A DNA stretch of 64,000 nt from Archangium violaceum (GTDB taxonomy: Bacteria > Myxococcota > Myxococcia > Myxococcales > Myxococcaceae), in NCBI RefSeq assembly GCF_016859125.1, contig NZ_CP069338.1, positions 4,093,501-4,157,500 on the forward strand. Reading direction: 5' to 3'. How positions within the stretch are numbered: position 1 is the first letter of the stretch; every line of letters begins with the position of its first letter. The position numbers were made by a program, and so were the translations under genes. Under the pieces are notes generated by a model that made no database searches, had not been told where the DNA came from, and saw nothing but the letters and a program-made list of their open reading frames with translations. Below are positions 1 through 64,000 of the stretch, one piece after another.

Positions 1-783
1 GTGGTGCACGTGCCTTCCCCCGCGGAGCCAGCGGGCTGGGAGCACGCCTTCGCCCGGGTGGAGGCCACGCTGCGCGAGCATCCGGACGAGATCGCCGCCG
101 TCATCCTCGAGCCCCTCATCCAGGGCGCCGCGGGCATGCAGATGTACGCGCCCGCCTTCGTCCGGGCCGTGCGCGAGGCCACCCGGGCGGTGGACACCTT
201 CCTCATCGCCGACGAGGTCTTCACCGGCATGGGGCGCACGGGGGCTCGCTTCGCGTGTGACCTGGCCGGCGTGGTGCCGGACCTGCTGTGTCTGGCGAAG
301 GCGCTGTCCGGAGGGTTGATGCCCTTCGCGGCCACGCTGGCCACCGAGCGCGTCTTCTCGGGCTTCGGCGGAGGGCGCGAGCGGGCGCTGTATTACGGAC
401 ACTCGTACTGTGGGAACCCGCTGGGCGCGGCGGTGGCTCGCGAGGTGCTCGCGGTGTACCGCGACGAGGACGTGCTGGGGCAGGTGGCTCGCAAGGCGCC
501 GAAGGTGAAGGCCGCCTTCGAGCGCATGGCCGGCACGATTCCCGGCGTCACGCGGCCGAGGGCCCTCGGCATGGTGGGCGCGGTGGACCTCGGCAGCGGT
601 GGCTACCTGGCGAGCGGCGGTTGGCGTGTGTACGAGGCGGCGAGGCGGCGCGGGCTGTACCTGCGCCCCATGGGGGACACGGTGTACATCGCCCCCGCGC
701 TCAACATCCCGGACGCCGCGCTGGACGAGCTGCTCGCCGGCGTGGAGGCCAGCCTGCTCGCGGTGGCCTCCGGCCGGACCTGA
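1..783 (+). CDS. bioA: Adenosylmethionine-8-amino-7-oxononanoate aminotransferase, C-terminal part (5' end outside window)
   Basis: This is the C-terminal 260 residues of a class III PLP-dependent aminotransferase of the BioA type, which makes 7,8-diaminopelargonate from KAPA with S-adenosylmethionine as amino donor in biotin synthesis. Visible landmarks are the VILEPLIQGAAGM segment, the LIADEVFTGMGRTG motif (the Asp binds the PLP pyridine nitrogen), the LAKALSGG motif with the Schiff-base lysine, and the YGHSYCGNPLGAA segment. The reading frame is open to base 1, so the true start lies upstream; the first codon shown is not a start claim. It ends with TGA at 781-783. The HAD lipoprotein starts 59 bases downstream and has no functional link to biotin that I can see. 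Other class III aminotransferases share these motifs, but the substrate-site pattern fits BioA best. Confidence 0.9.
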   Translation: MVHVPSPAEPAGWEHAFARVEATLREHPDEIAAVILEPLIQGAAGMQMYAPAFVRAVREATRAVDTFLIADEVFTGMGRTGARFACDLAGVVPDLLCLAKALSGGLMPFAATLATERVFSGFGGGRERALYYGHSYCGNPLGAAVAREVLAVYRDEDVLGQVARKAPKVKAAFERMAGTIPGVTRPRALGMVGAVDLGSGGYLASGGWRVYEAARRRGLYLRPMGDTVYIAPALNIPDAALDELLAGVEASLLAVASGRT

Positions 784-842
784 CTCTTCCCGGACTTGTC
801 CGACTGCCGGACAAGTCCGCCACCTTCGACTCCGGAGACCCC

Positions 843-1949
843 ATGTCTCGCCTCCTCCTGCTCCTGCTGCTCTCCGCGCCGGTCCTCGGCTGTGCGACGG
901 CCTCTTCCGCCACGTCCGCCCCTGGCAACGCGTCTTGCTCCGGGCTCGATGCGCTCACCATCCCGGCACTGCCCGACTGGGTCGACAAGTACGCGGGCCC
1001 GAATGACAGCAAGGAGGAGCGCCGCTTCTTCAACATCAGCCGCCTGATGACGTGCTTCCAGCTCTCCCGGGCGCAGGCCGTCGAGCTGCAGAACCTCTTC
1101 CGGGACCAGGTCCGCGCCAGCCCCGCTTCCGACCCGGTGGCCGCGTTCAGTGCCGCCCTCGAGCGCGTCCGCCGGGGCGACTTCGAGAGCCGGCTCCAGC
1201 CCGAGACGCTCGGCAGGGCCCGCTTCATCGTCGTCTTCGACCTCGATGAGACCCTCTTCGATCAGTACTACCCCGCCGAGGTGGGCGAGGCCTGTCACGA
1301 TGTCGCGGTCCCGAAGAAGGACGGTGTCCGCTACCTGAAGCTCGTCCCGGGTTGGCGGCAGGCCTTCGAGCGCATCCAGGCGCTCGGCGGCGCCGTGGTG
1401 CTCTTCTCCGCCAATGTCGACACGGTCACCCTCGAGAACCTCGCGCAATGGAAGCTCGAGGGAGTCCCCCTCACCGAGCACCCCGCGATCGCCGGCATCC
1501 TGACCAACAGCCACCTCGTCCTGCAGGAGAAATCCGAGGGTGTGGCCGACCCGAGGAAGGGCAACCCCCTGCGCGAGCCGTCCAAGGACCTGCGTGTCTT
1601 CGACGAGCAGCTGCGCCGCGTCGTCATCGTCGACGACAACCCGACGCGCCTCTTCCAGATGCGCAACGCCCGCATCTTCAAGAAGTTCGAGGCCGATACC
1701 TACTGCACCTCCAGCGACCCGGTGCTGCGCCGCGCCTTCGAGCAGGCGATGCCCAACGTCGTGCGGGAAATCGAGGAGTCGGTCCGGTACATGGACGCGA
1801 ATGGCGGCGGCTTCGTCGACGCCTACCTGCCCTACACCTCGCTCGGGCAGCTCACCGTGCGGTTCCTCGTCGACAGCGGTGGCTTCGACCTCGCGGGAGC
1901 CATCGACTACGTCCGCCACCATCCCGAGGTCGTCGACCCGCGGTACTGA
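843..1949 (+). CDS. HAD-superfamily phosphatase lipoprotein
   Basis: A 368-residue predicted lipoprotein with a HAD phosphatase fold. A hydrophobic signal peptide (poly-Leu) ends in a lipobox VLGC, with the acylated Cys at residue 17. The HAD motif I is FDLDETLFD, with nucleophile and acid Asp at residues 133 and 135; motif II lies in the VVLFSAN segment and the late acidic motif is VVIVDDNP. The protein probably acts in the periplasm or at the outer membrane as an acid-phosphatase-like enzyme; the substrate cannot be read from sequence. The ATG at 843 was chosen because it begins the signal peptide, although the frame is open much further upstream through bioA. It is transcribed in the same direction as bioA. 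Function beyond phosphatase fold is inference. Confidence 0.8.
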   Translation: MSRLLLLLLLSAPVLGCATASSATSAPGNASCSGLDALTIPALPDWVDKYAGPNDSKEERRFFNISRLMTCFQLSRAQAVELQNLFRDQVRASPASDPVAAFSAALERVRRGDFESRLQPETLGRARFIVVFDLDETLFDQYYPAEVGEACHDVAVPKKDGVRYLKLVPGWRQAFERIQALGGAVVLFSANVDTVTLENLAQWKLEGVPLTEHPAIAGILTNSHLVLQEKSEGVADPRKGNPLREPSKDLRVFDEQLRRVVIVDDNPTRLFQMRNARIFKKFEADTYCTSSDPVLRRAFEQAMPNVVREIEESVRYMDANGGGFVDAYLPYTSLGQLTVRFLVDSGGFDLAGAIDYVRHHPEVVDPRY

Positions 1950-1977
1950 GCGGCTCCTGGAGCGGGCCCGTCCGGCA

Positions 1978-2238
1978 TCAACCCCGGGCGGGGAAGGCGC
2001 CTTCGAGCGCGATGATGTAGTGGAGCGTCGCGCCCGATCCGGAGGGAGACGGCACGCGCTCGCGCAGGTCCGGCAGCGCGAAGGTGGTCATGCCGTCGCC
2101 TCCATAGGTGGTACCCAGGACGGAGAAGAGGGCCGAGTGGCGCGAGATCGACAGGAGCCGGCCATCGCACAGCGCCCAACCACGGGGCTCGAAGCGGCCG
2201 GCGAACATGCGGATCTCGCCAATGAGAGGGTTTGACAT
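1978..2238 (-). CDS. Short phage-tail-collar / microcystin-dependent-protein domain protein
   Basis: An 86-residue protein made almost only of a tail-collar (Mdp) domain: it opens with NPLIGEIRMFAG, followed by PRGWALCDGRLL and LGTTYGGDGMTTFALPDLR, all hallmarks of the family. Collar-domain proteins of bacteria are usually about 170-180 residues with a variable C-terminal half; here the protein stops soon after the conserved half with a short HYIIALEG tail typical of the family's end, so the middle is missing and this is a compact version. The ATG at 2238 was preferred over an upstream in-frame ATG because it has an AGGGGA ribosome site and begins the conserved domain. It is convergent with the HAD gene, 28 bases apart. 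Role unknown; in phages this fold attaches receptor-binding fibres. Confidence 0.75.
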   Translation of the reverse strand: MSNPLIGEIRMFAGRFEPRGWALCDGRLLSISRHSALFSVLGTTYGGDGMTTFALPDLRERVPSPSGSGATLHYIIALEGAFPARG

Positions 2239-2450
2239 GGCTGCGTCCCCTGAACTTCCAGACGCCGAGACGATCACGTTTCCCGGGCCGGGCGGAACGA
2301 ACGGCTTCACGTCAAAGGTGTGAACGGCTTCACAGCGCCGCCCTGCGAACCTCTCGGGTTCGGGAGCCCGGGAGCAATGATGTTCGCCCCAGCACGTACT
2401 TCATGCAGACTGGGGCTTCACCTCAGCGCGAAACACCAGAGGAGGGCGCG

Positions 2451-2705
2451 ATGGGCCTGTGTGGATGGATCATCTTCGGTTTCCTGGCGGGGCTGATTGC
2501 CCGCGCCATCATGCCCGGCCGGCAGGGCCTGGGCCTCATCGCCACGACCCTGCTGGGCATCGCCGGGTCCTTCATGGGCGGCTTCATCGCCTCGGTGCTC
2601 CGGGGCGGAAACTGGCGCCTGCTGCAGCCCAGCGGCTTCATCGGGGCCGTCGTCGGTGCCATCGTGCTGCTCGCCATCGGCCGGATGATGTCCAACCGGC
2701 GCTAG
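2451..2705 (+). CDS. GlsB/YeaQ/YmgE family stress-response membrane protein
   Basis: An 84-residue integral membrane protein with three hydrophobic segments: an N-terminal helix (CGWIIFGFLAGLIAR), a middle segment rich in Gly (LGLIATTLLGIAGSFMGG) and a C-terminal helix (GFIGAVVGAIVLLAIG). The pattern and length match the transglycosylase-associated / GlsB-YeaQ family, small inner-membrane proteins often induced by general stress; no enzymatic role is proven. Start ATG 2451 is preceded by GGAGG about 7 bases upstream. The frame is open further upstream but that part does not look membrane-like. It stands alone between the collar gene (divergent) and a gene-free stretch. Confidence 0.85.
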   Translation: MGLCGWIIFGFLAGLIARAIMPGRQGLGLIATTLLGIAGSFMGGFIASVLRGGNWRLLQPSGFIGAVVGAIVLLAIGRMMSNRR

Positions 2706-3207
2706 GTGCCCGATATCATTGAGGTTGGGGCGGGCTCTCAGCCGCTGGGAGGCCCACCCCACAAACTGGTAGGCACACAGCCTTCCATGCTGTAGGCTGA
2801 TGGCATCACCCGTGAGGAATCAGCAAGGCTAATGGGCGCGGTAAAGCCGCGCTAATGGCTTTGTGAACCAGGGACTGGCAATCCACCCCCGATTTACCGT
2901 ATGTGCGCCCGGAATACCGGATGACGCGCACGCGGGGGAACCCCTCCAAGGTAGTCCGCGGCGCGAATCCGGTTGCGGAAGACTGCGCGCGTCCTCGGGA
3001 GACAAAACCCCTCCAAGGTCGAATCCCGAGGACGCGCGCAGCCGCAGTTTCCCACCTATGCGGTCAGATGCAAGCGCCGGGTGATGGAAACGCAACCCTT
3101 GAGCGCCTGGTGGGCGTCAGGTGCGTCCCGTCTCCTCTTGCTCGGGGATAGGTTCCAGGGCTTCCCCCACCCCGCGACAGGACCTGTGCGGGTACACGAG
3201 GAGACCC
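2706..3207. other. Gene-free stretch with inverted and direct repeats
   Basis: About 500 bases with no convincing gene between the GlsB-like gene and the esterase. It contains the perfect inverted repeat described separately (2983-3041) and a 14-base direct repeat AACCCCTCCAAGGT at 2939-2952 and 3006-3019. The GAGGAGA before 3208 is the esterase ribosome site. I see no tRNA or recognisable riboswitch. Confidence 0.5.
2983..3041. repeat. Perfect 18-bp inverted repeat with a direct repeat in its loop
   Basis: Left arm CTGCGCGCGTCCTCGGGA (2983-3000) is exactly complementary to right arm TCCCGAGGACGCGCGCAG (3024-3041), separated by a 23-base loop. The stem extends by a further four pairs (GCGG 2975-2978 with CCGC 3042-3045) after a 4-base bulge. 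The loop carries the second copy of the 14-base direct repeat AACCCCTCCAAGGT. There is no T-run after it, so a simple intrinsic terminator is unlikely; a structured RNA or a mobile palindromic element is possible. Confidence 0.7.
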
Positions 3208-3951
3208 ATGGGTTCGGTGACGCTGGTGCTGGTGGCGTGGTTGTTGGCGGGGACGTCCGAGGCGGGTATGCCCGCGGCCCCGAGTGGGAATGCCGGCACG
3301 TTCGTGGCGAAGTCCCTCACCGTGCGCGGCGAGATGTACCTCTATTCGGTGTACCTGCCGCCGGGGTACCGCCAGGGCTCGTCGTGGCCAGTCATCCTGG
3401 CGCTGCACGGCGCGAATTCGCGCGGCAGGGACGGGGTGCGGCCGAGGACCCAGAGCGTGGCGGAGGCGGCCCGGGCGCATCCGGAGCGCTACCCGGCCGT
3501 GCTGGTGCTGCCCCAGTGCCCACCCGACCGGGAGTGGAGCGGGGACGTGGCGGACTTCGCCCTCGAGGCGCTGGAGCGCACCCTCGCGGAGTACGGCGGG
3601 GACCGGAAGCGGGTGTACCTGGCGGGCCAGTCCATGGGGGCTCGGGGCGTGGTGCAGCTCGCCGCGCGCTACCCGGAGCGCTTCGCCGCCGTGGTGGCCG
3701 TATCCGGGCGCTACCCGGAGCGCTCCGGGTTGGACAAGCTCAAGGGCCTGCCCCTGTGGATGTGGCACGGAGACGCCGACTCCGTGGTCCCCGTCTCCGA
3801 GAGCCGCGCCCTCCTGGAGCAGCTCAAGACGCTGGGGGACAACTCCGTGCGCTACACCGAGCTGCCCGGCCTGGGCCACGACATCTTCGACACGGTGTAC
3901 CTCGACAAGGCGGTGAGCACCTGGCTCTTCGCGCAGCGGCGCGGGAAGTAG
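3208..3951 (+). CDS. Secreted alpha/beta-hydrolase (esterase, PHB-depolymerase/phospholipase-like)
   Basis: A 247-residue exported alpha/beta-hydrolase. A signal peptide (VTLVLVAWLLAGTSEA) is followed by the hydrolase core: an oxyanion-region motif ILALHGANSRG, nucleophile elbow GQSMG with Ser142, an acidic residue in WHGDADSVVP (Asp189/191) and the catalytic His224 in GLGHD. The family includes carboxylesterases, PHB depolymerase-like and feruloyl-esterase-like enzymes that act on extracellular esters; the actual substrate is not readable. ATG 3208 was chosen because it begins the signal peptide and is preceded by GAGGAGA; the open frame upstream lacks a ribosome site. A 46-base piece of this gene reappears downstream of the next gene (4737-4782). 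Confidence 0.8.
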   Translation: MGSVTLVLVAWLLAGTSEAGMPAAPSGNAGTFVAKSLTVRGEMYLYSVYLPPGYRQGSSWPVILALHGANSRGRDGVRPRTQSVAEAARAHPERYPAVLVLPQCPPDREWSGDVADFALEALERTLAEYGGDRKRVYLAGQSMGARGVVQLAARYPERFAAVVAVSGRYPERSGLDKLKGLPLWMWHGDADSVVPVSESRALLEQLKTLGDNSVRYTELPGLGHDIFDTVYLDKAVSTWLFAQRRGK

Positions 3952-3979
3952 GGCCCGCTTCCGGCTATGACTGCGCGTC

Positions 3980-4735
3980 ATGAGCCCTGACGCCACCCGA
4001 CTCCTGGACCTGTTGTGGGAACGCTACGCCGCGGAGGTGCCCTACGCGCGCACCTTCGCCCAGCTCTCCGGCGGCGCCTTCCGCAATGACCACATCGCGC
4101 TCCGCTCCCTCTCCCGGCCGGGTGGGGGCATCGCGCTCTTCGCCCGCGTCTTCGAGCGCTTCGGTTGGAAGCCCGCGGGCCAGTACACCTTCCCGGATAC
4201 GCACCTCTCCGCCATCTACATGGCTCACCCGGAGGGGCTGCCCCGCGTCTTCATCTCCGAGCTCCACGCCGACGCGCTCTCGGCCGAGGCCCGGCGCATC
4301 CTCTCCACGCTGCCGGAGGACCCTCCCGCCCCCGGCTCCCTCGAGGCGCTCGCCGACTGGTTCTCCGCTCCACCTCCACCCGATGAGGCGGCGCTGCTCG
4401 CCCTGGAGAAGGAGTCCCAGTACGGCGCGTGGCTGCTCGCCTTCGGCCGCAAGGTGAACCACTTCACCGGCTGCGTGGACGACGTGGAGGTGTGGCAGCG
4501 GCGCATGCGCGAGGCCGGTGTCCCCATGAAGGCCGACATCGAGGGCGAGCCGGGCAGTCCCCTGCGCCAGACGGCCACCCGCGCCGCTCCCGTCACCCTG
4601 CGGCTGCGGGACGGACGCACGCGCGACTGGCCCTACGCGTACTTCGAGATCGCCCAGCGCTCACCCGGCTTCGATGGTTTCCTCGGCCCCCAGGCCCGAG
4701 CCCTCTTCGACATGACGAAGCGCTCGGGGGCCTAG
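3980..4735 (+). CDS. DUF1338 protein, 2-oxoadipate dioxygenase/decarboxylase (HglS/YdcJ) family
   Basis: A 251-residue member of the DUF1338 family, non-haem iron enzymes related by fold to vicinal-oxygen-chelate proteins. The characterised member HglS converts 2-oxoadipate to D-2-hydroxyglutarate in lysine catabolism. The three expected metal ligands are visible: His38 in FRNDHIALRS, His161 in KVNHFTG and Glu223 in YFEIAQR. The protein is about half the length of HglS (about 460 residues), but matches the short family members and looks complete. It begins 28 bases after the esterase stop, same strand, so the two may share a transcript. Substrate remains inference because short DUF1338 proteins are less studied. 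Confidence 0.8.
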   Translation: MSPDATRLLDLLWERYAAEVPYARTFAQLSGGAFRNDHIALRSLSRPGGGIALFARVFERFGWKPAGQYTFPDTHLSAIYMAHPEGLPRVFISELHADALSAEARRILSTLPEDPPAPGSLEALADWFSAPPPPDEAALLALEKESQYGAWLLAFGRKVNHFTGCVDDVEVWQRRMREAGVPMKADIEGEPGSPLRQTATRAAPVTLRLRDGRTRDWPYAYFEIAQRSPGFDGFLGPQARALFDMTKRSGA

Positions 4736-4736
4736 A

Positions 4737-4782
4737 AGCCGCGCCCTCCTGGAGCAGCTCGAGACGCTGGGGGACAACTCCG
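4737..4782 (+). repeat. Displaced 46-bp copy of the esterase gene
   Basis: Bases 4737-4782 match 3802-3847 (inside the esterase gene) at 45 of 46 positions. The copy begins two bases after the stop codon of the DUF1338 gene, so the DUF1338 gene lies between two direct repeats. This is the scar expected from a partial tandem duplication followed by decay, or from recombination between repeats. Confidence 0.9.
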
Positions 4783-4887
4783 GACATCCCGCCGCGTGCC
4801 TCCAGCGCCGCCCCGCTAGTCAGTGGCCGCTTGGCCGGGCCCTCCTTGCGCTTCGTGTGCGCGTGAGCAAATCCACAGCCTTGAGCA

Positions 4888-7800
4888 ATGCTCCTCCCGC
4901 CCTCGAACCGGTGGGGGCCGACGGGTGGTCCGAAAGGAGGGCCCCGCTGCTTGCAGCCTCCGACCGTCCACAGCGCTCCGGGTGAATCGGAGGCGCCTGA
5001 AGACGAGCCTCGTCAGGACGATGCTCCCTGGCTTCGGGGTGCACTCGCCGTGCGGATGCTGGAGCAGACGGAGGGCTTCTCGCTCGTTGGCCTGGACGCG
5101 CGGGGCCGCATCGCCCTCTGGAGCCCGGGGGCGGGAAGGCTCACCCTCCACTCGAGGGCGGACCTCCTCGGCGAGCACCTCTCCGCCCTCTACCTGCCCG
5201 AGGAGCGCGAGCAGGCGGAGCGGGAGCTGCTCCAGGCCGAGCGGGAGGGCCACGGTGAGACCGAGGGCTGGCGCGTGCGGCGGGATGGCACCCGCTTCCG
5301 GGCGCGGCAGGTGCTCACCGCCCTGCACGACGCGGACGGTGGGTTGAGCGGGTTCTCCTGCGCCCTGAGCCCCGCCGGGGAACAGGACGGTTTCGCGCTG
5401 CTGCGCCAGCTGGGCGAGCTCATCCTCACGTCCGTCGACGAGGGCATCTACGGCCTGGACACCGAGGGGCGCACCACCTTCGTCAACCCGGCCGCATCAC
5501 GCATGCTGGGGTGGACGCCGGAGGAGCTCATCGGCAAGTCCCAGCATGAGCTCGTCCACCACTCGCGCCCGGACGGCTCGCTCCTGCCCGAGTCCGAATG
5601 CCAGATACACGCCGCCGTCAGGGACGGCCAGACGCACCATGTGACGGGCGAGGTGTTCTGGCGGCGCGACGGCCGCCCCTTCCCCGTGGAGTACCGCAGC
5701 AGCCCCGTGCGGGAGGGCGGGCGCATCATCGGCGCGGTCATCACCTTCACCGACATCACCGCGCGGCTGCGTGCCGACGAGCGCGAGCGCGAGCTGCTGC
5801 GGGAGCAGGCCGCACGGGCCCGGGCCGAAGAGGTGGAGCAGCGCCTGCACCGCATGCTGGAGAGCATCACCGACGCCTTCGTCGCCCTGGACCGTGCCTG
5901 GCGCTTCACCTACGTCAACCACCGGGCCGAGGAGCTGTCGCGCCGCCCGCGCGAGGAGATGCTCGGGCGCACGCCTCAGGAAGTCTTCCCGCGCTTCGCC
6001 GACTCGCGCTCCGCGCGGTACTTCCGCGAGGCCTTCACCACGCAGCGCGCCGTCCACTTCGAGGAGCATGACCCCACGAAGGACACCTGGGTGGAGATGA
6101 ACGGCTACCCCACGGGGGAGGGGCTCGCCGTCTACTTCCGGGACATCACCGAGCGCAAACGGACCGAGGAGCGGCTGCGCCTCTTCGAGTCCATCGTGGT
6201 GAACGCCTACGACGGCGTGATCATCCTCGAGCCGGAGCCGGCGGAAGGCCGCCAGACCCGGCGCGTCGTCTACGTCAACGAGGCCTTCGCGCGGATGATG
6301 GGCTACAGCGCGGAGGAGCTGCGGGAGCTGGACTCCCTGCTGCTGGTGGGGCCGGAGACGGACGAGGCGGCGCTCGAGCGGACGCGCGAGGCCCTGCGGC
6401 GGCGGGAGCCCTTCCGCGTGGAGCTGCTCACCTACCGCAAGGATGGCTCCTCCTTCTGGGCGGAGAGCTCCTTCATGCCCGTGAAGGACGAGGAGGGCGA
6501 GCTGACGCACTGGGTGTCCGTGACGCGCGAGGTGACGAAGCGCAAGCGGGAGGAGGCGGCGGCGCTGCGGCTCGCCCGTGAGGAGGCGACACGCACCGGG
6601 GCCGAGGTGGCGCACGCACGCATCGAGGCCCTCCTGGAGAGCATCACCGATGCCTTCTTCGCCCTGGACCGCGAGCAGCGCTTCACCTTCGCCAACCGCC
6701 GCGCGGTCGAGGTCCTCCATCATCCGAGGGAGCAGCTCCTGGGCCGCACCCTGGAGGAGATACTGCCGGGGAACTCGCTGACCGGGCTGTCGCAGGAGGT
6801 GCGCCACGCGCTGGAGGGCCACGGCGTCTCCGAGTGCGAGCTGTTCCTCGAGTCCCTGGGCGCCTGGTTCGAGTGCCACGTCAGCCCCTCGAGCGAGGGC
6901 GTCTCCGTCTACCTGCGCGAGGTGACGGAGCGCAAGCAGGCGGAGGAGGCGCGCCGCCGGCTCGGCTCCATCATCGAGGCCACCCCGGACCTCGTGGGCA
7001 GCACGGACGCGCAGGGGCGGGGCCTCTACCTCAACCGGGCCGGCCGGCGCATGGTGGGACTGGCGGAGGAGCAGAACGCGAGCGCCTGGAGCATCGCCTC
7101 GGCCCACCCGACCTGGGCCGCGCGGCGCCTGCTGACCGAGGGCATCCCCACCGCGCTACGCGAGGGCGTGTGGCAGGGGGAGACGGCGCTGCTCTCGCCG
7201 GACGGACGGGAGCTGCCCGTCTCCCAGGTGCTGCTCGCCCACCGCGAGGCGGAGGGACGGCTGGAGATGCTCTCCACCATCATCCGCGACATCTCGGACC
7301 GCAAGCACGCCGAGGAGTCACAGCAGTTCCTCTCCGAGAGCAGCCGGGTGCTGGTGGCCGCGCTGGAGTACGAGGCCACGCTGTGGAGCCTGGCCCGGCT
7401 GGTGGTGCCGCGCCTGGCGGACTACTGCACCGTGTGCATGCTGGAGGGCGACGAGGTGCACCAGGTGGCCATGGCCCACCGCGACTCCGCCCGGGAGCCG
7501 CTGCTGCGCCGGCTCGAGTGCTCGCGGCCCCGGTCCCACACGGTGGTGGGCGTGCAGAGCGTGCTACGCACCGGCGAGCCGGAGCTCGTCCCCGAGGTGT
7601 CGGACGCCTGGCTGCGCGCCGCCTCCGAGGACGAGGAGCACTTCACCCAGCAGTGCGCGCTGGCGCCGCGCTCGATGCTGCTCGTGCCGCTGGTGGCGCG
7701 CGGGCGGACGCTGGGGGTCATCACCCTGGCCTCCACCGCGGAGTCGGGACGGCGCTATGGCCCGGCGGACCTCACGCTCGCCGAGGGCCTGGCCGGACGC

Positions 7801-8547
7801 GCCGCCCTCACCATCGACAACGCCCGGCTCTACAAGGTGTCCCAGCAGGCCGCGCACGTGCGAGACGACGTGCTCGCCGTCGTCTCGCATGACCTGCGCA
7901 ACCCGCTCAACGTCATCTCCCTGGGCGCGACGTACCTGCTCAAGCACCTGCCCGAGGGCGCGGAGGGGGTGTCGTGGCGCAAGCAGGCGGACCTCATGCG
8001 GCGCTCGGCGGACCGGGCCGTCCACCTCATCCAGGACCTGCTGGAGGTGGCGAAGCTCGAGGCGGGGAGGCTGACCGTGGAGCGCAAGCCGGAGGACGCG
8101 TTCCGGCTGGTGGACGAGGTGGTCGAGCTGCACCGGCCGCTGGCGGAGGCGCGGGGGCTGCGGTTGGAGCGCGAGGTGGAGGCGGAGCTGCCCTGGGTGA
8201 TGGCGGACCGGAGCCGGGTGCTGCAGGTGTTCTCCAACTTCATTGGCAACGCGGTGCGCTACACCCCCGAGGGTGGACGCATCACCATCCGGGCCCGGCG
8301 CGAGGGGCCGCAGGTGCGCTTCTGCGTGAGCGACACGGGGAAGGGCATCGCGCCGGAGCACCTGCCCCACCTCTTCGAGCGCTACTGGCAGGCGAAGGGG
8401 GCGCGGGAGGGGGCGGGGCTGGGGCTGCCCATCGCCAAGGGCATCGTCGAGGCCCACGGCGGACGCGTCCAGGTGGAGAGCGAGCCGGACAAGGGCAGCA
8501 CCTTCTCCTTCACCCTCCCGCTCGCCGGGGCGCCACCAGCGCGGTGA
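4888..8547 (+). CDS. Multi-PAS/GAF sensor histidine kinase
   Basis: A 1,219-residue cytoplasmic sensor kinase. Six PAS-like domains can be seen in order at about residues 58-165, 175-292, 320-422, 430-552, 578-682 and 692-805, each but the first followed by a ...ITERK-type linker ([34 protein letters not shown]). A GAF domain covers about 815-975. The kinase core has an H-box [10 protein letters not shown] with phospho-acceptor His1001, an N-box around Asn1121 and a G1-box DTGKGI with Asp1149. There are no membrane helices and no receiver domain, so the partner regulator lies elsewhere. ATG 4888 lacks a good ribosome site; ATG 5056, just before the first PAS, is an alternative. Its last 38 bases overlap the convergent GNAT gene. 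The sensed signals are unknown. Confidence 0.88.
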
Positions 8548-9094
8548 GGACGTGGTCGCGCCAGCGGCCCTCGATGAGGACGAGTTCGCGCGCGAGGCCC
8601 TCGACGGAGAAGCCCACGCGGCGCAACACGGCGGCGCTCCGCTGGTTCTCCGGCAGGTGGTTGGCCTGGATGCGGTGCAGCCCCAGGGGGCCGAAGGCGT
8701 AGTCGCACACGGCGCGCACGGCCTCGCTCATCAACCCCTGGCCCTGGTGGTGGAGGTCGAGCCCGAAGCCCATCTCGCAGGACTGCAGGGGCCCGCGGCG
8801 GATGTCGGTGAGGGACACGCTGCCGAGCACCGGAGCGGCGGAGAGCGAGGACTCGCGCGACAGGAGGAAGAGGCGCAGGGCCTGGCCGCGACGCCAGTCC
8901 TCGGCGTCCTGCGCGAGCCGCGAGCGCCACCAGGTGACGGTGAAGAAGTTGTCGGGGCGCGCGGGTGAGACGGGGCCGAGGTGCTCGCGGTTGGCCTCGT
9001 GGTAGGCGAGCACGCGCGCGGCGGCGTCCGGCGGCAGCAGGGCCAGGTTCAGGCGCGGGGTGGTGAGCAGGACCGGAGGGTTGACCGAGGGCAT
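8510..9094 (-). CDS. GNAT-family (RimJ/RimL-type) N-acetyltransferase
   Basis: A 194-residue acetyltransferase. It has the RimJ/RimL layout: [14 protein letters not shown] at the N-terminus, [20 protein letters not shown] containing the acetyl-CoA-binding Q-x-x-G-x-G/A-like loop, and the C-terminal NxxS/ALRRVGF motif ([13 protein letters not shown]). Such enzymes acetylate the N-terminal amine of ribosomal proteins or small amines; the exact target is not known. ATG 9094 begins the conserved domain; the frame runs upstream to 9202 without homology. The 3' end overlaps the histidine kinase gene by 38 bases, tail to tail, and the 5' end faces the exonuclease gene, so 9095-9200 probably holds two divergent promoters. 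Confidence 0.82.
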
Positions 9095-9200
9095 GACGGG
9101 CACTCCGGAAGTTATCGCCTCCAGCGGCGCTCGCGCGCGCCAGGACGAGGCGGCTCGACAGGTCTCGGCCCCTCCCGTTGACTGGTGGTAGACAGCGGAC

Positions 9201-10088
9201 ATGCGCCTGCACCTCGTCGACGGGACCTATGAGCTCTACCGCGCCCACTTCTCGCCCCGGCCCGGGCACTCCGCGCCGGACGGTCGGGATGTGAAGGCCA
9301 CCGTGGGGCTCGTCTCCTCGATGCTCGCGCTGCTGCACGACGAGGGCGAGGCCGTGACGCACGTGGCCCTGGCCTTCGACAACCCCATCCGCTCGTTCCG
9401 CAACGCGCTCTTCGCCGGCTACAAGTCCGACGAGGGCGTCCCGCCCGAGCTGCACGCCCAGTTCGACTTGGCCGAGGAGGCCATGCGGGCGCTCGGGCTC
9501 ACCGTGTGGTCCATGAAGGACTTCGAGGCGGATGACGCGCTGGCCACCGCCGCCGCGCGCTGGGCCGGGCAGGTGGAGCAGGTGCGGTTGCTCACTCCGG
9601 ACAAGGACCTCGGGCAGTGCGTGCGCGGCCGTCAGGTGGTGCAGGTGGACCGCAAGCAGCAGAAGGAACTGGACGAGGACGCGGTGCGCGCGAAGCTCGG
9701 TGTGCCCCCGGCGAGTGTGCCGGACCTGCTCGCGCTCGTGGGCGACGAGGCGGACGGCATCCCCGGGCTGCCCGGCTTCGGCGAGAAGGGCGCGTCGGCT
9801 CTGCTCGGTGCCTATGGCCACCTGGATGCGATTCCCGCGGATGCGGCCTCGTGGACCGTACGTCCCCGGGGCGCGGAGAAGCTCGCGGCCACCCTGCGCG
9901 AGCACCGCGAGGACGCGCTGCTGTACCGCCGGCTGGCCACCCTGGTGACGGATGCCCCTCTGGCCGAGTCACTGGAGGACCTGGCCTGGGCCGGCGTCCC
10001 CCGGGCGCGCTACCTCGCCCTGTGCGACTCGCTGGGGCTCACGACGCTGAAGACGCGCCCCAAGCGCTGGGCTGCCGACGCGCCCTGA
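9201..10088 (+). CDS. 5'-3' exonuclease / flap-endonuclease-like protein
   Basis: A 295-residue stand-alone 5' nuclease related to the N-terminal domain of DNA polymerase I and to ExoIX/Xni. Metal-binding acidic residues appear in the expected places: LVDGTYELYRAHF (Asp7), AFDNPIRSFRNALFAGYK, the FEADDALA cluster and LLTPDKDLGQ. The helix-hairpin-helix/H3TH DNA-binding segment is GDEADGIPGLPGFGEKGASALL. It would cleave 5' flaps or RNA-DNA primers in repair or replication. The polymerase domain is absent, so this is an accessory nuclease, not PolA. ATG 9201 begins the conserved strand, with no upstream alternative. Confidence 0.87.
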   Translation: MRLHLVDGTYELYRAHFSPRPGHSAPDGRDVKATVGLVSSMLALLHDEGEAVTHVALAFDNPIRSFRNALFAGYKSDEGVPPELHAQFDLAEEAMRALGLTVWSMKDFEADDALATAAARWAGQVEQVRLLTPDKDLGQCVRGRQVVQVDRKQQKELDEDAVRAKLGVPPASVPDLLALVGDEADGIPGLPGFGEKGASALLGAYGHLDAIPADAASWTVRPRGAEKLAATLREHREDALLYRRLATLVTDAPLAESLEDLAWAGVPRARYLALCDSLGLTTLKTRPKRWAADAP

Positions 10089-10166
10089 GGTAGAGGGGTT
10101 CCACCCCACCCGGTGGTCGCACGGGGCGCTGAAATGGCGCACGGGGGCACGGAGTTGAGAACCGAT

Positions 10167-10622
10167 ATGTCCACCGAGATGAAGCCCGTCGGGCTGAACC
10201 TTCCTGGCTCCGATGACTGGGTCCCCACCATGGAGGACATGCCCTTCCACCGCCTCGGCGGTCCGGAGGGTGTGCGCGCCCTGGCCGAGGCCTTCTACGA
10301 CGCCATGGATGCGAACGAGCCGGCGCTCGCCCGCCTGCACGAACTGGATGAGCACGGCAGGGTGTCCCGAGGCATGCGCGAGCGCTTTGGTCTCTTCCTC
10401 ATCGGCTGGCTCGGCGGGCCCCAGGACTACATCGAGAAGCACGGCCACCCGCGCTTGCGCATGCGCCACGGTCACTTCCCCGTGGACATCGCCATGCGCG
10501 ACGCCTGGCTGCGCAGCATGCAGAGGGCCCTGGATGCCCGCGCCATCACGGGGGGCGTGCGCCGCTACCTCGACAAGCGCTTCGCCGAGGTCGCCGACTT
10601 CCTGCGCAATGTCGAGGGCTGA
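10167..10622 (+). CDS. Group II truncated haemoglobin (trHbO)
   Basis: A 151-residue truncated globin. Group II signatures are plain: PFHRLGGPEGV at the A/B helices, distal Tyr44 (B10) in FYDAMD, LFLIGWLGGPQDYIEKHGHPRLRMRH with proximal His101 (F8), and the group-defining Trp114 (G8) in RDAWLRSM. These proteins bind O2, NO or sulfide and are thought to act in redox or peroxide chemistry. ATG 10167 was chosen because the conserved N-terminal part follows; in-frame ATGs at 10113 and 10134 give unneeded extensions. It sits upstream of a strong hairpin that separates it from a convergent membrane-protein gene. Confidence 0.9.
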   Translation: MSTEMKPVGLNLPGSDDWVPTMEDMPFHRLGGPEGVRALAEAFYDAMDANEPALARLHELDEHGRVSRGMRERFGLFLIGWLGGPQDYIEKHGHPRLRMRHGHFPVDIAMRDAWLRSMQRALDARAITGGVRRYLDKRFAEVADFLRNVEG

Positions 10623-10656
10623 GACTGATTGAGCCCTTTCAGGGAAGTGACCGATG

Positions 10657-10682
10657 CTCCCTCTCCCGAGGGGAGAGGGGAG
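10657..10682. terminator. Bidirectional hairpin terminator between convergent genes
   Basis: CTCCCTCTCCC (10657-10667) pairs with GGGAGAGGGGAG (10671-10682) with one bulged base and a tight loop. It lies in the 110-base space between the stop codons of the globin gene and the convergent membrane-protein gene. There is no long T-run, as is common in this GC-rich group. Confidence 0.6.
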
Positions 10683-10732
10683 TGTCAGCGCTGTTCCCAG
10701 GGGCCCTCCTTCGCGGACTTGCCTGAAGGGGA

Positions 10733-11833
10733 TTAGAAGCGCATCAGGAAGCCCGGGCCCGCCGTCAGCGAGTTGCCTCGCCGGCCCGCGCGCATCAACA
10801 CCGGCACCGGCATGGCCTTGAAGGCCTCGGACTTCCCGGACCGGAGCGTGGACCCGGTCCGCGTGGGCGGGTAGGGCACGGGCGGCTCAGTGGTGGCCAG
10901 CAGCGTGATGACGAAGGTAGCCGCGACGCCACCCATCGCCGACAGTGGCACGGCCGGGCCGTCCGCGAGCGCCGTGCCCGCCAGCAGCAGCGCCGCGCCC
11001 ACGCCCAGCGGCAGCACCGTGAGCTTGAAGGCACGCTGCGCCGAGAGCTCGAACGGCACCGCCAGGATGCCTCCCAACGCCATGCCGAGCGCGGGGGCGA
11101 CCAGCGTCGGCGTGAGGTTCGTGTCCTCGTCTCCTTCATTCGCGAGCGCCAGCGTGGACTGGGTGAGCGCGGTGAATACGAAGGCGTAGAGGGCGCCCAT
11201 CCCCACGATGGACGCATCCCCATCGCTCACGTCACCGGGGCTGGCCGTGGCCGCCAGCACGCCGATGATGCCGGCCTGCGTGGCGAGGAGCGTGGTGACG
11301 GCGCGGTCCCGCCCGCTGAGCTTCTGCTCGGTGCCGTAGCCGAAGCTGGCGAGGAAACCCAACGCGGCTCCACCCGCGGCGAGCAGGGACTCGTTGCGCT
11401 CCACGGGGACGTAGTACTGGTAGACGGCCGCGGCGGTGCCGAGCGTCAGGCCTCCGAGCACCGCGCCCACGTAGTCCCCGTTCTCCGTCTCGAAGGTGTT
11501 GCCGAGGATGCCTCCCGTCACCACGCCGCTGAGGAGCTCGGTGAAGACGAGCAGCATGCCACCCGAGCCGGAGGAGAAGCGGCTATAGCGGGCCGCGCGC
11601 TCGGCGGCGGTCTCGTCGGGGCCCTGCGCCTCGGCCGGAGGCGGAGGCGGCGGAGGCGCCTGCGTGGCCGTCGTGGACGGAGGCGGAGGCGGTGGTGGCG
11701 GTGCCTGCTGGGTGGTGGTGCCGGGCGCGGGCTGTGTTGTGGGCGCCGGCGCCGGAGTGGGCGAGGTTTGAGCCCGCGCGACGCCATTCGCCGTCAGCAG
11801 GCCGATACACATCAGGGAAACGACGAGCCTCAT
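10733..11833 (-). CDS. Proline-rich exported/multi-pass membrane protein of unknown function
   Basis: A 366-residue protein that I do not recognise by family. It begins with a signal peptide (LVVSLMCIGLLTANGVARA), followed by a low-complexity linker of Pro, Ala, Gln and Thr with two runs of seven to eight prolines (about residues 25-70). The remainder, from about residue 90, is a series of Gly/Ala-rich hydrophobic segments that could form eight or more membrane spans. ATG 11833 has an AGGAGA ribosome site and starts the signal peptide; the frame runs upstream without one. It is convergent with the globin gene. A proline linker in front of a membrane domain suggests anchoring in the periplasm, but no function can be given. 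Confidence 0.7.
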   Translation of the reverse strand: MRLVVSLMCIGLLTANGVARAQTSPTPAPAPTTQPAPGTTTQQAPPPPPPPPSTTATQAPPPPPPPAEAQGPDETAAERAARYSRFSSGSGGMLLVFTELLSGVVTGGILGNTFETENGDYVGAVLGGLTLGTAAAVYQYYVPVERNESLLAAGGAALGFLASFGYGTEQKLSGRDRAVTTLLATQAGIIGVLAATASPGDVSDGDASIVGMGALYAFVFTALTQSTLALANEGDEDTNLTPTLVAPALGMALGGILAVPFELSAQRAFKLTVLPLGVGAALLLAGTALADGPAVPLSAMGGVAATFVITLLATTEPPVPYPPTRTGSTLRSGKSEAFKAMPVPVLMRAGRRGNSLTAGPGFLMRF

Positions 11834-12102
11834 AGACACAGGTCTCCTGGATGAGTCGTCCGGGGAAGATATGTCGGCCCGTGCGAGGGTGCACCGTTCG
11901 ATCCCGGGTGCTTCCTCGTCCCATGGGGCGATGACGTGTCGGGTGGTGCGCGCATCCGGCCTCGGACTGTCGGCTTCCCGTACTTCCTGGCAGGAGCGTG
12001 TGGCGCGGCGTGCTCCAGGCCCGGTCCAAGGGGTGGGGAGGCGGGCGGGCTCACCCGGGCTCGGGGTCATCTGTGTCACAATGCGGTGGACCTCCGCTCC
12101 CC

Positions 12103-15100
12103 ATGACCTCTTCCTCTCGTACCCGGTTCTTCCGGCGGGGCCTGATTCCCCCGGGACTGTTCCTCACGAGCGCCGTGCTCCTGTTGCTCGGGAGCGTGGC
12201 GGGCTGTGCCCGGAGTGATGCGCCACCGCCGCCCACCGAGGCCCGGGTCGAGGGCCACTGGGTGCAGCCCCTTCCGCGCAGCAGCCGGATGGCGCCGTGT
12301 GGCCACGGTCCCCACGCCTGGCTCTGGACGCCGGAGCGCTCCGGGCTTTGGCTCGTGGATGGGGAGGGCCGCGAGCTCGTCTCCGAGGCCTTCAGCGACA
12401 AGGATGCCCGGTTCCGGGACCGGGACGTGCGGGTGGTGGACGTGGTGCCCACGGCGGATCCGGAGCGGGCCTGGGTGCATGTGCGGGTGTCCTCGCTCGT
12501 GGGCGACCTGAGCGAGGTGTACGGGGTGGACCACCAGGGCCACATCCAGCAGCTCCTGGACCCCGCCCAGCAGGAGCTGGAGCTCGCGCCCTCCGAGGGC
12601 CATGAGCGGCTCTGGGTCGTGTTCGGCGTCAACAAGCAGCTGCGCGTCTTCGATACCGCGGGCGCCGAGGTGGGCCGGGTGGACCCCTCCGCGCTCGCGG
12701 GAGTCACCGTGCGCGATGTGATGCCCGTGGGGGATGGTCAGCAGGGATGGCTCGTGCTGAACCAGAGCCTCTATCAGGTGGACCTGCGGGCGCGCACCCT
12801 GTCCAACGCGCAGACCCGGCCGGGCCTGGTGCGAGCGCGGGATGTGAGCAGCATGGTGCCCACCGCGCGGTCGCAACGGGCGTGGGTGCTCGCGGAGCAG
12901 CCCGGTGGTTCCGGCTCCCAACTGCTCCTCGTGAGCCGGGAGGGAACGAAGACCACCTCGAGCCCGCTGCCCGGGGCGGTGCAGCGGCTCTTCTCCCACA
13001 AGGGGGGCAACTTCTTCTGGATGGTGTTCGCCCCGAGCCCGGGGGCCTCGGGTCCCTCGCTGAAGCTGGTGGGCGTCGATGATGGGAAGGTGGTGGGCCC
13101 GGGGGTGGAGGTGGAGGGGGCGCCCTCCCTGGTACACGCGCCGGACGAGCACGTCTGGGTCGTCGACGAGAAGCGTGTCTATGTCCTGGGTGACGGAGGC
13201 GCGGAGGTGGCACGCAGCGAGGATGGGCTCGGAGGTGCCCGGCTCCTGCCGCTCTCGGCACGGCAGGCGTGGGCGGTGACGCGCGATGGCGTCGTCCGGC
13301 TGCTCTCCGTGAAGGACGGGGTCATCACCGTGAGCACGTCGCGGAGCACGGGCCTGAGCGCTCCGCTGCCGAAGGCGTGGGACGCGCACGGTGGGTGGCT
13401 GCTCTCGGATGAGGGGACGCGGCTGCACCGGCTCGTGCTCGGGCCGGAGGGGCTCGAAGTCGAGCAGGTGCTCGAGGGCATGGGGATTGGCGACGTGCTC
13501 CCCATCCCGGGCAGCGGCCGCTTCTGGATCGCCGGCCTCCCGCGCGGCTACGTCTACGGGCCCGCCTCGGAGGTGCGGCGTGTGGCGGTGGGCTTCGCGG
13601 GCGGTGCCCGCATCGAGCGCGACGCGAGCGGGAGGGTCCAGGTGGTGGGCAGTCTCGAAGCCGGCGCGCCGCTGGAGTCGTTGGAGCTCGACTGGCCCGG
13701 GCTCGCCCAGGCGGCCGGGGCCGGACGCTCGCTGGAGCTCGAGCTGCGCGCGGAAGACGGAAGTGACGAGCTGGTGGGGCAGGGGCTCCGGCATCTCGCG
13801 GAACCCTCGGGTGTCCTCTTCCAGTGGAAGACGTCGCCGGGAAGCGCGGAGTCCCTCTACCGCGCCGTGGTGGCGCACGAGGTGGAGAATGGCACGCGCC
13901 TCACCGCCACCTTCGAGCACGTGCCCTTCGGCGTGCCGCTGCTCGAGCGGGTCTGGGTGCGCACCACACTCGCGTGCCTGGCGGTGACGCTGCTGCTCTT
14001 CCTGCCCATGCTGTTGCTGCGCCCCTCGGCCGCGCCGCGCCGGTGGCTGCCGCTCGTCGGCTACGTGGCCTCGCTGGTGGGCGCGGGCGGTGGCGAACTG
14101 CTGGGGCTGCTGGGCGGACTGCGCATCCACCTGCCCACCGTGGTGGCCGTGGTGTGCGCCGAGTTGGTGCTGTGCGCGGGCCTGGGGCTGCTGTCGCCGG
14201 CCGTGTTCCGCCGGCTCGTCTTCACCCATCCGTTCTCCTGGGCCGCCGCGCCGCTGTTGCGCTGGCCCGCCTTCCGGCGCCGCTTCTTCGCCGCCCATGT
14301 CCGGCAGGTGCGCCGCCGGGTGGACGTGGCCTCCGCCCAGGCCAACGGCGAGGTGTTCGTGGAGCTCTCCTCGCACGTCGTCGAGTACGCCGGGCCCGGA
14401 GTGAAGCCCTCGCCCTCGGAGCGCACCGCCGAGGAGCTGTGCCTGCTGCTCACGCGCGAGCGCGCGCACCTGCTCATCCAGTGCGCGGGAGGCCGGGGGA
14501 AGAGCGCGCTGCTGCGGCAGCTCGTCCGGCTGTCGCTGGAGCGCTTCGAGAAGCAGCCCTCCTCGCCGCTGCCCGTCTTCATCGACCCGGCGGCGGAGGA
14601 CCTCGAGACGGCCGCGAAGGATGCGCTGCAGGACCTGGGGCTGCCGGAGGCGCTGCGGGACGCGCTGCTGGAGTCGGGGGACTTCTTCCTCGTGCTGGAC
14701 GGCCTCACCGAGTCGAAGCTGGAGCCGGAGGCGCTGCGCCGCTACCTGGAGCGAGAGATGGGGCTGCACGCGCCGGTGTTGCTGTCGGCCCGGCCCAACG
14801 AGGCGTACCGGACGGCGATGTCCCACGCGCTGCGGTGGATGGGGGTGGAGCCGAAGCGGCTGGACGAGGCGGGGCTGGCGCGTTTCCAGGAGGCCTACCC
14901 GGGACCGGACGGGACGCCCTGGCCGCTCTCCGAGTCCTCCAGGCGCATCTGCCGGGGGCGCGCGGCGGACGGGACGTACGTGCCCATCCTCGTGCGGCTG
15001 GCGCTGCGCTTCGGCGGCAGTGACGTGGACAGCGTCATCAACCTCTACCGCGCCGTCTTCGCGGGGCTGCTGAAGAAGGATCCGGACGACGCGGCGACCT

Positions 15101-15762
15101 CGGAGCTGCTGTCGTTCGCCGAGGCGCTGTGCCTGGGCAGCTACTGGGAGCACCGCAGCCGGCTCATCGTCTTCCGGGACAGCCCGGACGAATTCAAGCT
15201 GCGGATGCTGCTGGACGCGGGGCTGCTGGTGTCCGCAGACGCGCGGCCCGGCCCGGTGCCCACGCACGTGCGCTTCTTCCACGACTCGATGCAGAGCTAC
15301 CTCACGGCCCGGGCGCTGTACGCGCGCCATGCGTCGCGGGCGCACTGGGACTGCCTGTGGCGGGCGGCGGGCGAGCCGGGCTTCGCGCGCGAGCAGTCGG
15401 ACCTGGTGACGGAGGCGGGCTCGGAGCTGTTCCAGATGTGCTCGTACGTCTTCGGGTACGACGCTCGGCTGAAGACCGAGTTGGTGCGGCACCTGGAGCT
15501 GTGCGCGGAGGCCAACGACGAGCGGCTCAACAAGGAGGGCATCCTGGCGGCCGTGCCGGAGGAACTGCGGCCGGAGCTGCGCAAGTCCGGCCGGGTGCTG
15601 TCGCCGGGCCTGCTGTTGAGCGAGGCCAGCCGCGTCTGCCGCGAGCACGTGGATGGCGAGGCGCTGTTCCTGCTCTACGCGCGCATCGCTCCGCTGGCCT
15701 GGCCCTGGAGGCCCGAGTCCGCGAGCGAGTCGGAGTCACGAAAGGACGCGGACGCCGCCTGA
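12103..15762 (+). CDS. Membrane-spanning beta-propeller / NACHT-type STAND NTPase
   Basis: A 1,219-residue protein with an unusual architecture. It starts with an export signal ending in a lipobox-like SVAGC at about residue 29. Residues about 45-560 show repeating beta-propeller-like blades with WV-V/VDxxG patterns. Three hydrophobic spans follow (about 622-642, 650-672, 679-700). The C-terminal part is a NACHT-like STAND NTPase: Walker A GGRGKS at 796-801, Walker B FFLVLDGLTE with Asp866, a LLSARPNEAY sensor segment, and a helical region with HDSMQSYLTARALY typical of NACHT proteins. Three spans after an outside propeller would put the NTPase in the cytoplasm. ATG 12103 begins the signal segment. 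It probably couples an extracytoplasmic signal to an NTPase switch; no separate effector domain is visible. Confidence 0.75.
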   Translation: MTSSSRTRFFRRGLIPPGLFLTSAVLLLLGSVAGCARSDAPPPPTEARVEGHWVQPLPRSSRMAPCGHGPHAWLWTPERSGLWLVDGEGRELVSEAFSDKDARFRDRDVRVVDVVPTADPERAWVHVRVSSLVGDLSEVYGVDHQGHIQQLLDPAQQELELAPSEGHERLWVVFGVNKQLRVFDTAGAEVGRVDPSALAGVTVRDVMPVGDGQQGWLVLNQSLYQVDLRARTLSNAQTRPGLVRARDVSSMVPTARSQRAWVLAEQPGGSGSQLLLVSREGTKTTSSPLPGAVQRLFSHKGGNFFWMVFAPSPGASGPSLKLVGVDDGKVVGPGVEVEGAPSLVHAPDEHVWVVDEKRVYVLGDGGAEVARSEDGLGGARLLPLSARQAWAVTRDGVVRLLSVKDGVITVSTSRSTGLSAPLPKAWDAHGGWLLSDEGTRLHRLVLGPEGLEVEQVLEGMGIGDVLPIPGSGRFWIAGLPRGYVYGPASEVRRVAVGFAGGARIERDASGRVQVVGSLEAGAPLESLELDWPGLAQAAGAGRSLELELRAEDGSDELVGQGLRHLAEPSGVLFQWKTSPGSAESLYRAVVAHEVENGTRLTATFEHVPFGVPLLERVWVRTTLACLAVTLLLFLPMLLLRPSAAPRRWLPLVGYVASLVGAGGGELLGLLGGLRIHLPTVVAVVCAELVLCAGLGLLSPAVFRRLVFTHPFSWAAAPLLRWPAFRRRFFAAHVRQVRRRVDVASAQANGEVFVELSSHVVEYAGPGVKPSPSERTAEELCLLLTRERAHLLIQCAGGRGKSALLRQLVRLSLERFEKQPSSPLPVFIDPAAEDLETAAKDALQDLGLPEALRDALLESGDFFLVLDGLTESKLEPEALRRYLEREMGLHAPVLLSARPNEAYRTAMSHALRWMGVEPKRLDEAGLARFQEAYPGPDGTPWPLSESSRRICRGRAADGTYVPILVRLALRFGGSDVDSVINLYRAVFAGLLKKDPDDAATSELLSFAEALCLGSYWEHRSRLIVFRDSPDEFKLRMLLDAGLLVSADARPGPVPTHVRFFHDSMQSYLTARALYARHASRAHWDCLWRAAGEPGFAREQSDLVTEAGSELFQMCSYVFGYDARLKTELVRHLELCAEANDERLNKEGILAAVPEELRPELRKSGRVLSPGLLLSEASRVCREHVDGEALFLLYARIAPLAWPWRPESASESESRKDADAA

Positions 15763-15817
15763 GCCTTCCCGGAACGGCTTCACCTGTTACAAGGGGTGGA
15801 GAGGAACCGAGGCTCCC

Positions 15818-17203
15818 ATGGACTTTTCCGCACTCTCCCTTTCACCGCCGTTGCTCCAGGTCCTCGAGGAGCTCGACTTCCGGACCGCCACCCCCATCCA
15901 GGCCCAGAGCATTCCGGTGTTGCTGCGGGGCCAGGATCTCGTCGGCCAGGCACGCACGGGCAGCGGGAAGACCGCGGCCTTCGCGCTCCCCCTCCTGCAG
16001 AAGATCCAACTCCAGCAACGGCGGCTCCAGGCGCTCGTGCTCTGTCCGACGCGGGAGCTCTGCGCGCAGGTGGCGGGGGAGATCCGCCGGCTGGGCCGCA
16101 GACTGCCCGGGCTCCAGGTTCTCGTGCTCGCGGGGGGCCAGCCCGTCCGGCCCCAGGTGAACGCGCTCGAGAAGGGCGCCCACATCGCCGTCGGCACGCC
16201 CGGCCGCATCCTGGATCTCCTCGAGCGGCAGGCCCTCGAGACGAGCCGGCTCGCCACCGTGGTGCTCGACGAGGCCGATCGGATGCTCGACATGGGCTTC
16301 CGGGAGGACATGGAGCGCATCCTCCGCGAGACGCCTCCGACGCGGCAGACCGTGCTCTTCTCCGCGACGTTCCCCCCGGACATCGAGGCGCTGAGCCGGA
16401 CCTTCCAGAAGGAGCCCGCGCGCGTGACGGTCGTGGAGGCCGAGGCGGCTCCCGACATCCAACAACTGCGTTACACGTGCGCGCCCGAGGAGAAGACGGC
16501 GCTCCTGCTGCGAATCCTGCGGCACTACCAGCCGGCCGCCGCCATCGTGTTCTGCAACCTCAAGGCGACGGTCGTCGAGCTGACGCGGGCGCTGGTTGCC
16601 GCCCGGGTGAGCGCGGACGGTCTCCAGGGAGACATGGAGCAGACCGAGCGCGACAACGTGATGGCGAAGTTCCGCAACCACAGCACCCGCGTCCTCATTG
16701 CGACGGACGTGGCGGGCCGAGGCATCGACGTCGAGGCGCTCGACGCCGTCATCAACTTCGATCTGCCCTCGCAGCCCGAGCCCTACGTGCACCGCATCGG
16801 CCGCACGGGGCGCGCGGGAAGGACGGGCCTGGCCATCTCGCTCGTCACGCCGCAGGACGAGCGCAAGGTGGAGGGCATCGAGCAGGCCACGGGTGTGAAG
16901 ATGGCGCGCGCGAGCCCGGAGACACTGCCCCCCGCGGACCCGGCGGGCGGGGTGTCACTGGAGTCGGAGTGGGAGACGCTCTTCATCTCCGCGGGACGCA
17001 AGGACAAGATGCGCCCGGGAGACATTCTCGGGGCCCTCACGGGAGAGGCCGGCGGGCTGAAGGCCTCGGACATCGGGAAGATCGACATCCACGACCATCA
17101 TGCCTACGTCGCCGTCTCCAGACGTATCGCGCGTGTGGCGTTCCAGTGTCTGCGCGAGGGCCGCATCAAGGGGCGCAAGTACCGCATCGAGCGGGTGCGG
17201 TAG
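15818..17203 (+). CDS. dbpA: DEAD-box ATP-dependent RNA helicase DbpA
   Basis: A 461-residue DEAD-box helicase. Visible motifs are the Q motif (ATPIQAQSIP), Walker A ARTGSGKT (45-52), PTRELCAQ, TPGRILDLL, DEAD at 151-154, SAT in LFSATFP, and the C-terminal helicase motifs ATDVAGRGIDV and HRIGRTGRAGR. The last 75 residues (about 385-461, LFISAGRKDKMRPGDILGAL... DHHAYVAV) form the DbpA-type RNA-binding domain that in E. coli docks on hairpin 92 of 23S rRNA during 50S assembly. ATG 15818 begins the conserved DFSALSLSP start. It lies 55 bases after the NACHT gene and may be co-transcribed with it, though its job is unrelated. Confidence 0.92.
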   Translation: MDFSALSLSPPLLQVLEELDFRTATPIQAQSIPVLLRGQDLVGQARTGSGKTAAFALPLLQKIQLQQRRLQALVLCPTRELCAQVAGEIRRLGRRLPGLQVLVLAGGQPVRPQVNALEKGAHIAVGTPGRILDLLERQALETSRLATVVLDEADRMLDMGFREDMERILRETPPTRQTVLFSATFPPDIEALSRTFQKEPARVTVVEAEAAPDIQQLRYTCAPEEKTALLLRILRHYQPAAAIVFCNLKATVVELTRALVAARVSADGLQGDMEQTERDNVMAKFRNHSTRVLIATDVAGRGIDVEALDAVINFDLPSQPEPYVHRIGRTGRAGRTGLAISLVTPQDERKVEGIEQATGVKMARASPETLPPADPAGGVSLESEWETLFISAGRKDKMRPGDILGALTGEAGGLKASDIGKIDIHDHHAYVAVSRRIARVAFQCLREGRIKGRKYRIERVR

Positions 17204-17369
17204 CGCGGGCGGCTCACCGGCCCGCCGGGGGCCAGGATGTCTCCCCCATGAGCTCGGCACGCCACGCCCACCACGCCGGCGCAGCTTTTGCGCTCACGCG
17301 CAAGAAGGGTGATGCCTTCAGGGCGGCAGGGGCCTGCCCGCTACCGCCCGTCAGGCCCCGTGTCTCCCC

Positions 17370-17567
17370 TCACTGCGTGGTACAGGCGTCCTCACACACG
17401 CAACCGTTCGGGGTCCGCCAGCATTGGACCACGCAGGTACACGCCTGATCGAGGCAGTACCCCGGGCACGAGATGGCGGCCTCCGCCTCGCTCTGCGAAA
17501 GCCCTCCCACGAGGCCTCCGGTCACGATTCCCAGGACAAAGGCCAGCTTCACGATTGCTTTGTGCAC
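17370..17567 (-). CDS. Small secreted cysteine-rich peptide
   Basis: A predicted 65-residue precursor: a signal peptide of about 30 residues (HKAIVKLAFVLGIVTGGLVGG then SEAEA) and a mature part of about 34 residues with eight cysteines, which would allow four disulfides. The GTG at 17567 is chosen over the TTG at 17582 because AAGGAG lies six bases upstream of the GTG, inside what would be the first codons of the longer version. I do not recognise a family; Cys-rich short exported peptides are common but poorly described in myxobacteria. It is convergent with dbpA and divergent from the DUF4184 gene. Confidence 0.65.
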   Translation of the reverse strand: MHKAIVKLAFVLGIVTGGLVGGLSQSEAEAAISCPGYCLDQACTCVVQCWRTPNGCVCEDACTTQ

Positions 17568-17720
17568 AATGAGCTCCTTCAAGGGGGGGATTCAACGGTG
17601 CTGCGCTCGCGACGGTCCGCGTGGCGAGCATAGCCGGTTCACGAAACCTGTCGTGCACCCGTCGTGAATGGGAGGCAAGGGGTTGCCGTGAGTCCCCAAA
17701 TGACTATCGATTGCGGTCTC

Positions 17721-18545
17721 GTGCCCGTCACCCTGCCTGCACATGCCGCCGCGGTGCTGCCCTTCTTCCGGCTCTCCCGCCGGGGTGTGCTGCCCACCGC
17801 CCTCATCGTCGGTGCCTGCGCGCCGGACCTCTCCTACATCTACGCGCTGCGCGAGGTGGGTGACTTCATCGCGCATGAGTTCCCTGGCTTCATCCTCTTC
17901 TGTGTCCCCGTGGGGCTCGCGGTGCTGCTGTGGCTGGAGGTGCTCATCCTCCCCGCGCTGCGGCTCGCCCTGCCCGAGGTGGGCGGTGTGCAGTGGGGCC
18001 GCTTCGTGCACACCCCGGGGCTCCCGCGCTCGCCGCTCGCCTGGTCGTTGACCGTCGCGGCCCTGGTGCTCGGCGCCGCCACCCACCTCCTCTGGGACGG
18101 TTTCACGCACCACCACATGTGGCCCGCGCGGGTGCTCTATCCGGACGTGGTCGTCCCCATCGGGAGCAGGGACCTGCCACTCTCCCGCGTCCTCCAGCAC
18201 GTCTCCTCGCTGGTGGGCTCGCTCGGGGTATTCGCGTACATGGCGCGCCGCTACCGGCATCTGGAGCCCGTGCCGGGAGGCTCCTGGTCCTCGCTCCTCC
18301 GCGTGCTGCTGCCCACCGTCGCCGGGGCCTGCGTGGGACTCGCGCTGCGGCTGGTGCGCTACCAGGACATGGGCGCGCTGGAGGCCCAGCTCTGGTGGGC
18401 CTTCTGGCCCACGGCGACGGGGGCGCTCGCCGGGCTCACCCTGGGCTGCGGGCTCGTCCGGTGGCGCGAGTGGCGTGGCATGCCCGGGCTCGGCCGCGGC
18501 GCTCGAGCTCGCTCCGTCAGAACGCCCTGGCGTTCCGGGCCATGA
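17721..18545 (+). CDS. DUF4184 family membrane protein
   Basis: A membrane protein of about 274 residues matching DUF4184: it starts PVTLPAHAAAVLPFFRL, has an early GACAPDLSYI and a metal-like HLLWDGFTHHHMW cluster, with six or more hydrophobic segments. The His-rich cluster resembles membrane-bound phospholipase-C-like metal-dependent hydrolases (YdjM family), but activity is unproven. The GTG at 17721 is preferred since family members begin right at this Pro-Val/Phe-Thr motif; GTG 17688, behind a GGGAGG, and GTG 17664 are in-frame alternatives. The stop is 74 bases from the convergent ClC gene. Confidence 0.75.
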   Translation: MPVTLPAHAAAVLPFFRLSRRGVLPTALIVGACAPDLSYIYALREVGDFIAHEFPGFILFCVPVGLAVLLWLEVLILPALRLALPEVGGVQWGRFVHTPGLPRSPLAWSLTVAALVLGAATHLLWDGFTHHHMWPARVLYPDVVVPIGSRDLPLSRVLQHVSSLVGSLGVFAYMARRYRHLEPVPGGSWSSLLRVLLPTVAGACVGLALRLVRYQDMGALEAQLWWAFWPTATGALAGLTLGCGLVRWREWRGMPGLGRGARARSVRTPWRSGP

Positions 18546-18619
18546 GCTCGCGGAGGCCGCGCGACACGTCCACCCCGCTGTCGTTCAGATCATCGCCCAC
18601 GGCTTGACACCATCCCGGC

Positions 18620-20044
18620 TCAACCGTGGGAGGGCGGTGCGGAGGGGCCGACGTGGGCCTCCTGCCGGGGCTGCTCGTTGTAGATGGAGAGCCGCAGCGT
18701 CAGCACGTAGGTGACGCCGCAGGCGAGCACGGCGGGCGGACCGTACTCGGAGCCGAAGACCTCCAGCACCAGGGCGATGGCGGCCAGCGGCACGCCCACC
18801 ACCGCGACCAGCGCAGAGGCGATGCCCACCACCACGAAGAGGTGGACACTCAGCTCCAGGCCGGTGGCGGCGGCGAGCACCTGGGCGGTGGTCGCGCCGG
18901 ACACGCCGCCGAGCACCATCGAGGGGATGAGCATTCCCGCCGAGCCGCCCGATTGGATGGTGAAGCCGGTGGTGAGCAGCTTGCCGACGACGATGAGCAT
19001 CAGGAACCAGCCCTGCGACAGCGGGCCGGCATCTCCGGAGAGCAGCCGGGAGACGGTGTACTCGCCCATGCCCAGCACGTGCCGGGGATCCATTCCCACG
19101 GCGTAGAAGAGGCCCACGGCCACCACGGCGGTGAAGAGCGCGCCGGCGGCGCCGCGCAGCACCGGGGAGGCGCGCTTCACGAGCTGGCCCGTGTGCTTCA
19201 TGGTCAGGCCGAAGGCGAGCGCCACGGGGGCGGAGATGGCCACGGCCACCAGCGCGGTGAGGCCGTACTCGGCCAGGGTGTAGGTGTGGCCGTGGGGCGG
19301 GGCCACGAAGATGGGGTGGAAGCCGAGGAAACGGTTGTTGAGGGCGTAGGCGATGATGGCGGCGAAGAGGCAGTAGGCCAGCTTCCTGTAGACGATGCGG
19401 TTGCCGTACACCACCTCGAGGGCGAAGAGCGCCGAGGCGAAGGGGGCGTTGAGCAGGGTACCCACCGCGGCGGCGATGCCGGCGAGCTGGCAGGTGCGCA
19501 GGGTGTGCTCCGAGCGCGCCCGCGTCACTCGCGCCAGGCCCGCGCCCAGCGACTCGCCCACCAGCACCACCGGGCCCTCCAGCCCTCCGGAGGCGCCAGT
19601 GCCCAGCGTCAGCAGGGTGGCCGCCGCCTTGCGGAAGGCGAGCCGGAAGGCGGGCAGTGAGTAGCGCGGGCGGGGATCGTCCGCCGTGTCCTTGTAGGTG
19701 ATGTGGTAGTTGTTCAGGGCCACGTCCACGCCGTCCGAGGCCACCTCGCTCCAGCCGGAGCGCCGGTTGAGCAGCCCGCGCAGCAGCCCGCCCGCCACCA
19801 GCACGGACACCAGCACCAGCGGGGCCCACCAGACGTCCGCCTCGGCCACGAAGGCCAGCAGGCCATCGCTGGTGGCGTGGACGCCGTAGCGCAGGAGCGA
19901 GCACACGCCCCAGATGAAGACGGAGTTGAGGGCGACCCGCGCCACCGTGCGCGCGATGGTGTCCCACGAGTCATGGAGCGCTCGCTGCTCCTCGTCCAAG
20001 GGTTCCTGCCGCCGGGCCATGGGGGGAGGGTACCAGCCCTCCAT
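18620..20044 (-). CDS. ClC-family voltage-gated chloride channel / H+/Cl- exchanger
   Basis: A 474-residue ClC transporter. The ion-path motifs are in order: GTGASGG (equivalent of GSGIP), GLEGPVVLVGE (GxEGP), and GGSAGMLIPSMVLGG (GGxFxP), spread over about eleven hydrophobic segments. There is no CBS domain at the C-terminus. The gating glutamate of the GxEGP motif is present, which is compatible with either channel or exchanger function. The start could be ATG 20044 or ATG 20020; the latter has a distant GGAGGG. The neighbour upstream is a truncated nucleotidyltransferase gene, and the downstream neighbour is convergent. Confidence 0.88.
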   Translation of the reverse strand: MEGWYPPPMARRQEPLDEEQRALHDSWDTIARTVARVALNSVFIWGVCSLLRYGVHATSDGLLAFVAEADVWWAPLVLVSVLVAGGLLRGLLNRRSGWSEVASDGVDVALNNYHITYKDTADDPRPRYSLPAFRLAFRKAAATLLTLGTGASGGLEGPVVLVGESLGAGLARVTRARSEHTLRTCQLAGIAAAVGTLLNAPFASALFALEVVYGNRIVYRKLAYCLFAAIIAYALNNRFLGFHPIFVAPPHGHTYTLAEYGLTALVAVAISAPVALAFGLTMKHTGQLVKRASPVLRGAAGALFTAVVAVGLFYAVGMDPRHVLGMGEYTVSRLLSGDAGPLSQGWFLMLIVVGKLLTTGFTIQSGGSAGMLIPSMVLGGVSGATTAQVLAAATGLELSVHLFVVVGIASALVAVVGVPLAAIALVLEVFGSEYGPPAVLACGVTYVLTLRLSIYNEQPRQEAHVGPSAPPSHG

Positions 20045-20059
20045 CGGATTGATAAGGTT

Positions 20060-20368
20060 TCAGGTCAAACGACCTGCCTGCCTGCCCTGCAGGTCGGCTT
20101 CCACGTGCGCGCGGTCGGGCAGCACGCGATCGTCATTCACCCTCGCCAGGTGCGGCTCGGCTTCGTCGAAGATGGCGAACTCCAACAGGTGGCCATCGTC
20201 ATGGAGCACCTTGAGCCCATGCGCCGTCTCGCGCACCTTCAGGACGATGCGCTCGCCATCGGGCAACCAGCTCAGGTCCTGGCGGAACGACTCCTGTGCT
20301 CCCGCGACGGTGATGATGAGGAAGTCATGGTCCGACCACGCGTCCGGCGTACGCCCGAGCTCGGCCAT
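20060..20368 (-). pseudogene. Nucleotidyltransferase-like fragment
   Basis: The 102 codons here encode the middle of a nucleotidyltransferase-fold protein. WSDHDFLIITV matches the metal-binding DxD strand, and the Gly-Ser that should stand before it is encoded just upstream of the ATG (KLGSMAELGRTPDAW), in the same frame but without a start codon or ribosome site. The usual protein is about 250 residues, so both the N-terminal beginning and most of the C-terminal half are missing; the last residues (LQGRQAGRLT) are not family-like. I read it as a decayed gene rather than a small functional one. Confidence 0.6.
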
Positions 20369-20444
20369 CGAGCCCAGCTTGCTCTGATGTATCCCAGCAC
20401 CACCCCCTACGCGTCGTCGGATGCCCTGGCGGACTGGCTCTCGT

Positions 20445-20870
20445 TCAGCCCGGACAATCCTGTGACGACGGGTCCGGCTGCTGGCCCAGTGCCTTCTTCA
20501 TGGCCTCAGCCCCCACCTCGATGAGCGGTGCGGCGACCCTCGCGAACTCGTCCGGAAGGAAGTCGGAAATCCATACCAACCGGCTGGTTCGTGGCCCCTC
20601 GGCGACGACCTGCATGGATGCATTGTGATGAGCAGGCGGTCCCCCGACGACCGCGTACGCGACACGCATGGCGGCGTCGTCGATCGTGACGATCCGTTCC
20701 TTCACGACCAACCCATTCGCGAACGTCACGAGCCGGGCGTCCCCTTCCATGCGGCAGTCCACGAGCACGCCCGGTGTCAGCCGCTCATGCGCCCGTCCCA
20801 CGTCACGCAAGGCCTTCCAGACTTCCTCGGCGGGCGCGGGGATGACGATTTCCTTTCGAATCGTTCCCAT
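20445..20870 (-). CDS. SRPBCC (START/Bet v1-like, polyketide-cyclase/AHSA1-type) protein
   Basis: A 141-residue SRPBCC-fold protein: IRKEIVIPAPAEEVWKALRDVG at the N-terminus is the typical first strand and helix, and the C-terminal long helix ends EVGAEAMKKALG. The fold forms a hydrophobic pocket that binds lipids or aromatic ligands; some members are cyclases. Its ATG overlaps the stop of a 23-codon open frame (TGATG at 20868-20872), so translation is probably coupled to it. It belongs to a minus-strand cluster headed by an AraC regulator. Ligand unknown. Confidence 0.82.
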   Translation of the reverse strand: MGTIRKEIVIPAPAEEVWKALRDVGRAHERLTPGVLVDCRMEGDARLVTFANGLVVKERIVTIDDAAMRVAYAVVGGPPAHHNASMQVVAEGPRTSRLVWISDFLPDEFARVAAPLIEVGAEAMKKALGQQPDPSSQDCPG

Positions 20871-20941
20871 CAGTCGACCGCCTTCGCGATGGGTCCGTGG
20901 TCCGCGACATTCTTCACCTTCAAACCGATGTGCTCGTACAT
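20870..20941 (-). pseudogene. 23-codon remnant of a VOC (glyoxalase-fold) gene
   Basis: ATG 20941 has an excellent AGGAGGG ribosome site and the first codons read MYEHIGLKVKNV, the classic beginning of VOC-family proteins (MYxHIGLKVxDV). Only 23 codons remain, ending AKAVD and stop. The stop overlaps the SRPBCC start. It looks like an internal deletion that left the first strand of a VOC gene and a few later codons, keeping the translation start of the operon. Confidence 0.6.
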
Positions 20942-20963
20942 GTTCCCTCCTGAAGAGAGGGGG

Positions 20964-21815
20964 TCACCGTACGAGCCCTGCCGCCAGCCGATCTTGGAGG
21001 ATCTTGCGGTCACCTCGGGCCAGCCGACGGAAGCTCCGAGGCGACACGCCCGCGGCGCGGTGGAACGACCGCGTGAAGTTGGAGAGATCTCCGAACCCCA
21101 CGTCATAGGCCACCGTGCTGATCGCCTCGTCACCCTGGGCCAGCAGCCACGCGGCCTCTCGCAGTCGCAGGTGCACCAGATACTGGTGGGGCGTCACGCC
21201 GAGCACGGCCGAGAACAGCCTGAGAAAGTGGAAGGGGCTCAGACCGACCTGTCTCGCCACCGCGGCCAGATCGATCTCCTCACGGCTGTGGGCGTCGAGC
21301 CACAGCGCCGCATGGACGGCCCTTCGGCGGTCGCGAGCGTCGACCTCCAGCGCCCGTCCGCGCTCCCCTGTTACGGCACGGATGAAGGTCGCCGCATAGA
21401 GGATGCCGGCCTCGTCTACACCGACGTCGCTCCCGCCCGTCGCCGCCGCCTGGGCCAACTCTCCCGCCACGGCCAGCTCGCGAATGGGCGGAACGCCGCG
21501 CGTGCTCCACAGGTCCGACGGGCCACCCAACGCATCGAGGAGCTCCGGCGTCAGCCGGAAGCAAAGGCATTCATCGCCGCAAGTCGTGTGGTCGTGCGTG
21601 CAGACGTAATCGTCGCCCGCGCGGCCTACGACGGTGGAGCCCGCCACCATGTCGCGGACCCGCCGGCCGACCCGGTACCCGAAACTGCCCGTGCGCACGT
21701 AGGAGATGCTCGTGCTCTCATGCAGCTCGGTGAAAGGCGCCGCCGAGGTGCCGGCTTCGCACTTGTAGGCCACGACCGTGAGCTGGCCCGTCTTCAGGAT
21801 TGTCTGTACGGCCAT
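20964..21815 (-). CDS. AraC-family transcriptional regulator
   Basis: A 283-residue regulator with an N-terminal cupin-like sensing part (residues about 1-150, with [15 protein letters not shown], four Cys/His that might bind metal or thiol reagents) and a C-terminal AraC double helix-turn-helix ([22 protein letters not shown] and [22 protein letters not shown]). Start ATG 21815 is chosen since the conserved part begins there; there is no strong ribosome site. It precedes the VOC remnant and the SRPBCC gene on the same strand, a common layout in which such a regulator controls small-molecule-modifying genes. Confidence 0.85.
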
Positions 21816-21974
21816 GGGAAGGACGAGGCTACCCGATGACCCGGGGCCGAACCTGGACATTCTTGCCAGGCCGAGGCCGGTGCGGACTGGTACTGCGAGC
21901 ATTGCGGTCAGTGCCGGTGGACGAAGCGACCGTTGTCTTCCGTCACGGCCAATTCTCTGGCGTGGAATGATGGG

Positions 21975-22853
21975 ATGCCAGTGCACCCCCTCTTCGCCCA
22001 TCCTTCCAGCCGCTGGAGCCTCCTCGTCACCCCCGCGCCCGCGGTCGTGGTTGGCGTCTATGTGATGCTCCGGCACGGCGTGTCACCCGCCGTCATCGGG
22101 CTCCAGGCCGCGGCCGCGATCCTCGCGGGGTGGGGCGGCGCGCGGGTTGCCCGCCTGCCGCGAGACAAGGTGCTTGCGTGGGCCCCCGCACTTGCCGCTG
22201 GTGGGCTCCTCTGTGGCTTCTTGACACTCGTGTCTCCCGGCCTCGATGGCGTTCATCGCTGGTGGGTGTTGGGGCCCCTCCGGTTGCATGCGTCGTCGCT
22301 CCTCGCCCCCCTCGTCCTTCTCGGGACCGCTGTCCTGTTCGAGGCAGGGCGGCCCCTTGCCGCGGCAGGCGTTGTCCTCTTGATGCAGGCGCTCCACCTC
22401 GTTCAGCCAGATGCTGCCCAGGCGACCGCATTGGGAGCCGCCTCGCTGGTGCTCCTCACCCTCTCTCCCGGAGCGCCGCTGCTGCGCTGGGGGTTGGGCT
22501 CGGTGGTGCTGCTGTCCACCGCGCTCGCCTGGAGGCGCCCGGACCCGCTGCTCCCCGTGCCGCACGTGGAGGGCATCGTTCGGCTCGCGACCGAAGCCGG
22601 CATGCTCTGGGGCGTCGCGGCCCTCGCGTCGCTGGCGGTCATCCCGCTGGGACTGGCCCTCGTGGGCGTGAGTGGGTGGCGCCGTTCCTCCCCGCTGGCG
22701 TGGCGGGTGACCGTCAGTCTCGCGATGTACCTCGGGCTTCAGGTTCTTACCCCCGCTTTCGGTCATTTCCCCGTACCAGTCCTCGGCTTCGGCGTCTCCC
22801 CTCTCATCGGCACCTGGCTGTCGCTGGGTATCGTGGGCGTATTACGCGATTAA
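21975..22853 (+). CDS. Multi-pass membrane protein, SEDS (FtsW/RodA)-like
   Basis: A 292-residue integral membrane protein with about nine hydrophobic segments. Three short motifs recall SEDS peptidoglycan polymerases: [18 protein letters not shown] (compare GxxRWIxLGxxxxQPSE), [15 protein letters not shown] (compare QPDLGTA) and [16 protein letters not shown] near the C-terminus (compare SYGGSSLxxxxxxxG). They occur in the right order. The protein is about 80-100 residues shorter than FtsW/RodA, and the catalytic-Asp region is uncertain. ATG 21975 is the likely start. The call is tentative; it may be a divergent relative with another job. There is no partner class B PBP gene nearby. Confidence 0.5.
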
Positions 22854-23104
22854 CTCCGCACGTCCACCGGGTTGCTCTGCGCCAGGTTCGGCTGGGAAGA
22901 GGCTCGCGAGATGCTCGCGGTCGCCGAGGCGTGGGCGATGGGAGGGGCTGGGGCCGGCGGCTGGCTCAAACTGCGGCGCTTGCGCTCGCAGGTGAAACAC
23001 TGGATGTGCTGCACTTCTCCCAGGAACTGCTGCGACACAAGCGTACCTATGCCCAGGCGAAGCTGCCGCTCGTGCACCGCGGAACGCCCCCCTGAGTGCG
23101 AACA

Positions 23105-23695
23105 CTACGAGTCGTCTGACACCCTGACGGTGCTCAACTGCGAAGCGATGCTCTCTCGTGCGCTCTTGCGTGCGGCCTCGAGCACCTGGCGCTTCGCGCT
23201 GTCCGTCGCGAGTCCACGCGCGATCATCACCGCCCCGACGCACTGGTTGAGGAGCGCGAAGGCGACCGATGTGTCGCCCACCTTCTCCGAGAGGACGGCC
23301 AACAGCTCCGAAAGCGCGCGCTCGAACACCTCCTTCGTCTCGGCCGGAGCGCGGCCAATCTCCGAGGCCAGTGTCGGCAGCACGCATCCCGACTCCGGAT
23401 GCCGCACATGAGCGAGGCTGAGGTAGGTGTCGATGGCGAGGAGCAACTGCTCTTCGTTGCGCGGCTCGATGGTGGAGAAGCGGCTGCGCGTCGCCTCGAG
23501 CTCCGTCTCGACGATGGCGGACAGCAACTCTCCCTTGCCTTCGAAGTGCCGGTAGAACGCGCCGCTGGTGAGCCCTGCCGCGCTCGCGAGCGCATCCACT
23601 CCGCTGCCAGCGAACCCCTGCTGCTTCGCGAGCGAGGCGCTGGCGCGCACGAGTTTCTCACGGGACCGTGACTTCTGTTCGGGGGGATAGCGCAT
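23105..23695 (-). CDS. TetR-family repressor
   Basis: A 196-residue TetR-type regulator. The N-terminal helix-turn-helix is clear (VRASASLAKQQGFAGSGVDALASAAGLTSGAFYRHFEGKGELL), followed by a helical ligand-binding domain of the AcrR/NemR-like kind with a Cys in HPESGCVLPTL at the position used by some electrophile-sensing members. It is divergent from the molybdopterin oxidoreductase gene, with a perfect palindrome between them, so it very likely represses that gene and itself. Confidence 0.88.
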   Translation of the reverse strand: MRYPPEQKSRSREKLVRASASLAKQQGFAGSGVDALASAAGLTSGAFYRHFEGKGELLSAIVETELEATRSRFSTIEPRNEEQLLLAIDTYLSLAHVRHPESGCVLPTLASEIGRAPAETKEVFERALSELLAVLSEKVGDTSVAFALLNQCVGAVMIARGLATDSAKRQVLEAARKSARESIASQLSTVRVSDDS

Positions 23696-23708
23696 GGATC
23701 TTCAATAA

Positions 23709-23724
23709 GATAACGTTCGTTATC
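23709..23724. promoter_or_regulatory. Palindromic operator between TetR gene and oxidoreductase gene
   Basis: GATAACG-TT-CGTTATC (23709-23724) is a perfect 7+2+7 palindrome, AT-rich against its surroundings, located 14 bases upstream of the TetR ATG (23695, minus) and 22 bases upstream of the oxidoreductase ATG (23746, plus). Position and symmetry are as expected for a dimeric TetR operator. Confidence 0.75.
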
Positions 23725-23745
23725 CCTTTGGCAAAGGTCTCCGCC

Positions 23746-26064
23746 ATGACGACTGAGCAGACCGCCTGCATCCTGTGCTCCCGCAACTGCGGGCTCCGTG
23801 TCGAAGTCGAGGGCTCCCGCCTCACGAGCATTCGCGGCGACGACGCGCACCCGGTCTCCAAGGGGTACCTCTGCCAGAAGGCCGCTCGGTTGCAGCACTA
23901 TCAGGAGAACGCGGATCGCCTCGAGCACCCGCTGCGCCGCGAGGCAGATGGCCGCTTCGTGCGCGTGGGTTGGGACGAGGCGCTCGCCGACATCGCCGCC
24001 CGGCTGGTCGCGCTTCGTGAGCGGCACGGCGGTCGCGCGTTCGCGTTCTACGGCGGTGGCGGCCAGGGCAATCACCTCGGGGGCGCGTACAGCCGGCAGC
24101 TCACGAATGCGATGAAGAGCCGCTTCGTGTACAGCGCGCTCGCCCAGGAGAAGACCGGCGACTTCTGGGTCAATGGCCGATTGTTCGGCGACCAGCGTTG
24201 CCACGTGACGGAGGACGTCGAGCACGCGGACGTCGTGCTCTTCATCGGCACGAACCCCTTCCAGGCGCACGGCATCCCGAATGCGCGCGACACGCTGCGG
24301 GAGCTGAAGAAGGACCCCGCGCGCACGATGGTCGTGATCGACCCACGCAAGACGGAGACGGCGCGCATGGCCGATGTGCACCTTCAGTTGCGCCCCGGCA
24401 CCGACGCATTCCTGCTCGCCGCGATGCTCGGCATCATCGTGCGCGACGGCCTGCATGACCGGGCGTTTCTCGCCGAGCGCTGCACCGGGCTCCCGGCGGT
24501 CGAGGCCGCGCTCCGGGCGGTCCCCATCGAGGAGTTCGTTCGTCGCGCGGACGTGCCTCTCGCCGACGTCGAGCGCGTCGCACGGACGTTCGCCAGCGCG
24601 CGCGCCGCGTGCGTGCGCGTCGACCTGGGGCTGCAGCAGAGCCTCCACAGCACGCTCAACTCGTACCTCGAGAAGCTCCTGTTCCTGCTGACCGGGAATC
24701 TCGGCAAGCGCGGGGGGAACAACTTCCACTCGCTCTTCCTGCCGATCCTCGGCAACACCGACGAGCGCTCCGGCCGGCACATGCGCACCGCGCATCACCG
24801 CATGTTCCCGATTGGTGGGCTGTATCCGCCGAACATCCTGCCCGGTGAAATCGAACACGAGGGCGAGGATCGCGTGCGTGCGCTGTTCGTCGACAGCGCC
24901 AACCCGGTCCTCACCGGCGCGGACACCGCCGCCTACGAGCGCGCGTTCGCGAAGCTCGAGCTGCTCGTCGTCGTGGACGTGGCGATGACCGAGACGGCGC
25001 GCTTCGCGCACTATGTCCTGCCCGCGGCGACACAGCTCGAGAAGTGGGAGTGCACGGGGTTCAACCTCGAGTTCCCCGACAACGCGTTCCAGCTCCGCCA
25101 CCCCCTGTTTCCACCGCGCGCGGAGGCCTTGCCCGAGCCGGAGATCTACACGCGGCTCCTCGAGGCCATGGGCGAGCTGCCCCGGTCCTTCCCGGTGCTC
25201 GAGCGCATCGCGGCGGCCGAGCCCGCCGCCACGAAGCACGCCGGCTTCCTCGCCGCGCTTGGCGCGACGCTCGCCGCGAAGCCGCGGTGGATTCCATACG
25301 CCGCGTCGATCGCGTACCGCACGCTGGGGCGGGCGCTCCGAACGTCACGAGCGCACCCGGAGCGCGTTCCGCCCGCCGCCGCGGCGCCCCTCATCGGGCC
25401 GGCGCTCGACCTCGCGCGGAGGGAGCCCCGCGCGGTCCGCCGCGCAGGGCATCGCGGCAATCGGCTCACCCTGGGCCTGTCGCTGTTCCAGACGATTCTC
25501 GACAAGGCCGAGGGCACGCTCGTCACGCGACACGAGTTCGCCGACACCTGGTCGTTCATCCGTCACCACGACCGTCGCGTGCACCTGGAGATTGCGGAGA
25601 TGCTCGGTGCTCTCCGTGCCCTCCGGGACGAGCCCGAGGCGAGCCCGGAGCTCGTGCTGCTGGCGGGCGAGCGCCGCGCCTACAACGCCAACCAGATCTT
25701 CCGTGACCCGTCCTGGCGCAAGAGCGACCCTCACGGCGCGATGCGCATGCACCCCGATGACGCGCGTGCGCGCGGACTCTCCTCGGGCTCGCGTGCGATC
25801 TGCGAGTCGGACACCGGACAGGTCGAGGTCACGATCGAGCTCGACGAGGCACTCCGTCCCGGGATGGTCACGCTCCCCCACGGCTACGGGATGCGCTACC
25901 GCGGCGGAGCCCCCATCGGTCCCCAGATCAACCGCCTCACGGCGAGCGACCACTGCGACCCGCTCGCGCGCACGCCCTTTCACAAGCACGTTCCGGTTCG
26001 GGTGACCGCGGTCGATGCTGAGCCGGTTTCAGCCTCCGATACCTCGCGCCCGATGATCGTCTGA
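23746..26064 (+). CDS. Molybdopterin (bis-MGD) oxidoreductase
   Basis: A 772-residue member of the DMSO-reductase superfamily. The N-terminal 4Fe-4S motif is complete: Cys8, Cys11 and Cys15 (CILCSRNCGLRV) and Cys43 (KGYLCQKA). The molybdopterin-binding parts are visible: VGWDEALADIA, VLFIGTNPFQAHGIPNAR, MVVIDPRKTETARMADVHLQLRPGTDAF and the C-terminal cofactor-binding domain (MRMHPDDARARGL, GMVTLPHGYGMRY). There is no Tat signal, so it is cytoplasmic. It needs an electron partner that is not encoded next to it. ATG 23746 is chosen directly before the Fe-S motif; the longer frame upstream runs through the operator. It is probably repressed by the divergent TetR protein. Substrate unknown. Confidence 0.88.
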   Translation: MTTEQTACILCSRNCGLRVEVEGSRLTSIRGDDAHPVSKGYLCQKAARLQHYQENADRLEHPLRREADGRFVRVGWDEALADIAARLVALRERHGGRAFAFYGGGGQGNHLGGAYSRQLTNAMKSRFVYSALAQEKTGDFWVNGRLFGDQRCHVTEDVEHADVVLFIGTNPFQAHGIPNARDTLRELKKDPARTMVVIDPRKTETARMADVHLQLRPGTDAFLLAAMLGIIVRDGLHDRAFLAERCTGLPAVEAALRAVPIEEFVRRADVPLADVERVARTFASARAACVRVDLGLQQSLHSTLNSYLEKLLFLLTGNLGKRGGNNFHSLFLPILGNTDERSGRHMRTAHHRMFPIGGLYPPNILPGEIEHEGEDRVRALFVDSANPVLTGADTAAYERAFAKLELLVVVDVAMTETARFAHYVLPAATQLEKWECTGFNLEFPDNAFQLRHPLFPPRAEALPEPEIYTRLLEAMGELPRSFPVLERIAAAEPAATKHAGFLAALGATLAAKPRWIPYAASIAYRTLGRALRTSRAHPERVPPAAAAPLIGPALDLARREPRAVRRAGHRGNRLTLGLSLFQTILDKAEGTLVTRHEFADTWSFIRHHDRRVHLEIAEMLGALRALRDEPEASPELVLLAGERRAYNANQIFRDPSWRKSDPHGAMRMHPDDARARGLSSGSRAICESDTGQVEVTIELDEALRPGMVTLPHGYGMRYRGGAPIGPQINRLTASDHCDPLARTPFHKHVPVRVTAVDAEPVSASDTSRPMIV

Positions 26065-26279
26065 CACCCGCGGCGGCACGCCCGCCCAGGGTGCACACGA
26101 GGCAGCATTCCCGAGGTCAGGAGTCGGAAACAGTGTGGCAGCCAGACTGGCGGGCGCTCCAGCATCTCGCCAGCCACGGGCGCATCTGTTAGGAGCGCAG
26201 GTTCGCAGGTTCCGGGGCAGTTCCGCCGGGCCTGGACGCCTGGCATCCGAGATGCCCTCTAGAGGCTGGAACAACGCGC

Positions 26280-27608
26280 ATGAAGACCGAAGACCTGGCG
26301 TTCCTCCGCTCCTTCTTCCGTGCGGTCACCGATCAGCCCATCGAGTTCAATGGGACCGACGCGAGCCGCTATGTGCCGCTGTACGAGACTCCGGAGCTGG
26401 CCCCTCATGATCCGGTCAAGTTGCTGGCGCGCCCCATCCAGTTCGCCCTCGGGCAGAGCGTGCAGCTCTTCTCCGGCTTCCGGGGGAGCGGCAAGAGCAC
26501 CGAGCTTCACCGCTTGCGCAAATACCTGGGCGAGCAGGGCGATTACAAAGTCGTGCTCTGCGACATCGAGGACTACATCAACCTGTCGCAGAACGTCGAC
26601 ATCATCGACTTCCTTCTGGCCGTGGCCGGGGCCTTCGGGGATGCGCTCCAGAAGGAGGGCTTCCTCCCGAACGATCCTTCGAGGGAGGGCTATTGGGAGC
26701 GCTTCACCAACCTCCTGAAGCGCACCAATATCAGCATTCCGGACCTGTCCACGGTGGGACTCAAGGTCGCGCTCAAGAGCGATCCCTCGTTCCGGGAGAC
26801 GCTCCAGAAGCGCATGTCCGGTCATCTCGGGACGCTGGTGGAGGACGTGCGCGCCTACGTCACGGGCTGCGTGAAGAAGGTCAAGGAGCGACACGGCCCC
26901 GACACGGAGGTCGTGCTCTTGCTGGACTCGATGGAGCACATCCGTGGGACGTCGACCAACGCGACGGCCGTGCAGGACTCGGTGGTGAACCTGTTCACCA
27001 GCCATAGCGACAAGCTCCACTTCGACCACCTGCACGTCGTCTACACGATTCCCCCCTACTTGAAGGTTCTGTACCCGAACCTTGGAACACTTTACTCCCC
27101 AGGGGGCGTCCAGGTTCTCCCCGCGCTGAAGGTGCGGGACAGTTCTGGAAACGTCTTCCAGCCGGGCCTCGACCTGCTGGAGCGGCTCATCTCCGCGCGA
27201 GGCCCTTGGCAGCGGCTGCTCGGTCCGGAGCGCGAAACGCTCGACAAGTTGAGCCTTTTGTCGGGCGGACACCTGCGCGACTTCCTGCGGCTGTTCTCCG
27301 AGATCATCCGCCGGGCGGATCGGCTACCGGTGCCGGTGGAGACAGTCGATGCCGCCATCGCTCAAGTCCGCACCGAGTTCCTCCCCATCGCGGATGCGGA
27401 TGCGAAGTGGCTCCACCTGATCGCCACCACGCATGGAGTGGCGCTGCCGGAGATCAAGCAACTGCATGATCTCGCGCGCTACCTCGATACGCACCTCGCG
27501 CTGTACTACCGGAACGGCAACGAGTGGTACGACGTGCACCCGCTCGTACGCGACGTCGTGAAGGCCCAGGTGGAGGAAGCCAGCAAGCGCACGGCGAAGG
27601 TGCCCTGA
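26280..27608 (+). CDS. P-loop (AAA/STAND-like) ATPase, first gene of an ATPase-TPR pair
   Basis: A 442-residue ATPase. Walker A is GFRGSGKST (residues 66-74) and Walker B is VVLLLDSMEH with Asp216. The N-terminal SFFRAVTDQPIEFNGTDASRYVPLYE precedes the P-loop, and a C-terminal winged-helix-like part (about 380-430, LALYYRNGNEWYDVHPLVRDVV) follows, as in ORC/STAND-type ATPases. The next gene starts 19 bases downstream and encodes a TPR protein, so the two form one unit. I know of similar ATPase-plus-TPR pairs in myxobacteria and cyanobacteria that are suspected to be signalling or conflict modules, but a function is not established. Confidence 0.7.
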   Translation: MKTEDLAFLRSFFRAVTDQPIEFNGTDASRYVPLYETPELAPHDPVKLLARPIQFALGQSVQLFSGFRGSGKSTELHRLRKYLGEQGDYKVVLCDIEDYINLSQNVDIIDFLLAVAGAFGDALQKEGFLPNDPSREGYWERFTNLLKRTNISIPDLSTVGLKVALKSDPSFRETLQKRMSGHLGTLVEDVRAYVTGCVKKVKERHGPDTEVVLLLDSMEHIRGTSTNATAVQDSVVNLFTSHSDKLHFDHLHVVYTIPPYLKVLYPNLGTLYSPGGVQVLPALKVRDSSGNVFQPGLDLLERLISARGPWQRLLGPERETLDKLSLLSGGHLRDFLRLFSEIIRRADRLPVPVETVDAAIAQVRTEFLPIADADAKWLHLIATTHGVALPEIKQLHDLARYLDTHLALYYRNGNEWYDVHPLVRDVVKAQVEEASKRTAKVP

Positions 27609-27627
27609 TAGGGAGCTAGGGAACGCC

Positions 27628-30072
27628 ATGAAGCCCGTCACCGAAGCGAACATCGGCCCTGGGGGCGAAGCGGAGTGGCTGAGATTGCGGCGCCAGTTGG
27701 AACTGGCCGATGGATTCTGGCTGGGGTTCATCTTCTCGCCGTCACCCCTGAGCTCGGGAGTCCTCCGTCGCCGCACCGAGCGCCTGCTCCGCGGGCAGAC
27801 GCGCCGACTGGAATCCGTCCATCCTGAGAGCCCCTCGGCGCTGAAGGGTCTGCTTTCCACCCTGTTCACCCCCGAGGCCGCGAATGCCGGATGTGCGTGG
27901 GTGGAAGCCTTGTTCCTTGATCCGGGTGATGGAACGGAGCGGCCCTGGCGGGAGGCCTGGCTGGAACTGGTCTCTCGCATGAACGAGCGGCGCGATGCCC
28001 TGCGTCGGCACCTGCGCGGTGGCCTCGTGCTCGTAGCCCCTCCAGAGATGAAGCTCTCCATGCGGGAAGCAGCTTCGGACCTCTGGTCCATTCGTGCATT
28101 GGTGATTGAGCTCCCCCTTGTCGCGGAGAGTTCGCCACGAGAGTCCCCCATGAAGGCGGGAGCCTTTTCGGATCGGTCTGGGCGCGGAAAGGGCCCCGAG
28201 GCCGAAAACCTGACGGAGTTCGCTCTCGCGGAGTCAGAACGATTGCTGGCGAAAGCTATCGGCGAGGACCCAAGACAGATAGGGGTTCTGCTCGGCCGGG
28301 TGGATGCACTGCTTTCATCCGGAAGAACGGGCGAAGCTGTCGAAGCAGCTCGCCGGGCTCGAGAGCTTGCCTTCAAGGACCCACAACAAACTCCACTTCT
28401 AAGAGTAATGGTACTCCATGAACTCGCCTTGGCCGAAAAGGCCCATGGAGATCCGGCAGCAGCCGAAGAGCACCTGGAACAGGCGATCAAGGTTCTTGGA
28501 AATCACGACGACCAGTATCGCTTACTGTTGTTGGATGAGCTGGCGAGCATTGCGCTCTGGCGAGGCGATCTTGTTTCGGCTCTGGCGGCCTCTGAGGAGT
28601 CCCTCGCTCTCTCACGCCAGCTGCGCGCGGCCCTGGGAGATACCCCCGAGGCCCTCCGCGACCTCTCCGTGTCCCTCAACAACGTGGGCGACGTGCAGCA
28701 ACGCCTCGGCAACCTCCCGGCCGCCAGCGCCGCCTCTGAGGAGTCCCTCGCTCTCGCACGCCAGCTGCGCGCGGCCCTGGGAGATACCCCCGAGGCCCTC
28801 CGCGACCTCTCCGTGTCCCTCAACAACGTGGGCGACGTGCAGCGACGCCTCGGCAACCTCCCGGCCGCCAGCGCCGCCTATGAGGAGTCCCTCTCCCTCC
28901 GCCGCCAGCTGCGCGCGGCCCTGGGAGACACCCCCGAGGCCCTCCGCGACCTCTCCATTTCTCTCGACAACGTGGGCGACGTGCAGCAACGCCTCGGCAA
29001 CCTCCCGGCCGCCAGCGCCGCCTCTGAGGAGTCCCTCGCTCTCTCACGCCAGCTGCGCGCGGCCCTGGGAGACACCCCCGAGGCCCTCCGCGACCTCTCC
29101 GTGTCCCTCAACAAAGTGGGCGACGTGCAGCGACGCCTCGGCAACCTCCCGGCCGCCAGCGCCGCCTATGAGGAGTCCCTCTCCCTCCGCCGCCAGCTGC
29201 GCGCCGCACTGGGAGATACCCCCGAGGCCCTTCGCGACCTCTCCGTGTCCCTCAACAAAGTGGGCGACGTGCAGCGACGCCTCGGCAACCTCCCGGCCGC
29301 CAGCGCCGCCTATGAGGAGTCCCTCGCTCTCGCACGCCAGCTGCGCGCCGCGCTGGGAGACACCCCCGAGGCCCTCCGCGACCTCTCCGTGTCCCTCAAC
29401 AACGTGGGCGACGTGCAGCAACGCCTCGGCAACCTCCCGGCCGCCAGCGCCGCCTCTGAGGAGTCCCTCGCTCTCGCACGCCAGCTGCGCGCGGCCCTGG
29501 GAGATACCCCCGAGGCCCTCCGCGACCTCTCCGTGTCCCTCAACAACGTGGGCGACGTGCAGCGACGCCTCGGCAACCTCCCGGCCGCCAGCGCCGCCTA
29601 TGAGGAGTCCCTCTCCCTCCGCCGCCAGCTGCGCGCGGCCCTGGGAGACACCCCCGAGGCCCTCCGCGACCTCTCCATTTCTCTCGACAACGTGGGCGAC
29701 GTGCAGCAACGCCTCGGCAACCTCCCGGCCGCCAGCGCCGCCTCTGAGGAGTCCCTCTCCCTCCGCCGCCAGCTGCGCGCGGCCCTGGGAGACACCCCCG
29801 AGGCCCTCCGCGACCTCTCCGTGTCCCTCAACAAAGTGGGCGACGTGCAGCGACGCCTCGGCAACCTCCCGGCCGCCAGCGCCGCATACGAGGAGTCCCT
29901 CGCCCTCGACCGCCAGCTCCAGGAACTCATGGGCGACAGCTCTCAGACGATTGAGGATCTTGCTGTCTCCCTCGATGGTGTCACGAGCATACGAGAGGCC
30001 CTCGGGGATGGTGAGGGCGCTGCGCTCGCACGCAGGGAAGCACGGGCGCTTCGTAGCCGATGGGACGAATGA
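27628..30072 (+). CDS. TPR-repeat protein with nine near-identical repeats, partner of the ATPase
   Basis: An 814-residue protein. Residues 1-170 form a globular N-terminal domain I do not recognise (LADGFWLGFIFSPSPLSSGVLRRR ... LRGGLVLVAPPEMKL). From about 200 to 320 are ordinary TPR-like helices. Residues 323-754 are nine 48-residue repeats, each reading EESLxLxRQLRAALGDTPEALRDLS... then VGDVQxRLGNLPAASAA, followed by one decayed repeat and a short tail. The unit is slightly longer than a TPR (34) and close to the 42-residue TPR_10/Kinesin-light-chain type, so it should build a superhelix for protein binding. It starts 19 bases after the ATPase gene, translationally close. The near-identity of units points to recent expansion or homogenisation. 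Confidence 0.75.
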   Translation: MKPVTEANIGPGGEAEWLRLRRQLELADGFWLGFIFSPSPLSSGVLRRRTERLLRGQTRRLESVHPESPSALKGLLSTLFTPEAANAGCAWVEALFLDPGDGTERPWREAWLELVSRMNERRDALRRHLRGGLVLVAPPEMKLSMREAASDLWSIRALVIELPLVAESSPRESPMKAGAFSDRSGRGKGPEAENLTEFALAESERLLAKAIGEDPRQIGVLLGRVDALLSSGRTGEAVEAARRARELAFKDPQQTPLLRVMVLHELALAEKAHGDPAAAEEHLEQAIKVLGNHDDQYRLLLLDELASIALWRGDLVSALAASEESLALSRQLRAALGDTPEALRDLSVSLNNVGDVQQRLGNLPAASAASEESLALARQLRAALGDTPEALRDLSVSLNNVGDVQRRLGNLPAASAAYEESLSLRRQLRAALGDTPEALRDLSISLDNVGDVQQRLGNLPAASAASEESLALSRQLRAALGDTPEALRDLSVSLNKVGDVQRRLGNLPAASAAYEESLSLRRQLRAALGDTPEALRDLSVSLNKVGDVQRRLGNLPAASAAYEESLALARQLRAALGDTPEALRDLSVSLNNVGDVQQRLGNLPAASAASEESLALARQLRAALGDTPEALRDLSVSLNNVGDVQRRLGNLPAASAAYEESLSLRRQLRAALGDTPEALRDLSISLDNVGDVQQRLGNLPAASAASEESLSLRRQLRAALGDTPEALRDLSVSLNKVGDVQRRLGNLPAASAAYEESLALDRQLQELMGDSSQTIEDLAVSLDGVTSIREALGDGEGAALARREARALRSRWDE
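28594..29889 (+). repeat. Nine tandem 144-bp units inside the TPR gene
   Basis: Units begin at 28594, 28738, 28882, 29026, 29170, 29314, 29458, 29602 and 29746; a decayed tenth starts at 29890. Each is 144 bases, in frame, with only a few variable sites. A higher-order duplication is present: 28642-29037 is identical to 29362-29757 (396 bases without a difference, offset 720 bases, that is five units). Confidence 0.95.
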
Positions 30073-30272
30073 GTTCATGGCGTGGCATTCCGTCCTGTCG
30101 GTATGCCCTTCGCGTTGAGGTATGAGGTGTACGAAACTGAAGGCACGAGGTGGTGGCTTTCAGCAGCACAGGGCCGACGCATAGATGGCGCCTCCACTCC
30201 TCGAGTCACTCCATGCGCCGACGGCACAGCCCGCCCCTGGTCGAGCGTCGCGGCGAGCCGATGGCGGCAACG

Positions 30273-30773
30273 CTACCTGAACTCGTTCACGATGTAGACG
30301 CCGGCACGAGGAGAACCGAGGATGGCCGTCCCAGGCTTGGACTCGGGGTGCTTCCGGAGCTGCCCCATCCCGAGCCGAGCCACCGCGCAAATAGGCACCT
30401 GCTCTCCTCCATCCATGGGCTGGGCGGCGTAGTACCGGATGACGGCTTGTGGACCGCTGGTCCAGACCCGGCCGTAGAGTCGGGCGGGTGCTTCAAGCAG
30501 CCCGAGGTTCTCCTCGAGTATGCTCTCGATGTTTCCCTCGTACAGAGTGATGGGATAGGCGCGGCTCTGGTTCGCATCGAGCTGGACCCACGCGGATTCC
30601 CCGACGAACATTCTCAAATAGTTCATCGCCTTGAGCGATTCTGCTGGGCACTTTTCCGGCCCTGGGCTGCCGTCAGCACGCAGGGAGACTCTTCCCGTGG
30701 CTGTTCCGGGGCAGCCGGACGACATTACGAGCAGAACGGCGCAAACCAAAAGTGCGAGCTTGTTGGAGGCCAT
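30273..30773 (-). CDS. Predicted lipoprotein, unknown function
   Basis: A 166-residue lipoprotein: signal peptide LALLVCAVLLVMSSGC with a lipobox SSGC, acylated Cys at residue 21. The mature part has no domain I can name; it contains WVQLDANQSRAYPITLYEG and a C-terminal AGVYIVNEFR. ATG 30773 follows an AGGAGC ribosome site. It is 11 bases downstream of the DUF2381 gene on the same strand. In myxobacteria DUF2381 genes are typically paired with such a lipoprotein or with a Ser/Thr kinase, so the two probably act together at the cell envelope. Confidence 0.75.
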   Translation of the reverse strand: MASNKLALLVCAVLLVMSSGCPGTATGRVSLRADGSPGPEKCPAESLKAMNYLRMFVGESAWVQLDANQSRAYPITLYEGNIESILEENLGLLEAPARLYGRVWTSGPQAVIRYYAAQPMDGGEQVPICAVARLGMGQLRKHPESKPGTAILGSPRAGVYIVNEFR

Positions 30774-30784
30774 GTCGCTTGCTC

Positions 30785-31702
30785 CTATCGCGCGATGAGC
30801 GCCGGATCTAGCTGGACGTAGGCTTGCCGCATTCCGTCGTGCCGGTAGACCTCCAGCGACAGGCGCGTCAACTCGCCATCGTCAACGAAGGCGCTACCGT
30901 CCACGACAAAGGCCATCACACCGGACCCGCCAGGCGCGATTTCTCGAACCGTGGAGCGAACGGCGACTGCTCGCTCACGGCCCTTGTCCAGGGTGACGAG
31001 GCGGACCGACTTCATGCTCCATGGATGCTCAGGTGCCATGTTCTTGAGCTTGAAGACGACAGCGACCTTGCCCTTCCCCTGGAGTATCTGTGCATCGATC
31101 TTGGTATCGCCATCCTCGCCAGAAAAGCGGTCCACTACCCTGAACGGCGTCTGCACGATCGCGCCCGAGGCCAGCAGGGCGGCCAGAGCGTGGTCCTCCG
31201 AAGTCTCTTCCTCGCGATAGCGCTGATTCTCTTCGATGAGCACGTCGTTCTTCTTGAGTGCTTCCAACAGAGCAGCGTGGATGGCCGCGTAGCTCTCGCG
31301 GTTCTTGAACACGTCGATCTGCTGGTCCGTCCACGACCACGCCTTGCGTGCCGGGGGTCTCAGGAGAAATGGCACCTCGGTTCCATCAACCAGCGTCACG
31401 ACCATGGGAATTGCTTCGTCGCCGTCGAGGTCATGGAGGGGCTCCAGGAGCACCTTGTTGCGGACCACCACCAGTGGATCGAGCCGGCCCTCCCAACCGA
31501 TCAGCTTCGTCTTGAGTGGATCGACGGGCTTCTCGAATCGGAGCGTCGTGACGACCTGCCCCTTCACGTAGACGCGGTGGGTGGCATCACCCGGATGCTC
31601 CGAGAGCAGGATGGCTCGTACGGAGAGTTTGTCGCGCTCGTTGCTGGCAAAGGCGGTTGAAGCCACAAGGGCAACAAGCAGTACAGACCGGAGAGGTAGC
31701 AT
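30785..31702 (-). CDS. DUF2381 family protein (TIGR02268, Myxococcus paralogous family)
   Basis: A 305-residue exported protein with a signal peptide (PLRSVLLVALVASTAFA). The length and the middle part (FKNRESYAAIHAALLEALKKNDVL, a coiled stretch EENQRYREEE and the C-terminal beta-rich FKLKN, LVTLDKGRERAV, IAPGGSGVMAFVVD) fit DUF2381, a family expanded in Myxococcales and unknown in function. ATG 31702 starts the signal peptide; the frame is open upstream to 31789. First gene of a two-gene operon with the lipoprotein, and divergent from the AraC gene at 31776. Confidence 0.8.
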   Translation of the reverse strand: MLPLRSVLLVALVASTAFASNERDKLSVRAILLSEHPGDATHRVYVKGQVVTTLRFEKPVDPLKTKLIGWEGRLDPLVVVRNKVLLEPLHDLDGDEAIPMVVTLVDGTEVPFLLRPPARKAWSWTDQQIDVFKNRESYAAIHAALLEALKKNDVLIEENQRYREEETSEDHALAALLASGAIVQTPFRVVDRFSGEDGDTKIDAQILQGKGKVAVVFKLKNMAPEHPWSMKSVRLVTLDKGRERAVAVRSTVREIAPGGSGVMAFVVDGSAFVDDGELTRLSLEVYRHDGMRQAYVQLDPALIAR

Positions 31703-31775
31703 CGGCGGGCCAACGTAGCAGGAAGGGTGGGAGCATCCAAGCGCATTGGCTCCTCGCTCGGGGATGCCGACCCTC

Positions 31776-32648
31776 ATGCGGATTGACACGGACGGCGAGG
31801 GCTCTTACTTCAGCCGCATGAGCGAGCAACGGCAGGGCGAGACTCTTGCGGAACGACGTCCTCGGATCGAGCTCGGTATCGAGCTGCGCGCGACACCCGT
31901 GGGAGAGAGCCGGCACCTGCTGCCTTCCGACCACTACATCAACGTCCACGCAGGGGCGCCCGTTCGGACGTCTTGCCATTCGAACCGTGTGCGCTCGATT
32001 CGCACGCGGGGCGACATCTGCCTCATCCCCGCCGGAATGCCCGATGCGTGGGTTGATGATGACGCGAGCAGTTCCGTGGAGCTCCGGCTGCCAGCCGCGC
32101 TCTTGCGCCGGGTCGCGGAAGACATGGGGCTGGATCCCGACCGCACGGGAATCGAGCCGCGATACCATTTCAGAGAAGCGCAGATCGAGCATCTCGCATG
32201 GGCGCTCGAGGCGGAGTTCCGCGCCGGTTTCCCAAACGGGCTTCTCTACAGCGAGAGCCTGGGCCTGGCGCTCGCGGCGCACCTGCTGACTCGCTACCGC
32301 GCGTCCGTGGAGGCTCCAAGAGGTCTTTCGAAACGACAGCTTCAGCGCGTCCTCGAACACATCGAGGCGCACCTGGATCAGAACCTCTCGCTCACACGCC
32401 TCGCGAGCGAGGCCGAAGTCAGCGCATCGCATTTCAAGGTTCTGTTCAAGCGCTCGATGGGACTCCCGGTGCATGAGTACGTCATGCACCGGCGGGTGGA
32501 GCGTGCCAGGGCCTTGCTCGTGCGCGGTGAGCTTCCCGCGAGCGAAGTCGCGCTGGAGGCCGGGTTCTCGCACCAGAGCCACATGGCACGCTGGATGAGG
32601 CGTGTTCTCGGCGTGACGCCGACGTCCGTCGTGCGTTCGCGTGCCTGA
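31776..32648 (+). CDS. AraC-family transcriptional regulator
   Basis: A regulator of about 290 residues with an N-terminal cupin-like part and a C-terminal AraC domain: LSLTRLASEAEVSASHFKVLFKRSMGLPVHEYVMHRRVERARALL and PASEVALEAGFSHQSHMARWMRRVLGVTP, both helix-turn-helices intact. ATG 31776 is used; ATG 31818 is a plausible shorter start and neither has a strong ribosome site. It is tail-to-tail with the oxidoreductase gene (12 bases apart), which is an uncommon layout for regulator and target, so its target is not obvious. Confidence 0.82.
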   Translation: MRIDTDGEGSYFSRMSEQRQGETLAERRPRIELGIELRATPVGESRHLLPSDHYINVHAGAPVRTSCHSNRVRSIRTRGDICLIPAGMPDAWVDDDASSSVELRLPAALLRRVAEDMGLDPDRTGIEPRYHFREAQIEHLAWALEAEFRAGFPNGLLYSESLGLALAAHLLTRYRASVEAPRGLSKRQLQRVLEHIEAHLDQNLSLTRLASEAEVSASHFKVLFKRSMGLPVHEYVMHRRVERARALLVRGELPASEVALEAGFSHQSHMARWMRRVLGVTPTSVVRSRA

Positions 32649-32660
32649 GGGTGTCCGGCG

Positions 32661-33536
32661 TCACCTCATGAACTTGTGGAGGACGGCGAAGTCATCCTGG
32701 GCGTGTCCCGCCTGGAGGGCCGCCTGGAAGAGCTGGTCGAACGCATCGGGCACGGCGTGATGGATTCCGCGCTCCTTGCACAGCTCGAGCAGATGTCGGA
32801 GCGCTCCCTGGTGGGCATCGACCGTCGCGAGCGTCGTCTCATCGCCGGCGAAGCGACCCGCTTGGATCCGGTTCACGAAGTCGGTCACGGCCCCGTCGAT
32901 GACCGGCTGGGTTGCCTTGAGGTAGCCCATGAAGGCTTCGAGCGGAAGCGCTTCGGCCTGGCAGACGGACACGGCCTGAAGCACACCGAACATCGACCCC
33001 CACATGGAAACGAGGAGTGCGCTGTCTAGAGCGGAGGCGTGGCCCACGTCGCTTCCCACATGGAGGGAGTTTCCCCCGAGCGCGAGGAGGACGGGTTTGT
33101 ACTTCTCGAAGAGAGCACCTGGTCCTGAATACAGAATGGTGCCGCCTGGTTCGCCGATGAAGTTCGGAGTCCCCATGATGGCTCCATCCAGGTAGTGGAT
33201 GTCGTGGTTCCGAGCCCACGCGGCCATTTCCCTCGCCTGCCTGGGCGAGCCCGACGTCAACTGGACGAGCAGCTTTCCACGCAAGCCCTTCGTCACGTCG
33301 TCCTGCCGGAGCAGCCCGTCGCTGGTGACGTAGTCGTTCACGTTCACGACGATGAGCTCCGCATCGGCGACGGCGTCCCGCACCGTTTCCGCGACCCGTG
33401 CCCCCAGGGCCGCGAGCGGCGCGCACTTGGACTTCGTGCGATTCCAGATGGCAACACTGTACCCCTGCTTGAGAAATGCACTCACGAGCGCGGAGCCCAT
33501 ACGCCCCGTACCGAGAACCGCGATGCCAGGCTTCAT
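32661..33536 (-). CDS. NAD(P)-binding beta-hydroxyacid dehydrogenase / imine-reductase-like protein
   Basis: A 291-residue two-domain dehydrogenase. The Rossmann motif is VLGTGRMGSALVSAFLKQGYSVAIWNRT; the second conserved stretch is YLDGAIMGTPNFIGEPGGTILYSG, and the C-terminal all-helical domain has a second NADP-binding-domain-like pattern. The lack of the catalytic Lys of classical hydroxyisobutyrate dehydrogenases at the expected GNSLHVGSDVGHASALDSAL segment (where Lys is replaced) fits the imine reductase group. It would reduce a cyclic imine or keto acid using NADPH. Start ATG 33536 begins the Rossmann strand. Neighbours give no pathway. Confidence 0.8.
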   Translation of the reverse strand: MKPGIAVLGTGRMGSALVSAFLKQGYSVAIWNRTKSKCAPLAALGARVAETVRDAVADAELIVVNVNDYVTSDGLLRQDDVTKGLRGKLLVQLTSGSPRQAREMAAWARNHDIHYLDGAIMGTPNFIGEPGGTILYSGPGALFEKYKPVLLALGGNSLHVGSDVGHASALDSALLVSMWGSMFGVLQAVSVCQAEALPLEAFMGYLKATQPVIDGAVTDFVNRIQAGRFAGDETTLATVDAHQGALRHLLELCKERGIHHAVPDAFDQLFQAALQAGHAQDDFAVLHKFMR

Positions 33537-33678
33537 GACGATGTTCCTCTTTCTCCTCTGCTGTCGCTCCCCGACGAGCGCCAGCGTCGTCAGCCATGAC
33601 TACCGCCTCCCCCTCTGGCAGGCGCGCACGGGTGGATGATTCGAGAGCACGATTGGACGGTGCACCAGCTCGTTTCGC

Positions 33679-34512
33679 TTATTTGGACTCGACCCGTCCG
33701 AGCGGCCTGGCTACGCCAGTCAGCGCGTTTTGCGCTTCCTGCCAGGCGGAGTCTCCGGGATAGAGCGCGGTGCGGAGGTAGGCCCAGGTGAGACGCTGAA
33801 CGGCAGCCACTCGCTCGGGGTTCTCGTCCGTGGTCTCGGCGACGTCATATCCCGAGACTCCGCCCAGCCCGTGCCCTGCGTCGAACAGGGTGAGCAGGGA
33901 CTTGGGGCCTGGGGAGAGGAAGTAGGGATCGGCGTGCCAGTCGGCGCCTGCGACCGTCAGGTGGGGAGAGTCGTCCTTGTCACCGGCGACCACGAGCGCG
34001 GGCGTCGTCATCTTGGAGTAGTCGATGGTCGAGAAGAAGGAGTAGTTCTCGGCTGCGAACTTGCTGAGGGCGTCGCCTCTGCCGGGCGCGGCGAGCAGCA
34101 CGCCCGCCTTGATCCGGGGCTCGGCGAGGTTCACTTCCGTTCCGTCGTGGGCCGTGTGCCGCGCGCCAAGCAGCAGGCTCGCGGTGTGCCCGCCCATCGA
34201 GTGCCCGATGACGGCCACCTTGCTTCGGTCCAAGCGCCCGGCGAGCGCTGCGACGGCGCGCTCGATCGCGTCGAGTTGGTCGAGAATGCGCTTCATGTCC
34301 TGGGCCCGCGCTCGCCAGTACAGAGGCGCATCGGGGTCCTTGGAGTCGAGGGTGAGCGTCTTTGAGTCGAGATGGGTGGGCTGGATGACGACGAAGCCGT
34401 GTGCCGCGAAGTATCGAGTGTTCGAGGAGGGTCGGAGAGGGGATGTGGCCGTCGCGGGCCCGCGAACGCAGGCGCTGTTCAAGAACGCAACCGGTGTCGC
34501 GCGGGCGGTCAT
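33679..34512 (-). pseudogene. Alpha/beta-hydrolase, 5'-truncated
   Basis: A chlorophyllase/dienelactone-type hydrolase from the segment RYFAAHGFVVIQPTHLDS (about 34416) to the stop. The nucleophile elbow IGHSMGGHTAS, VVAGDKDDSP and the His in FDAGHGLGG are present, so the catalytic triad is retained, but the N-terminal 70-100 residues that should carry the first strands and the oxyanion-hole motif are absent. The first 30 codons of the open frame (from 34512) are antisense to the AraC gene and are not family-like. The gene therefore lost its 5' end at the same point where the divergent AraC gene lost its own. Confidence 0.7.
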
Positions 34513-35056
34513 GCTTCAGTTCAAGCCAGGCTGGTCGGCGCAGCTCCTGGGCGTGGCCGCGAGCGAGCTGACGGACCGGATCGTGCAACTGGAAGACCTC
34601 TGGGGCCGTTCGGGCGGCGACCTCTGCCTCGAGCTCCTTGCGGCGCGAAGCCTGCCGGAGGTGCTCGACCGACTCTCCCACGCGATCTCCCTTCGTGCCC
34701 ACCAGACATTCGACCCGGCCTCGGCACGGCTCGCTCGCCGCGCGGTGCGCTTGTTCGAAGGAGACGAGGTTCGGGTGGAGAGCGTGGCGGAGCGGCTTGG
34801 CGTCACGGCGCGGCATCTTCGCCGCGCCTTCACGGAGAGCGTCGGCATCGGGCCGAAGGATTTCGCGCGGGCCGTTCGTCTGCGGCGTGCCGTGGGGATG
34901 GCGGCGACCTCGAAGGACTGGGGACGCATCGCCGCGGACGCGGGCTATTACGACCAGGCGCACCTCATTGCCGACTTCCGGGAGCTCGTCGGGCTCACAC
35001 CGGGCGCCTTCGTGAAGCGTGCGGGCGAGGCGGAGGACTTCCAGCGCCCGACGTGA
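34385..35056 (+). pseudogene. AraC-family regulator, 5'-truncated
   Basis: The C-terminal two thirds of an AraC regulator: family-like sequence starts at about 34442 (VAVAGPRTQALFKNATGVARAV, FKPGWSAQLLGVAASELTDRIVQLEDLWG) and continues through a full double helix-turn-helix (VESVAERLGVTARHLRRAFTESVGIGPKDFARAVRLRRAV and WGRIAADAGYYDQAHLIADFRELVGLTP). The N-terminal part of the sensing domain is missing. ATG 34385 is the first in-frame start; GTG 34445, behind GGAGAGGGGAT, could still allow translation of the DNA-binding part. It would originally have been divergent from the hydrolase, a typical regulator-target pair. Confidence 0.65.
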
Positions 35057-35204
35057 GCGCTTCAGCCGTCGGACGGCGCGCTCCACGTCGGCACGCATGC
35101 TTTCGAGGTCGTCCCGTCGCGCCTTGAGGGCGCCACACCTCGCCAAGGCACACGCTACCGCCAGGCTCCCACGAGACTCCGCCAGGCCCGCTTGGGGCGT
35201 ACCA

Positions 35205-35233
35205 GGCGGCAGGTTCGATTCCCGCCGCCTCCA
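35205..35233 (+). other. tmRNA (ssrA)-like 3'-end fragment, probable attachment-site scar
   Basis: The 29 bases carry a T-arm and 3' acceptor strand: the last 20 read TTCGATTCCCGCCGCCTCCA, as in the 3' end of many tmRNA genes (T-loop TTCGATT, then acceptor strand CGCCTCC and discriminator A). One T-stem pair is mismatched (A opposite C). No 5' acceptor strand (GGGGGCG/GGAGGCG) lies within 120 bases upstream, so it is not a complete gene. Integrases commonly use exactly this 3' end, and leave it duplicated at the far end of an island. Confidence 0.6.
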
Positions 35234-35279
35234 GTAGAGGTTGCCCGCCGCTCTGAGCCGGACCCAATCAGGAGGCGAG

Positions 35280-35384
35280 GTGAGCACCAAGGGCTACCAC
35301 GGCCTGGGCGCGCTCGCGGTGGAGCCCACCGAGATGGGCACCCCCGTGGTCGAGTCCCTCGGCTCGGCCGCCGGGTTGGAGTGA
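35280..35384 (+). CDS. Small ORF of 34 codons with a good ribosome site
   Basis: GTG 35280 follows GGAGGCGAG closely and opens a 34-codon frame (starts MSTKGYHGLGALAVE) ending TGA at 35382-35384. I do not recognise it. It may be the remnant of a longer gene next to the attachment-like scar, or a real small protein. The rest of the 383-base space between the AraC remnant and 35440 holds nothing further I can support. Confidence 0.3.
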   Translation: MSTKGYHGLGALAVEPTEMGTPVVESLGSAAGLE

Positions 35385-35439
35385 TGCGTCGGGCCGAAGC
35401 GCTTCCTGGGGTAGACTCAGCCGTCCCCCAGGAGCGCAC

Positions 35440-36252
35440 ATGCCCACGCAAGAACAGAAGGCGGCTCTTCAGCGGTTGAAGGCATTCACCGGTTCGAACG
35501 AGTTCGTCCACTCGTGGGAGGGGGATAGGGCGCCCGGCGAGATCGAGGCGCTCCTGCTCCATGCCACCGCGGACAAGGCGAGGACCGCCCTGCTGGACAT
35601 GAGCGCGGCGGTCATCAATGTCGGCGCCTTCAACGGGCAGAGCGCCATCCCGCGCGTCGAGAAGCAGGACTCGATCACGGAGTGGGCCAGCGGCAACGGG
35701 ACCCAGATCCGCCAGTTCAAGAAGGAGGCGGTGGCCACCTACTTCGACGACCTGTTCCACTTCGTGTCGGCGATGACCCTGAGCCTCGTCAAGGACGACC
35801 ACTACCAGCGGCTGACGCGCAATGACCTCTTCCACGGCCATCTCGTCCATGACCTGTCCGGTGCGCTCCCCGATATCCTGATGGTCTTCCATGGCAAGGA
35901 GTACCCGGCGGATACGCAGGAGACGCCGAGCGAGAACGCCAGGAAGCTGGAAGCGAAGAACAACCACCCGGACAAGGTGCCGTTTCGCGAGTTCACCAGC
36001 CGCGAGGTGGGCTACCTGCGCCGCAACACCGTCTACTCGGTCCGGCAGCATCGGTTCTGGAACCTGAACTACGAGCGCGCCAGGCTCGCCGGCAATCCCT
36101 ATGGCGTGTTCCTCGACAAGCCGTTCGATTACGCGGAATACGGCCTGCTCGATCCGCTGGTGCTCGATCAGGACAACCTCGGCACCAATCTCGGCGACGT
36201 GAACTGCTTCAGCAGCGAGGGCGTCACGTCGTTCTTGAAGATGAACCCCTGA
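35440..36252 (+). CDS. Protein of unknown function, 270 residues
   Basis: A 270-residue soluble protein that I do not recognise. There is no signal peptide or membrane segment. It contains charged and aromatic stretches (VATYFDDLFHFVSAMTLSLVKDDHY, RNDLFHGHLVHDLSGALPDILMVFHGKEYP, VGYLRRNTVYSVRQHRFWNLNYERARLAGNPYG) and a Gly-poor composition, and its codon choice is slightly less GC-extreme than the neighbours. Several His and Asp (HGHLVHDLSG) could bind metal, but no known motif fits. ATG 35440 has an AGGAGC site. It is the first intact gene to the right of the tmRNA-like scar, so it may be island cargo. Confidence 0.6.
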   Translation: MPTQEQKAALQRLKAFTGSNEFVHSWEGDRAPGEIEALLLHATADKARTALLDMSAAVINVGAFNGQSAIPRVEKQDSITEWASGNGTQIRQFKKEAVATYFDDLFHFVSAMTLSLVKDDHYQRLTRNDLFHGHLVHDLSGALPDILMVFHGKEYPADTQETPSENARKLEAKNNHPDKVPFREFTSREVGYLRRNTVYSVRQHRFWNLNYERARLAGNPYGVFLDKPFDYAEYGLLDPLVLDQDNLGTNLGDVNCFSSEGVTSFLKMNP

Positions 36253-36299
36253 GGGGGGACCTTGAGGACTCCGCACCTCGGTGGCCCGAGGCCACACCC

Positions 36300-36440
36300 A
36301 TGCCCGGAGAGGCGGCGGGGGGCTCCGGCGGATTCTTCGAGGACACGGTGGACCCCTTCCAGGTGGTGCAGGAGGCCAGTGGCCTTGGGGAAGAAGCCCG
36401 GCACCCGGCGGGCGCGGCGCTCTACCTGGAGCAGGCATGA
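36300..36440 (+). CDS. Small ORF of 46 codons, coupled to the next one
   Basis: ATG 36300 to TGA 36438-36440 reads MPGEAAGGSGGFFEDTVDPF and continues QVVQEASGLGEEARH. Its codon use is strongly third-position GC, so it looks like genuine coding sequence, and its stop overlaps the following ATG (ATGA at 36437-36440). I do not recognise it; it may be the C-terminal end of a larger lost gene. Confidence 0.4.
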   Translation: MPGEAAGGSGGFFEDTVDPFQVVQEASGLGEEARHPAGAALYLEQA

Positions 36441-36613
36441 TGGTGCGACCCGATGGCTACCTGGTGACCGCGCTCACCGGCACTCCTCTCCAGCGTCTGG
36501 GGCAGCTTCAACTGGTGGAGGGCGAGTGGCGGGTGGGACGCCTCTCCGTGGGTGACTTCTACTTCTCGCGCGGCGGCGTCTTCTACCCGAGTCCCGAGCC
36601 CGCGGACGAGTGA
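36437..36613 (+). CDS. Small protein of 58 residues, unknown
   Basis: ATG 36437 overlaps the stop of the preceding small frame (ATGA). The 58 residues (MVRPDGYLVTALTGTPLQRL, then a beta-like EGEWRVGRLSVGDFYFSRGG) have the codon pattern of a real gene. No family is recognised. It converges on the AttH-like remnant, 23 bases away. Could be a small immunity- or chaperone-like protein, but there is no evidence. Confidence 0.4.
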   Translation: MMVRPDGYLVTALTGTPLQRLGQLQLVEGEWRVGRLSVGDFYFSRGGVFYPSPEPADE

Positions 36614-36636
36614 GCGAGAGCAGGTATCGCAAGGGT

Positions 36637-37237
36637 TCAGCGCTCCCGGGGCGGGGAGTCTCCATAGCCTGTCAGCTCCACGTAGCCCCGGCCCTCCACG
36701 GGCTGGCCTTCGTGTTTGCCCGACAGGCGCACCGCGCCCTCCCAGTAGCGCACGGTCACGGGCAACTCCTGGTCGGCGAGCGCGGGCGTCACCTCCAGGG
36801 AGAGGTCGCGCGAGGGCAGCTCGAGCCGCCAGCGCGCGGGGTACTCCACGCCCGTCCGGGGGCTCTTCCACGTGTCGAGCACCTCCAGCCGCGCGTCCTT
36901 CGCAGTCAGGTGCACGGGCTCGCCCCGGGCGGGGATGAGGGTGCCCGCGGTGAAGGGATCCACCGTGCCGTCGCGCCGGCGCAGTTGGTAGTACATGAGC
37001 TCGCTCCCATCCGAGAGCTGGAGCGAGAACCAATCCCAGCCCACCTGCTCCGCGCCGAGCGCGCTCGTGCTCCACTCGCGGTCCATCCAGCTCTCGCCCG
37101 TCACCGAATAGGCGCGACCGTCCACCGTCACCTCTCCGCGCGTGGGCATGCGCGGCAGTGAGTAATAATAAGAGGCATTGCCCGGCTCGGCCCCCTTTTG
37201 GCTCAGGCCCCGCTCTCCCTGGAGCACCACGGGCGGG
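36637..37237 (-). pseudogene. AttH/CrtC-like (lipocalin-type hydratase) C-terminal fragment
   Basis: About 195 codons of the C-terminal domain of an AttH/carotenoid-1,2-hydratase-like protein: VVLQGERGLSQKG, YYYSLPRMPTRGEVTVDGRAY, WMDREWSTSALG and QVGWDWFSLQLSDGSELMYYQLR, then a second lipocalin-like sheet. Complete proteins have about 350 residues with an N-terminal half-barrel that is missing. The open frame continues to 37422, but beyond 37237 it reads through a dispersed repeat copy. The boundary carries GTATAG at 37237-37242 (plus strand), as at other broken genes in this window. Confidence 0.7.
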
Positions 37238-37335
37238 TATAGCGGGGCTGAAAAGAACCGCTGGCGGAGCCTGCGTTCCAGGCCTGGAGAGGAGCCGTGC
37301 AGCCCGTCTGGGCACACGCCGGCCCCAGCGGCCCC
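37237..37335 (+). repeat. Dispersed repeat copy D (divergent)
   Basis: Starts with GTATAG at the break in the AttH-like gene, then carries sequence related to copies A-C, for example GGCTGAAAAG and CACACGCCGGCCC (copy A has GGCTGAAGGG and TACACGCCGGCCC). It is the least conserved copy, so the right border is approximate. Confidence 0.5.
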
Positions 37336-37378
37336 CGTGCGCCAGGGCGCTGGCGAGCATGATGCGTATGAGCGGTGC

Positions 37379-38260
37379 TCAGCTGCTCTCCTTGGGAAAG
37401 TAGGGACGCAGGCCGGCGGCAAAGACGACGTCGAGTATTCGCTCAGGCAGGATGCGCGCCAAAAGAGTGAGCAGTGCCGCGTCGCGGCCGACGGTGTAGC
37501 GAATGCGCGGCTTGCGCGCTGTCACGGCCTTGGCTATCACCTGTGCCACGGCGTCAGCGGACACGCCCGACCCGGGCCCGGTGAACGCCGCGGTCTGCGC
37601 GGTGATGGCTTGAACCAGGCCGCCGTAGCGTTGGCTCAGCTCGGGCGTCATGGCCGAGGCGATCTGATTGGCGGTGGCGATCGCCCGGCCGGGCATTTCC
37701 GTGCGCACCCCGCCCGGCTTGACCACAACCACTCGGACGCCGAGCGGGGCGACTTCGCGTCGCAAGGAGTCACTGACGCCTTCGAGCGCGAACTTTGTAC
37801 TTGCGTAGGGACCATAGGTGGGCCCGGCAACCGTGCCGCCTACGGAGCTGATGTTGACCACCCGCCCCTTGCTGCGGATCAGGGCCGGCAGGAGTGTCTG
37901 GGTAACGGCGACGTGGCCGAAGAAGTTGACCTCGAACAGGCGTCGCCACTCATCGATGGCGAAGGCCTCGAACGGTGCGTTGACCCCGACGGCGGCGTTG
38001 TTTACCAGCGCCCGCACTGCCCGGCCCCGCGGGTCTCCGTGCACTCGAGCCGCCAGCGCCCGAATGTGCTCAGGGTGCGTGATGTCGAGGATGAGCGGCT
38101 CAATCCCCGGCCCCCGAATCGCGTCGGCGTCCCGGTCGCGTCGGACACCCGCGAGGACGTGGAACCCCCGCCGGGCCAGTTCGCGCGCCGTGGCCGCGCC
38201 GATGCCGGTGGATGCACCGGTGACAATGGCGAGCTCTTGGATTTCACCTGACGCGGTCAT
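37379..38260 (-). CDS. Short-chain dehydrogenase/reductase (SDR)
   Basis: A 293-residue classical SDR: cofactor motif TGASTGIG (14-21), NNAA (87-90), catalytic Ser138/139 in VVNISSVGG, and Tyr152-x-x-x-Lys156 in PYASTK. The C-terminal part is extended like the retinol-dehydrogenase-like SDRs. It would oxidise or reduce an alcohol/ketone with NAD(P). Its ATG overlaps the TetR stop by four bases (ATGA, 38257-38260), so it is translated with the regulator and is presumably under its control. Substrate unknown. Confidence 0.88.
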   Translation of the reverse strand: MTASGEIQELAIVTGASTGIGAATARELARRGFHVLAGVRRDRDADAIRGPGIEPLILDITHPEHIRALAARVHGDPRGRAVRALVNNAAVGVNAPFEAFAIDEWRRLFEVNFFGHVAVTQTLLPALIRSKGRVVNISSVGGTVAGPTYGPYASTKFALEGVSDSLRREVAPLGVRVVVVKPGGVRTEMPGRAIATANQIASAMTPELSQRYGGLVQAITAQTAAFTGPGSGVSADAVAQVIAKAVTARKPRIRYTVGRDAALLTLLARILPERILDVVFAAGLRPYFPKESS

Positions 38261-38823
38261 GACCTTGATCCTTTCTTCGACGAGCGAGGAGCGAAGCGCT
38301 CCGCGAGGAGCTGCGTCCGCTGCTCGAGCACCTCCATCGAGGGCCGGTCGGCGAGCAACCCGTCGAGCGCGAGCAAGAAGACCTCGGCGCTCGCTTCGTC
38401 GCCCAGGATCGCGGCGACGCACTCGAGCGCGACCTCGCGGTAGAGCGCCTCACTCTCGGGGTCGATCAGCTCACAGGCCTCGAGGAACGCGCTCCCCATC
38501 GGCGCCCCGGCCATCTCGGCCCAGGGTTCGAACACCATCAGACGGCAGAAGCTGAGCAAGCGCTCATAGGCGCTGCCCGGACCGTTCGCCGCCTGCTTTG
38601 CCGCGGGGTGTCGAGAGACCAGCCAGTCCACGAAGACAGCCCGGTAGATCTCCTCCTTGTCTCTGAAGATCCGGTAGAGGAGCGTGCGCGAGAGCCTGGC
38701 GCGCCTGGCGATGTCCTCGAACGACGTCTTCGCGAAGCCGAAGTTGAGGAAGCACCACCGCGCGGCGACGAGGACCCTCGCGCGCCGCGCGGCTGCTTCG
38801 TCATCTGTCATCGTGGCTGGCAT
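38257..38823 (-). CDS. TetR-family regulator of the SDR operon
   Basis: A 188-residue TetR regulator: VLVAARWCFLNFGFAKTSFEDIARRARLSRTLLYRIFRDKEEIYRAVF is a clean helix-turn-helix, followed by a helical sensor domain. It is the first gene of a two-gene operon with the SDR gene (4-base overlap). A perfect 24-bp palindrome lies 11 bases upstream of its start, which indicates autoregulation. Confidence 0.9.
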   Translation of the reverse strand: MPATMTDDEAAARRARVLVAARWCFLNFGFAKTSFEDIARRARLSRTLLYRIFRDKEEIYRAVFVDWLVSRHPAAKQAANGPGSAYERLLSFCRLMVFEPWAEMAGAPMGSAFLEACELIDPESEALYREVALECVAAILGDEASAEVFLLALDGLLADRPSMEVLEQRTQLLAERFAPRSSKKGSRS

Positions 38824-38833
38824 TTATACATCG

Positions 38834-38857
38834 TGACAATCAGTGCACTGATTGTCA
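38834..38857. promoter_or_regulatory. 24-bp palindromic operator upstream of the TetR-SDR operon
   Basis: TGACAATCAGTG (38834-38845) followed directly by its exact reverse complement CACTGATTGTCA (38846-38857). It is AT-rich compared with its surroundings and lies just before the TetR start (38823, minus). This is the expected size and shape of a TetR operator; the TTGTCA arm could overlap a -35 element. Confidence 0.8.
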
Positions 38858-38951
38858 AGACGACCCACATGGACTGCCTCCACGCAGGCTGCCGAGGCCT
38901 TCAAGTCCGCGCTCACGGGCGCCTCCACGTGAGCGCGGACGCGGGACGTTC

Positions 38952-39260
38952 CTACTCCCCACCGTTCCGGACGGTGGGGGCCCGCGAAGGTGCGATGAAG
39001 CCCGAGTAGGCCATCCGGTTCGGTGAGCAGTGCCCGGGGTTGGCCACCTTGTCCGGCGTGGCGTTGCCCGTCATGGCGGTGCTGACCTCCTGCGGCGCGG
39101 AGGCGGGATGGGCCTCCAGGAAGAGCGCGACGACGCCGGTGACATGCGGGGTGGCCATGGACGTGCCGCTCTCCGCTCGGGTCGCCGTGTCATCGCCGGC
39201 CCAGGCCGAGAGGATGCCCTCGCCGGGCGCGAAGACGTCCACGCAGTCGCCGTAGTTAAG
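38952..39260 (-). pseudogene. Subtilisin-like (S8) serine protease, C-terminal fragment
   Basis: About 100 codons from the C-terminal end of an S8 protease: NYGDCVDVFAPGEGILSA, the active-site Ser in SGTSMATPHVTGVVALFLE, and the final helix. The rest of the catalytic domain (Asp and His) is missing because the frame meets GTATAG (39260-39265) and repeat copy A. This end resembles proteinase-K/aqualysin-like enzymes that myxobacteria secrete. Not functional. Confidence 0.8.
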
Positions 39261-39420
39261 TATAGGACGGATAGGAGCCCTGTAGAGAGGTGGCGGCCAG
39301 GAGCGGAGGTGCCGAGGAGGGCGGCTGAAGGGGGCCCGCCCGAGCAGTGAGCCAGGCAGGTGGAGAAGCCGCGCCGCCCCTTGGGGTACACGCCGGCCCT
39401 GGCCGACCTCCCATGAGGAG
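39260..39420 (+). repeat. Dispersed repeat copy A
   Basis: Begins at GTATAG and contains the core GCCGAGGAGGGCGGCTGAAG and the GCAGTGAGCCA...GGTGGA segment found also in copy B (50284 on, same orientation) and copy C (49735-49870, opposite orientation). It replaces the 5' part of the subtilisin gene. I find no protein family in it; it is probably a non-autonomous or end fragment of a mobile element. Confidence 0.75.
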
Positions 39421-39462
39421 CGCGGCAGGGGCCTGGCTCTATTGGCGCTGGCGGCTTGAGCT

Positions 39463-39536
39463 TCAACACCACGAGGCGTGGAGGGGCCCGCGCGCCGGGG
39501 CCAGCCTCGCACCTGCCGTGGGCAGGCCCAGGTGCT
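39463..39536 (-). mobile_element. IS91-family transposase, extreme 3' end
   Basis: On the minus strand the sequence reads HLGLPTAGARLAPARGP and stops, the usual C-terminal end of IS91/IS801-type transposases in this group. 37 bases (39500-39536) are identical to 47813-47849, in the other IS91 remnant of this window. The fragment marks an element end whose other part is gone. Confidence 0.65.
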
Positions 39537-39839
39537 ACGCAGACGCAGACGGTCTATCCCAATGGCTGGTTGGTGAGCCAGAGCGTGGCAACGAACACCG
39601 AGACCCAGGCGCAGATTCACCTGTCGGGTTTCCCGGGCTCCACGTTCACGGTCGCGGGCAGCTCGGGGTTCGCGTGGTACCAGATGCCCCTGGCACCGGG
39701 CCCGTTCATCATGCCTACGAGCGGCTACCTGCACGTCGCGTTGACGTTGCCCCCGAGCATCAACGGTGCGGGAGCCGGTCTCCAGGTGCGCGGTGTCCGC
39801 GTGGGCTACACCATGACCGTAGTGCGCCCATCCGTGTGA
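39537..39839 (+). pseudogene. C-terminal fragment of an exported protein of unknown type
   Basis: After the IS91 end, an open frame encodes about 100 residues rich in Ser, Thr and Gly (QTVYPNGWLVSQSVATNTET, HLSGFPGSTFTVAGSSGFAWYQMP, VRGVRVGYTMTVV), a beta-sandwich-like pattern as in secreted proteins. Its 5' end has been lost to the element; no start codon or ribosome site belongs to it. It ends TGA at 39837-39839, followed by a hairpin. Confidence 0.5.
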
Positions 39840-39861
39840 CCTGCGACCCCCCTGGAAGCGA

Positions 39862-40462
39862 GAGGGGCCCGACACCTTCCGGCGCCGGGCTCCTCGTGCA
39901 CAGCATTACCACCCAACACTTTGTCGCTGTACTCCCACGAGGCATAGAACATGACGACCTATCTCAGCAGTGTCCGAGCCACCGAACAAATCATCGATGA
40001 AGATCGCATGTTCGCGGAGCCGGGTGATGTCGGCACCGTGCTCGATCGGCAGCGATACGCCGACGGTAGCTGGGCGTTGACTGTGACATTCCCGAACGCG
40101 CCATGCGCTACGACGTGCTTCCTCTGGGAGGACGTCGAATTCGTGCCCACAGCGAAGGCGTAACTCTCCAGGTGGGTGCGTCAGGGCAGGGATGTGCTCG
40201 CGACGTCGGTGGGGCACGTAGCCGCGTCGCCCGTCTCCTGGGGGCCTCCTGGCCCGCCGCCCTTGATGGTGTGAGCGCGTCGGCGCCCCAGCGCGTCACG
40301 CCGCGCGACGTGCCTGTCTGGCCGTTGGAGTCCGCCCACGGCACCGTGTGTCGTTCCGCCAGGCACCCGAGGGCAGCTACACAATGCGCTTCGCCCGCCC
40401 GTATGACACTCTGGACGCCCGGATTCGAGAGAGGCCCAGTGCAGGAAGGTGTCGGGCCCCTC
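39862..40462. repeat. 19-bp inverted repeat bounding about 600 bases
   Basis: GAGGGGCCCGACACCTTCC (39862-39880) is repeated in exact reverse complement at 40444-40462. The left copy is also part of a hairpin (with CCGGGCTCCTC just downstream) that looks like a terminator after the gene fragment ending at 39839; the right copy pairs with GAGAGGCCC upstream of it. Either two related terminators or the ends of a small element. Confidence 0.55.
39951..40163 (+). CDS. Small protein of 70 residues, unknown
   Basis: A 70-residue protein: TTYLSSVRATEQIIDEDRMF, then GDVGTVLDRQRYADGSWALTVTF and WEDVEFVPTAKA. The GDVGTVLD...DGSW...LTVTF...EDVEFV pattern is an SH3-like small barrel of the kind seen in DUF4926-like proteins, but I am not certain. 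The ATG lies in a less GC-biased stretch, and it sits between the two arms of the 19-bp inverted repeat. No ribosome site is clear. Confidence 0.45.
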   Translation: MTTYLSSVRATEQIIDEDRMFAEPGDVGTVLDRQRYADGSWALTVTFPNAPCATTCFLWEDVEFVPTAKA

Positions 40463-40775
40463 ATGCCGCAGTTTCGAGGCGAGCTCTACGCCGCCAAGCG
40501 GCACGCGACCGCGCGGGGCTGACTGCGCTTCCATGCGTGCTGCCGAATTGCTGCCGGGCGGCCCCTGTGGGTGGCGTGGTGGTGGGCACGTCAGGCAGGT
40601 GGCCTCGAGCCGACGGTGTCGGTCCAGGCCGTGGAATCGAGGCTGGCTGAGCTGTTGTCATGCGTGTTCCGTTCTGGCTGAGCCTCAGGCGGCGGGCTCG
40701 CCTCTTGCTGCTTCGGCTCCGCCCCCGCTCCCGTGAAGCCCGAGAACGACTGGGGGAAGCCCGCCTCCTGGTGCA
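40164..40775. other. Gene-free stretch between small gene and toxin-immunity remnant
   Basis: About 600 bases with no frame that has consistent codon use or a recognisable product on either strand. It contains the right arm of the 19-bp inverted repeat. Probably decayed DNA between mobile-element scars. Confidence 0.4.
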
Positions 40776-41018
40776 TCACTCGGCGTAACGCTCGAGCACA
40801 CGCTGCGCCGAGAAGTCAAGACTCGGATAGGCCAGACGTCCCATGCTCTGCCCCATGCGGCTGAGGAACCAGCGGTAGAAGGGAGGCAGGGGGCGGCCCG
40901 CCATCTGCTCGATTCGAGCAATCGCGTCCGGCGTGGCGCCCCTCCATTGCTGCCCGAGGTTGGGCACGACTCTCAGGAGAAACTCCTCCATTTCAGGCTC
41001 TAGTCCTTGTGTTGGCAC
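40776..41018 (-). pseudogene. SUKH-like immunity gene, truncated (module 1)
   Basis: The first 80 residues of a SUKH-like (SMI1/KNR4) immunity protein: MEEFLLRVVPNLGQQWRGAT, IARIEQMAGRPLPPFYRWFL and FSAQRVLERYAE, then a stop. The intact relatives at 41256-42011 and 45803-46570 have about 250 residues. The start overlaps the end of the toxin remnant as in the intact module, so this is module 1 of three. Confidence 0.75.
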
Positions 41019-41185
41019 TTTTCCTCCTGGTCTCCGGGGCAGAGCATCAACGGAACGATGAACTTGCAGGTCTTGTACGGCGGGACGGTCTCTCGTCCGT
41101 GTTCAAGCGCTCTGTCTCGACGTCCTCCGCAGCCACATCGAATGAAGAACTCGATCGGCGACGTTGTCAGCTTGCCCGCCTTCAC
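41000..41185 (-). pseudogene. Deaminase-like toxin, 3'-end remnant (module 1)
   Basis: The last codons of a toxin like those at 41986-43140 and 44601-45827: LEHGRETVPPYKTCKFIVPLMLCPGD and a KCQHKD end. The zinc-binding PPCxxC of the intact homologue is here PPYKTC, so one ligand is lost, and the sequence upstream no longer matches. It ends at a stop overlapping the immunity remnant. Confidence 0.75.
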
Positions 41186-41255
41186 TCAGGGGCGGGCATC
41201 GCTGCTCCGCACACGATAGCCATCGGCTCGCATCGTTGCGGGCAGAGCCAACGCT

Positions 41256-42011
41256 TCACGCGAGCGGAGGCGCCCATTCTCTCACATCGAGCCTCAATGC
41301 GGACTCGGTTGCGATCGCCCCCTGGATTCTCCTGAGAGTGCCCGAAGCGCTGCCCCCGAGTCTGAAGACCATGACTGCCTCGGGTTTATCACGTGGGATC
41401 TTGGTGCAAACCATGGCCGCGTCGTGCCTCTCATACAGACCACAGTGGGGACCGGTGGGAACCGGTCTTGTGAATCCAAGACGGTCCATCACCGGATCGA
41501 GGTGTGAAAGAATGTCTGGCTCATCGCCTGTGACTATGGTCCTGCAGCGCTGCGGCATCCTGTCAATTCGGAAGCTCGACAAAGCTCTATATGCCAACAT
41601 TTCGCGAAAAGTCTCGAATTGATCGTGAAGAGCACCGCCCCGCGCATGTCGCTTCGTCACTCTTGCATCAGCTCGTGCCGCCAAATCGAGATCGTAGAAG
41701 ACATGCAGGGGCATCATGTCATCGGAATTATATCCGATGAGCAAGAACCGAGGATGGGGCTCGACCAACTCCTCCGTGTAGCATGTGAGTACACGCCGCG
41801 CCGAGAAATCCAGCCGAGGATAGGTCAGAGGTCCCATGCTTTGGCCCATACGGGTCAGGAACCAGCGATAGAACGGAGGCAAGGGGCGACCGGCAATCCG
41901 CTCGATCTGGGCGAGCTCTTCGGGGGTGCTGCCCTGCCACTGCTCGGCGAGCCCTGGAACAACCCTCAGGAGAAAATCCTCCATTTCAGGCTCTGGATTT
42001 AGTGTTTGCAC
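41256..42011 (-). CDS. SUKH-like (SMI1/KNR4 superfamily) immunity protein (module 2)
   Basis: A 251-residue protein. The N-terminal part (EDFLLRVVPGLAEQWQGSTPEELAQIERIAGRPLPPFYRWFL) has the SUKH pattern W-x-G, IE-x-x-x-G-x-x-LP-x-x-Y-x-x-F. SUKH proteins are immunity factors that bind cognate nuclease or deaminase toxins. A GTG start at 42011 overlaps the original end of the toxin gene (unshifted stop TAA at 41999-42001); ATG 41984 is an alternative. It is intact although its toxin is frameshifted. It is homologous along its full length to the module 3 protein. Confidence 0.75.
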   Translation of the reverse strand: MQTLNPEPEMEDFLLRVVPGLAEQWQGSTPEELAQIERIAGRPLPPFYRWFLTRMGQSMGPLTYPRLDFSARRVLTCYTEELVEPHPRFLLIGYNSDDMMPLHVFYDLDLAARADARVTKRHARGGALHDQFETFREMLAYRALSSFRIDRMPQRCRTIVTGDEPDILSHLDPVMDRLGFTRPVPTGPHCGLYERHDAAMVCTKIPRDKPEAVMVFRLGGSASGTLRRIQGAIATESALRLDVREWAPPLA

Positions 42012-43140
42012 TGGTCCTGGTCTCCGGGGCAGAGTAGCAAAGGAACGATGAGTTCGCAGGTTTTACATGGGGGGACGGTCTTGCCATGCTCAAACGTATC
42101 GACGACGATCTTGTTCGTGGGCGCATCGCGGAACTGGATCGGCGCCGATGTCCGCTTTCCCTTACTGTGGAACCACTGTTCGGTGAGCGCGCTTGGGTAG
42201 GCCCCCCCGTCCCAAGCGAGCAGGAGTGCTTTTGGGCAGCACAGACTCCCGGAGGGTACGCTGCGGCCTCTTCCCGATGTTGATCGCTATATAGGGCAAG
42301 TTCCTCCGCGTCCGCCCATCTCTGTACCACTTCCGACGAGTCACCGCAGCGCTTCAACACGCGCGAGTGAATCTGCCCTCGCGTGTTGTTGTAAGCCTCT
42401 TCTTCACCCTTCCGGCTATCGATCGAAAGAGAACCCATAGGTGCGTGCCATCCGAGTTCCTCAACAGCGGCACAGAATTCCACAAACGTCACAGCCGACT
42501 GGTCTGCATACTTCTGTCCGCACTTGCATTGGACCACCCCCAGCATCGTCGCCAAGTGGCGCCCCTTCTTGGCTTTCACCATCGTATCGAGCTTCGAGGC
42601 CAGAGCCGAGGCGTCGGCCTTCGTCTTTTCCGTTTCTTCTAGCGGGTCATGTTGCTTGCCGCACAGAGGGCATGTGTCCTCTCCGGTGAAGGCCGTGACG
42701 AGCCCGGTCGCTTGGAGCACTCCCATCATCGTTGCTGCGTTGGCCGGGCTGCCGCTCGGCCCGCAGTTGTTGAGCATGGGGTCGCCGAGCAGCTGGACGC
42801 TCTTCCCCTCGATCTTCACGTTCATGGAGCCAGGGCCCACGAAGCTCGTGGGTCCTTCCACGTTCGAAGAGACGATTCCGCCTCCGGTCCCCTTGCTGGC
42901 CACGTCCCCCATGGAACCGAAGGTGGCGCCCCTGATCGCCACCTTCTTCCCCCCAATCGTCACGCTCTTGGAGTAGCCCTTCGGGTCCGTTCCGCTCTTA
43001 CCGATGTTGGGCAACGGCGTCGGAACGAACGGCGCCGGCGGCCCCGGCATCTTGCACACGTTGGGTAACGTCGCCGCGGCAACCCCGTTGCTCCCCTCGG
43101 TCACCGGGGTCTTCGGACCATTCACTGTGACTTTCGACAT
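41986..43140 (-). pseudogene. PAAR-like (DUF4150) toxin with frameshifted deaminase-like domain (module 2)
   Basis: N-terminal 1-125 is a PAAR-like DUF4150 domain (VCKMPGPPAPFVPTPLPNIGKS, GDVASKGTGGGIVSSNVEGP, LLGDPMLNNCGPSG), the spike-tip adaptor of type VI secretion effectors. A cysteine-rich middle follows (TCPLCGKQHD, VVQCKCGQKYADQS). At the C-terminus YPPGVCAAQK breaks off: adding one C to the CCC run at 42234-42236 (GGG on the plus strand) restores CAAPKALLLAWDGGAYP, SALTEQWFHS and VPPCKTCELIVPLLLC, matching the intact module 3 toxin. As it stands the last 90 residues are nonsense (Ser/Arg-rich), so the toxin is inactive. Start ATG 43140. Confidence 0.8.
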
Positions 43141-43527
43141 TGGGACTTCCCCCTCATGGAACCTGCGGAGCCTGCAGGAGCATCGCACCCCGCAGCCCGG
43201 AATCAGAGCCTGCCATCTGTTACCGCGCAGCTTAGATGGGGGAAATCGGCCCGGAATCGGACCGACTGGATGATGGAAGGAGCCGTGGGGGCGTGGGGAG
43301 GCCCATCACCCAGGAGGTCCGGGTCAAAACATGACGGGTGAGGTAGTGCGCGAGCCCCAGGAGGGCGGGGACCGTGCGGCAGGGAGTGCCGCTCCGAGGG
43401 CCTGGCGTGGGCGCGGAGAAAAAGGAGGCCCGTGACGTGTAGCAGCACGGCACGGGCCAGGGCTCCGCGCAGACAGTGGAGAAAGAGAAGCGGAGCGGCC
43501 GAGAAATCATCCGGGTGGCGAAGACAG
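43141..43527. other. Leader and non-coding stretch upstream of module 2 toxin
   Basis: The 50 bases before ATG 43140 (minus) are nearly the same as those before the module 3 toxin at 44601: both read CTCCT, then AGGCTCCGCAGGTTCCA and GAAGTCCCA before the ATG. The motif CTGTTACCGCGCAG (43217-43230) recurs at 56896-56909. The remainder has no credible gene. Confidence 0.5.
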
Positions 43528-44103
43528 TCAAGGAGTGGAAGCAGGGGCCACCGGACGTGGATGCGGTGAGGCCGGGGAGGTGCCCGGGGTGTGGAGCGGC
43601 GAGCCGGTCGAGGACCAGGCGAAGAGGATGCGGCCCTCCGAGAAGGACGTTTCCACCCGAGGCGGCTCGCCCGCTCCGGTCCACTCGTAGTGAAGGGTGC
43701 AGCCCTTCTGCTGGCTGAAGTGCTGCCCCGAGTCGCGCAGGGTCAGTAGCTCCCACGGCAGCGCGTACAGCTCGGCGGCGGCCGAGCGCACGGTGAGGAG
43801 GACCTCCCGCTCCTGGCTCAGCGCCTCGTTCAGCTCCGCCTCGTCGCGGCCCCAGTCCAGCTCCTCGAGGAAGCGGCGCAGCTCGTGGCCCAGACGCTGG
43901 ATGAGGCCGAGGTCCAGGTCCTTGCGCTCGAGGCGGGACAGGTCATCGAGGAGCCCCTGGCTCCAGGGGAAGAGGGCGCCGCGGACGGACCCGTCCGCCC
44001 GCTTCCGCAGGTACTCCTGCTTCTGGAAGTGGACGGCGAAGGGATCGGCCGTGCTGTCCTTGCGAGACAGCTCCAGCGTCAGCACGAGGGGCTGGTTCTG
44101 CAC
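43528..44103 (-). pseudogene. CHAT-domain (caspase-like) protein, N-terminal fragment
   Basis: Residues 1-165 match the beginning of a CHAT-domain (caspase-HetF-associated) protein as found in myxobacteria: VLTLELSRKDSTADPFAV at the start, then LTVRSAAAELYALPWELLTLRDSGQHF, the CHAT signature, and EGRILFAWSSTG. After this the frame loses similarity and ends; the catalytic His and Cys, which lie further on, are absent. CHAT proteases act in bacterial cell-death and defence systems. ATG 44103 is likely the native start. It sits between the two divergent toxin modules. Confidence 0.65.
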
Positions 44104-44600
44104 GGCGCCACCTTATCAGCCGGAAGCCCCGGGCAGGACCCGGCCCGTGCGAGAACGCGCACTCCCGAGCGGGGTGAAGCGCTCCTCGAGGGCCCCCGGG
44201 AGAGGCAAGTCCCTCAGGCCGTTGGGGGACCAAACGGGCGTCCCGCCTTCACTGGGAGCGAGACCTCTCGTGAAACAGGCTCTTTCGGCGTCGGATTGAC
44301 TCAGGCCGCGCGGGGTGCCGTCGCGGGGCTCGACCTGACCCACGAGTGCGTGGACACCGCGTACGCGGAAATCAATGGTGAGCGCTACCGAAGCGAGGAG
44401 TGGGTTTCGTCACGTTACGAGCGCCGAAGGTATGGAAGGCCCCCGGATACAAGGCCCCGAGCGACTGCTGGGGCGACATGGGCGCCGCAGCAGTCGCTCG
44501 GGGGCGTGCTGCGAGCGCTGGTGATGGCAGGCCATGGTTCCGGGCCGGAGGGTGCTATTCTCCTGTAGGCTCCGCAGGTTCCAAGAGGGGGGAAGTCCCA
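44104..44600. other. Non-coding stretch with leader of module 3 toxin
   Basis: About 500 bases without a credible gene. The last 50 form the conserved leader shared with module 2 (TAGGCTCCGCAGGTTCCA, ribosome site GAGGGGGG). The area 44104-44300 may hold the promoter of the CHAT fragment. Confidence 0.4.
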
Positions 44601-45827
44601 ATGGCGAAAGTGTCAGTGAATGCTCCAAAGACCCCGGTGACCGAGGGAAGCAACGGGGTTGCCGCGGCGACGCTGCCCAACGTCTGCAAGATGCCAGGGC
44701 CCCCGGCACCATTCGTACCGACGCCGCTGCCCAACATCGGCAAGAGCGGGTCGGATCCGAAGAACTACTCCAAGAGCGTGACGATTGAGGGGAAGAAGGT
44801 GGCCATCCGGGGCGCCACCTTCGGCTCGATGGGAGACGTGGCCAGCAAGGGGACCGGGGGCGGGATTGTCTCCTCCAATGTGGAGGGCCCGACGAGCTTC
44901 GTGGGCCCCGGGTCCATGAACGTGAAGATTGAGGGGAAGAACGTCCAGTTGCTCGGTGACCCGATGCTCAACAACTGCGGACCGAGCGGCAGCCCGGCCA
45001 ACTCGGCGACGCTGATGGGGGTCATTCAGGTCCCCGGCTGGATGCTCACGGCCGTCACGGGAGAGAAGGAATGCCCTCTCTGCGATGAAAAGCATCAATC
45101 CGATGGCGCACTGAAAGAGACGGACGCGACGAGGGAGGATGCCAAGACACTGGCGAAGGCGCTCACCAAGAACAACCAAGGTCCTGATCAGAGCCGGAAG
45201 TTCCCCTCGCCGAGAACTGACACAGGAAGAATGCTCGGCGTGGTCCGGTGTTCGTGCGACCAGAGGTATGCAGACCACTCGAGCAGGACGGAGCGGGTGT
45301 TCCGCGAGATCGTCAAGGATGAACTCAAATGGCACGCCCCCGCGGATGGTGGCCTCGATATTTCGATTGTCCGCAAAAATGCAGAAACAGGACAAAACGA
45401 AAACATCAGACTCAAAAAGGTCAGAGCATTCACCGAGAAGCTCTGCGAAAAGCAGGGCCAGGACGTGAGTCGTGTGGAAAAGGCATGGAGTAAAGCCAAC
45501 CAACTTCACGAAGAATGGCTTCGGGACACCACACATCCCGCCCACTACCCCCCAGGGAGCTGTGCCGGTCCCAAGGCACTCGTGCTCGCTTTGGATGATG
45601 GAGCCTACGTCAGTGGCCTCACCGAGCGGTGGTTCCACAGTGCCAAGGGGCGGACCGAAGGGAAGGTCGAGTACTTCCGCAGTGACCGAGGTGAGGTAGA
45701 TCTAGGCTCCTTTGGTCACGGAGAGAGCGTCCCTCCGTGTGGGTCCTGCAACATCATTCTACCCTTGATGCTCTGCACCAAAGGCAAGAGCAAGGAGATG
45801 AAATGCCAGCACAAGAACAAGAGGTAG
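44601..45827 (+). CDS. PAAR-like (DUF4150) polymorphic toxin with deaminase-like C-terminus (module 3, intact)
   Basis: A 408-residue toxin. Residues 1-125 are the PAAR-like DUF4150 domain, almost identical to module 2. The middle has two Cys pairs (ECPLCDEKHQ, VRCSCDQRYADHS) suggesting a zinc ribbon. The C-terminal domain carries a deaminase-like site: Cys321 in GSCAGPKALVLALDD, Glu342 in GLTERWF and Cys380/Cys383 in VPPCGSCNIILPLMLC. The CA(A/G)PK...TE/AE...PCxxC layout recalls Bd3614/APOBEC-like deaminases, where the Glu sits about 21 residues after the first Cys. It would be delivered by type VI secretion and edit nucleic acid bases; this is inference. The last 25 bases overlap the immunity gene. 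Confidence 0.8.
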   Translation: MAKVSVNAPKTPVTEGSNGVAAATLPNVCKMPGPPAPFVPTPLPNIGKSGSDPKNYSKSVTIEGKKVAIRGATFGSMGDVASKGTGGGIVSSNVEGPTSFVGPGSMNVKIEGKNVQLLGDPMLNNCGPSGSPANSATLMGVIQVPGWMLTAVTGEKECPLCDEKHQSDGALKETDATREDAKTLAKALTKNNQGPDQSRKFPSPRTDTGRMLGVVRCSCDQRYADHSSRTERVFREIVKDELKWHAPADGGLDISIVRKNAETGQNENIRLKKVRAFTEKLCEKQGQDVSRVEKAWSKANQLHEEWLRDTTHPAHYPPGSCAGPKALVLALDDGAYVSGLTERWFHSAKGRTEGKVEYFRSDRGEVDLGSFGHGESVPPCGSCNIILPLMLCTKGKSKEMKCQHKNKR

Positions 45828-46570
45828 AGGCCGCGATGGAGGAGTTTCTCCTGAGAGTCGTGCCCAACCTCGGGCAGCAATGGAAGGGCACCACGCCGGA
45901 CGCGATTGCTCGAATCGAGCAGATTGCAGGCCGCCCCCTGCCGCCCTTCTATCACTGGTTCCTCAGTCGCATGGGGCAAAGCATGGGTCCTCTGGCCTAT
46001 CCTACTCTCGACTTCTCGGCACAGCGCGTGCTCGACTGCTATGCCAAAGGCTGGGTCGAGCCTCATCCCCGACTCTTGCTGATTGCGCATGACGCCAATG
46101 GCATGATGCCCATGCCGCTCTTCTACGACCTCGATGCGCCTGCACGCGGCGATGCGCTGGTGGCGTCAAGAGAGGAAGGCGCCGATGCGGATGACCTGTA
46201 CGAGAAGTTCGAGACTTTGCGCGAGATGCTGGCATGGGGCGCGCTCTCTCTGTTCCGATTGGAAAAGATGCCACAGATGTGCAGGGGTATCTTCTATGGC
46301 GACCATCCCAACCTCCTCGCCCTCATAGAACCAGTGATGAGTAGCCTGGGCTTCAAGCAACCGATTTCCACCGGCCCCTACTGCGGGCTGTATGAACGCG
46401 ACAACGCGGCCATGATCTGCATGGGGACACCGAGGCAAGGACTCGACAAGGTGCGATCCTTCAAGTTCAGCGGAAACACCGCTGGAATCCTCCGGAAGAG
46501 CCTGGGTGAAATCGCAGCGGCGTCTTCGCTGGAGGTCCAGGTCGATGAATGGGCTCCGGCGCTCAGATGA
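45803..46570 (+). CDS. SUKH-like immunity protein for the module 3 toxin
   Basis: A 255-residue SUKH-like protein, homologous over its full length to the module 2 protein: MEEFLLRVVPNLGQQWKGTTPDAI, IEQIAGRPLPPFYHWFL, then FYDLDAPARGD and CGLYERDNAAMICMG. ATG 45803 lies inside the toxin's last codons and is preceded by AAGGAG at the right distance, so the two are translationally coupled, ensuring immunity is made with the toxin. SUKH proteins neutralise toxins by direct binding. Confidence 0.8.
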   Translation: MPAQEQEVEAAMEEFLLRVVPNLGQQWKGTTPDAIARIEQIAGRPLPPFYHWFLSRMGQSMGPLAYPTLDFSAQRVLDCYAKGWVEPHPRLLLIAHDANGMMPMPLFYDLDAPARGDALVASREEGADADDLYEKFETLREMLAWGALSLFRLEKMPQMCRGIFYGDHPNLLALIEPVMSSLGFKQPISTGPYCGLYERDNAAMICMGTPRQGLDKVRSFKFSGNTAGILRKSLGEIAAASSLEVQVDEWAPALR

Positions 46571-46701
46571 GCTCTGGGATCGGTGCCACGTACGGGACCT
46601 CGGCGGATGACCGGCGCCTCGGGGAGCAAGCTGGCCTCGCACCTGAGAATGAGAAGCTGCCTTCAACCTGCGGGGCGCGTCGCCAGGTGCCGTGTCTCCC
46701 C

Positions 46702-47022
46702 TCAATCCCGGTGGCCCAGGGCCTTGTCCAGGTTGTACGCCGCGCTGATGAGCGACAGGTGCGTGAGCGCCTGCGGGAAGTTGCCCAACGCCTCACCCGA
46801 GGGCCCGACCTGCTCCGCGAACAGGCCCACGTGGTTCGCGTAGCCCAGCATCCGCTCGAACGTCAGCCGGGCCTCGTCCAGCAGATCCGGCCGCGTCACC
46901 CTCGCCCGCGTCATCGCCTCCACCAGCCAGAAGGTGCACAGGTTGAACGTTCCCTCGCGCCCCGAAACCCCGTCCGGCGTCGCCTCCACGTCGTAGCGGA
47001 ACACCAGCCCATCCGACGTGGC
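46702..47022 (-). pseudogene. Glycoside hydrolase family 15 (glucoamylase/trehalase), C-terminal fragment
   Basis: About 105 codons of the C-terminal end of a GH15 enzyme: [74 protein letters not shown]. The rest of the enzyme is missing because the frame meets GTATAG (47023-47028), the left end of the IS110 element. Confidence 0.85.
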
Positions 47023-47802
47023 GTATAGAGGAGATGAAGCGGCCGGGCGGTCAAGGGGGCGAGGAGGCGCACCGAGCCCTACATTGCGGCGGAGCGGACG
47101 TGACCGCCGAAGTGGGGGGAATGGGCGATGGAGTACATTGGCATCGACGTGCACAAGCGGGACAGCCAGGTGTGCATTCTGGGCGAGAGTGGCGAGGTGG
47201 TGCTGGAGCAGCGGGTGAGGACGCAACGGGAGCGGTTGGGGGAGCTGCTGAGCAAGCGCCCGAAGGCCCGGGTGCTATTGGAGGCCTCCACCGAGAGCGA
47301 ATGGGTGGCGCGGTACTTGGAAGAGAGGGGCCACGAGGTGGTGGTGAAAGGCACCAACTTCGCGCCCATGTACGCCACGCGCAGCCGCCGGGTGAAGACA
47401 GACAAGAGGGATGCGCGCAGCCTGGCGGAGGCGTGCAGGTTGGGGGCATACCGGCCGGCGCACCGCATTTCGGACGCCAGGAGGCACCTGAAGGCGCAGC
47501 TGGCGGTGCGTGAGGCGCTGGTGCGCACGCGTACCCGCTCCATTTCCCTGGTGAGCGCCCTGGTGCGGTACGAAGGGTGGCGGATAGCGGAAGGGGAGGC
47601 GGAGTCCTTCGTCAAGCGGGTGGCGGCCCTGCCTCTGCCGGCAGGCTCATGGCGCAGGTGGCGCCGCTGCTCAATCTCATGCAGCACCTCAACGAGCAGA
47701 TTGCCTTCATGAATGGGGTGCTCGAGCGAGTGGCCCACAAGGACGAGCAGGTGGCGCGCCTGTGCACGGTGCCCCAGGTGGGGCCGGTGACGGCGTGTGC
47801 CT
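47023..47802 (+). mobile_element. IS110-family insertion sequence, right part lost
   Basis: A DEDD-type IS110 element: GTATAG at its left junction in the GH15 gene, about 100 non-coding bases, and a transposase gene from ATG 47128. The N-terminal RuvC-like domain is present ([44 protein letters not shown]). Near 47640 the frame shifts, after which MAQVAPLLNLMQHLNEQIAFMNGVLERV and LCTVPQVGPVTA continue in the +1 frame. At about 47803 the gene is cut by an IS91-family remnant, so the rest of the C-terminal domain with the Ser nucleophile is missing. Non-functional. In IS110 elements the left non-coding end can encode a bridge RNA. Confidence 0.85.
47128..47802 (+). pseudogene. IS110 transposase, frameshifted and 3'-truncated
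   Basis: Coding part of the IS110 element. The first 170 codons are in one frame and the following 50 in the +1 frame; the change lies near 47640 in a GCCTCTGCCGGCAGG stretch. It ends without stop at the IS91 fragment. Catalytic Asp (GIDVHK), Glu and the Asp pair (TDKRDA) of the DEDD site are present, but the C-terminal domain is lost. Confidence 0.8.
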
Positions 47803-47812
47803 GCCAGCCTCG

Positions 47813-48059
47813 CACCTGCCGTGGGCAGGCCCAGGTGCTCCAGAATCGCTCTCACCCCTCCCGCTTCCTTCACGTACGCCAGCACTCGCCGCCTGCCTCC
47901 ACACCTCACGCAGGCCAACACCTCCACCGCGAAGGTCCTTCGTAGTAGCCCTGCCCAGTCCACTCGCGCCCTCCGCTCCTTCCTCGTTTCCTGCCTCGCA
48001 GCTGCCTGGGGCGCCACGCTCGCCTCCTCCTCTCCTGCTTGGGGGACGCTCATTCCCAT
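47813..48059 (-). mobile_element. IS91-family transposase, C-terminal fragment
   Basis: The minus strand encodes the C-terminal zinc-ribbon part of an IS91/IS801-type transposase: RVDWAGLLRRTFAVEVLACVRCGGRRRVLAYVKEAGGVRAILEHLGLPTAG. The fragment starts inside the gene (about 48060) and ends by joining the IS110 gene. The first 37 bases (47813-47849) are identical to those at 39500-39536. The missing N-terminal part resembles the remnant at 59931-60770, so all three may come from one element type. Confidence 0.75.
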
Positions 48060-48248
48060 CCCGGTTCACGCGCTCGGATGGCTTCATATTTTTCGTCACC
48101 TTCACGCTTTTCGTGGTAGACGGGTTGTTGCTTCATGAAGCCTCGTTAAACCCGAGCGGGCGGAGCTTTGCCTGCTCACCGCCGGTGCGGCGAAGGCTCA
48201 ACCCGGTGGCCTCTCCCCATCGACGCATTCGCACAGGAAGTTCAACCC

Positions 48249-49664
48249 ATGCCTCACCGCTTTCTCGCACTGCGCCTTGCCGCAGGCGCCTTTGTTGCCA
48301 CCCTGGGCATGGCGGCCCACGCGGCCTGCGTGGCCAATCCGCCGACCCAGTCCGACTCCACCTTTCCGGCCAGCCTGACGGGCAAGCTCGCGTATCACAG
48401 CTACGTCGACTACGGCGACGGCACCAGCCAGCTCTTCATCTATGACTTCGCGGCCCGCACGCTCACGAAGGTGTCCAACAGCACCTGGGGCATCCAGGAT
48501 CCGATGAACGCGGTGTTCAGTCCCGACGGCAAATGGCTGGCCTTCATGGGCATCGCGAATGGCGCGTGGAACGTCTTCTTCTGGCGGGTCGGCTCCAGCG
48601 AGCTACCCGTCAACCTGACCAACAGCACTGGCGAGACGCGCAACGAGGACCCCAAGTTCAGCGCCGATGGCAAGTCGCTGCTGTTCAAGCAGAACGGCGA
48701 CATCATGCAAGCCACGCTGTCGTACACCAGTTCGGGCCCGGTGTTTACCTCGGTGGTGAACCTCACCAACACGGCACCGGACGTGGAGAGTTCGATGCCG
48801 TTCGCCAGCCCCGATGGTAGCGCCGTCTATTTCGTCACCGGTGCGGGCTCCGGCATGGGGCTGTACAAGCAGACCGTCGCCACCCGCACCAAGGTCGCGT
48901 TCGACACGCCGGCCGGGCTGGCGGCCTACTACCCGATCGTGCGCGCTGACGGCACCGTGTTCTATGCACGCTGGAAGGACGCTACCAAACTCGACCAGCT
49001 CTACACCAAGGTCAACCCGGGCGACACGCCCAACCAGCTCAGCATCAACGACTGTAACAGCAACAACTCCGATCCCTCGCCCGTCAACGGCACCAACTAC
49101 GTGTTCTTCTCGTCCACCACGACGGGCGGCTACCAGCTCTACCTGGGCGACACCCGCACGGGTCAGCGCTGGAGCCTGTCGCAGTTCGGGGTGAATGCCG
49201 ACAGCACGCGCGCCAAGCTCGGTTCGAACTACCATCCGGGCACCGCCGTCGAGGCGCCGCAGACGGTGCTGTTGTCGCAGGGCAAGCCGGCCTCGGCCTC
49301 GTCGAGCTACAACGCCAGCCTGGGCCCGAACAATGCCTTCGACGGCAACACCACCAGCACGCGCTGGAATTCGATCGAGGGCAGCGCCGCCGGCAGTCAG
49401 TGGCTGATGGTGGATCTGGGCTCGGTGCGCACCATCAATGGCGTCGACCTGTACTGGGACGCCGGCGCCAGGGTCTACTACCTGCAGGCCTCGAACGACG
49501 GCGTGAATTGGACCACATTCTACTCCACCACCAACGGCGTCTCGTACGGCCATGTGGTGCTGCCCAACCTGAACGGCAGCGGCCGCTATGTGCGCATGCT
49601 CGGCACGCAGCGCGCCACGCAGTGGGGCTACTCGCTCGACGAGATGCAGGTGTGGGGATACTGA
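48249..49664 (+). CDS. Exported PD40/TolB-like beta-propeller protein with F5/8-type C domain
   Basis: A 471-residue secreted protein. Signal peptide MPHRFLALRLAAGAFVATLG ending AHA (cleavage near residue 25). Residues about 40-330 are TolB/PD40 propeller blades (FSPDGKWLAFMGI, FSADGKSLLFKQNGD, ASPDGSAVYFVTG). Residues about 340-471 form a discoidin (F5/8 type C, CBM32-like) domain: GKPASASSSYNASLGPNNAFDGNTTSTRW, WLMVDLGSVRTINGVDLYW, RYVRMLG. It probably binds extracellular carbohydrate. Codon choice (many AAC, GGC, ACC with fewer CGG/GAG) and closest look are more like Oxalobacteraceae (Massilia-type) genes than like the neighbours, and it lies between element remnants, so transfer is likely. 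AGGAAG precedes ATG 48249. Confidence 0.78.
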   Translation: MPHRFLALRLAAGAFVATLGMAAHAACVANPPTQSDSTFPASLTGKLAYHSYVDYGDGTSQLFIYDFAARTLTKVSNSTWGIQDPMNAVFSPDGKWLAFMGIANGAWNVFFWRVGSSELPVNLTNSTGETRNEDPKFSADGKSLLFKQNGDIMQATLSYTSSGPVFTSVVNLTNTAPDVESSMPFASPDGSAVYFVTGAGSGMGLYKQTVATRTKVAFDTPAGLAAYYPIVRADGTVFYARWKDATKLDQLYTKVNPGDTPNQLSINDCNSNNSDPSPVNGTNYVFFSSTTTGGYQLYLGDTRTGQRWSLSQFGVNADSTRAKLGSNYHPGTAVEAPQTVLLSQGKPASASSSYNASLGPNNAFDGNTTSTRWNSIEGSAAGSQWLMVDLGSVRTINGVDLYWDAGARVYYLQASNDGVNWTTFYSTTNGVSYGHVVLPNLNGSGRYVRMLGTQRATQWGYSLDEMQVWGY

Positions 49665-49734
49665 GCAAGCCCCGCCCGCTCCTCCAGTCAACCCCGGCGC
49701 CTTCCCTCGCCGGGGGGGGGCGGGTTCCGGGCAA

Positions 49735-49870
49735 ACCCAAGACGCGCCGTGGAGGGCGTGTTCTCCACTGGCCTGGCGCAGTGCTCGGGCGGCCTCCGTC
49801 AGCGGCCCTTCTCGGCCCCTCTGCACCAGCCCTCACCCTCCACACGGCCTCTATCCCGCCTATCCGCATC
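49735..49870 (-). repeat. Dispersed repeat copy C (reverse orientation)
   Basis: Reverse complement of the type seen in copies A and B: its right end GGCCTCTATCCCGCCTATC is the complement of the first bases of copy B (GATAGAGGCC / TATAGGCGGG), and the core CGGAGGCCGCCCGAGCACTG matches. It abuts the VIT-domain fragment. Confidence 0.7.
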
Positions 49871-50158
49871 CGCCACCGTCATCGCGCGGGCGTGCCTCGG
49901 GTCCACGTGGATGCGCGCCGACACCTGGAGCGAGCGGCCCGCGTCGGGCGGCAGGGGCCACGTGTAGCGCAGGTGCTGACCATCGAAGAGGAGCGTCTGC
50001 TCGTAGGCGAGCACCACGCGCTTGAGGGACTTCGGGGGCAGGGGGAAGACGCGAGCACTGAAGGTGGAGGCTCCCGCCCACTCCAGGAGCGCCGGATCCA
50101 CGTTGCGCCGCACCACGTCCTCGTACACCTCGCGGGCGCGCTTTCTTGCCTGGGGCAG
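49870..50158 (-). pseudogene. VIT-domain protein fragment
   Basis: On the minus strand an open frame encodes about 95 residues of a vault/inter-alpha-trypsin (VIT) domain: [52 protein letters not shown] and [11 protein letters not shown] domains are usually followed by a von Willebrand A domain; both that and the N-terminal start are missing. The fragment is squeezed between repeat copy C and a LysR fragment. Confidence 0.7.
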
Positions 50159-50162
50159 AGGC

Positions 50163-50284
50163 TCAGCGGCGAGGGAGGATGTCTCGTGCCATGTCGAGGA
50201 ACGCGCGCAGCGGGCGGGAGACGCGCGTCCGGTTGGGGAAGTACAGGAAGAGGCCCGGCACGGTGGGCGCCCAATCTTCCAGCG
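50163..50284 (-). pseudogene. LysR-type regulator, C-terminal fragment
   Basis: About 38 codons: [40 protein letters not shown] and a stop. LEDW-x-P...GLFLYFPxRxxxxxxLRAFLD is the usual C-terminal end of LysR regulators. The preceding part is replaced by repeat copy B, with GTATAG at the break (50284-50289). Confidence 0.75.
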
Positions 50285-50445
50285 TATAGGCGGGATAGAG
50301 GCCATGTTGAGGGTGAGGGCTGGAGCGCAGGTGCCGAGGAGGGCGGCTGAAGGGGGCCGCCCGGGCAGTGAGCCAAGCGGGTGGACAGGCCGCGCAGCCC
50401 CTTGAGGTACACGACTGCCCAGGCCGCGCTTCCATGGGGTGCGCG
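50284..50445 (+). repeat. Dispersed repeat copy B
   Basis: Begins GTATAG, then GCGGGATAGAGGCC, and carries AGGTGCCGAGGAGGGCGGCT and the GCAGTGAGCCAAGCGGGTGGA segment; these are shared with copy A at 39260-39420 in the same orientation. No protein is encoded. Confidence 0.75.
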
Positions 50446-50781
50446 GTAGGTGACTGGGCCTTTGCGGCTCGCCTCGACGACCTGCTGCCGCACCGCTGGC
50501 GACCTGCGCCCGACTCGTCCTGAGGCTCATCAGGCGGCAGCGACGTGGACCTCTCCAGCAGCGGCTGCGCCTACCACACGCGCACGGGCCCCGGTGTGCC
50601 CGCGGAACGCCGGCCGTCGGTCGGTTACCGGAGATCCGCTGTTGCGCTGGGGAAACCTCGCCGCATAACCGCACTCGCGCAACGGCCAGCCGTCGCAGGT
50701 GGAGCGACGCGCACCTCCTCGAATCTCAATTGCGTGGCCGGATTGTCCGAGCGCATTATCGGTCTTCATTTCCAAGGATGA
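50446..50781. other. Leader of the Avs-like gene
   Basis: 336 bases without a credible gene. AAGGATGA immediately before GTG 50782 can serve as a ribosome site for the large STAND gene. No promoter or operator is obvious. Confidence 0.35.
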
Positions 50782-53700
50782 GTGGTGGCAAAAACTCACA
50801 TTCGCGTTGACAGCGTCAGAGCCTCCCGGGACGGCCATGAGTACCACGAGGCGTGGGTCGCTCGAAAATGCCTGGGCCTGCTGCTCTCCCAGGATGATTT
50901 GGTGGGCGTGGCCATCGAAGGTTTCTCTGCCGACGATGAGGTGTCCAAGGACGCCACCGAAATCGCGGACGCCGTCTTGTACTACGGTCGACACGCGTCC
51001 TTTGTGCACGCGACCCGGGTCGTCGTCGTCCAGGTGAAGTATTCGAAGGCGGCCGAACTCACGCCCTTTCGCGCCGCAGATGCCAAGAAGACCGTCGAGA
51101 AATTTGCGAAGACCTACCGCGCGCACGTTCGCAAGCATGGCGTCGCCAAAACTCGCGCCAAGCTTCGCTTCGAGTTGGTCACTAATCGCCCGATCCTGGC
51201 CGAACTCGAACACGCAGTGCAGGGGCTGGCGGCGGGCACCGTGCTGCGCGGAACCGCGGCCGCCCAGGCCAAGCAACTCCAGGCGGCGGCGCGCCTGTAC
51301 GGAAAGGAGCTGGTCGAGTTCGCCCATCGGCTCCAGTTCGCCGGTCTGACCGGCGATCTGCAAGCGAGCAAGCGCGACCTAGCGACGGCCCTATCCGACT
51401 GGACAGCCGCGCGAGATTCCCTGGCACGGCTGCGGCTCAACGAGATCCGCAAGCTGGCCCGCGACAAGGCCGGCCTCGCGAGCGAACAGCGCAATGTCAT
51501 TTCGCGCAGTGATCTGTTGGCGGCATTGGAGATCGGTCACGAGGACGAACTGCTGCCGTGTCCGGCGAGCTTCCCGGACGTGGGGGCGGTTGTGGCCCGG
51601 GAACAGCTGGCGGACACGGCGACGTGTATCCCGGGTCTGGATCGGCCGTTGGTGATCCACGCCGATGGCGGCGTGGGCAAGACGGTCTTCCTCCGTTCGC
51701 TCGCGAGCCAGCTCGAGTCCGCGCACGAGGTCGTGTTGTTCGATTGCTTCGGCATGGGCCAGTACCGGGCGCCGAGCGACGCGCGGCACCTGCCAGGGCG
51801 TGGCCTACTGCATATCGTCAATCGGCTGGCCTGCCGCGGCCTTTGCGATCCTCTGCTCCCCGGGACCTACAACGACGAGGATCTCATCCGGACGGTGCGC
51901 TCGCGCTTGACGCAGGCGGCGGCAACCAGCGCCCGCGGCACCTCGGGCCGCCAGCTCATCCTGCTTCTCGATGCGATCGATAACGCTGGCGAGCACGCCA
52001 CGGCGCAAGACGAAACCTCGTTCCCGCGCTTGTTGTTGCGCGAACTGGCCACGGCCGGACGCATCGCCGGCATGCAACTGGTGGTCAGCGCGCGCAGCCA
52101 TCGCCGGGCTGCCGCGACGGGCGGCGTCGACTGCGCCGAGTTGAAGCTGCTGCCCTTCAGCCTTGAGGAGTCCCGCGCGTTCTTGCGCCCGCGGGTGAAG
52201 CGATTGACGGAAGCCCGCTTGCAGGTGGCCCAGTCGCGTTCGCGAGGCAATGGGCGCATCCTCGAACATCTCGCCAAGGACAACGCCGATCTCCTCGCGC
52301 CATCCGAAATCGACAAGGTCATCCAACTCGATGACCTGCTGCGAAAGAAGATCCAGGATGCCTTGCGCGAAGCCGAAAAGCAGGGCTACCGCGACGGCGC
52401 GATCCACTCGTTCCTGGCGGGCCTGGCCACCTTGCCGCCGCCGGTGCCGATTCGAGAGTTCGCCGAGGCCAATGGCCTGTCTGAGGGCGCGGCCAACAGC
52501 TTTGCCACTGACTTGGCCGACCTGCTGGAGCACACCAAGCACGGGATCATGTTCCGCGACGAGCCGACCGAAACGCTGATCCGTGAAACCTACGGAGTCG
52601 ACGAGGCTGCGCTACGCGCGTTGGTGAAGAACCTGCTGGCGATGCAGGAGCGCTCGCTATACGCCGCGACGACTTTGCCCAACCTGCTCAAGCAGTTGGG
52701 CGATGGCGACCAGCTGTTCGACCTGGCCTTCGATCCGCGCGTACCGACCTCGATCGCCAGTGCGGCAGGAAAGCAGGCGATCCGGCAGGCGCGGCTGCGC
52801 GCCGCGGTCGCCTTTGCGGCCAAACACGAAGACAGCGACCGGCTGGTGCCGCTGCTGGTGGAGTTGTCGACCCTTGCTGCGATTAATCAGCGGGGCACGA
52901 CGTATCTCCTCGACCATCCTGACTTGACGATGGCCGTGGGCGATAGCGACGCGCTGCGCCGGATGTTCGAAGCACGCACCGCTTGGCCGGGGTCGCGCCA
53001 TGCGCGACTGGCGATCGCGCACGTGTTGGCTGGTGACCTGGCCGATGCGCACCGGCACGCCCAGCGGCTGGTCGAATGGCGGCACCACTACTTCGAGCAG
53101 CCCGAAGGGCATCTTTTCCAGCAAGAGCGGCCCACGGCTATGGACATGGCCGCTATTCCCTTGTGCATGCTAGCGCGCGGGGATGGCAAGGACGCCGCGC
53201 GCGACCTGAACGGATGGCGAGATTGGTACGCCTACGAGGTCGCGGCGCAGTGCCTTGCACTCGCGCGTGCAGGCGAAGCGAAAGGGCTCATCTCCCCACA
53301 GGCTGTTCGTGAACTGCTGACGCCCACGCTCGCCAAGCCCAGCGTGCTGGCCGCTGCTGTGGCCTACGCCGAAGGGGATGAAGACCTGCAACGCCAGCTC
53401 CTTTCCGATCTTGCGGCTCGCAGTGCGACAATGGATGTAGGAGAGACGCACCATAGACCGCAAGAGCGCCCGATCCTCCTGGGCCTGCTTCGGGCCGCCA
53501 CGGTGGCCGCAGTGCGTGGTCTGCACGCCGAATCGAGCGCGATCGCTACCGCTATCGCCCTGCCGACGCCGGCGCTGTACACGTTCATGGATCAATGGTG
53601 GATCGGCGACGTCTATCCGTACGTGGCCATCCAGGTCCTCAAGGCCCTGGCGCAAGGCCGGGCGCCCGAAGAGTGCGATCTTCTGCCGGCCGAACTTGCG

Positions 53701-56700
53701 CCTATCAGTGCGTCCCTGACGCCGGGCCTTCGCGGCCAGCCCTACTGCGATGCGCTCAAACAAGCCCTGCAGGCGAGCGTGAAGAAGGGCACCGACGCCG
53801 ATTCCCCCAAGTCCCTGAGCTACGAGACCAAATCCTCCGCCGAGCGATTTCTCGACGGCCGCCTATCGTCCTTGCTGCGCATCGCGACTGCCTTCGCCCA
53901 TGCGGTGAAGCCGAGCTCCGGCCAGGCGGACGGTCGGCTCAAACCCCTCGTGGATGTCTGGTTTGAACTGCGCTCACAGAGCGACCACTACTACGGGGAC
54001 ACTGCGGCGCAACGTCAGCACGATGCGATCGGCGTGCGCCTGATCACCCTCGCGCTTGCTGTCGAGCCGGACTTCGCGACCGAGGAGGTCACGCAGTTCG
54101 TCGAGGCGGTGAGCGCGCCCGGCGTCACCAACGCGGGTACCCTTGTCGAGGTAGTCGGGATTCTGGCCGCACGCGCTCGCCACCACGTGCTGGCCGGCCA
54201 GACTGCGATCAAAGCGCGCCGGGCGATCGAGCGCGAGGACGAGGTGGGACAGCGAGCAACGCTATTTGCCCGCTTGGCCCGGGCAATGGGTAGCGCCAGC
54301 GGGAGCGAAGCCATCTCTTACTTCCTGCAGGGCCTGGAGCAGTTGGATGCGATCGGATCGGGCGACTGGGAGTTCGTCAGCCAGTTGATGCATTTTTCCT
54401 GCACCCTGCAGGGAAAGGGGATTCCCGACGCCGACAGCCACACGCTCTCGAACATCTGCGAGCTGAACTTGGGGGAAGCCCACAAGTTCGATTGGGCCAG
54501 CTACGGGGCGGCCCTGGCCAAGGCATCGGGGGTAAAGGGCATCGCCCGTCTGGCCCGGTGGGAAGACCGCAATCGCATCTCACTCAACTACACGCTGCTG
54601 CCGTACCTGAAGGCGCTGCTGGACAACCATCAGATCGATCCTGCGATCGCGTTGACTATGTTGCGCGTGTCCGACCCCGTCGAGCTGTGGTCCTGCGGCA
54701 CCGAGCAGTTCGTCGAGGCGCTGGAGGCGCGCGGTGCCTCGCCGACCATCGTCACCGAGCTGATCGAACAGTACCAACACAACAATCCCTCGCCGTTCGG
54801 ATCCAATGCCCCGCGCGCGCTGTCGCATTGGGCTTCGCGCGTGTTGGGCAAAGGGGCGGCGCACGCCGTCGGTCTGTCGGCGGCCGCGATGTCGATCGAG
54901 GCGACGACCCACGAGTACAACGAGCTCAACAACTGGCGGCCGCCGTCGCCCGGTGTCGACCCGCAGGAGCAACAGGCTGTCGCGGCGGCCGAGGCGGCCG
55001 CGGTCGACGCCTTGGCGCAGGACACCAACCCGCTGGACGAACTGTCCCTGGCCCGCGCCCTCGAGGCGCTAGAGGGCATTACTGGCTGGGGACGTCGCGA
55101 CGTCAAGCTGTTGGAATTGCTGCGCGTCAGGGTCGCGTTCGCGGATTGGCCTCGGTATATCGAACTCATCGCGCGCCAGCCCTCGCTGGATCTTTACGCC
55201 AAGGCGCACGAACTTGAGGCCTGCCAAAAGGCCTGGTCGCCTGCGTCGGCGGCCGTGCCCAAAGCCCTCACTGCTGCCGCCGACTGGATCGTGCGGGAGA
55301 ACGCGGATGAGTTCGTGTCCTCCGGACAGGTGTCGCCCTGGCAGCTCAAGCGAATCACCGAGCTCACCGGCGTAGATGCGCACGCGCTGACACTCGCCCT
55401 GCTGCAGGAGTATTCCCGGCCGGGCACCGACGTGCCAGCAGCGGTCTGGCTGAGTTTCGCGGCGGGCTTCAACGATACGTCCGCCGCCGGCGTCGGGCAG
55501 GCGGCGTTGACCCGATTGCTCGCCAGTGGAGCGGCGAAGCTCGCGGCGTTGGTGGAGGACGGGGCTTGGAACAAGCGGCTCTATCCGCCGGACGATTCGC
55601 TGCAGGTGGCCGCGGGTCTGATCTGGTTTGCCCTGGGTTCAGGGAACGCTGAGCGCCGTTGGATGGCCGCGCACAGCCTGCGCACCGCTGTGCGCTTGGG
55701 GCGCGCCGATGTGCTCGATGCCGTCGTGGCACGGTTCGATGAGCGCGACGCGGGCGCGTTCGGCGCACCCGAATTGCCCTTCTATTACCTGCACGCGCAG
55801 TTGTGGCTGCTGATCGCCTTAGCCCGCATCGCGCTGGAAGCGCCACAGGCCGTCGCTGCGCATCGCGCTTTCCTTGAGCGCACGGCCCTCGACACCGCCG
55901 ATCCGCACGTGCTCCGGCAGCACTTCGCGAGGGCGGCACTGCTCGCTTGCCAAGACGCGGGGCAGCTGCGGTTGTCGTCGGTCCTGCGCAAGGCCTTGGA
56001 GCAGGTCAATCGATCTCCGTTCGCGCTGCAGGTCACCCGAGAGTACCACGGCGGGTCGTTCTACGAATCGCGCCCGGCTGACCGGCCGGCGCCCGAGCCG
56101 GAACTGCACTTTGATTACGACTTCGACAAGTCCGATGTGTCCGGGTTGAGCGCGCTGTTTGGTCGCACCAGGTGGGACACGCACGATGCGATGACGGCGT
56201 GGGTGCGGCAGCACGATCGCCGGATCACCCACATGCACGAGTCGGGCGGACGCTCCGGCCACCGCCGTGAGGGTCGGAGAGCGGTCACCGACCAGCATCA
56301 TACCTACGGGGAGCAGCTGTGTTGGCATGCTCTGCACGCTGTGGCCGGACAGTTCCTGGCCCAGTATCCGATCACACGACGGCCCTACGACGACGGATGC
56401 CCGTGGCATGCGTGGATCCGGAGGCGGGTACTGACCCGCGACGATGGGCTGTGGCTCGCCGATGGCACCGAGTGGCAGCCGGTGGCCACCCGCGTCACCT
56501 TGCGGGAATTGGGCGAGGGCAGCGTGCGCATGACGGCCGATCCAGCGAAACTGCGCGCGTTGCTCGGGATCGACGCCGATGTCAGCGAGTGGTTGGTCAT
56601 CGACGGCAATTGGTACTCGGTGGAAGGCATCGAAATCGAAGTTCGGTCCGCCCTCATCCCTTCCGCGCAATCCGATCAGGCCGCCATGGAGCTGGCACGG

Positions 56701-57060
56701 GAGGAACCCTTCCGGGCGTACCTTCCGTATGAACTCGAAGAGGACAACTTGCGACCGTCGCAACCTCTGTCCGTGCCGTGGATTGTGCAACCTCACGCCG
56801 AAGGCGGCATCGACGAGACAGATGCACTTGGAGTGATCGGCGCGGCCCAGCGTTCGCGCCCTTCGGCCGACATCATCGCCTTTGGGGCGCTGCAGCTGTT
56901 ACCGCGCAGGCTTGTTGATGGGGATGTGAGCACGCTTGCTGATGGACTCTCCTTGGTGGCTCTATCGCCACACTGGGAGATGGGGAGGGGTTCGGGGAGG
57001 GGCGGCCCAGGGGTTGCGAAGGGAAGGCGGCCGACCCTCATGAGGGAGGGCACGGGATAG
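50782..57060 (+). CDS. Avs-like STAND NTPase with N-terminal DUF4297/Mrr-like nuclease domain and very large helical C-terminus
   Basis: A 2,092-residue protein. Residues 1-130 look like a PD-(D/E)xK nuclease (DUF4297/Cap4/Mrr type): VAIEGFSADDEV (Glu46, Asp51/52), then VVVVQVKYSK with QVK at 84-86. Residues about 230-560 are a STAND NTPase: Walker A HADGGVGKTVF (Lys300) and Walker B LILLLDAIDN (Asp397, Asp400), followed by an LVVSARSHRR sensor segment and a winged-helix-like part. Some 1,500 helical residues follow. This is the layout of antiviral Avs proteins, in which a phage protein bound by the C-terminal part triggers the nuclease. The last 55 codons, from about 56896 (CTGTTACCGCGCAG), look foreign, so the original C-terminus may be lost. 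GTG start 50782. Codon use is less GC-extreme than in the flanks. Confidence 0.8.
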   Translation: MVAKTHIRVDSVRASRDGHEYHEAWVARKCLGLLLSQDDLVGVAIEGFSADDEVSKDATEIADAVLYYGRHASFVHATRVVVVQVKYSKAAELTPFRAADAKKTVEKFAKTYRAHVRKHGVAKTRAKLRFELVTNRPILAELEHAVQGLAAGTVLRGTAAAQAKQLQAAARLYGKELVEFAHRLQFAGLTGDLQASKRDLATALSDWTAARDSLARLRLNEIRKLARDKAGLASEQRNVISRSDLLAALEIGHEDELLPCPASFPDVGAVVAREQLADTATCIPGLDRPLVIHADGGVGKTVFLRSLASQLESAHEVVLFDCFGMGQYRAPSDARHLPGRGLLHIVNRLACRGLCDPLLPGTYNDEDLIRTVRSRLTQAAATSARGTSGRQLILLLDAIDNAGEHATAQDETSFPRLLLRELATAGRIAGMQLVVSARSHRRAAATGGVDCAELKLLPFSLEESRAFLRPRVKRLTEARLQVAQSRSRGNGRILEHLAKDNADLLAPSEIDKVIQLDDLLRKKIQDALREAEKQGYRDGAIHSFLAGLATLPPPVPIREFAEANGLSEGAANSFATDLADLLEHTKHGIMFRDEPTETLIRETYGVDEAALRALVKNLLAMQERSLYAATTLPNLLKQLGDGDQLFDLAFDPRVPTSIASAAGKQAIRQARLRAAVAFAAKHEDSDRLVPLLVELSTLAAINQRGTTYLLDHPDLTMAVGDSDALRRMFEARTAWPGSRHARLAIAHVLAGDLADAHRHAQRLVEWRHHYFEQPEGHLFQQERPTAMDMAAIPLCMLARGDGKDAARDLNGWRDWYAYEVAAQCLALARAGEAKGLISPQAVRELLTPTLAKPSVLAAAVAYAEGDEDLQRQLLSDLAARSATMDVGETHHRPQERPILLGLLRAATVAAVRGLHAESSAIATAIALPTPALYTFMDQWWIGDVYPYVAIQVLKALAQGRAPEECDLLPAELAPISASLTPGLRGQPYCDALKQALQASVKKGTDADSPKSLSYETKSSAERFLDGRLSSLLRIATAFAHAVKPSSGQADGRLKPLVDVWFELRSQSDHYYGDTAAQRQHDAIGVRLITLALAVEPDFATEEVTQFVEAVSAPGVTNAGTLVEVVGILAARARHHVLAGQTAIKARRAIEREDEVGQRATLFARLARAMGSASGSEAISYFLQGLEQLDAIGSGDWEFVSQLMHFSCTLQGKGIPDADSHTLSNICELNLGEAHKFDWASYGAALAKASGVKGIARLARWEDRNRISLNYTLLPYLKALLDNHQIDPAIALTMLRVSDPVELWSCGTEQFVEALEARGASPTIVTELIEQYQHNNPSPFGSNAPRALSHWASRVLGKGAAHAVGLSAAAMSIEATTHEYNELNNWRPPSPGVDPQEQQAVAAAEAAAVDALAQDTNPLDELSLARALEALEGITGWGRRDVKLLELLRVRVAFADWPRYIELIARQPSLDLYAKAHELEACQKAWSPASAAVPKALTAAADWIVRENADEFVSSGQVSPWQLKRITELTGVDAHALTLALLQEYSRPGTDVPAAVWLSFAAGFNDTSAAGVGQAALTRLLASGAAKLAALVEDGAWNKRLYPPDDSLQVAAGLIWFALGSGNAERRWMAAHSLRTAVRLGRADVLDAVVARFDERDAGAFGAPELPFYYLHAQLWLLIALARIALEAPQAVAAHRAFLERTALDTADPHVLRQHFARAALLACQDAGQLRLSSVLRKALEQVNRSPFALQVTREYHGGSFYESRPADRPAPEPELHFDYDFDKSDVSGLSALFGRTRWDTHDAMTAWVRQHDRRITHMHESGGRSGHRREGRRAVTDQHHTYGEQLCWHALHAVAGQFLAQYPITRRPYDDGCPWHAWIRRRVLTRDDGLWLADGTEWQPVATRVTLRELGEGSVRMTADPAKLRALLGIDADVSEWLVIDGNWYSVEGIEIEVRSALIPSAQSDQAAMELAREEPFRAYLPYELEEDNLRPSQPLSVPWIVQPHAEGGIDETDALGVIGAAQRSRPSADIIAFGALQLLPRRLVDGDVSTLADGLSLVALSPHWEMGRGSGRGGPGVAKGRRPTLMREGTG

Positions 57061-57517
57061 GGCGAGGGGAATCGGGCGTCGCTCGCACAGCCCATCCAGG
57101 CCATCCGGAGTGCTGAATGTCCCGAGCGCGGGAGGCAGCGACTGCGTGCACCGCGCGAGGTCGATTCCGGAGCGGTCGAGCACCAGCACGGAGTCAGGTG
57201 GGTTCATTGCCCGGTTGCCGCAAGTCCGCTCCACGCGACGGGAGGAGCAGCCTTCCGGCAACCTGGATGGAGGCCGAAGGAGCGGAGGGCGGCAGCGGAG
57301 GCATCGGCGCTCGGCCCCGCGGCAACAAGTGCTGGAGCTGGCCGGAGTACGCAGCCAGGCCTGTCGCGGGGCAGACCTGTCCCCTCCAGCCTCGCTGTCC
57401 GACGCGGGCCCAGGGGTGTGGGCGTGCGTCGACAGGCCGGATTCGAGCGCCGTATGCGCAGTGGCTACCCCCAACCCGGTGGGCGGTTCGGAGCCGCTGC
57501 TGGCGCCTGGGTTCCCA
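57061..57517. other. Stretch without a recognisable gene
   Basis: About 450 bases between the Avs-like gene and the zinc protein gene. On the minus strand an open frame from about 57203 (MNPPDSVLVLDRSGIDLARC) has coding-like codon use, but no family is recognised; it may be a fragment. I see no terminator. Confidence 0.35.
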
Positions 57518-58123
57518 TCAGCTCACATGGCAAGCCCCGGCGAACGCCTGGTGGGGCAACCCGGCTGCGCGTGCCCAGGGCGGTGCCCGGCCGCATAAGG
57601 CCTGGGCGGCACGTGCCGCCACCTGCCTGGGTGCACCCTTGGCCCGCGAATCCAGCGAGGCCCACAGCTTCCCATCCGCCACCTGCCGGGCCCAGCGCGC
57701 CAGCGTCCGCCATCCTCGGGGCTTTCCCTCCGCTGGCAGCTGTCCACCCACCACGGCGCGTACCTGGGCCGCGCTCCAGCCGCACAGGCCCCAGAGCGCC
57801 AGCGCCAGCGCCATGGCCGCTCCCGAGAAGTGCTTGCGGGCCAGCACGGACGCAGGCACCACCGTCAGCACGGCCGTACACGCCTTGCAGCGGTAGCGAC
57901 GACAGGCCACCTCCCGCTTCACCGCCACCTTTCCGGGAGCCTCGGGCCCTCGCTGCTGCCGCTGTACCACGCCATGCCCGTGTATCCACACCTCGCCCCC
58001 TTCGAAAGCCGGCTGGCCGCACCGCGGACACGTGCGCGGGCGGGCCTCGTCGGTGGTGGACGGCGACACACCGCTCTGCCCTCTCATGCGGAGGACTCCC
58101 CCGGTTTCTGTCTTCTGCTCCAT
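57518..58123 (-). CDS. IS-associated zinc-ribbon/helix-turn-helix protein, probably 3'-truncated
   Basis: A 201-residue protein with a zinc ribbon (TCPRCGQPAFEGGEVWIHGHG, then RRYRCKACTAVLTVVPASVLARKHFSGAA, that is CxxC...CxxC) followed by a helix-turn-helix-like part (ALALALWGLCGWSAAQVRAVVGG, WRTLARWARQV). This combination is common as a first small frame of DDE-type elements in myxobacteria. The DDE transposase that should follow is not seen, and the last 40 residues look irregular, so it is a remnant. ATG 58123 lies before the zinc ribbon; the open frame continues further upstream without similarity. Confidence 0.55.
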   Translation of the reverse strand: MEQKTETGGVLRMRGQSGVSPSTTDEARPRTCPRCGQPAFEGGEVWIHGHGVVQRQQRGPEAPGKVAVKREVACRRYRCKACTAVLTVVPASVLARKHFSGAAMALALALWGLCGWSAAQVRAVVGGQLPAEGKPRGWRTLARWARQVADGKLWASLDSRAKGAPRQVAARAAQALCGRAPPWARAAGLPHQAFAGACHVS

Positions 58124-58513
58124 GTTCGTCTTGTCGCGGAGCCCGGGTGTGGGCGGCGGGTCTGTCCACCGCCAACCCACCCCTGCTCGTTGCCATGCTG
58201 CTCCGCCCTCCTCTCGCGCCCGCTCTATCCCTGCTCCTGGGCGTTGACACGGACCAGCAGGGGCGGACAGGCACGGGCAACCTTGGGGCTCTTCCCTCGC
58301 CATGCTTGCTGATGGAATCCTGGCCCCGCCCGGGGGCCTCTCCATCATTCTGCGTGCTCATCCGGGCCCACTTCTCCCTCATCCAGCGTGCTCGGTAACA
58401 GGGATGAGGGAGTCGGAGAGCCGCGAAGTAGCGAGGAAGTCGGGGAACAGGTGGCAACTGGACCCGGCGGAGCGAAGGCGGCTCGTGTTGGGAGTGAGCT
58501 TCAGGAGGGAAAC

Positions 58514-59839
58514 ATGGCCGCTACACGGAGAGCGGGAAACATGTCACCGGGACTTTTGAAGGTAGTGGAGAGAGCAAAGCAAGACCCGAAGGCACAGTTC
58601 ACTTCGCTGGCGCACCTGCTGGATGCGGGGGCGCTGACGCGAGCGTTCCACCGGCTCAGGAAGAACGCGGCGGTGGGCGTGGAGGGCATCACGGTGGAGC
58701 AGTATGGGTCGAATCTGCAAGCCAACATCCAGGCGCTGCATCAGCGGATGAAGACGGGCAGGTATCGACATCAGCCCATCCGTCGGGTGCACATACCGAA
58801 GGACAAGGGCAAGACTCGACCGATTGGAATCTCGTCCGTCGAGGACAAGATTGTGCAGCACGCGCTGCGCGAGGTGCTGGAGGCAATATACGAGGAGGAC
58901 TTCCTGGACTGCTCGTATGGTTTCCGGCCCGGACGAAGCGCCCATGATGCGCTGAGGGCCATTGACCCGGTCGTGACAAAAGGGGAGGTGAATTGGGTTC
59001 TGGAGGCGGACATCCAGTCCTACTTCGATAGCGTGGCTCGCACCATGCTGATTGAGATGCTCCGGAGACGGGTGGCTGACCGGTCGCTGTTGAGGCTGGT
59101 CGGAAAGTGTCTGCACGTGGGGGTTCTGGACGGCGAGGAATATTCCGAGCCGGAGGACGGGACAGCACAGGGCTCGATTCTCTCACCGCTGCTCGGAAAC
59201 ATCTATCTGCACCACGTGCTCGACCTGTGGTTCGAGGAAGAGGTCCGGCCGAGGCTCAGGGGCAAAGCGCACCTGGTCCGCTATGCCGACGATTTCGTCA
59301 TGGGTTTCGAGCGACAGGACGATGCAAGGCGCGTGATGGGGGTGCTCGGGCGACGGATGAAGAAGTACGGCCTCACGCTGCACCCGGAGATGACCCGCTT
59401 GCTGCCCTTTGGACGCCCGAAATTGGGGCAACAGGAGGGCAAGGGTCCAGCGACCTTCGACTTTCTCGGCTTCACGCTGTACTGGAGCCGAGGAAGGAGG
59501 GGAAGCTGGAGGCTGACCCTGAAGACACGCACGGCGAGGCTGCGGCGGGCAGTACAAGCCGCCTACGACTTCTGTTGGCGCCACCGACATGAGTCGATTG
59601 CAGAGCAACACGCTGGGCTCTGTCGACGCATCCAGGGGCATTTCAATTACTTTGGCGTGAACGGCAATATGAGGGCCTTGCAACTGCTCGTCAAAAGGAC
59701 GGAGCGGGCGTGGCACAAATGGCTGAACCGCCGAAGTCAGCGCTCGCGGCTCAACTGGAAGCGGTTTGCGGACCTGCTGAAGGATTTTCCGCTCCCGCGC
59801 CCCGTCATCCGGGTGCGCACCTGGGGTGTCACTCCATAA
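58514..59839 (+). CDS. ltrA: Group II intron reverse transcriptase/maturase
   Basis: A 441-residue intron-encoded protein. The reverse transcriptase blocks are in order: FHRLRKNAAVGVEGITVEQY, RRVHIPKDKGKTRPIGISSVEDKIVQ, YGFRPGRSAHDAL, EADIQSYFD, GTAQGSILSPLLGNIYL, catalytic YADD (257-260) in VRYADDFVMGF, and FDFLGFTLYW. The maturase domain X follows (RRIQGHFNYFGVNGNMRALQLLVKRTERAWHKWLNRRSQ). There is no HNH endonuclease domain. It would splice and reverse-transcribe its intron. ATG 58514 follows AGGAGGG. Although the gene is intact, the intron RNA lacks its 5' part, so it cannot move on its own. Confidence 0.93.
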   Translation: MAATRRAGNMSPGLLKVVERAKQDPKAQFTSLAHLLDAGALTRAFHRLRKNAAVGVEGITVEQYGSNLQANIQALHQRMKTGRYRHQPIRRVHIPKDKGKTRPIGISSVEDKIVQHALREVLEAIYEEDFLDCSYGFRPGRSAHDALRAIDPVVTKGEVNWVLEADIQSYFDSVARTMLIEMLRRRVADRSLLRLVGKCLHVGVLDGEEYSEPEDGTAQGSILSPLLGNIYLHHVLDLWFEEEVRPRLRGKAHLVRYADDFVMGFERQDDARRVMGVLGRRMKKYGLTLHPEMTRLLPFGRPKLGQQEGKGPATFDFLGFTLYWSRGRRGSWRLTLKTRTARLRRAVQAAYDFCWRHRHESIAEQHAGLCRRIQGHFNYFGVNGNMRALQLLVKRTERAWHKWLNRRSQRSRLNWKRFADLLKDFPLPRPVIRVRTWGVTP

Positions 59840-59855
59840 GCCACTTCCAACGGAA

Positions 59856-59889
59856 GAGCCGGATGGTGGAAATCTCCTCGTCCGGATCT
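59856..59889 (+). ncRNA. Group II intron domain V
   Basis: A 34-base hairpin: lower stem GAGCCGGA against TCCGGATC, with the catalytic-triad position AGC at 59857-59859, and a terminal GAAA tetraloop. Length and tetraloop are the domain V hallmark. It is followed by a domain VI-like hairpin (GCCCCGGC 59897-59904 with GCCGGGGC 59915-59922) and the 3' splice site after 59930. Confidence 0.8.
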
Positions 59890-59930
59890 GGCGGGGGCCC
59901 CGGCTGGGAAACTGGCCGGGGCTACCCTAC

Positions 59931-60770
59931 AACCTCGTGAGGTTTGCCCGAGGCGGAGGTACCAGGGACGCTACACGCCGTAACAGTTCCAGCCCGGTGA
60001 AGAGCAGGTGCGTGGTGCCGTCCGGCAGCGGGCGCTTCATGCGGTAGGCGATGCGGCCATCCTCCATTCGCGACAGGCGCTCCAGCGCCAGCGCGCCACG
60101 CGCCCCATAGCGGCACAGCCGCTCCAGCCCCTGCCTGTCGTTGGCATGGAGGTGCGTATTGGCATGCAGGGAGAAGCCTTCCAGCAAGGCGCACCGGGGC
60201 TGCTTTCGGGGAGGGGGCCGGACGTCCACCTCCGTCCAGCGCAGCCGTTGCTGTTGGGAGTGCGCCTGGTACGCCTGCAGCGCGTCCTCGGGCCCTTGCG
60301 CGGGCAGGGCTCCTCTTTTCTCCAGCAGGCGCAGCACCCGATGACGCACCACCCTCAGCAACTGCTCCACCTCACCTTGCGTGGGTGGCGGCAACGCCTC
60401 GAAGCGCACGCCGCCCTCCCGCGGCACGAAGACGCCGTCCGGCACCAGCGAGTGGAAGTGCGGCGTGACCTGCAAGGCGGAGCCGAAGAACTGGATGAAC
60501 GACACGGCCCCGGCCTGCCCACGACGGATACCCTGCCTCCGCGCTCGCCGACGCTGTAGGGCGAACACCGCGCGCAGGAAGACTGTGAGGACGTCCGAGA
60601 GCAGTCCCGCGTCCTTGAGGAGTACCCACCGCACCCGGTGCGGAAAGGACAGCGTCCACTGTCGATAAGGCACGTGCGGCAGCACCCGCTCCACCAGGTG
60701 CGCCGCCGTCACCTGCGCCCGCTTCGCATTGCAGGACGGGCACACCCCTCGTCCCTTGCACGAACGCAGC
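59931..60770 (-). mobile_element. IS91-family (Y2/HUH) transposase, middle part
   Basis: About 280 codons of an IS91-type transposase: the zinc motif [36 protein letters not shown], the HUH motif in [20 protein letters not shown], and the tyrosine region [21 protein letters not shown]. The C-terminal part is cut at [11 protein letters not shown] by the group II intron inserted in antisense, and the N-terminal part is missing upstream of SCKGRG, where the frame continues to 60895 without similarity. Dead element. Confidence 0.85.
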
Positions 60771-60981
60771 GCATAGGGGCAGTCCTCGGATGCGCCAGCA
60801 GATAGCCCTTTCGTTCCATTATCAGAAAACATCCTCCAGTCAGAAGGCGCCCACGTGTGTGAACGACGGCGCGGATGCGGTCGCTTCTGCTTCATCTGGG
60901 GATCGCAATCCCTTGAAGGGGGAGTGGGCGCTCGGCACTGAGATTGCCCGAACAGTTGGAGATGCTGGGGGGACGTGACGA

Positions 60982-61980
60982 TCAGTAGCGTCCAGGAAGA
61001 GGCAGGTGATCGCGGAAGATGGCCACGATTAATTTGTCTTTCGATTCAGTGACGGGCGGGTGAATGTGAACTCGGTTTACGTATCCGAATTTGTAGTGCC
61101 ACTCACAGTAGAGCGTCCGACTTTCGAGCACCCGCTCCCGGGCTCGCCGGCAGACCCCATCGTCCCGTACGTTGGGTTTTTCAGGCGCAACGTCAAATCC
61201 CCATCCGATGAGTCGTTGCTGGATGAGTTGATCTGTGACAGGCTTTGAGGGCTCGTTATCAAGCATGGGTTCATGGGGTGAGAGCCGCCCAGTTTCATCG
61301 GTAAACACCCAGGCGCCGTAGTCATCGAGTACTGCAAGGAGACGGTGAAGCGAGTCCCGAACGCGCGCATACCCGCCTTCAAAATGGCGGAGTTCACCCC
61401 AGACCCCATCCAAGAAGAATAAGTCGGGGTACGCATGCGAAGCGAGTGCTTCCAGTCCCGCCTCATTCGGTCGCTCGACATCGAAGGCATCACGGAAGAA
61501 TTCGCGGTGGGATGCCTCGTCCACCACGAAGTGGACCTGTGCGCTGCGCCCATCCACAACGACTTCACATCGGCCACGGAACGTACCCGGCAAGGGAATG
61601 CATGCGGTGGCTGAGCCCTCAGTCACTCGCTTGTGAGCGAGTGCGGTGGATGGTGACATAGCCACGTGGTTAGTGATGCTGACCTCGATAGCGGGCCAAT
61701 CCATCTCTTCGTCCCAGTAGGGGAGCGAGTTGAACAGTGCGGCGATTCGCTGGCTTACCTCTGGTGGTAGATTCAAGGGCAGATCCTGATTCCAGAGCAA
61801 CTCGGACAACTCGTTCGTGCCAAGAACCTGCTGCCGGAGCAGTTCGCTACTCGCTGCATAGGGTTCATCTCGCTCACGAGCTACGTCCAACCGGTCTAGG
61901 AATTGTTCGATACGCTCGATGTAGGCATCTCGGTCACTTCCATCCCAGGTCCAACTTGTCTCCTCCAAGACGAAGCGCAT
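60982..61980 (-). CDS. Protein of unknown function, third gene of DUF262-ATPase operon
   Basis: A 332-residue soluble protein I do not recognise. It has an N-terminal helical part ([34 protein letters not shown]), a middle with [31 protein letters not shown], and a C-terminal part rich in aromatic residues with [32 protein letters not shown] and a final [11 protein letters not shown]. The C-terminal [20 protein letters not shown]...[12 protein letters not shown] pattern looks like a small beta-rich domain, possibly RelE-like, with His residues that could be active. It starts four bases after the ATPase stop, so it belongs to that operon and may be its effector. Confidence 0.6.
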
Positions 61981-61984
61981 TGGA

Positions 61985-63103
61985 TTACCTCGGAGGTCCT
62001 CGCCGCACTCGAGACAGTGCGGCGACGTCGATCTGGTACTGGTCGAAGAACCTGCGCGGCCAGTTACTCAGGTTGCCGGTCTGGGTAAATCGGAGGGGCG
62101 TTGTCTGTGGCTGTCCATCGCTCCCCACGTCGAAGAAATGGACGAGTGCTTGTTCGGCACCAAGAACAAGATGCTCGCCGATAGCGCGGCGGATACCATT
62201 GAGCACGTGGTCACTATGGGTTTCCACTAGGACTTGAACCCCCGCTCCGGCCAGAGTTGCCAGAAATGTACCCATGCGAGACTGTCCCGCTGGGTGCAGG
62301 TGGGCTTCGGGGTTCTCGACAATTAGAAGTCCGTCCACGGGCGTGAATAGGCCTGCCAGAACGATGGGGAGGCTGTAACTCACGCCGAAGCCCATGTTGG
62401 GCGCACGCACCCACTCGCCGCCTGGAACCCGAAAGCGCAGCGCGGTGACTGAGGTGTTGGGGAACCAATCCGTATTGATTTCAGTAGGGCGAGCGATGTC
62501 AGACAGCCAAGCCTCTACTTGGTATTTGAGGAAGGTATCGGCCTCCTCGTGGCGGTGGGGGTGCAACCGACCTTTTGAGACCTTCTCCTTCAGTCCATGG
62601 AGAGCCAACACTTGGGCGCAGAACTCCCCCTGGACGCCGACACCAAGGTCCTCGGCTGGCCGGGCGCTGGCGCCCAGGACATCCCGAGGACCAAGCCGCT
62701 CGGCGGACAGGTAGGTGAACGCCCGGTTCGAGCCTCCGAGTGCCTGAGGAATTCGCTCTGGCCTTGATTTGATAGGCAGGTGCAGGAGCGTTTCGTCACG
62801 AGCGTCCAAGAGGAATCGGACATCTGTCCCATCATCCAAACTCGCAAGAAGCTCGATTTCAGAGGTGTCGACAGCCGTGTTGAGGTTGAGAATGTCTTCG
62901 GCGCTACCCAGTTCCAATCCGAAGGGACCGTTAAGCGGTACTGTGCTCGCCCCGGTGGTACTGGCCTCCCTTGCCAGGAGCAGGGCCTGGAGAATGGTGG
63001 TCTTCCCTGCTCCATTGAGCCCAGTGAGGACGGTGAGGGCTGCGAAATCGAGCGCGCACGAGGAGAAGCGTTTGAACCCAGTGATCTGCAGCTTCGTGAT
63101 CAT
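61985..63103 (-). CDS. OLD/RecF-like AAA ATPase (AAA_15/DUF3696 type)
   Basis: A 372-residue ABC-type ATPase of the OLD/RecF kind. The N-terminal ITKLQITGFKRFSS leads to Walker A GLNGAGKTT (28-36). The C-terminal half carries the combined signature and Walker B region (SYSLPIVLAG, LLIVENPEAHLHPAGQSRM) and the switch His in VLVETHSDHVLNGIRRAI. Proteins of this type are sensors or motors in defence systems such as PARIS (AriA) and Gabija/OLD. No TOPRIM domain is present. The ATG overlaps the DUF262 stop (ATGA, 63100-63103). Confidence 0.85.
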   Translation of the reverse strand: MITKLQITGFKRFSSCALDFAALTVLTGLNGAGKTTILQALLLAREASTTGASTVPLNGPFGLELGSAEDILNLNTAVDTSEIELLASLDDGTDVRFLLDARDETLLHLPIKSRPERIPQALGGSNRAFTYLSAERLGPRDVLGASARPAEDLGVGVQGEFCAQVLALHGLKEKVSKGRLHPHRHEEADTFLKYQVEAWLSDIARPTEINTDWFPNTSVTALRFRVPGGEWVRAPNMGFGVSYSLPIVLAGLFTPVDGLLIVENPEAHLHPAGQSRMGTFLATLAGAGVQVLVETHSDHVLNGIRRAIGEHLVLGAEQALVHFFDVGSDGQPQTTPLRFTQTGNLSNWPRRFFDQYQIDVAALSRVRRGPPR

Positions 63104-64000
63104 CCGGCGGCCTCTTTTAGAATGTCTCGTGCCACTTGGAAGCGCAGCTTGACCTTGGAGATATCGCCAGTCCCTTGGCTGATCGCGGCATTGTAGTCGT
63201 AGTCCCCCATCCTCTTGCGCGCGGCCTTGAAGATGGTTTCCTTGTGCGGCCTGAGTTGTTCGGGCTCATAATCTGCTAGCGCGGTTGCCCAACTCTCGAA
63301 CAAGGCCCTGTTAATAGGGCCGCGACGGCTTGCCCCAAGACGATACTTGCGGAACGCGGCGTTGCCGAACACTACCGCTGCAGTTCTCATCGCTCGTTCA
63401 AAGTCAGCGGAGAGCTTGAAGAGGTCAGAATCGGAGATTCCCTGTTGAGAGGGGTGGACCCCGTCTACTCGGCGTGTGAAGTCGAGCAAGAAAGAGTCCA
63501 AACTGTTGAACTCGCGGTAGTTGTTCAGGTCCGGCAGTGTTCGGAAGGCGCAGAACCGCAAGACCACTTCCCGGTCCGCCATGCGCCGCTCGTAGCGGAA
63601 AGCTCCGTCCGTCGCTTGATGGAAAGAGGACAGGCTCGTCAGGTTCTTGAGCAGGTCTCGAGAGCGCTTCCGGCTCATGCAGTGCCGGATCTCCTGTGCA
63701 GTGAGAGGACTGCCTCCTGTATTGATCCGGCGGAAGACATCGAACTTGACGTCGTCCGGCGTCTGCGGCTCGATGACATTGACGAAAATTTGCGTTTGCT
63801 GAAAGCGTCGCCGAAGGGCCGCATCGAGCTTGTCGAAAGTTTGCCCCTCAAGGCTCTTGAGGTACTCAAGATCCAGGAGAGGCTCTTTTTGGGTGACGAA
63901 GCTGTAGATTGTGGTGAGGCGCTGCACTCCATCTACCACCTGCATGGCTCCTTCGCCATCTTGGTTGAAGTAGAAGGCGGGTAGGGGGATACCCAGCAGT
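63100..64000 (-). CDS. DUF262 (GmrS-type/ParB-like) protein, 5' end outside window
   Basis: The frame is open to the window edge; about 300 residues are visible. The DUF262 core is plain: LLGIPLPAFYFNQDG, the signature QVVDGVQRLTTIY (DGQQR in most members, here DGVQR), FRRINTGGSPLTAQEIRHC and a helical rest. DUF262 is the nucleotide-binding/NTPase half of GmrSD type IV restriction enzymes and recurs in defence operons. There is no DUF1524 HNH domain at the C-terminus, so a nuclease would have to come from elsewhere. It is the first visible gene of the three-gene operon. Confidence 0.85.
   Translation of the reverse strand, partial: LLGIPLPAFYFNQDGEGAMQVVDGVQRLTTIYSFVTQKEPLLDLEYLKSLEGQTFDKLDAALRRRFQQTQIFVNVIEPQTPDDVKFDVFRRINTGGSPLTAQEIRHCMSRKRSRDLLKNLTSLSSFHQATDGAFRYERRMADREVVLRFCAFRTLPDLNNYREFNSLDSFLLDFTRRVDGVHPSQQGISDSDLFKLSADFERAMRTAAVVFGNAAFRKYRLGASRRGPINRALFESWATALADYEPEQLRPHKETIFKAARKRMGDYDYNAAISQGTGDISKVKLRFQVARDILKEAAG

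Follow-up and report, generated by a model that had tools for sequence, protein, structure and literature searches.

The open reading frame (ORF) at positions 50782-57060 of the window (64,000 nt of Archangium violaceum, NZ_CP069338.1, 4,093,501-4,157,500 of the forward strand; all coordinates given here are window positions) raises the question of which defense family so large a protein belongs to, and what its C-terminus is. The initial annotation read the product as Avs-like, with a nuclease ahead of a STAND NTPase, and noted that the region is rich in mobile elements; it left the class of the C-terminus unclear and suggested a possible new sensor class. The analyses below settle the class of the giant ORF and trace its odd C-terminus to transposon read-through rather than to a new sensor. 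The gene and the parts of its product are as follows.

50782..57060 (+): avs3-like ORF of 2,092 codons with a GTG start, comprising 2,038 native and 54 element-derived codons.
50774-50778 (+): AAGGA, a sequence resembling a ribosome-binding site, preceding GTG GTG.
50812..51534 (+): Cap4/DUF4297-type PD-(D/E)xK nuclease domain, residues ~11-251, with invariant E46, D63, Q84 and K86 and supporting fold matches.
51562..52332 (+): STAND/NACHT NTPase core, residues ~261-517, with Walker A K300, Walker B D397/D400 and a Pfam NACHT match.
52699..56481 (+): extended helical stretch spanning residues ~640-1900, with homology to the sensor of SeAvs3 in PDB, profile and fold searches.
56590..56895 (+): retained first half of a C-terminal beta-rich module, residues ~1937-2038, placed by alignment and an AlphaFold2 model of the Corallococcus exercitus relative.

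The length of the ORF is far above chance expectation, and homology to the C. exercitus locus begins upstream of it, at 50631. A PADLOC profile search returned Avs3a (E 3.5e-174) as the sole match among 5,027 models, with no match to Avs1, 2, 4, 5 or any other PADLOC model at E up to 1; a sequence search of the PDB returned only SeAvs3 (8dgc; E 3.7e-111). The NCBIfam Avs3a model (NF041816) scores the protein at 690.5 bits against a curated cut-off of 2,800, below the equivalog threshold, and the Avs3a profile aligns to it in two stretches, profile positions 1-802 and 1052-1976, the second of which covers the C-terminal half of the protein. Over its whole length the protein resembles SeAvs3 in sequence, profile match and predicted fold, and it belongs to the Avs3 family.

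An AlphaFold2 model of residues 1-640, built with 10 relatives (pLDDT 84.7), bears out the nuclease-STAND architecture that had been read from the sequence. Its best fold match is SeAvs3 (8dgc_A, E 1.3e-39, 30% identity), and VIA-align superimposes the model on 8dgc with a Z of 27.2 over residues 6-640 and an rmsd of 12.7, a value indicating that the domains probably differ in their relative placement. When searched separately, residues 13-251 match the DUF4297 protein of DUF4297-HerA (Z 17.2, rmsd 2.6), LmuA (Z 15.1) and Cap4 (Z 12.9), which places a nuclease fold at the N-terminus, and the matches of residues 261-640 are STAND ATPases, among them MalT, Apaf-1 and NLRC4. The Pfam NACHT match is just above its cut-off (28.1 vs. 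26.7 bits). In an 11-sequence alignment E46, D63, Q84, K86, G299/K300/T301, D397 and D400 are invariant, with the Walker A motif (GGVGKT) occupying residues 296-301. E46, Q84, K86, K300, D397 and D400 sit at the positions first assigned to them, while D51/D52, originally put forward with them, are not conserved; the alignment rules these two out as catalytic residues, and the conserved acid between E46 and the QVK motif is D63.

Within the Avs3 family, the intact relatives of the A. violaceum protein share 89% (Corallococcus), 52-55% (Cupriavidus and Ideonella) or ~40% (gammaproteobacteria) identity with it. In a maximum-likelihood tree built from 19 proteins, a fully supported split (100/100) separates a group of 5 from one of 14. 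A gene matching the Avs3b profile lies directly downstream in all five members of the smaller group, which includes canonical Avs3a, and in none of the 14 other loci, A. violaceum included, when these were searched at the locus level. Profile searches of the A. violaceum genome and of the genomes or plasmid records of the 13 relatives likewise found no Avs3b, although positive controls were found, and a scan of the genes next downstream in several relatives for a hidden Avs3b returned nothing. The root of this tree is arbitrary, its sample was drawn with the A. violaceum protein, and the split counts as one event rather than many independent ones. The pattern suggests that Avs3 has a solo branch, without an Avs3b partner. 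Annotation pipelines label the annotated members of this branch ‘hypothetical protein’ or ‘NACHT domain-containing protein’. Its spread in the Myxococcota was assessed in 39 genomes (one match, the A. violaceum genome itself) and by a scan of genome contigs. It is conceivable, at somewhat less than even odds, that the intact relatives form a separate single-gene Avs3 clade that works without Avs3b, escapes detection with the NCBI Avs3a model and, in myxobacteria and proteobacteria, may recognize a distinct range of terminases or some other packaging protein. A comparison of solo Avs3 with Avs3a/Avs3b would reveal the role of Avs3b.

The closest intact relative is encoded by C. exercitus AB043A (NZ_RAVW01000328.1; 2,146 aa), in a gene collinear with the A. 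violaceum ORF without a single gap over 2,038 codons (89% amino acid identity). The dN/dS between the two is 0.24 overall, 0.18-0.26 over most of the length and 0.48 in codons 1901-2038, which points to purifying selection on the gene before it was truncated. The truncation, which was missed initially, involves the following features.

56896..57060 (+): read-through tail, codons 2039-2092 and the stop, derived from a transposable element (which begins at 56897) and standing in for ~108 native residues.
56897..58400 (no strand assigned): 1,504-bp repeat element with ends TGTTACCG...CGGTAACA, defined by its repeat copies in the genome and lacking a target-site duplication at this site.
57518-58348 (-): ORF of the element, with a weak DUF6431 domain match.
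58401..59930 (+): group II intron without its 5' part (reverse transcriptase ORF at 58388-59839, domain V/VI at 59854-59930), which makes up the distal edge of the deletion scar.

Homology to C. exercitus ends exactly at 56896, the base preceding the element. The nine relatives first compared and canonical Avs3a all extend ~100 residues past position 2038, with conserved motifs, and a protein search of the A. violaceum genome recovered residues ~2036-2092 at five other places (73-96% identity). Residues 2039-2092 are thus foreign, the product of read-through into the element, and are not Avs sequence. The element has inverted ends and three further full copies in the genome (99.9, 96 and 96% identity); a 5-bp repeat (GTATG) borders one of the other copies, in the manner expected for a transposable element, whereas the copy at 56897-58400 has no such duplication. 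Many shorter relatives of the element ends are dispersed through the genome. On the far side, the group II intron lacks its first ~490 nt where the TGTTACCG element begins, as judged against another intron copy that starts with GTGCGCC; its domain V/VI matches Rfam RF00029 at 36.2 bits, slightly below the gathering score of 40. Since there is no target duplication and the element abuts a 5'-truncated intron, the simplest account is that it inserted together with a deletion on one or both sides.

The C-terminal third, with the part that was lost, was modeled on the intact C. exercitus relative (AlphaFold2, residues 1501-2146, pLDDT 77). The two significant PDB matches of this model are both chains of 8dgc (E 3.2e-24; Z 20.1, model residues 95-635 on chain residues 1535-2082), and because the match reaches chain residue 2082, the segment absent from A. 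violaceum corresponds to an ordered part of SeAvs3. For the lost segment the model predicts, in most parts confidently, strands plus a helix that belong to a single beta-rich module, whose strands begin at model residue 437. This module is intact in the relatives, but it is not complete in the A. violaceum copy, where native sequence stops at residue 2038; its loss marks damage, not another family.

The loss of a conserved, ordered module makes it most likely that the A. violaceum copy is impaired, a non-functional or weakened remnant. The frame is open over 2,038 codons and, together with the dN/dS of 0.24, this indicates that the gene was probably functional before truncation; the element looks recent, however, and the open frame therefore says little about present function. 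An unlikely but not negligible alternative is that the protein functions as an Avs3 in spite of its truncation, able to do without the last ~108 residues and unharmed by the 54 foreign ones. The nuclease, the ATPase and most of the sensor do remain intact with all their motifs in an uninterrupted frame, but the missing segment shows conservation across every intact relative as well as canonical Avs3a and has an ordered counterpart in SeAvs3, and the near identity of the element to another copy leaves little time for decay to have appeared. As a deletion that arose naturally, this allele puts the need for the C-terminal beta module to the test.

We consider it improbable that the truncation is instead an assembly artefact in which a misjoin at the repeated element hides an intact gene. 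Near-identical element copies are a classic cause of misjoins, but a misjoin should leave the missing 3' part beside another copy of the element, and when 1,001 bp of the C. exercitus 3' end were used as a query, the 12.68-Mb single-contig genome yielded a match at the truncated locus only; moreover, the downstream group II intron is truncated at the same element.

Least probable of all, with only a few chances in a hundred, is that the protein belongs to a novel class of Avs sensors whose C-terminus resembles that of no known Avs protein: its ~23% full-length identity to canonical Avs3a, its NCBIfam Avs3a score far under the cut-off and the clear separation of its clade (100/100) from Avs3a/Avs3b proteins favor this reading, but it is rejected by the PADLOC and PDB searches, by the alignment of the C-terminal half to the Avs3a profile and by the SeAvs3 fold of the C-terminal third, which has no other significant match. 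The sensor belongs to a known class, that of Avs3, given the profile alignment over positions 1052-1976 and the significant match of the C-terminal third to 8dgc alone, so that the class of the C-terminus, earlier called unclear, is now assigned. The remark that the protein is longer than most fails as well: the SeAvs3 chain has the same length, 2,092 aa, and intact relatives from the same clade measure 2,146-2,211 aa. The locus therefore holds a damaged copy of a system whose kind is known, from a solo branch that has received little annotation.

The surroundings agree with the mobile-element-rich setting noted at the outset. Three adjacent genes ~4 kb further on (60982-63945, -) match the PADLOC models NsnC (E 2.1e-84), NsnB (E 2.3e-97) and NsnA (E 3.6e-84) and form a candidate defense system; the NsnA match covers only profile positions 109-382, and the start of this gene may lie outside the called ORF. 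With these matches near the avs3 gene, the area is a small cluster of defense genes and mobile elements. An IS91-type transposase lies at 59927-60895. Just upstream of the avs3 gene is a ~175-bp repeat (50282-50458, and inverted at 49765-49880) with dozens of copies in the genome at about 75-88% identity. Two Tox-PAAR-like proteins are encoded at 41986-43188 (-) and 44400-45827 (+), and the latter is followed by a weak SMI1/KNR4 match, an arrangement resembling effector-immunity pairs.

According to published work, Avs1-3 recognize the large subunit of the terminase (PMC12724215), and Avs1-4 act via nuclease effectors that cut the DNA of phage and host alike (PMC12931631). By homology, the long C-terminal region of the intact protein would recognize a protein of the phage packaging machinery, the terminase large subunit being the likeliest; the ATP-bound STAND domain would then drive oligomerization, and the N-terminal Cap4-like nuclease would be activated to cut DNA and abort the infection. 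Terminase sensing followed by nuclease activation is the most likely mode of action that we infer for the intact form. The trigger may differ from that of SeAvs3, since the canonical partner Avs3b is missing. In A. violaceum, the TGTTACCG-ended element directly follows codon 2038 and the final ~108 codons have been deleted; the encoded protein keeps the nuclease, the ATPase and most of the sensor, has gained 54 foreign residues and has lost half of the C-terminal beta module. Our main reading, to which we assign a probability of roughly 0.85, is that the gene encodes an Avs3-family STAND nuclease of a clade without Avs3b, truncated by the element and likely non-functional or weakened.

Among known systems, SeAvs3 (AVAST type 3; PDB 8dgc, solved with the terminase of phage PhiV-1) is the closest in kind. 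It has the same domain order, the same nuclease and ATPase motifs, the helical sensor and the C-terminal beta module fold in common with the A. violaceum protein, with 30% identity over residues 1-640; the A. violaceum copy differs in the loss of the final ~108 residues and in having no adjacent Avs3b. The C. exercitus AB043A gene is likewise without Avs3b but, unlike the A. violaceum copy, is intact with its native C-terminus. The Avs3a/Avs3b two-gene systems (NF041816/NF041817; e.g., Klebsiella variicola pKPN692_2 and Janthinobacterium p356839) have a homologous large subunit, at ~23% full-length identity for canonical Klebsiella Avs3a, and possess the Avs3b that A. violaceum and its 13 relatives lack. 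Avs4 (8dgf) and Avs5 (9jap) share the general nuclease- or SIR2-STAND architecture, and their fold matches (E 1.4e-7 and 7.3e-6, respectively) are far weaker than that of SeAvs3 (1.3e-39). DUF4297-HerA, Lamassu LmuA and Cap4 have the nuclease fold in common with residues ~13-251 and differ in their sensing modules.
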